A DNA stretch of 13,394 nt, taken from assembly GCA_030637775.1 (NCBI GenBank), contig DAOWFY010000001.1, positions 1 to 13,394 of the forward strand, given 5' to 3'. Both the position numbers and the translations under genes were made by a program. Under the pieces are notes generated by a model. That model did not search any database, was not told where the DNA came from, and was given only the letters and a program-made list of their open reading frames with translations. Source of the stretch: DAOVGU01 sp030637775 [NCBI: bacterium] (GTDB taxonomy: Bacteria; Ratteibacteria; UBA8468). Positions within the stretch are counted from its first letter, which is position 1. Each line of letters starts with the position of its first letter. Positions 1 through 13,394 of this stretch are shown here, piece by piece.

Positions 1-22
1 GTCAAAAGGAAGGGAAGCCTTG

Positions 23-38
23 CCTACCGGCAGGCAGG
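23..38. repeat. GC-rich palindromic repeat, copy 1
   Basis: The sequence CCTACCGGCAGGCAGG differs by one base from CCTGCCGGCAGGCAGG at 6491-6506. A looser relative lies at 7928-7945. CCTGCC and GGCAGG are complementary, so each copy can form a short stem. The copies lie outside protein genes, as expected of a small dispersed palindrome family. Confidence 0.6.
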
Positions 39-100
39 TTATTAACATTATTCACAGTTTTAACTCCCCCTTGGAGAACCCCCATTAACTATGAATAATA

Positions 101-138
101 TTTACCCTAACTCTTACCTATGTGTCTGAACCCAGACA
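101..138 (-). repeat. 38-bp repeat, inverse of the window's last 38 bases
   Basis: Bases 101-138 are the exact reverse complement of 13357-13394. The core TGTCTGAACCCAGACA is an imperfect palindrome with a 6-bp stem and 4-base loop. Its appearance resembles REP-type palindromes mobilised by RAYT transposases; no such transposase is in the window. This copy truncates the reading frame of the FG-GAP-like fragment next to it. Confidence 0.85.
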
Positions 139-313
139 TTAAGGATTGTATGTGTTTTCTGCATTTATATATTCCCGCTCCAAATACACCAGGTCCATGG
201 TAAGTAACAATTTCAAGAGCACCATCTCCATCTATATCGGAAAAGAAACACTCGGAACCTCCATATTTACCAAATGATAGTTCAAGAATCGGCTCTACTA
301 TTTTCATGTCCAT
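107..313 (-). pseudogene. Truncated FG-GAP/VCBS-like protein fragment
   Basis: A 68-codon frame. Residues about 22-48 contain FFSDIDGDGALEIVTYHGPG, which has the DxDGDG-x-LEIV pattern of FG-GAP/VCBS calcium-binding beta-propeller repeats found in secreted or surface proteins. The last 10 or so codons are read from the 38-bp dispersed repeat and are therefore not original protein sequence. There is no signal peptide at the N-terminus and no clear ribosome binding site before the ATG. I read it as the surviving piece of a larger gene cut off by repeat insertion or rearrangement. The similarity is a motif match only; the parent family is not certain. Confidence 0.45.
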
Positions 314-354
314 ACCGATTTAGAGAAGGAGAAACCAACTTTCTCAGAGCCCAT

Positions 355-837
355 TTATAGAAACCTCCCTAAAATAATTTCGTCCACCCCAACCTTGAAA
401 TGGTCCTTTCTGTAGCCTTCCGGAATAAAGCCATTTTTAAGATAATAGATGAGGGCTCTTTTATTATGCGCCGAGACACAGGTAGAGATCTTTCTCTGTT
501 TTTTGCTTTTCCAGAATTTCTCCAATTTCTTCATCAGTTTTGTCCCCACCCCTTTGTGAAAAGAGCTTGTGTCAACTCCCACCACCTCTGAAGAACCAAG
601 ACCATTCATATGGGCTGAACCCCGGATATAGCCCAATATTTTACCCTTTTCTTCCGCGACATAAGAGACTACTTCTCCATCATAACTTTCGGTATTACTG
701 ATCTTCTTAAGAACTTGGGGAGAAAAGGACTTTAAATCCAATCTATCAAACTTATCCCCCAGAAAGGATTTGAAGGCAGCGATCATAATCTTTGATACTT
801 CCTTGCCATCCTTTGACTTAAATTTTCTGATTTTCAT
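355..837 (-). CDS. GNAT family N-acetyltransferase
   Basis: A 160-residue protein of usual single-domain GNAT length. It should transfer an acetyl group from acetyl-CoA to an amine; the acceptor cannot be told from sequence. Motif A is visible at residues 84-108: a beta strand (EVVGVD), then the HKGVGT loop at 94-99 that matches the Q/RxxGxG/A pyrophosphate-binding signature. Motif B follows at 124-137 (NKRALIYYLKNGF), the helix that ends in the characteristic NGF. The start ATG has a good Shine-Dalgarno sequence (AAAGGAG) a few bases upstream and a plausible promoter further up, so it appears to be a single-gene unit. It reads away from purM and towards the FG-GAP fragment. Confidence 0.85.
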   Translation of the reverse strand: MKIRKFKSKDGKEVSKIMIAAFKSFLGDKFDRLDLKSFSPQVLKKISNTESYDGEVVSYVAEEKGKILGYIRGSAHMNGLGSSEVVGVDTSSFHKGVGTKLMKKLEKFWKSKKQRKISTCVSAHNKRALIYYLKNGFIPEGYRKDHFKVGVDEIILGRFL

Positions 838-873
838 AGTAACTCCTTTAATTTCTTTTTTCTACGGAAAGAT

Positions 874-902
874 AGTTTACTATTTAATAAAATTTAATTC
901 AA
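874..902 (-). promoter_or_regulatory. Sigma-70-type promoter for the GNAT gene
   Basis: Read on the minus strand: TTGAAT, a 17-base spacer, then TAAACT. The expected transcript start leaves a 5' leader of about 30 bases that contains the AAAGGAG ribosome binding site. Confidence 0.5.
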
Positions 903-913
903 GAAAGCCTCAT

Positions 914-958
914 AAATTGCGCTACTAATCTATTTGCTTACTTTAGTAGCAATATGCG
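914..958 (-). repeat. 45-bp palindromic repeat, copy 1
   Basis: Read on the minus strand, this is identical at 37 of 45 positions to 6687-6731 and has the same length. Both begin CGCATATTGCTACTAAAG and end GCGCAATTT or ACGCAATTT. Both can form a stem from ATTGC/GCAAT extended by TACT/AGTA. Copy 1 also has an 8-bp stem GCTACTAA/TTAGTAGC. It lies between the divergent GNAT and purM promoters. Confidence 0.7.
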
Positions 959-985
959 TAAGATAACTTCACCTCAAGAAAAAAA

Positions 986-1014
986 TTGCTTTTAGAGGCA
1001 GAAGAGAATATAAT
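986..1014 (+). promoter_or_regulatory. Sigma-70-type promoter for purM
   Basis: TTGCTT, a 17-base spacer, then a consensus TATAAT. Transcription would start around 1020-1022, only 2-4 bases before the purM ATG at 1024. Confidence 0.6.
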
Positions 1015-1023
1015 AAAAGAGAA

Positions 1024-2019
1024 ATGGCGGGTTTAACTTATAAAAAAACCGGGGTAGACATTGGAGAAGCAGGAAAATTTGTAAAGCGAGCCTCTTCTCT
1101 GGCAAGGAGAGCACAGAGCTCGTCTGTCCTTTCGGGAATTGGTAGATTTGCGGCTTGCTTTAAACTTGACAAGAAATATAAGGAGCCGGTGCTTGTCTCC
1201 TCAACCGACGGGGTAGGCACAAAAATACTTATCGCCGAAAAATTAAGAAAATTTGATACCATTGGAATTGATTTAGTGGCGATGGTGGTTAATGATATTA
1301 TTACTACCGGGGCAAGACCCCTGTTTTTTCTGGACTATTTTGCTTTAGGAAAATTGAAAGGAAAAAGGGAAGAGGAGATTCTCAAAGGAATTGTTAAAGG
1401 TTGCCAGTTGTCTGGCTGTAGCTTAATTGGTGGGGAGACGGCTCAATTGGGCGCTATCTACGGGAAAGATGGTTTTGATCTCGCCGGGTTCGGAGTAGGT
1501 ATCATAGAAAAGGGAAAGGTTATTGATGGCCGCAAAATTAAGGTTGGAGACAAAATCATTGGTTTAGCCTCCAACGGACTTCATTCCAATGGATATTCTC
1601 TGGCAAGAAAAATCTTTCCCCAGAGAGAATGGGGAAAATATATCCCTTCTCTAAGGAGAAGATTGGGACAAGAACTTCTCAGACCAACGACAATCTATGT
1701 AAAAGCAATCCTTTCCTTAACAGAAAGATTCTCTCTGAAGGGGATTGCCAATATCACCGGAGGGGGGCTATTAGGAAATATTCCCCGGATTTTGCCCCAA
1801 GGGAAAAAAGTAGTAATTAAGGCAGGAAGCTGGGATATCCCTCCTATCTTCAGTCTCATCAGGGAAAAAGGAAAGATTTCCCAAAAGGAGATGTTTGCTA
1901 CATTTAATCTGGGCATTGGGATGGCGATCATCGTCTCGACGAAAGAAACTAAAAGAGTAATGGATGCTCTCTCTAAAATGAAGATTGCCTCCTTTCTGAT
2001 TGGAAAGATCAAAGAATAG
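1024..2019 (+). CDS. purM: Phosphoribosylformylglycinamidine cyclo-ligase (AIR synthetase)
   Basis: A 331-residue protein, close to the usual length. It catalyses the ATP-dependent ring closure of FGAM to aminoimidazole ribonucleotide, step five of purine synthesis in the cytosol. Visible motifs are GIGRFAACFKL (38-48), STDGVGTK (60-67, phosphate binding), DLVAMVVNDI (83-92), GGETAQL (136-142), SNGLHSNGYSLAR (183-195) and GGGLLGNIPR. The N-terminus MAGLTYKKTGVDI matches the family and fixes the start. Two oddities stand out. The usual ETAEMPG segment reads ETAQLGA here. A good promoter sits so close to the ATG that the mRNA would be almost leaderless. The TAG stop shares its last base with the following tRNA-Arg. 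Confidence 0.95.
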   Translation: MAGLTYKKTGVDIGEAGKFVKRASSLARRAQSSSVLSGIGRFAACFKLDKKYKEPVLVSSTDGVGTKILIAEKLRKFDTIGIDLVAMVVNDIITTGARPLFFLDYFALGKLKGKREEEILKGIVKGCQLSGCSLIGGETAQLGAIYGKDGFDLAGFGVGIIEKGKVIDGRKIKVGDKIIGLASNGLHSNGYSLARKIFPQREWGKYIPSLRRRLGQELLRPTTIYVKAILSLTERFSLKGIANITGGGLLGNIPRILPQGKKVVIKAGSWDIPPIFSLIREKGKISQKEMFATFNLGIGMAIIVSTKETKRVMDALSKMKIASFLIGKIKE

Positions 2020-2091
2020 CGCTTGTGGCTCAATGGATAGAGCGCTGGCCTCCGGAGCCAGTTGTTGGGGGTTCAAGTCCCTCCAAGCGCG
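2019..2091 (+). tRNA. tRNA-Arg (anticodon CCG)
   Basis: A 73-base cloverleaf. The acceptor stem is GCGCTTG/CAAGCGC with discriminator G. The D-arm is GCTC...GAGC. The anticodon stem CTGGC/GCCAG encloses loop CTCCGGA, giving anticodon CCG (reads CGG). The T-arm contains GGTTCAAGT. No CCA is encoded. Its first base is the third base of the purM stop codon, and pyrC starts 14 bases after it, so it is probably excised from a purM-tRNA-pyrC transcript. Confidence 0.95.
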
Positions 2092-2105
2092 CAAAGGAGA
2101 GATAA

Positions 2106-3362
2106 ATGAATCTTTTAATTAAGAATGGTCGGGTCATTGACCCGGCAAACGGAATTGATAAGCTCGCAGATATCCTCATCAAGAATGGTCGAATTGCTCA
2201 GATTGGTAAAAACCTGAAGGGAAAGAGAAGAACCATTGAGGCGGAAGGGATGCTTATCACCCCTGGACTTATTGACATCCATACTCATTTGAGGGAACCC
2301 GGCAGGGAGGATGATGAGACTATTGGCTCGGGAGCAAGAGCAGCAATCGCAGGTGGTTTTACCACCATCTGCGTAATGCCCAATACCAATCCCTGTATTG
2401 ACGATAAGACGGTGGTGAGGTTTATCTATGACCGGGCAAGAGAGACAAATCTCGGTAATATCCTGCCGGTTGCCGCCATCACCAAAGAAAGGAAAGGCGA
2501 GGAACTCACCGAATTTGGAGAATTGGTTAAAGCGGGAGCAATTGGATTTTCCGATGATGGGAATTCTATTCGTAATTCCAGGATTATGCGCCGGGCCTTA
2601 GAGTATGCAAAGATCTTTACCAGGCCAATTATTGTTCACTGTGAGGATACAGGGCTTTCGGCGGGGGGAGTGATCAATGAAGGTTATCTTTCCGCAAATT
2701 TGGGCCTTCCGGGTATCCCCAAGCAAGCAGAGGAGATTATTGTTGGACGCGATTTGATGTTAGCCGAGTTGACCGAGAGCAGAATTCACATTGCTCATCT
2801 CTCCACCGCCGGCTCGGTAGAACTTATCCGGCAGGCAAAGAAAAAAGGAATAAGGGTTACCTGCGAGACCTGTCCGCAATACTTTACCTTAACCGAGAGC
2901 GCGGCAAAAGATTTTGATACGAAGAGTAAAGTTAATCCACCCTTAAGGGAGGAAAAGGACCTTAGAGCAATTAAAAAGGGCCTGCTTGATGGTACAATTG
3001 ATGTTATTGCCTCTGACCATGCTCCCCATTCGGCAGAGGAAAAGGAAAAGGATTTTCTCGCCGCACCTTTTGGAATGATTGGGCTGGAGACAACCCTTCC
3101 TTTATCCCTTGCTTTAGTAGACAGGAGATTCCCCCTTTCTCAAATGATTGCTAAATTAACCATCAATCCCGCCAAGATTCTGGGGATTGATAAGGGAACC
3201 TTGGGTATTGGGGAGGAAGCCGACATCACCATTATTAACACAAAAGCGGAGTGGACTTTAAAACTCGAAAATCTCAAATCGAAGAGTAAAAACACCCCAT
3301 TCTTAGGCAAGAAACTGAAAGGAAAGGCAATCTTTACCATCGTTGGCGGCAGATCCGTGTAA
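2106..3362 (+). CDS. pyrC: Dihydroorotase, class I
   Basis: A 418-residue protein, typical of class I enzymes. It interconverts carbamoyl aspartate and dihydroorotate in pyrimidine synthesis. Residues 57-66 carry the metal-binding DIHTHLREPG with His59 and His61. Further metal or active-site positions are the SDDG segment at 149-152, His178 (IVHCED), His231 (HIAHLS) and Asp304 (ASDHAPHS). Class I bacterial enzymes use an Asp in the SDDG segment where class II has a carboxylated Lys, and that pattern is present. PPLRE at 278-282 is the substrate-side motif. A Shine-Dalgarno AAAGGAG lies 7 bases upstream of the ATG. It follows purM and the tRNA on the same strand and is probably co-transcribed. 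Confidence 0.95.
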   Translation: MNLLIKNGRVIDPANGIDKLADILIKNGRIAQIGKNLKGKRRTIEAEGMLITPGLIDIHTHLREPGREDDETIGSGARAAIAGGFTTICVMPNTNPCIDDKTVVRFIYDRARETNLGNILPVAAITKERKGEELTEFGELVKAGAIGFSDDGNSIRNSRIMRRALEYAKIFTRPIIVHCEDTGLSAGGVINEGYLSANLGLPGIPKQAEEIIVGRDLMLAELTESRIHIAHLSTAGSVELIRQAKKKGIRVTCETCPQYFTLTESAAKDFDTKSKVNPPLREEKDLRAIKKGLLDGTIDVIASDHAPHSAEEKEKDFLAAPFGMIGLETTLPLSLALVDRRFPLSQMIAKLTINPAKILGIDKGTLGIGEEADITIINTKAEWTLKLENLKSKSKNTPFLGKKLKGKAIFTIVGGRSV

Positions 3363-3377
3363 TCCGGAGGATATGTA

Positions 3378-3654
3378 TTGAGTAAGATAGGGTCAAATTC
3401 AGGCTCTCATTCAGAATGGCCTGTATTACCTGACGGAGCATGCTGATGATGAGGCAATTGCGGAGGATTTTGACATCTACGATGTGGAATATGGGATCCT
3501 GACTGGCAAGATTCGTCGGACTTGGCCAAAAGAGAGGAAATATGAAGTAATCGGTTCAGCACTGGATGGACGACCCATCGCTATTGTGTGTCGAATAACG
3601 GGAACGGGAAAAGTTCGTATAATAACCGTCTACGAAGACAAGTTAAAGAAATGA
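3378..3654 (+). pseudogene. DUF4258-family protein with damaged 5' end
   Basis: The open frame from 3391 to the TGA at 3652 encodes about 87 residues containing LTEHADDEAIAEDFDIYDVE, then ILTGKI, and GRPIAIVCRITGTGKVRIIT followed by VYED. This is the pattern of DUF4258 proteins, commonly the toxin-like partner of a YgiT-type zinc finger. No proper start codon exists in this frame: TAG at 3388 and TGA at 3379 lie upstream. A TTG at 3378, seven bases after GGAGG, begins a reading frame one base out of phase and fits the expected N-terminus, so a single-base indel near 3388-3398 would explain the break. It could instead be a sequencing error or initiation at a rare codon. It follows pyrC by 15 bases and precedes the zinc-finger gene by 14. 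Confidence 0.6.
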
Positions 3655-3668
3655 GAGGAGGTGCTACG

Positions 3669-3908
3669 ATGGGATTCTGGGATGGCGAACGCTGTGAATA
3701 TTGCCGCGGCTTTATTGTCGAGAAGATAGTTGACCTACCACGGAAGGTAGGAAGAAAGTATGCCTTGATCAAAAATGTTCCTGCTGGTGTGTGCAAAGAT
3801 TGTGGCACACGATACTATGCTGCGAATGTTCTCAAGACTATCGATACGATTACTCACGGGCGACGAAAGGCAGAGCGGGAAATCTCTATGGCGGTGTATT
3901 CGTTGTGA
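3669..3908 (+). CDS. YgiT-type zinc finger protein (antitoxin-like)
   Basis: A 79-residue protein. Two CxxC pairs at Cys9/Cys12 (CEYC) and Cys42/Cys45 (CKDC) form a zinc ribbon, followed by CGTRYY and a short helical tail. These are the marks of the YgiT-type zinc-finger domain found in MqsA-like antitoxins. Many short members lack the C-terminal HTH domain, and this one does too. The start at 3669 is chosen because of a near-perfect ribosome binding site (AGGAGGTG, 6 bases upstream); the frame is open further upstream but that part overlaps the preceding gene. With the DUF4258 gene it forms the usual two-gene cassette. Whether it neutralises a toxin here is inference, especially as the partner appears broken. 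Confidence 0.85.
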   Translation: MGFWDGERCEYCRGFIVEKIVDLPRKVGRKYALIKNVPAGVCKDCGTRYYAANVLKTIDTITHGRRKAEREISMAVYSL

Positions 3909-4016
3909 ACACTATAAAGTAATTATTTGATTCCTTTGAGCCCTGAATTCCACTATCTTTTTAATCAGGCTATCTTCAGTAGGGATATGCGGGAGGGTCA
4001 ACTTCCAAGAAATCAC

Positions 4017-4940
4017 TCACAGCAACATGCTACCTGTTTTTAGAGGATGGCCACGGAGGAATTTACTGGCAGCCATTCTTTTTTTTCCTTCCAGTTGCAG
4101 GCTTTTTATTGATAAGGAACCCTTCCCGCAGGCAATAAGAAGTTGATCCTTCTGCGCTTTAAGAATCTCTCCCGGCTCTCCTTCCTCCTTCTTAATTTCC
4201 GACTCCCATATTTTGAGGCGTTTACCTTCAAGAAAGGTATAGGCAGAGGGCCAGGGAGCAAGACCGCGGACTAAATTGTGAATCTCGACCGCTCCCCTCT
4301 TCCAGTCAATGAGACCATCGGACTTTCTTAATTTAGGGGCAAAGGTTGCTTCCACCTCATTCTGAGTTCTTAACTCTGCTTTTTCCTCCTTTAGCAGGGA
4401 GAGCGCTTTTAAGAGGAGGGATGCTCCCTCCTCTGCCATTTTTTCGGAGAGGGAGCTGGCGGTATCCTCCGGTTTTATTTCAATTCTTTCCTGGAGAACG
4501 ATTGCTCCGGAGTCAATTCCTTCATCAATCTTAATTATGCTATTTCCTGTTTCCTTTTCTCCTTTAATGATTGCCCAGGGGATGGGGGCAGATCCCCGAT
4601 ATCTGGGAAGAAGGGAAGGATGAAGGTTGATGATGCCCATTTTTGGCAGATTAATAATTTCTCTATTCAGGATTGAGCCAAAAGCAATCAGAATGCCAAG
4701 ATCAGGATTTAGAGAGGAAAGAATTTCTTTGAAATGAGGCTCTCTTGTATCTTTGGTCTGGATGATTGGTAAATTATAGGAAGTTGCTTTTTCCTTAATG
4801 GGAGTTTGCTCTATCCTTAGGCCTCTACCTTTTGGTCTATCGGGAGCGGTGATGATACCTACTAAATTCTCCTTTGCTTTAATTAAGGCTTCCAGTGACG
4901 GAAGACCGAATGAATCACTGCCAAAAAAGATTATTCTCAT
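4017..4940 (-). CDS. fmt: Methionyl-tRNA formyltransferase
   Basis: 307 residues, the usual size. It formylates Met-tRNA(fMet) using 10-formyl-THF before initiation. The catalytic triad is visible as Asn105 and His107 (NLH) and Asp143 (GIDSG). The signature HPSLLPRYRGSAPI runs 107-120. The N-terminal strand-loop is MRIIFFGSDSFG. The C-terminal domain (about 203-307) contains HNLVRGLAPWPSAY, typical of tRNA-binding Fmt C-domains. The start at MRIIFFG is chosen over a 12-codon upstream extension because that extension is encoded by a dispersed repeat. It lies downstream of def on the same strand, a common pairing, but three repeat elements now separate them. No strong ribosome binding site is visible, probably because of those repeats. 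Confidence 0.95.
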   Translation of the reverse strand: MRIIFFGSDSFGLPSLEALIKAKENLVGIITAPDRPKGRGLRIEQTPIKEKATSYNLPIIQTKDTREPHFKEILSSLNPDLGILIAFGSILNREIINLPKMGIINLHPSLLPRYRGSAPIPWAIIKGEKETGNSIIKIDEGIDSGAIVLQERIEIKPEDTASSLSEKMAEEGASLLLKALSLLKEEKAELRTQNEVEATFAPKLRKSDGLIDWKRGAVEIHNLVRGLAPWPSAYTFLEGKRLKIWESEIKKEEGEPGEILKAQKDQLLIACGKGSLSIKSLQLEGKKRMAASKFLRGHPLKTGSMLL

Positions 4941-4941
4941 T

Positions 4942-4966
4942 AAAAATAGGGACACATCCCATTTTT
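4942..4966. repeat. REP-like palindrome with GGGACACATCCC core
   Basis: An imperfect palindrome: AAAAATAGGGA and ATCCCATTTTT flank a CAC centre. It abuts the fmt start codon. It looks like the short palindromes associated with RAYT-type transposases. It is a different sequence from the GGTTCAGAC-type repeats at both window ends. Confidence 0.55.
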
Positions 4967-4970
4967 CTAC

Positions 4971-5061
4971 TGTCATTCCCGCAATCAGCCTGCCCCTGCA
5001 GGTAGTAAGCAGGGGTGAGCGGGAATCTATTTATTGGATTCCTGTTTCCACAGGAATGACA
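4971..5061. mobile_element. 91-bp MITE-like element with TGTCATTCC terminal inverted repeats
   Basis: It starts TGTCATTCC and ends GGAATGACA, a perfect 9-bp terminal inverted repeat. Inside, ATTCCCGC pairs with GCGGGAAT, and GGATTCCTG with CAGGAAT, making a compound hairpin. A further GC-rich palindrome (CCTGCCCCTGCAGG) sits in the first loop, suggesting one repeat nested in another. It has no coding capacity and lies between def and fmt. Confidence 0.6.
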
Positions 5062-5068
5062 TTTTACA

Positions 5069-5608
5069 TCAGCTGTCATTGCGAGGAGTCCGCTCTTTTA
5101 GCGGACGACGTGGCAATCTACCTTGCTGGTATTTTCGATAGGTCTTTATTCTCCGGAAAGGATTCATCCGATCCGGAAAGAGAATCCCGGAGAGATGGTC
5201 AATCTCATGCTGAAGGACTCGGGCAAAGAGGTCTTCTGCCTCAAAAACTATTCTTTTTCCCTCGGGAGTAATCCCGGAAACCTTAATGATTTTGGAACGG
5301 CCTACCTTCTCGTAGATTCCGGGAATACTTAAACATCCCTCTTCCCCAAATTCCTTCCCCTTTGCTTTTTTAATAATCTTGGGGTTGATTAACCCAATTG
5401 GTTTTGTTACTTTAGGGATTTCGCCGATGGCGATGATTTGTTTTAAGGTCCCTACCTGAGGACCAGCCAGACCAATTCCATCCTTTGCCTTCATCACTGC
5501 CAACATCGCCAGGACTAATTCCTTAATCTCTGGCGTGAGCTCCTCTACTGGCTCACATTTCTTCCTCAGGATAGGGTCAGGATATAGTCTAAGCTCGAGA
5601 TTTTTCAT
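5069..5608 (-). CDS. def: Peptide deformylase
   Basis: A 179-residue iron or zinc metalloenzyme that removes the formyl group from nascent proteins. All three family motifs are present: GIGLAGPQ (44-51), EGCLS (90-94, metal Cys92) and HEIDH (134-138, metal His134 and His138, catalytic Glu135). The core ends around residue 158. The last 20 or so residues (GRLPRRPLKERTPRNDS) are arginine/proline rich and are encoded by a dispersed repeat at 5074-5122, so the original C-terminus has been replaced or extended. Many functional deformylases vary here, so activity is probably kept. The Shine-Dalgarno before the ATG is weak. It is upstream of fmt on the same strand. Confidence 0.95.
   Translation of the reverse strand: MKNLELRLYPDPILRKKCEPVEELTPEIKELVLAMLAVMKAKDGIGLAGPQVGTLKQIIAIGEIPKVTKPIGLINPKIIKKAKGKEFGEEGCLSIPGIYEKVGRSKIIKVSGITPEGKRIVFEAEDLFARVLQHEIDHLSGILFPDRMNPFRRIKTYRKYQQGRLPRRPLKERTPRNDS
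5074..5122. repeat. Palindromic repeat forming the 3' end of def
   Basis: It begins TGTCATTGCGAGGAGTCCGC and ends GTGGCAATCTACC. GTCCGCT and AGCGGAC form a hairpin in the middle, and ATTGC and GCAAT pair near the ends. When translated such repeats give an arginine-rich peptide ending in PRNDS, as seen at the end of def. Confidence 0.65.
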
Positions 5609-5818
5609 AAATCAGAACCAGAACTTCTACTGCCATGGTTCTACATTATTTTAACGAGAATGGAACATTCACAGTTTGCTGCTTTTTCCATATTTTATAG
5701 GTTTTTTTATTAAAGGTATATTTTAGATGTAGAAGAACAAATTTCAAATATTTATTCATAGATAGACATTTGGTATCAAGAAAGGAATTTTGCATAACAG
5801 GAAGATTCAATTTTTTCA

Positions 5819-6367
5819 TCAGGTATCACGCTCCACATTTTTTAGAATCTTACGGTACAGCTCTTTTGTCCCGTATTTTAAACACAACTTTCGGAATCGA
5901 TCTGTTCTAACATTTACCTTATTCATTCTGAGTAAGTTAATAATATCTGGAAGATCCTTAAACTCACGAATCTTCGGATTGAATTTGATGGAATGCAGCT
6001 TCAACGCAATCAGATGGTTCAAAGAAGGCACAACAAATCTTTTTCCCGCAATTTTGATCTTTTTCCCATCTTTAATAATCCGAGTAAGGGTCTCTTTATC
6101 AACAAACATGAGATCAATATCCATGAGATAGGTTTTATTGTTCTCAAGTCTGGCAAATACTTCCTGCATAAGACCTTGTTTATAACCAGATCTTTTTAAC
6201 AACTCTAATGCCTTTGCAACATTTTCTTTGGTAATTAAGAGATCAACATTTGCAGTCTGACGCGTAACGCCGTAGTAATTGACCGCAAACCCTCCAATTA
6301 AAACATAGGGTATCTCTGCTTTCTCAAATTCAGTTGAGATAAGGTGAAAAATAGTAGGATATTTCAT
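5819..6367 (-). CDS. Nucleotidyltransferase-fold protein, DUF6036-like
   Basis: 182 residues. The N-terminal part has the nucleotidyltransferase fold signature: YVLIGGFAVNYYG (21-33, the GG motif), then RQTANVDLLI (36-45), with a later DIDLMF (83-88). The C-terminal half is helical, with HLIALKLHSI and DLPDIINLL, as in DUF6036/AbiEii-like proteins. The usual active site has Asp-x-Asp after the GG motif; here it is Asn40-Val41-Asp42, so the first metal ligand is changed. Function and substrate are unknown. Relatives are often toxin-antitoxin or accessory genes; no obvious partner is adjacent. A promoter (6380-6407) and AAAGGAA ribosome binding site precede the ATG, so it is probably transcribed alone. 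Confidence 0.75.
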   Translation of the reverse strand: MKYPTIFHLISTEFEKAEIPYVLIGGFAVNYYGVTRQTANVDLLITKENVAKALELLKRSGYKQGLMQEVFARLENNKTYLMDIDLMFVDKETLTRIIKDGKKIKIAGKRFVVPSLNHLIALKLHSIKFNPKIREFKDLPDIINLLRMNKVNVRTDRFRKLCLKYGTKELYRKILKNVERDT

Positions 6368-6379
6368 TTCCTTTTGTAT

Positions 6380-6407
6380 ATTATACCATCTGTTTTTATT
6401 TTGTCTA
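6380..6407 (-). promoter_or_regulatory. Promoter for the nucleotidyltransferase gene
   Basis: On the minus strand: TAGACA, a 16-base spacer, then a consensus TATAAT. The predicted start site gives a leader of only about 6 bases. Confidence 0.45.
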
Positions 6408-6427
6408 AATTATTATGATGTCATTTC

Positions 6428-6456
6428 TTGACAGGCAATTTTTTATTTGTTATAAT
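6428..6456 (+). promoter_or_regulatory. Perfect consensus sigma-70 promoter
   Basis: TTGACA, exactly 17 bases, TATAAT: both hexamers match consensus. The predicted start (about 6463) lies a few bases before a broken tRNA-His. It is divergent from the nucleotidyltransferase promoter. It could now drive the cold-shock gene through a leader of about 370 bases. Confidence 0.8.
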
Positions 6457-6467
6457 AAGATAAATGT

Positions 6468-6526
6468 GGTGAGTGTAGCTCAGTTGGATACCTGCCGGCA
6501 GGCAGGGAGCACGGGACTGTGGCTCC
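6468..6526 (+). pseudogene. Broken tRNA-His with a palindrome inserted in the D-loop
   Basis: GGTGAGTGTAGCTCAG matches the intact tRNA-His at 7445 exactly. The D-arm then holds CCTGCCGGCAGGCAGG (6491-6506) between GGATA and GAGC. The anticodon region GGACTGTGGCTCC (anticodon GTG) is preserved, but homology stops at 6526; the 3' anticodon strand is incomplete and the T-arm and acceptor 3' strand are missing. It cannot fold as a tRNA. Confidence 0.85.
6491..6506. repeat. GC-rich palindromic repeat, copy 2, inside tRNA-His
   Basis: CCTGCCGGCAGGCAGG, one base different from the copy at 23-38. It occupies the D-loop of the broken tRNA-His, so its insertion site can be seen by comparison with the intact gene at 7445. 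Confidence 0.75.
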
Positions 6527-6831
6527 AAAAAGGGTAAAAAGCGGAAATGCAAGCAGTAAGCGGAAAAGCAAGAAATAGCAAGCCTTCCAGCTAATTTTCC
6601 ATCTCATCCAATTTCACCTGACTTCACCCTATTTCACTTCAGGATAGACACTATTTGCTGTGAGAATCTCAGGGAGTTAATCTATCCGCATATTGCTACT
6701 AAAGATAGTGAATAGCAGAGTAACGCAATTTGGACGCGGGGGGAGTGGGGGCAAATCGGTTCGGCACTCCAAAAAAAGTTACCTTATCCCATAGAGATAA
6801 TTACAAAAATTGTGAGGAGGTGATAAAAATC
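6527..6831 (+). other. Non-coding structured stretch, possible cold-shock leader
   Basis: No credible gene. It contains GGAAAAGC/GCTAATTTTCC, a hairpin GGATAGA (6642-6648) with TCTATCC (6681-6687) enclosing TGAGAATCTCA, the second copy of the 45-bp repeat, and GGAGTG/CACTCC (about 6740-6770). The fragment CGGTTCGGCACTCC near 6757 vaguely resembles the T-loop and 3' end missing from the broken tRNA-His. If transcribed from the promoter at 6428 it would form a long 5' leader for the cold-shock gene, a known feature of such mRNAs. This role is inferred. Confidence 0.4.
6687..6731 (+). repeat. 45-bp palindromic repeat, copy 2
   Basis: Matches the minus strand of 914-958 at 37 of 45 positions without gaps. 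The first 18 bases are identical. The ends ATTGC and GCAAT can pair, extended by TACT with AGTA. Confidence 0.7.
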
Positions 6832-7035
6832 ATGGCTAAAGGGACAGTCAAATGGTTCAATGATAAGAAAGGATACGGCTTCATTACCCCTGAGGATGGA
6901 AGTGAAGACTGCTTTGTACATTTTTCTGCGATTAAAGGAGAAGGTTTCAGAACTTTGCAGGAAGGCGACAAGGTCGAGTTCGAAATTACCCAGGGTAAAA
7001 AAGGACGAGAAGCTTCTGATGTTGTGAAGATATAG
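6832..7035 (+). CDS. Cold-shock domain protein (CspA family)
   Basis: A 67-residue single cold-shock domain, the standard length. It binds single-stranded nucleic acids and acts as an RNA chaperone in the cytosol. RNP1 is KGYGFI (13-18) and RNP2 is CFVHF (27-31). The opening [10 protein letters not shown] and the closing GREASDV are typical of the family. The start is fixed by GGAGGTGAT eight bases upstream, an almost full match to the 16S anti-Shine-Dalgarno. The nearest promoter upstream is the consensus one at 6428-6456, which would give an unusually long leader crossing the broken tRNA-His. A remnant of an unrelated gene and a terminator follow. Confidence 0.95.
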
Positions 7036-7109
7036 TAACGTCCAATACCTCATTGATACACTAGAAAACTCCTTACAACATAGGTTTTGCACAGAAGGCG
7101 CATGCTAAA

Positions 7110-7300
7110 ATGGTCGAGTTTTATGGTGATCCTGACTTTGAGTCAAAACTGGGGAATTGTCTTGTAGCGCTCAGTACTGAACCGAAGGATAGTTGGAGGG
7201 AAAAGATGCAACTTCCTCCAGGATTGATGCGATGATCTTTGGGGATGACTGGGGGCAACAGACCGGACTTCTCATGGGACCACATCTTTGGCGTGGCTGA
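7110..7300 (+). pseudogene. Uroporphyrinogen decarboxylase-like gene remnant
   Basis: Two short frames in different phases. The first (7110-7235) encodes MVEFYGDPDFESKLGNCLVA and then LSTEPKDSWRE. The second (from 7223 to a TGA at 7298) reads IDAMIFGDDWGQQTGLLMGP followed by HLWR. FGDDxGxQxGLLM-P-xLWR is characteristic of the URO-D/MtaA-like methyltransferase superfamily, and STEPKDSWRE resembles the N-terminal region of some members. The middle and end of the gene are gone. The order is right for a decayed gene with an internal deletion. I recognise this from memory of the family; no alignment was run. Confidence 0.45.
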
Positions 7301-7361
7301 CTTCGTCCAACACGCTCTTTGAAGCTGTAATTTATACTGTGCTCTTTCAGGTGCGGTAAGG

Positions 7362-7392
7362 GGCTACATCTTTTACGATGTAGCCTTTTTTA
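7362..7392 (+). terminator. Rho-independent terminator
   Basis: A perfect 9-bp stem GGCTACATC/GATGTAGCC with loop TTTTAC, followed directly by six T residues. It closes the cold-shock region just before the tRNA promoter. Confidence 0.9.
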
Positions 7393-7405
7393 TTTGATAA
7401 AAGTT

Positions 7406-7434
7406 TTGAAAGAAAGAGAAAGATAGGGTATAAT
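7406..7434 (+). promoter_or_regulatory. Promoter of the tRNA cluster
   Basis: TTGAAA, a 17-base spacer, then consensus TATAAT. The predicted start lies about 4 bases before tRNA-His. Confidence 0.75.
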
Positions 7435-7444
7435 TAAATTAAAT

Positions 7445-7520
7445 GGTGAGTGTAGCTCAGCTGGTTTAGAGCACTGGACTGTGGCTCCAGTTGTCGCCGG
7501 TTCGAATCCGGTCACTCACC
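7445..7520 (+). tRNA. tRNA-His (anticodon GTG)
   Basis: Acceptor stem GTGAGTG/CACTCAC with the extra G-1 (7445) paired to C73, the identity mark of tRNA-His. D-arm GCTC/GAGC, anticodon arm CTGGA-CTGTGGC-TCCAG, T-arm GCCGG-TTCGAAT-CCGGT. CCA is not encoded. It is the intact counterpart of the broken copy at 6468. Confidence 0.96.
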
Positions 7521-7523
7521 CTT

Positions 7524-7597
<74 letters not shown>

Positions 7598-7609
7598 CAT
7601 TTTCAAAAA

Positions 7610-7682
7610 GCGCCCTTAGCTCAATCGGTAGAGCAGGACACTCTTAATGTCAAGGTTGCAGGTTCGATTCCTGCAGGGCGTA
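7610..7682 (+). tRNA. tRNA-Lys (anticodon CTT)
   Basis: A 73-base cloverleaf. Acceptor GCGCCCT/AGGGCGT with discriminator A; D-arm GCTC/GAGC; anticodon loop CTCTTAA, anticodon CTT; T-arm GCAGG-TTCGATT-CCTGC. The first anticodon-stem pair (27-43) appears to be a G-A mismatch. No encoded CCA. Confidence 0.93.
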
Positions 7683-7704
7683 CTAAAAAGGAGGTGAAGA
7701 GAAT

Positions 7705-7839
7705 ATGGGAGCAAGTGCAGTGGGAGCAGGTTTTACGGTGCTTTTTGGACTTATCTACCTTGGAATTACGGTTTATATGATTTCCCTGGCAATTCGATTT
7801 GTAAAGGCGGTGGAGACAATTGCCGATAAGATGAAGTGA
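7705..7839 (+). CDS. 44-residue single-pass membrane protein inside the tRNA cluster
   Basis: A small gene of unknown function. A near-perfect ribosome binding site (AAGGAGGTGA) sits 7 bases before the ATG, stronger than that of most genes here. The product begins MGASAVGAG, continues with a hydrophobic stretch at residues 10-31 (FTVLFGLIYLGITVYMISLA and IR), and ends in a short amphipathic tail RFVKAVETIADKMK. This predicts one transmembrane helix. It is transcribed with tRNA-Lys before and tRNA-Leu after it (6 bases after its stop). I do not recognise the family. The ribosome site, clean start and stop and protein-like composition argue that it is real. Confidence 0.75.
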   Translation: MGASAVGAGFTVLFGLIYLGITVYMISLAIRFVKAVETIADKMK

Positions 7840-7845
7840 TGTTTT

Positions 7846-7927
7846 GCGGATGTGGCGGAATGGCAGACGCGCTAGACTTAGGATCTAGTCCCTTTTAGGG
7901 GTGGGAGTTCAACTCTCCCCGTCCGCA
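7846..7927 (+). tRNA. tRNA-Leu (anticodon TAG)
   Basis: An 82-base class II tRNA. Acceptor GCGGATG/CGTCCGC with discriminator A; anticodon arm CTAGA-CTTAGGA-TCTAG, anticodon TAG; long variable arm CCCTTTTAGGGG; T-arm containing GTTCAACT. No encoded CCA. Confidence 0.95.
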
Positions 7928-7945
7928 CTGCCTGCCGCAGGCGGT
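7928..7945. repeat. GC-rich palindrome between tRNA-Leu and tRNA-Gly
   Basis: CTGCCTGCCGCAGGCGG can fold as GCCTG/CAGGC around CCG. It is related to the CCTGCCGGCAGGCAGG repeats at 23-38 and 6491-6506. It fills almost the whole gap between the two tRNAs. Confidence 0.5.
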
Positions 7946-7947
7946 AT

Positions 7948-8019
<72 letters not shown>

Positions 8020-8045
8020 CACTTTAGTGATGAATTATACATAAT

Positions 8046-8095
8046 GTAGTTGCTCGATTCATCGAGCAAATTCGCCTGATAAATCAGGCAACTAC
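8046..8095. repeat. 50-bp three-way-junction palindromic repeat
   Basis: An outer stem GTAGTTG/CAACTAC (7 bp, perfect) encloses two perfect hairpins, CTCGAT-TC-ATCGAG and CCTGAT-AA-ATCAGG, separated by CAAATTCG. All three arms are perfect. It ends 10 bases before the lipoprotein start codon. The design is that of a transposase-recognised palindromic element or a small structured RNA. Confidence 0.8.
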
Positions 8096-8105
8096 AGGTT
8101 AGATA

Positions 8106-8801
8106 ATGAAAGCCAAAAGTATAAAGATTTTAACAATTTTTCTTATTATCCTTTCCGGTTGTACAATTCGCCTCGTCCCTTCCTGGGTGAGAGTCTATCC
8201 TAAAAGGGGAAGATATTATGTAGTAAGAAAAGGAGATACCCTTTATAAAATATCCCGGCGCTACAGAATCTCGGTAAAAGCAATTAAAAGAGCCAATCGT
8301 CTAAGGAGTAACAAGATCTATGTTGGCCAGAGGCTATTTATTCCTAAAAGGACTCGAGCAAAAGAAGTTGTAGCAAAGAAGACAAAGGAGAGAAAAGAAA
8401 TCCAGGTTGCCAAAAAAGTTGAAAAGAAGGCCACAATTATCAAGGCAGAGAAGGGCGATTTCCTCTGGCCAGCAAAGGGAGATGTCATCCGGAAATTTGG
8501 AAAGGAAAATGATGGCATCGATATTCTCCTTTCTCCGGCAACCAAAATTATTGCCTCTAAAAAGGGAAAGGTAAGTTTCTGCAGTTCTACTAAAGCTTAT
8601 GGGATAACAATAATTATTGATCATCAGGATGGTTATTATACCATCTATGCGCATGACATAGAAGCCTTAGTAAAGAAGGGGGAGAAAGTATCTCAGGGAG
8701 CAACCATCGCCAGGATAGAAAGTAAGGAGGAGACCTTCCTCCATTTTGAAATTAGAAGAGGGACTGAGCCGGTAGACCCCCTTACCTATCTGGAAGACTG
8801 A
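8106..8801 (+). CDS. NlpD-like lipoprotein: LysM plus degenerate LytM/M23 domain
   Basis: 231 residues. The N-terminus is a lipoprotein signal with lipobox ILSGC (Cys19). LysM follows at 36-81 (YYVVRKGDTLYKISRRY to YVGQRLFIP), which binds peptidoglycan. A Lys-rich linker runs 82-115, then an M23/LytM domain at 118-231. Two of the usual zinc ligands are changed: the HxGxD motif reads NDGID (Asn135) and HxHFE reads FLHFE (Phe211). Asp139, His183 and His213 remain. E. coli NlpD and EnvC have the same order or the same loss of ligands and activate amidases rather than cut peptidoglycan, so that role is likely here. The ribosome binding site is weak. The stop is one base before dgt, suggesting translational coupling. 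Confidence 0.85.
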   Translation: MKAKSIKILTIFLIILSGCTIRLVPSWVRVYPKRGRYYVVRKGDTLYKISRRYRISVKAIKRANRLRSNKIYVGQRLFIPKRTRAKEVVAKKTKERKEIQVAKKVEKKATIIKAEKGDFLWPAKGDVIRKFGKENDGIDILLSPATKIIASKKGKVSFCSSTKAYGITIIIDHQDGYYTIYAHDIEALVKKGEKVSQGATIARIESKEETFLHFEIRRGTEPVDPLTYLED

Positions 8802-8802
8802 A

Positions 8803-9948
8803 ATGTTAAGCCGAGAGAGATTGGAGGCAGAAGAGGAAAGGTTCTTAGCATCCTATGGAATGAAAAGCAGGGAAAGCAAAGGAAGAAGATATAAAGAAAA
8901 TGAGCATCCTTACCGCAGTCCTTTTCAAAGGGATCGGGATAGAATCATCCATTCTACAGCCTTTCGCCGGTTGGAGTATAAAACCCAGGTCTTTGTAAAT
9001 CATGAAGGAGACTACTATCGGACCAGATTAACCCATACAATTGAGGTAGCCCAAGTTGCGCGCACCATTGCTCGGGCATTAGGATTGAATGAAGACCTTA
9101 CAGAAGCAATAGCCCTGGCGCACGATTTGGGTCATACCCCTTTTGGCCATGCAGGGGAGGAAACTCTCTCTAAATTGATGAAGGATTCGGGTGGTTTTGA
9201 ACATAATTGCCAGGGGCTACGTGTCGTGGATAAATTGGAGAAGAAATATCAAGAATTTGATGGTCTTAATCTTACTTATGAGGTAAGGGAGGGAATTATC
9301 AAGCATCGTACCCCTTATGATATCCTCACTGAATATCGGGAGTTTGAACCGGATAAATCTCCCACTTTGGAATGCCAGGTGGTAAGTCTGGCCGACGAGA
9401 TTGCCTATACCAGCCATGATCTCGACGATGGTCTTAAAGCGGATCTTCTTAGCGTAAAGGAGCTAAAACAGATAAAACTCTGGTCCTCCATCTATGAGAA
9501 AGCAGCAAAAGAGGTTTCTGAAGAGGAAAAAATAAGGTATGAGACAATCCGCTCCTTAATTAACCTTTTAGTAAATGATCTTATTGTTGAGACGGAGAGA
9601 AGGCTACAACATTTTCAAATTAAATCGGTTGCTGAGGTAAGAGAGAAAGAAAACGCTGTCTCATTTAGCTCTGCTTTGGAAGAAGAATATCGGCTCCTGA
9701 AACAATTTCTTCTGGAGAGGATGTATCGTCATTACCGGGTAATTCGTATGGCAGAAAAGGCCCGCCGGGTGATTGAATCCCTGTTTGAGGTATATACAGA
9801 GGAGTCAAAGCAGCTACCACCTTCAGCCCGTGAGTCTCTGAAGGGGGAAGCAATTTCCCGCATTGTCTGTGACTATATTGCCGGGATGACCGACCGCTTT
9901 GCTCTGGAGGAGTATAAGAAACTCTTTGATCCCTATACAAGGGTCTAG
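8803..9948 (+). CDS. dgt: dGTP triphosphohydrolase-like dNTPase
   Basis: 381 residues. HD-domain enzymes of this family hydrolyse dNTPs to deoxynucleosides and triphosphate and so adjust dNTP pools. Visible motifs are RRLEYKTQVF (55-64), HTIEVAQVAR (78-87, first metal His), AHDLGHTPFGH (106-116, HD pair at 107-108), GGFEHNCQ (130-137) and SLADEIAYTSHDLDDGL (195-211, the distal metal Asp198). The length and the KTQVF motif fit the short bacterial Dgt type rather than the longer E. coli enzyme. It starts one base after the lipoprotein stop and is probably co-translated with it. It is followed by 516 bases without a gene. Confidence 0.93.
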   Translation: MLSRERLEAEEERFLASYGMKSRESKGRRYKENEHPYRSPFQRDRDRIIHSTAFRRLEYKTQVFVNHEGDYYRTRLTHTIEVAQVARTIARALGLNEDLTEAIALAHDLGHTPFGHAGEETLSKLMKDSGGFEHNCQGLRVVDKLEKKYQEFDGLNLTYEVREGIIKHRTPYDILTEYREFEPDKSPTLECQVVSLADEIAYTSHDLDDGLKADLLSVKELKQIKLWSSIYEKAAKEVSEEEKIRYETIRSLINLLVNDLIVETERRLQHFQIKSVAEVREKENAVSFSSALEEEYRLLKQFLLERMYRHYRVIRMAEKARRVIESLFEVYTEESKQLPPSARESLKGEAISRIVCDYIAGMTDRFALEEYKKLFDPYTRV

Positions 9949-10000
9949 GTACGCTCGGAAGTTTCATAGCCAATGGTCAGTTGCTCCGCATCTACGCTAC

Positions 10001-10129
10001 GGCGGATACAAATCTACAGCCAAGAGCAGAGAAAGACACTCCGGAATTCTCTCATCAGAGAATCAAGGAAGTCTTTATCGGTCAGTTTCGGCTTCTTTTC
10101 TCTGCTTGGCTAAGATTTGTCTATCCGCC
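10001..10129. repeat. Long imperfect inverted repeat downstream of dgt
   Basis: The left arm, beginning GGCGGATACAAATC (10001-10036), pairs with the right arm ending GATTTGTCTATCCGCC (about 10095-10129), with a few bulges over roughly 34 bases. An inner hairpin TTCTCT-CATC-AGAGAA lies in the loop. No T-run follows, so it is not a standard terminator, and there is no coding capacity. The bases between the dgt stop and this hairpin (9953-9972) resemble those after the amaP stop. It may be a MITE-like element. Confidence 0.65.
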
Positions 10130-10166
10130 TCCACTTATGATTGCTTCGCAACTACCATTGTCTTTG

Positions 10167-10175
10167 TGATATACT
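10167..10175 (+). promoter_or_regulatory. Extended -10 promoter element
   Basis: TGATATACT: a TATACT hexamer with the upstream TGn of extended -10 promoters. No good -35 is seen. Transcription would start near 10182, at the first bases of the structured segment that precedes dprA. Confidence 0.45.
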
Positions 10176-10176
10176 A

Positions 10177-10461
10177 ATGTGAGGACTATTTCTGGAGGCG
10201 TGCCTTGTTAGCGACTCACGCCCCTCTGTGTCTCCCCAGAGGGGAGAACATAAGAGAAGGACGAGCGAGGGTGTCTGTTGCGATGAATAAAGAGCAACGA
10301 GTTTAGGCACGCCCGCCGAGATGTGAGGCGGGTCGGATAATCGAGCAAATGCTGTGCGAGGAATAACGAGCACGAGATAGCTATTATAGTGCGAGTCGGT
10401 GAGCACCCTGACCGACGAAGCGATAGCTGAGGAGACCCGCTGAAGAAGATAGTCCGAACAT
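10177..10461 (+). ncRNA. Candidate structured RNA upstream of dprA
   Basis: About 285 bases with dense complementarity and no credible gene. The ends pair: ATGT-GA-GGACTAT (10177-10189) with ATAGTCC-GA-ACAT (10449-10461), where the mismatches would be tandem G-A pairs. Inside are GGCGTGCCT/AGGCACGCC (10197-10205 with 10305-10313), CCCCTCT/AGAGGGG (10221-10244), GTTGC/GCAAC (10277-10298), GCGGGTC/GACCCGC (10328-10334 with 10434-10440; an alternative CCCGCC/GGCGGG pairing exists at 10312-10332), AGCTAT/ATAGCT (10379-10384 with 10423-10428) and GTCGGT/ACCGAC (10395-10416). It lacks the landmarks of RNase P, tmRNA, SRP RNA and 6S RNA. It may be a leader of dprA, a separate RNA or a palindromic mobile element; I cannot tell which. 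Confidence 0.5.
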
Positions 10462-10464
10462 ATT

Positions 10465-11562
10465 ATGGATGAAAGAAAGAAGGGCTGGATTGGACTTAAC
10501 CTCATTGATGGCTTAGGATTTATCAGGATACGGAATCTCCTAAAAAAATTCAGAGAGCCTAAAAAAGTCTTTAGTGCATCGGCAGCAGAATTGCTTGAGG
10601 TCCCGGGTATCAACAAAAATATTGCCGAAAGAATCAAGAGTTTCTCCGATGCAGGATTAGAAAAGGAACTGAGTCTCATAGAGGAATTGGGACTTTCCGT
10701 TATTGCCTTAGAGGATAAGGATTATCCTTCCAACCTTAAATTGATTTATGATCCTCCTCCTGTTCTCTATGTCCAGGGAGGGATAGAAGCAAAGGATCGA
10801 TTAGCCATTGCCATTGTGGGAACAAGAAGATGCTCCTACTATGGACGCAAAACTGCCGATTCTCTCAGCTATGAACTTACATCTCGAGGTTTTACCGTTG
10901 TCAGTGGAATGGCTCGAGGGATTGATACTGCAGGTCATAAAGGAGCACTAAAGGCAGGCGGCAGAACCATTGCTGTATTGGGAAGTGGGCTGGCGCGAAT
11001 TTATCCCAGGGAGAATAAGGAGTTGGCTGCGAAAATTGGTAAATCCGGAGCTCTCATTTCAGAATTTCCTCTTCTTACCGCTCCCGACCGACGTAACTTT
11101 CCCCAGCGCAACCGTATTATCAGCGGACTCTCCTTAGGCGTTGTTGTGATCGAGGCCCCAGACAGAAGCGGTGCCCTTATTACCGCAGATCTTGCTCTTG
11201 AGCAGGGAAGGGAGGTTTTTGCTATTCCGGGTAATGTTGACCAACCAACAAGCTCAGGTACCTTACGCCTCATTAAACAAGGGGCAAAATTGGTGACAGA
11301 AAGCGATGATGTGATTGAGGAATTAGGTGCGCTTCTTAATCTTTTGCCAAAGAAGAAGGAAGGAAAAGGAGAAAAGGCGGTTCCTACTTTAAAAGGGGAG
11401 GAGAAAAGAATATACCATTTGCTTACTACCTCCCCCCAGCATATTGACGAAATTATAAAAAGGAGTGAACTTTCTGCATCTACAGCTGCCGGTCTCCTGA
11501 TGACCTTAGAACTAAAAGGGTTGGTAAAGCAACTCCCGGGTAAGTTCTATGTGCTACCTTGA
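10465..11562 (+). CDS. dprA: DNA-processing protein DprA (Smf)
   Basis: 365 residues, full length. DprA binds incoming single-stranded DNA in the cytosol and loads RecA. An N-terminal helix-hairpin-helix/SAM-like part (1-62) contains LLEVPGINKNIAERI. The Rossmann-like DprA domain (about 80-290) contains IVGTRRCSYYGRK (117-129), VVSGMARGIDTAGHKGAL (145-162), ISEFPLLTAPDRRNFPQRNR (198-217) and AIPGNVDQPTSSGT (253-266). A C-terminal winged-helix domain spans about 312-365. No Shine-Dalgarno is visible before the ATG; instead the start codon lies three bases after the terminal stem of the structured segment, so expression might depend on that structure. The stop overlaps the next promoter. Confidence 0.95.
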   Translation: MDERKKGWIGLNLIDGLGFIRIRNLLKKFREPKKVFSASAAELLEVPGINKNIAERIKSFSDAGLEKELSLIEELGLSVIALEDKDYPSNLKLIYDPPPVLYVQGGIEAKDRLAIAIVGTRRCSYYGRKTADSLSYELTSRGFTVVSGMARGIDTAGHKGALKAGGRTIAVLGSGLARIYPRENKELAAKIGKSGALISEFPLLTAPDRRNFPQRNRIISGLSLGVVVIEAPDRSGALITADLALEQGREVFAIPGNVDQPTSSGTLRLIKQGAKLVTESDDVIEELGALLNLLPKKKEGKGEKAVPTLKGEEKRIYHLLTTSPQHIDEIIKRSELSASTAAGLLMTLELKGLVKQLPGKFYVLP

Positions 11563-11588
11563 TTTTTTAGGTTCTTTTGAGGTAAAAT
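11559..11588 (+). promoter_or_regulatory. Promoter for amaP, overlapping the dprA stop
   Basis: TTGATT, an 18-base spacer, then TAAAAT. The -35 hexamer overlaps the dprA TGA. The expected start is about 15 bases before the amaP ATG, leaving room for the GAGGAG ribosome binding site. Confidence 0.5.
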
Positions 11589-11609
11589 AGTAATTAAAGA
11601 GGAGAAAAA

Positions 11610-12173
11610 ATGAAAATATTTAGTAGGATTGTAGCCTGGATATATGGCCTTACCTCTTTGATAGTTGCTTTCTTCTGTCTTGCCCTATGGGCAAAGATGC
11701 TTTCCCTTGAACAATTGCAATTGCATCTCGAAAGGATTGATCTTACCACGATAGGTATTATCGGTACTTCATTGATTATCCTGGGGATGCTCTGGCTTCT
11801 ATTTATAGTTGATTATCTTCATAAAAGTCGGGCAATCTCTTTTGACAATCCAGGGGGGGAGGTGAAGGTTGCCCTCTCGGCAATTGAAGATTTTATTGTT
11901 AAACGGGTATTGGCCCAAATCAAGGCGGTAAAGAGGATAACTACAAAGGCTTTCGCTACGGCCAAGGGATTAAAATTGATTAATCGGGTGGTGCTCTGGT
12001 CCGATAATGAAATTCCCGGTACTTGTGGGGCAATCCAGGATCTGATCAAGAAATATCTGCAGGACATTGTAGGGGTTGAGCGAATCTCAGTGATCAAGGT
12101 TTACGTCAGAGGTATATCTACCCACATTGGAGAGGAGGAACCAAAGGAGGAAGAGCCGATAATCTATGAGTAG
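11610..12173 (+). CDS. amaP: Alkaline shock response membrane anchor protein-like (AmaP)
   Basis: 187 residues. Two transmembrane segments at about 7-29 and 45-67 form a hairpin, followed by an Asp23-like cytoplasmic domain (about 79-170) with VKVALSAIEDFIVKRVLAQI and a late conserved strand IKVYVRG. This matches AmaP, which in Firmicutes anchors Asp23 to the membrane; similar genes occur singly in Gram-negative candidate phyla, where the role is not established. The tail (173-187) is acidic. A good ribosome binding site (GAGGAG) precedes the ATG and a promoter lies just upstream. No separate asp23 gene is nearby. A palindromic element begins a few bases after the stop. Confidence 0.75.
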   Translation: MKIFSRIVAWIYGLTSLIVAFFCLALWAKMLSLEQLQLHLERIDLTTIGIIGTSLIILGMLWLLFIVDYLHKSRAISFDNPGGEVKVALSAIEDFIVKRVLAQIKAVKRITTKAFATAKGLKLINRVVLWSDNEIPGTCGAIQDLIKKYLQDIVGVERISVIKVYVRGISTHIGEEEPKEEEPIIYE

Positions 12174-12177
12174 GCTC

Positions 12178-12277
12178 GGAAAGTTTCTTAGGCGGCACGC
12201 TCGCAGAGATGCTCGCTATGGACTCCTCCTCTGCTCGGGCATTCATACGGGGTCTAATGCCGCTACAGAAACTTTCC
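12178..12277. mobile_element. 100-bp MITE-like palindromic element
   Basis: It begins GGAAAGTTTCT and ends AGAAACTTTCC, a perfect 11-bp terminal inverted repeat. GCGGCA (12192-12197) and TGCCGC (12258-12263) extend the stem, and GCAGAG/CTCTGC form an inner hairpin. It has no coding capacity and fills the gap between amaP and gmhA, leaving gmhA with a weak ribosome binding site. Confidence 0.65.
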
Positions 12278-12295
12278 TCACCTTAGTAGAAGAAA

Positions 12296-12859
12296 ATGAA
12301 AAAAACAAGAATTGTTGCATTAATCAAGGAAAGCGTTAAGGTAAAGGAAGGGCTTCTTTCGCCAAAAAATATAAAGGCAATCGAAAAAATCTCTCGAGAG
12401 GTAGTAAAAACACTGAAGCAAGGAGGAAAGATTCTCTTCTGCGGTAATGGAGGAAGTGCCGCAGATTCCCAGCATTTAGCGGCTGAATTTGTGGGAAGGT
12501 TCAAGAGAGAAAGAAGACCGATTCCAGCTCTTTCCCTCACTACCAACAGCTCTATCTTAACCGCCATCTCCAATGACTATGATTTTAAAAATGTTTTTAG
12601 CCGTCAGGTTCAAGCCATGGGGAAAAAGGGTGATCTCCTTATCGGAATTTCCACCTCCGGGCAGGCAGAAAATGTTATTTTAGCGGTGAAGGTAGCAAAG
12701 AAAATTGGAATAAAAACAATAGGGCTCACCGGGAAAAATGGAGGAGGTCTCGCAAAACTTTCCGATCTTTCGTTTATCGTCCCTTCCAATAATACCGCCC
12801 GTATCCAGGAAGCTCATATCTTGATTGGCCATATTCTCGCCGAAATCGCCGAAAGATGA
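12296..12859 (+). CDS. gmhA: D-sedoheptulose 7-phosphate isomerase
   Basis: 187 residues, a single SIS domain of usual GmhA size. It converts sedoheptulose 7-phosphate to D-glycero-D-manno-heptose 7-phosphate, the first step of ADP-heptose synthesis for LPS inner core. The phosphate-binding segment FCGNGGSAADSQHLAAEFVG lies at 48-67 and contains Glu64, matching the catalytic Glu of E. coli GmhA. ISTSGQAENV (118-127) is the SIS serine-rich motif. QEAHILIGH (171-179) places the catalytic His at 179. It is upstream of rfaE2, a later step of the same pathway, with only a repeat between. The ribosome binding site before the ATG is weak. Confidence 0.93.
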   Translation: MKKTRIVALIKESVKVKEGLLSPKNIKAIEKISREVVKTLKQGGKILFCGNGGSAADSQHLAAEFVGRFKRERRPIPALSLTTNSSILTAISNDYDFKNVFSRQVQAMGKKGDLLIGISTSGQAENVILAVKVAKKIGIKTIGLTGKNGGGLAKLSDLSFIVPSNNTARIQEAHILIGHILAEIAER

Positions 12860-12880
12860 AGGGGTCAGACCTCTACATTT
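12859..12880. repeat. REP-like repeat GGGGTCAGACCTC between gmhA and rfaE2
   Basis: AAGGGGTCAGACCTCTACATTT contains the imperfect palindrome GGGGTCAGACCTC. It starts at the last base of the gmhA stop codon and ends 6 bases before rfaE2. It resembles the short palindromes linked to RAYT transposases. Confidence 0.55.
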
Positions 12881-12886
12881 AACAAA

Positions 12887-13354
12887 ATGAAAATTAAATC
12901 TTTGTTAGAATTAAAAAGAATCATTGACAAACTAAAAAAGAAGGATAAAAAAATTGTTTTCACCAATGGCTGTTTTGACCTCTTGCATCCTGGCCATATT
13001 TATTACCTCAAGGCGGCGAGGAAAAAAGGGGACATACTCATTTTAGGACTAAATAGCGATTCTTCGGTAAGGAAACTAAAAGGAAAAGGAAGACCCTTAA
13101 TTCCTGAGAGAGAAAGAGCCGAAATCCTTTCTAATTTAGAATGCGTTGATTACATCTCTATCTTTCAGGAGGAGACCCCGGAAAGATTAATCAGAGAAAT
13201 CTCTCCTGATATCCTGGTCAAGGGAGGTGACTACAGAAGAAAAGAGGTAGTAGGGAGAAAATTTGTAGAAGAAAAAGGAGGAAAGGTTATCATTATTCCC
13301 TTCTTAAAGGGCTATTCCACCACTAAGTTAATTAAAAAGATAAAGAGACTATGA
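12887..13354 (+). CDS. rfaE2: D-glycero-beta-D-manno-heptose 1-phosphate adenylyltransferase
   Basis: 155 residues, corresponding to the C-terminal cytidylyltransferase-like domain of E. coli HldE as a stand-alone protein. It transfers AMP to heptose 1-phosphate to form ADP-heptose. The nucleotide-binding motif FTNGCFDLLHPGH runs 25-37 with HPGH at 34-37. GLNSDSSVRKLKG (54-66), the KGGDY of strand 4 (112-116) and the closing GYSTTKLI (142-149) all match the family. The kinase half (RfaE1) is not in the window. No Shine-Dalgarno is visible: a dispersed repeat fills the space after gmhA. Translation may depend on coupling to gmhA. Another repeat begins two bases after the stop. Confidence 0.92.
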   Translation: MKIKSLLELKRIIDKLKKKDKKIVFTNGCFDLLHPGHIYYLKAARKKGDILILGLNSDSSVRKLKGKGRPLIPERERAEILSNLECVDYISIFQEETPERLIREISPDILVKGGDYRRKEVVGRKFVEEKGGKVIIIPFLKGYSTTKLIKKIKRL

Positions 13355-13356
13355 GG

Positions 13357-13394
13357 TGTCTGGGTTCAGACACATAGGTAAGAGTTAGGGTAAA
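13357..13394 (+). repeat. 38-bp repeat at the window end
   Basis: Exact reverse complement of 101-138, beginning TGTCTGGGTTCAGACA. It starts two bases after the rfaE2 stop codon. The match runs to the final base, so the repeat may continue beyond the window. Confidence 0.85.

What the first reader, a model, noticed from the sequence alone, without database searches (positions are those of the whole stretch)
10177..10461. Undescribed-looking structured RNA or palindromic element directly upstream of dprA
Seen: about 285 bases with at least seven nested perfect stems, closed by an end-to-end helix (GGACTAT/ATAGTCC, continued by ATGT/ACAT across two G-A/A-G positions that would make tandem sheared pairs). 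An extended -10 element lies so that RNA would begin at the closing helix. The helix ends 3 bases before the dprA ATG, which has no Shine-Dalgarno. Inference: a regulatory leader, a free RNA, or a large palindromic mobile element. It lacks the landmarks of RNase P, tmRNA, SRP and 6S RNA. A pairing switch at 10312-10334 (CCCGCC/GGCGGG against GCGGGTC/GACCCGC) hints at two states.
Basis: partly seen in the sequence, partly recalled or inferred. Interest (0 to 1): 0.72.

Follow-up and report, generated by a model that had tools for sequence, protein, structure and literature searches.

The report
Nested hairpin element before dprA
The folded stretch in front of dprA is one copy of an apparently undescribed family of hairpin-rich, insertion-like elements that sit exactly at gene ends and gene starts, with relatives behind tRNA genes, so it looks like a mobile element that became a leader rather than a control device made for dprA.

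Summary
In detail: the 285-base fold is far more stable than shuffles and its closing helix ends 3 bases before the dprA ATG. No Rfam family reaches its threshold there. It is not specific to dprA. A covariance model of the family finds 38 places at E<=0.001 in this 1.4 Mb genome and many in three relatives, with strong compensatory change (17 of 43 pairs, 0 of 500 shuffles). Relatives have the same gene junctions without it, dgt-dprA included. Of 83 copies, 25 end at the start codon of the downstream gene (ATG 7-8 bases after CCGA in 24) and 39, in the other orientation, at the upstream gene's stop codon. One inner module recurs across the class, in elements behind tRNA genes whose closing arm is the complement of that tRNA's own T-arm. 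Best reading: a new family of mosaic, non-autonomous, hairpin-built insertion elements, here forming the leader of dprA. The promoter and the two-state switch are not supported. Mobilising enzyme, transcript and effect on dprA are unknown.

The parts
10177..10461 (+). R-type element, long copy, from closing helix to closing helix; ends 3 bases before the dprA ATG
10177..10189 (+). 5' arm of the closing helix: ATGT, GA, GGACTAT
   Evidence: the same helix in 14 copies has 6 of 10 pairs changed on both sides (helix 2)
10449..10461 (+). 3' arm of the closing helix: ATAGTCC, GA, ACAT
10211..10257 (+). module B hairpin, also found apart from the element elsewhere in the genome (query 42-88)
10267..10337 (+). 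module C, two hairpins with GA/GA steps, shared across the class (query 98-168)
10342..10437 (+). module D (query 173-268)
10453..10467 (+). R end TCCGAACATATTATG, which runs up to and includes the start codon
9954..10160 (-). second palindromic element, opposite orientation, filling the rest of the gap back to the upstream gene; closing stem 9972-9984 with 10148-10160
12166..12289 (-). another member of the family (R1 match, E 7e-12) between the gene 11610-12173 and the SIS-domain (gmhA-like) gene at 12296
8803..9948 (+). upstream gene: HD-domain phosphohydrolase (dgt-like)
10465..11562 (+). dprA

Best explanation
The feature is one long copy of a lineage-specific family of mosaic, non-autonomous insertion elements built from hairpins. 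Shown: the family is dispersed in high copy; its fold is kept by compensatory changes; GA/GA steps recur in its stems; copies are present or absent at the same gene junction in relatives; they abut stop and start codons; copies differ by whole hairpin modules held inside an outer helix. Inferred: this element, head to head with a second one (9954-10461), entered the tight dgt-dprA junction of this lineage as a folded single strand handled by an enzyme not yet identified, grew as further hairpins landed in its loops, and is now the leader of dprA. Its R end supplies the bases up to the start codon, so dprA starts right behind a stable helix without a Shine-Dalgarno. Any effect on DprA output would be a consequence of the insertion, not its origin.
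For: Dispersed family: 57 blastn matches to parts of the query in the own genome; R1 finds 38 places at E<=0.001 and 38, 16 and 15 at E<=0.01 in G001, G002, G003. Fold: 17 of 43 pairs changed on both sides, 0 of 500 shuffles as high on any of five measures; G-U cells 68 against A-C cells 7. Insertion: 14 of 21 comparable junctions have at least one relative with a short element-free junction (my reading); dgt-dprA is empty in G001. Boundary rule: 25 of 83 at a sense start, 39 of 83 at an antisense stop; 22 of 22 exact R ends open a reading frame. Modules: 62-nt minimal form, about 150-nt core, longer forms.
Against: No mobilising enzyme found: Y1 transposases are in 15 of 26 genomes with R2 matches and in 8 of 9 without; reverse transcriptases in 3 of 35. 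No consistent target-site duplication: L143 fits a repeat of ATGA, L159 shows none. No movement was observed. 19 of 83 copies end at neither boundary by the script. Some junctions in relatives hold other repeats instead of an empty site (L142, L148, L158, L165).
Confidence: 0.8

Rival explanations
1. Domesticated mobile leader: R-type elements are kept because they work as a portable translation-start or mRNA-stability module shared by many genes, a dispersed post-transcriptional network. This would come on top of an origin by insertion.
For: The end ACATATTATG is nearly constant and its ATG lies 7-8 bases after CCGA in 24 of 25 copies. The downstream genes include essential ones such as rplF, ftsZ, murA and lpxA (names by eye), so the leader must allow expression. 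Some sites (L090, L096) keep only the last bases without the rest.
Against: No functional coherence among the genes that I could see. Orthologs without the element exist. R1 was trained on copies with this end, which favours the count. No expression data.
Confidence: 0.2
2. A riboswitch-like or other regulatory leader evolved for dprA or competence.
For: Stable fold directly before the ATG without Shine-Dalgarno.
Against: The family stands before many unrelated genes and in both orientations. Same-genus dprA lacks it. The alternative pairing is not seen in other copies.
Confidence: 0.04
3. A free small RNA transcribed from its own promoter.
For: Strand-specific structure with G-U pairs; a TGA-TATACT box by eye at 10167-10175.
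Against: No promoter-like pair and no terminator-like site in 9900-10520; the box is not kept in other copies; no Rfam match at threshold.
Confidence: 0.05
4. Old intercistronic repeats shuffled by recombination and deletion, with no transposition-like step in this lineage.
For: Several junctions are shared between G000 and relatives (L142, L150, L151, L153, L154); remnants occur (L090, L096).
Against: Clean element-free junctions with overlapping or nearly touching genes in relatives (L138, L141, L157, L159). Shared near-constant ends at unrelated genes need copying from place to place.
Confidence: 0.1

Closest known systems
BOX elements of Streptococcus pneumoniae (PMC3049150; passages read)
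   Same: Modular (boxA-boxB-boxC with boxB varying in number), stable fold if transcribed, no coding capacity, dispersed between genes, insertion of repeats into one another, expected to affect co-transcribed genes.
   Different: Here modules sit nested inside an outer helix, GA/GA steps recur, ends abut stop and start codons, and a relative carries an arm complementary to a tRNA. The passages report terminal inverted repeats and target duplications for BOX; I could not establish a duplication here.
REP, BIME and REPIN palindromes (PMC3733652; abstract and outline read)
   Same: High-copy extragenic palindromes, often paired in opposite orientation, often right behind coding regions.
   Different: REPs are 20-40 bp with an unpaired GTAG or CGTC tag. 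Copies here are 62 to about 285 nt, I saw no constant tag, and the REP transposase does not follow them across genomes.
MITEs and other small mobile sequences of bacteria (PMC2229807; abstract and outline read)
   Same: Short, non-coding, ends complementary, found between and at the edges of genes.
   Different: The terminal arm sequence changes while pairing is kept, unlike terminal repeats read by a transposase as sequence.
E. coli tyrT tandem repeats / rtT RNA (recalled; no call retrieved a description, searches found none)
   Same: As recalled, tandem units behind a tRNA gene, each holding a copy of the tRNA 3' end; this resembles the tRNA-linked relatives here.
   Different: cmscan of ten related loci at E<=0.5 listed no rtT match. 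The arm complementary to the T-arm and the GA hairpins are, as far as I recall, not described there.

Membership tests
REP (GTAG/CGTC palindromes) | 20-40 bp palindrome with an unpaired GTAG or CGTC tag at one end | tested here: not met
   Smallest copy met is 62 nt; no constant GTAG/CGTC beside the closing helix in the 14 aligned copies (by eye)
REP (GTAG/CGTC palindromes) | association with Y1 (RAYT) transposase | tested here: not met
   R2 matches: 15 of 26 genomes with Y1; without R2 matches: 8 of 9 with Y1. The two own RAYT loci read have other flanking repeats
MITE | terminal inverted repeats | tested here: inconclusive
   Ends pair, but with variable sequence and a conserved GA/GA mismatch
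MITE | target-site duplication | tested here: inconclusive
   Junctions read by eye: L143 fits ATGA, L159 shows none; in tRNA-linked relatives 30 of 34 tRNA genes have a further copy of their 3' end
MITE | presence/absence at orthologous sites | tested here: met
   14 of 21 comparable junctions with an element-free relative (by eye)
BOX-like mosaic element | modular make-up with optional inner modules | tested here: met
BOX element proper | boxA, boxB, boxC sequences | not tested
   no BOX model was run
rtT RNA (Rfam RF00391, number recalled) | match to the Rfam model | tested here: not met
   not listed for the window nor for ten related loci
Riboswitch or cis-regulatory leader | tied to one gene or pathway | tested here: not met
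   24 other R-type copies stand before diverse genes
Riboswitch or cis-regulatory leader | signal-dependent change of expression | not testable with these tools
   needs RNA or reporter experiments

The most novel reading that the evidence does not exclude
A new class of selfish folded nucleic acid whose closing stem is written from its target. Behind tRNA genes each copy carries an arm, usually 10-15 nt, that is the exact complement of that tRNA's own T-arm region, followed by a copy of the tRNA 3' end, often in tandem units. In operons the same kind of element ends at the start codon and so delivers a ready-made leader without Shine-Dalgarno. Such elements would enter and grow by pairing: hairpins landing in the loops of hairpins, with the arm copied from, or selected to match, the target.
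Probability: 0.25. Interest if true: 0.85.

Novelty: new variant of a known kind. Interest (0 to 1): 0.62.

Why it matters
Small interspersed bacterial repeats are usually short hairpins or relics of transposons. In this family pairing rather than sequence is kept, modules nest, and the ends stop at gene boundaries to within a few bases, including the start codons of genes that are normally essential and the 3' ends of many tRNAs. It offers a testable case of how repeated insertions rewrite leaders and operon junctions, and an arm that matches its target, whose origin no mechanism known to me explains.

Tried and rejected
Rfam: the window to E 1, 10100-10520 to E 10 and ten related loci to E 0.5 gave, over the element, only sub-threshold hits (best whalefall-1, 17.4 bits, gathering 37). 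Y1/RAYT as mover: no positive association. Reverse transcriptase as mover: 3 of 35 genomes. Carriage elsewhere: a module C pattern in viral contigs, 0; window element in plasmids, no match; one tRNA-linked element in phages, no match. Promoter and terminator scan: 0 and 0. Naming the organism: a scan of named genomes for the R end gave 9 stretches, 7 in MAG CSMAG_1143, which is probably G001 because contig lengths agree (for example 48119, 13679, 8858, 8184), and 2 that I read as chance matches. Papers: the listings showed nothing describing such elements; the library is open-access only and the terms were few, so this is no proof of absence from print.

Considered and rejected: assembly artefact (copies lie in many separate genomes); chance palindrome.

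Results against the reading, and biases: R1 was trained on copies that include the start-codon end, so leans towards it. Without asking for ATG, 36 distinct TCCGARYAT sites in the held loci of the family had ATG close behind in 26 by script and 4 more by eye. For one search, 15 of the 97 matches were dropped first (duplicates or cut at a locus end) and the window copy was added by hand; itself covered 100 chosen loci. In one search unrelated tRNAs often share TTCAAATCCC, so 236 of 1020 mismatched pairs also reach 10 nt. In one search one of five measures (further pair types) was not above the shuffles, and on A2 the G-U to A-C ratio is only 11 to 5. The 14 of 21 is my reading; 5 of 26 copies gave no comparable junction.

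Full report
What is there. Its closing helix pairs 10177-10189 with 10449-10461 around a GA/GA step and ends 3 bases before the ATG. The fold has -112.6 kcal/mol, z -6.15. Pyrimidine-GA-purine occurs 17 times on the plus strand and once on the minus; 6 of 500 shuffles reach 17 on the plus strand. The rest of the gap back to the upstream HD-domain gene (8803-9948) is a second palindromic element in the opposite orientation, 9954-10160.

It is a repeat family. The own genome gives 57 blastn matches at E<=10, mostly to parts of the query: both ends and inner stretches that I call modules B, C and D. Fourteen core copies from G000, G001 and G002 were aligned (A1) and modelled (R1). R1 finds 46 places in the own genome at E<=1, 38 of them at E<=0.001. 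In a run over 61 genomes at E<=0.01, 7 have matches: own 33, G001 38, G002 16, G003 15, and 2 each in G004, G008 and G013. The window copy scores only E 0.08, because modules replace much of the core.

The fold is kept. On A1 96.3% of cells pair against 86.3% when shuffled; 17 of 43 pairs have a change on both sides; 0 of 500 shuffles are as high on any of the five measures; slid versions fall to 37-49% paired. The closing helix varies (GGACTAT/ATAGTCC, GGAAGTTTCC/GGAAACTTCC and others) while staying paired. G-U cells outnumber A-C cells 68 to 7, though some G-U columns never vary.

Presence and absence. At dgt-dprA, the same-genus genome G001 has the stop codon, two bases and GTG; G002 has two head-to-head elements; G003 has another, short palindrome pair. 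The 3' flanks of 25 own copies were sought in G001-G003 and both flanks of 26 copies compared with the loci then held. 21 gave a comparable junction, and by my reading 14 of these have at least one relative with a short, element-free junction. In other cases relatives share the element or hold a different repeat.

Placement. Of 83 distinct copies in the four genomes of the family, 25 have their 3' end at a sense start codon, with the ATG 7 bases after CCGA in 21, 8 in 3 and 4 in 1. 39 have it at an antisense stop codon of the neighbouring upstream gene, within 7 bases in 37. 19 have neither by the script. The exact end TCCGARYATAYTATG occurs 22 times in G000-G002, 0 times in the other four genomes searched, with 0 for the reversed control. 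All 22 open a reading frame, one of them only 40 codons long before the end of the held locus. By eye the genes include rplF, gcvPA, hypA, ftsZ, murA, lpxA, lpxB, ligA, pheT, pilT, nusB, exbD and dprA. Element-free relatives of dprA, L144, L148 and L161 do not show CATATT before the start codon, so the element appears to bring at least those bases.

Nesting. A 62-nt form has only the closing stems (L168:1434-1495). The roughly 150-nt core, forms with module C, and the 285-nt window form hold more hairpins inside an outer helix. A bare hairpin at L146 corresponds to the closing stem of the window element at 9954-10160, which has about 160 bases in its loop. Growth rather than loss is inferred.

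Relatives behind tRNA genes. Module C recurs in the class. A model of seven elements, most of them tRNA-linked (A2, R2), shows 15 of 48 pairs changed on both sides; four of five measures exceed all shuffles and one, further pair types, does not. R2 matches 26 of 35 genomes of the class. In a wider run with stricter filters it matches 25 of these 35 and 1 of 111 genomes outside the class. I fetched 20 regions, chosen partly for adjacent hits. Of 37 distinct tRNA genes in the loci examined, 33 have an element start motif within 160 bases downstream. In 31 of the 33, 10 or more bases within 75 nt downstream are the exact complement of the same tRNA's 3' part, mean 11.0 against 7.2 for mismatched tRNA pairs. 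Of 34 tRNA genes, two of them without an element, 30 have at least one further copy of their T-stem 3' strand within 700 nt, and 7 have two or more. The closing helix there is element arm against copied tRNA end.

Mechanism. I take the element to be handled as a folded single strand, because pairing stays while arm sequence drifts. DNA or RNA, and the enzyme, are open; Y1 transposases and reverse transcriptases do not follow the element. For dprA the expected consequence, inferred only, is loss of coupling to dgt and a start codon directly behind a stable stem without Shine-Dalgarno.

Known or new. No Rfam family at threshold. It works like mosaic intergenic repeats such as BOX or BIME, fails two tests for REP, and is undecided as a MITE. 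The paper searches named above listed no such family, within an open-access library.

Noticed in passing
L272-L291, L042, L052, L057, L061, L064, L065 (other genomes of the class): Elements behind tRNA genes, often in tandem units, each with an arm complementary to the T-arm of its own tRNA and followed by a copy of the tRNA 3' end.
   Followed up: partly
L012, directly upstream of dprA (G003 dgt-dprA junction): A different short palindrome pair with GTAG/CTAC next to the stems, looking like a REPIN, sits where the window has its element.
   Followed up: no
L136 and L137 (own genome): Two Y1 (RAYT-type) transposase genes flanked by their own repeat containing GGTCAGGTCTCAACATTTGAC or GGGGTCAGACCTC, unlike the element's ends.
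   Followed up: partly
L272:103-277 (G030): A 6S RNA gene (66.9 bits) directly upstream of tRNA-Tyr and its threefold element array.
   Followed up: no
L045, L059, L043, L060, L044, L046, L062 (f3 genomes): Module C sits inside CCCTCACC..GGGTGAGGG-type palindromes next to CCTCTCCCC hairpins, another carrier for the same module.
   Followed up: no
window 7446-8019: A cluster of five tRNA genes; R1 over the whole own genome listed no match there.
   Followed up: no
L153, end of the upstream gene: The reading frame of the upstream gene runs into the element, so the element seems to supply the last codons, while G002 has a normal stop there.
   Followed up: no
L085 (own genome), before a gene whose protein starts MNKIDLKTYWHSTAHILA (threonyl-tRNA synthetase-like): A related 5' end is followed by a different interior, with GGAGCAACTGAGCATTGGCTATGAA as in the window's 9954-10160 element.
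   Followed up: no
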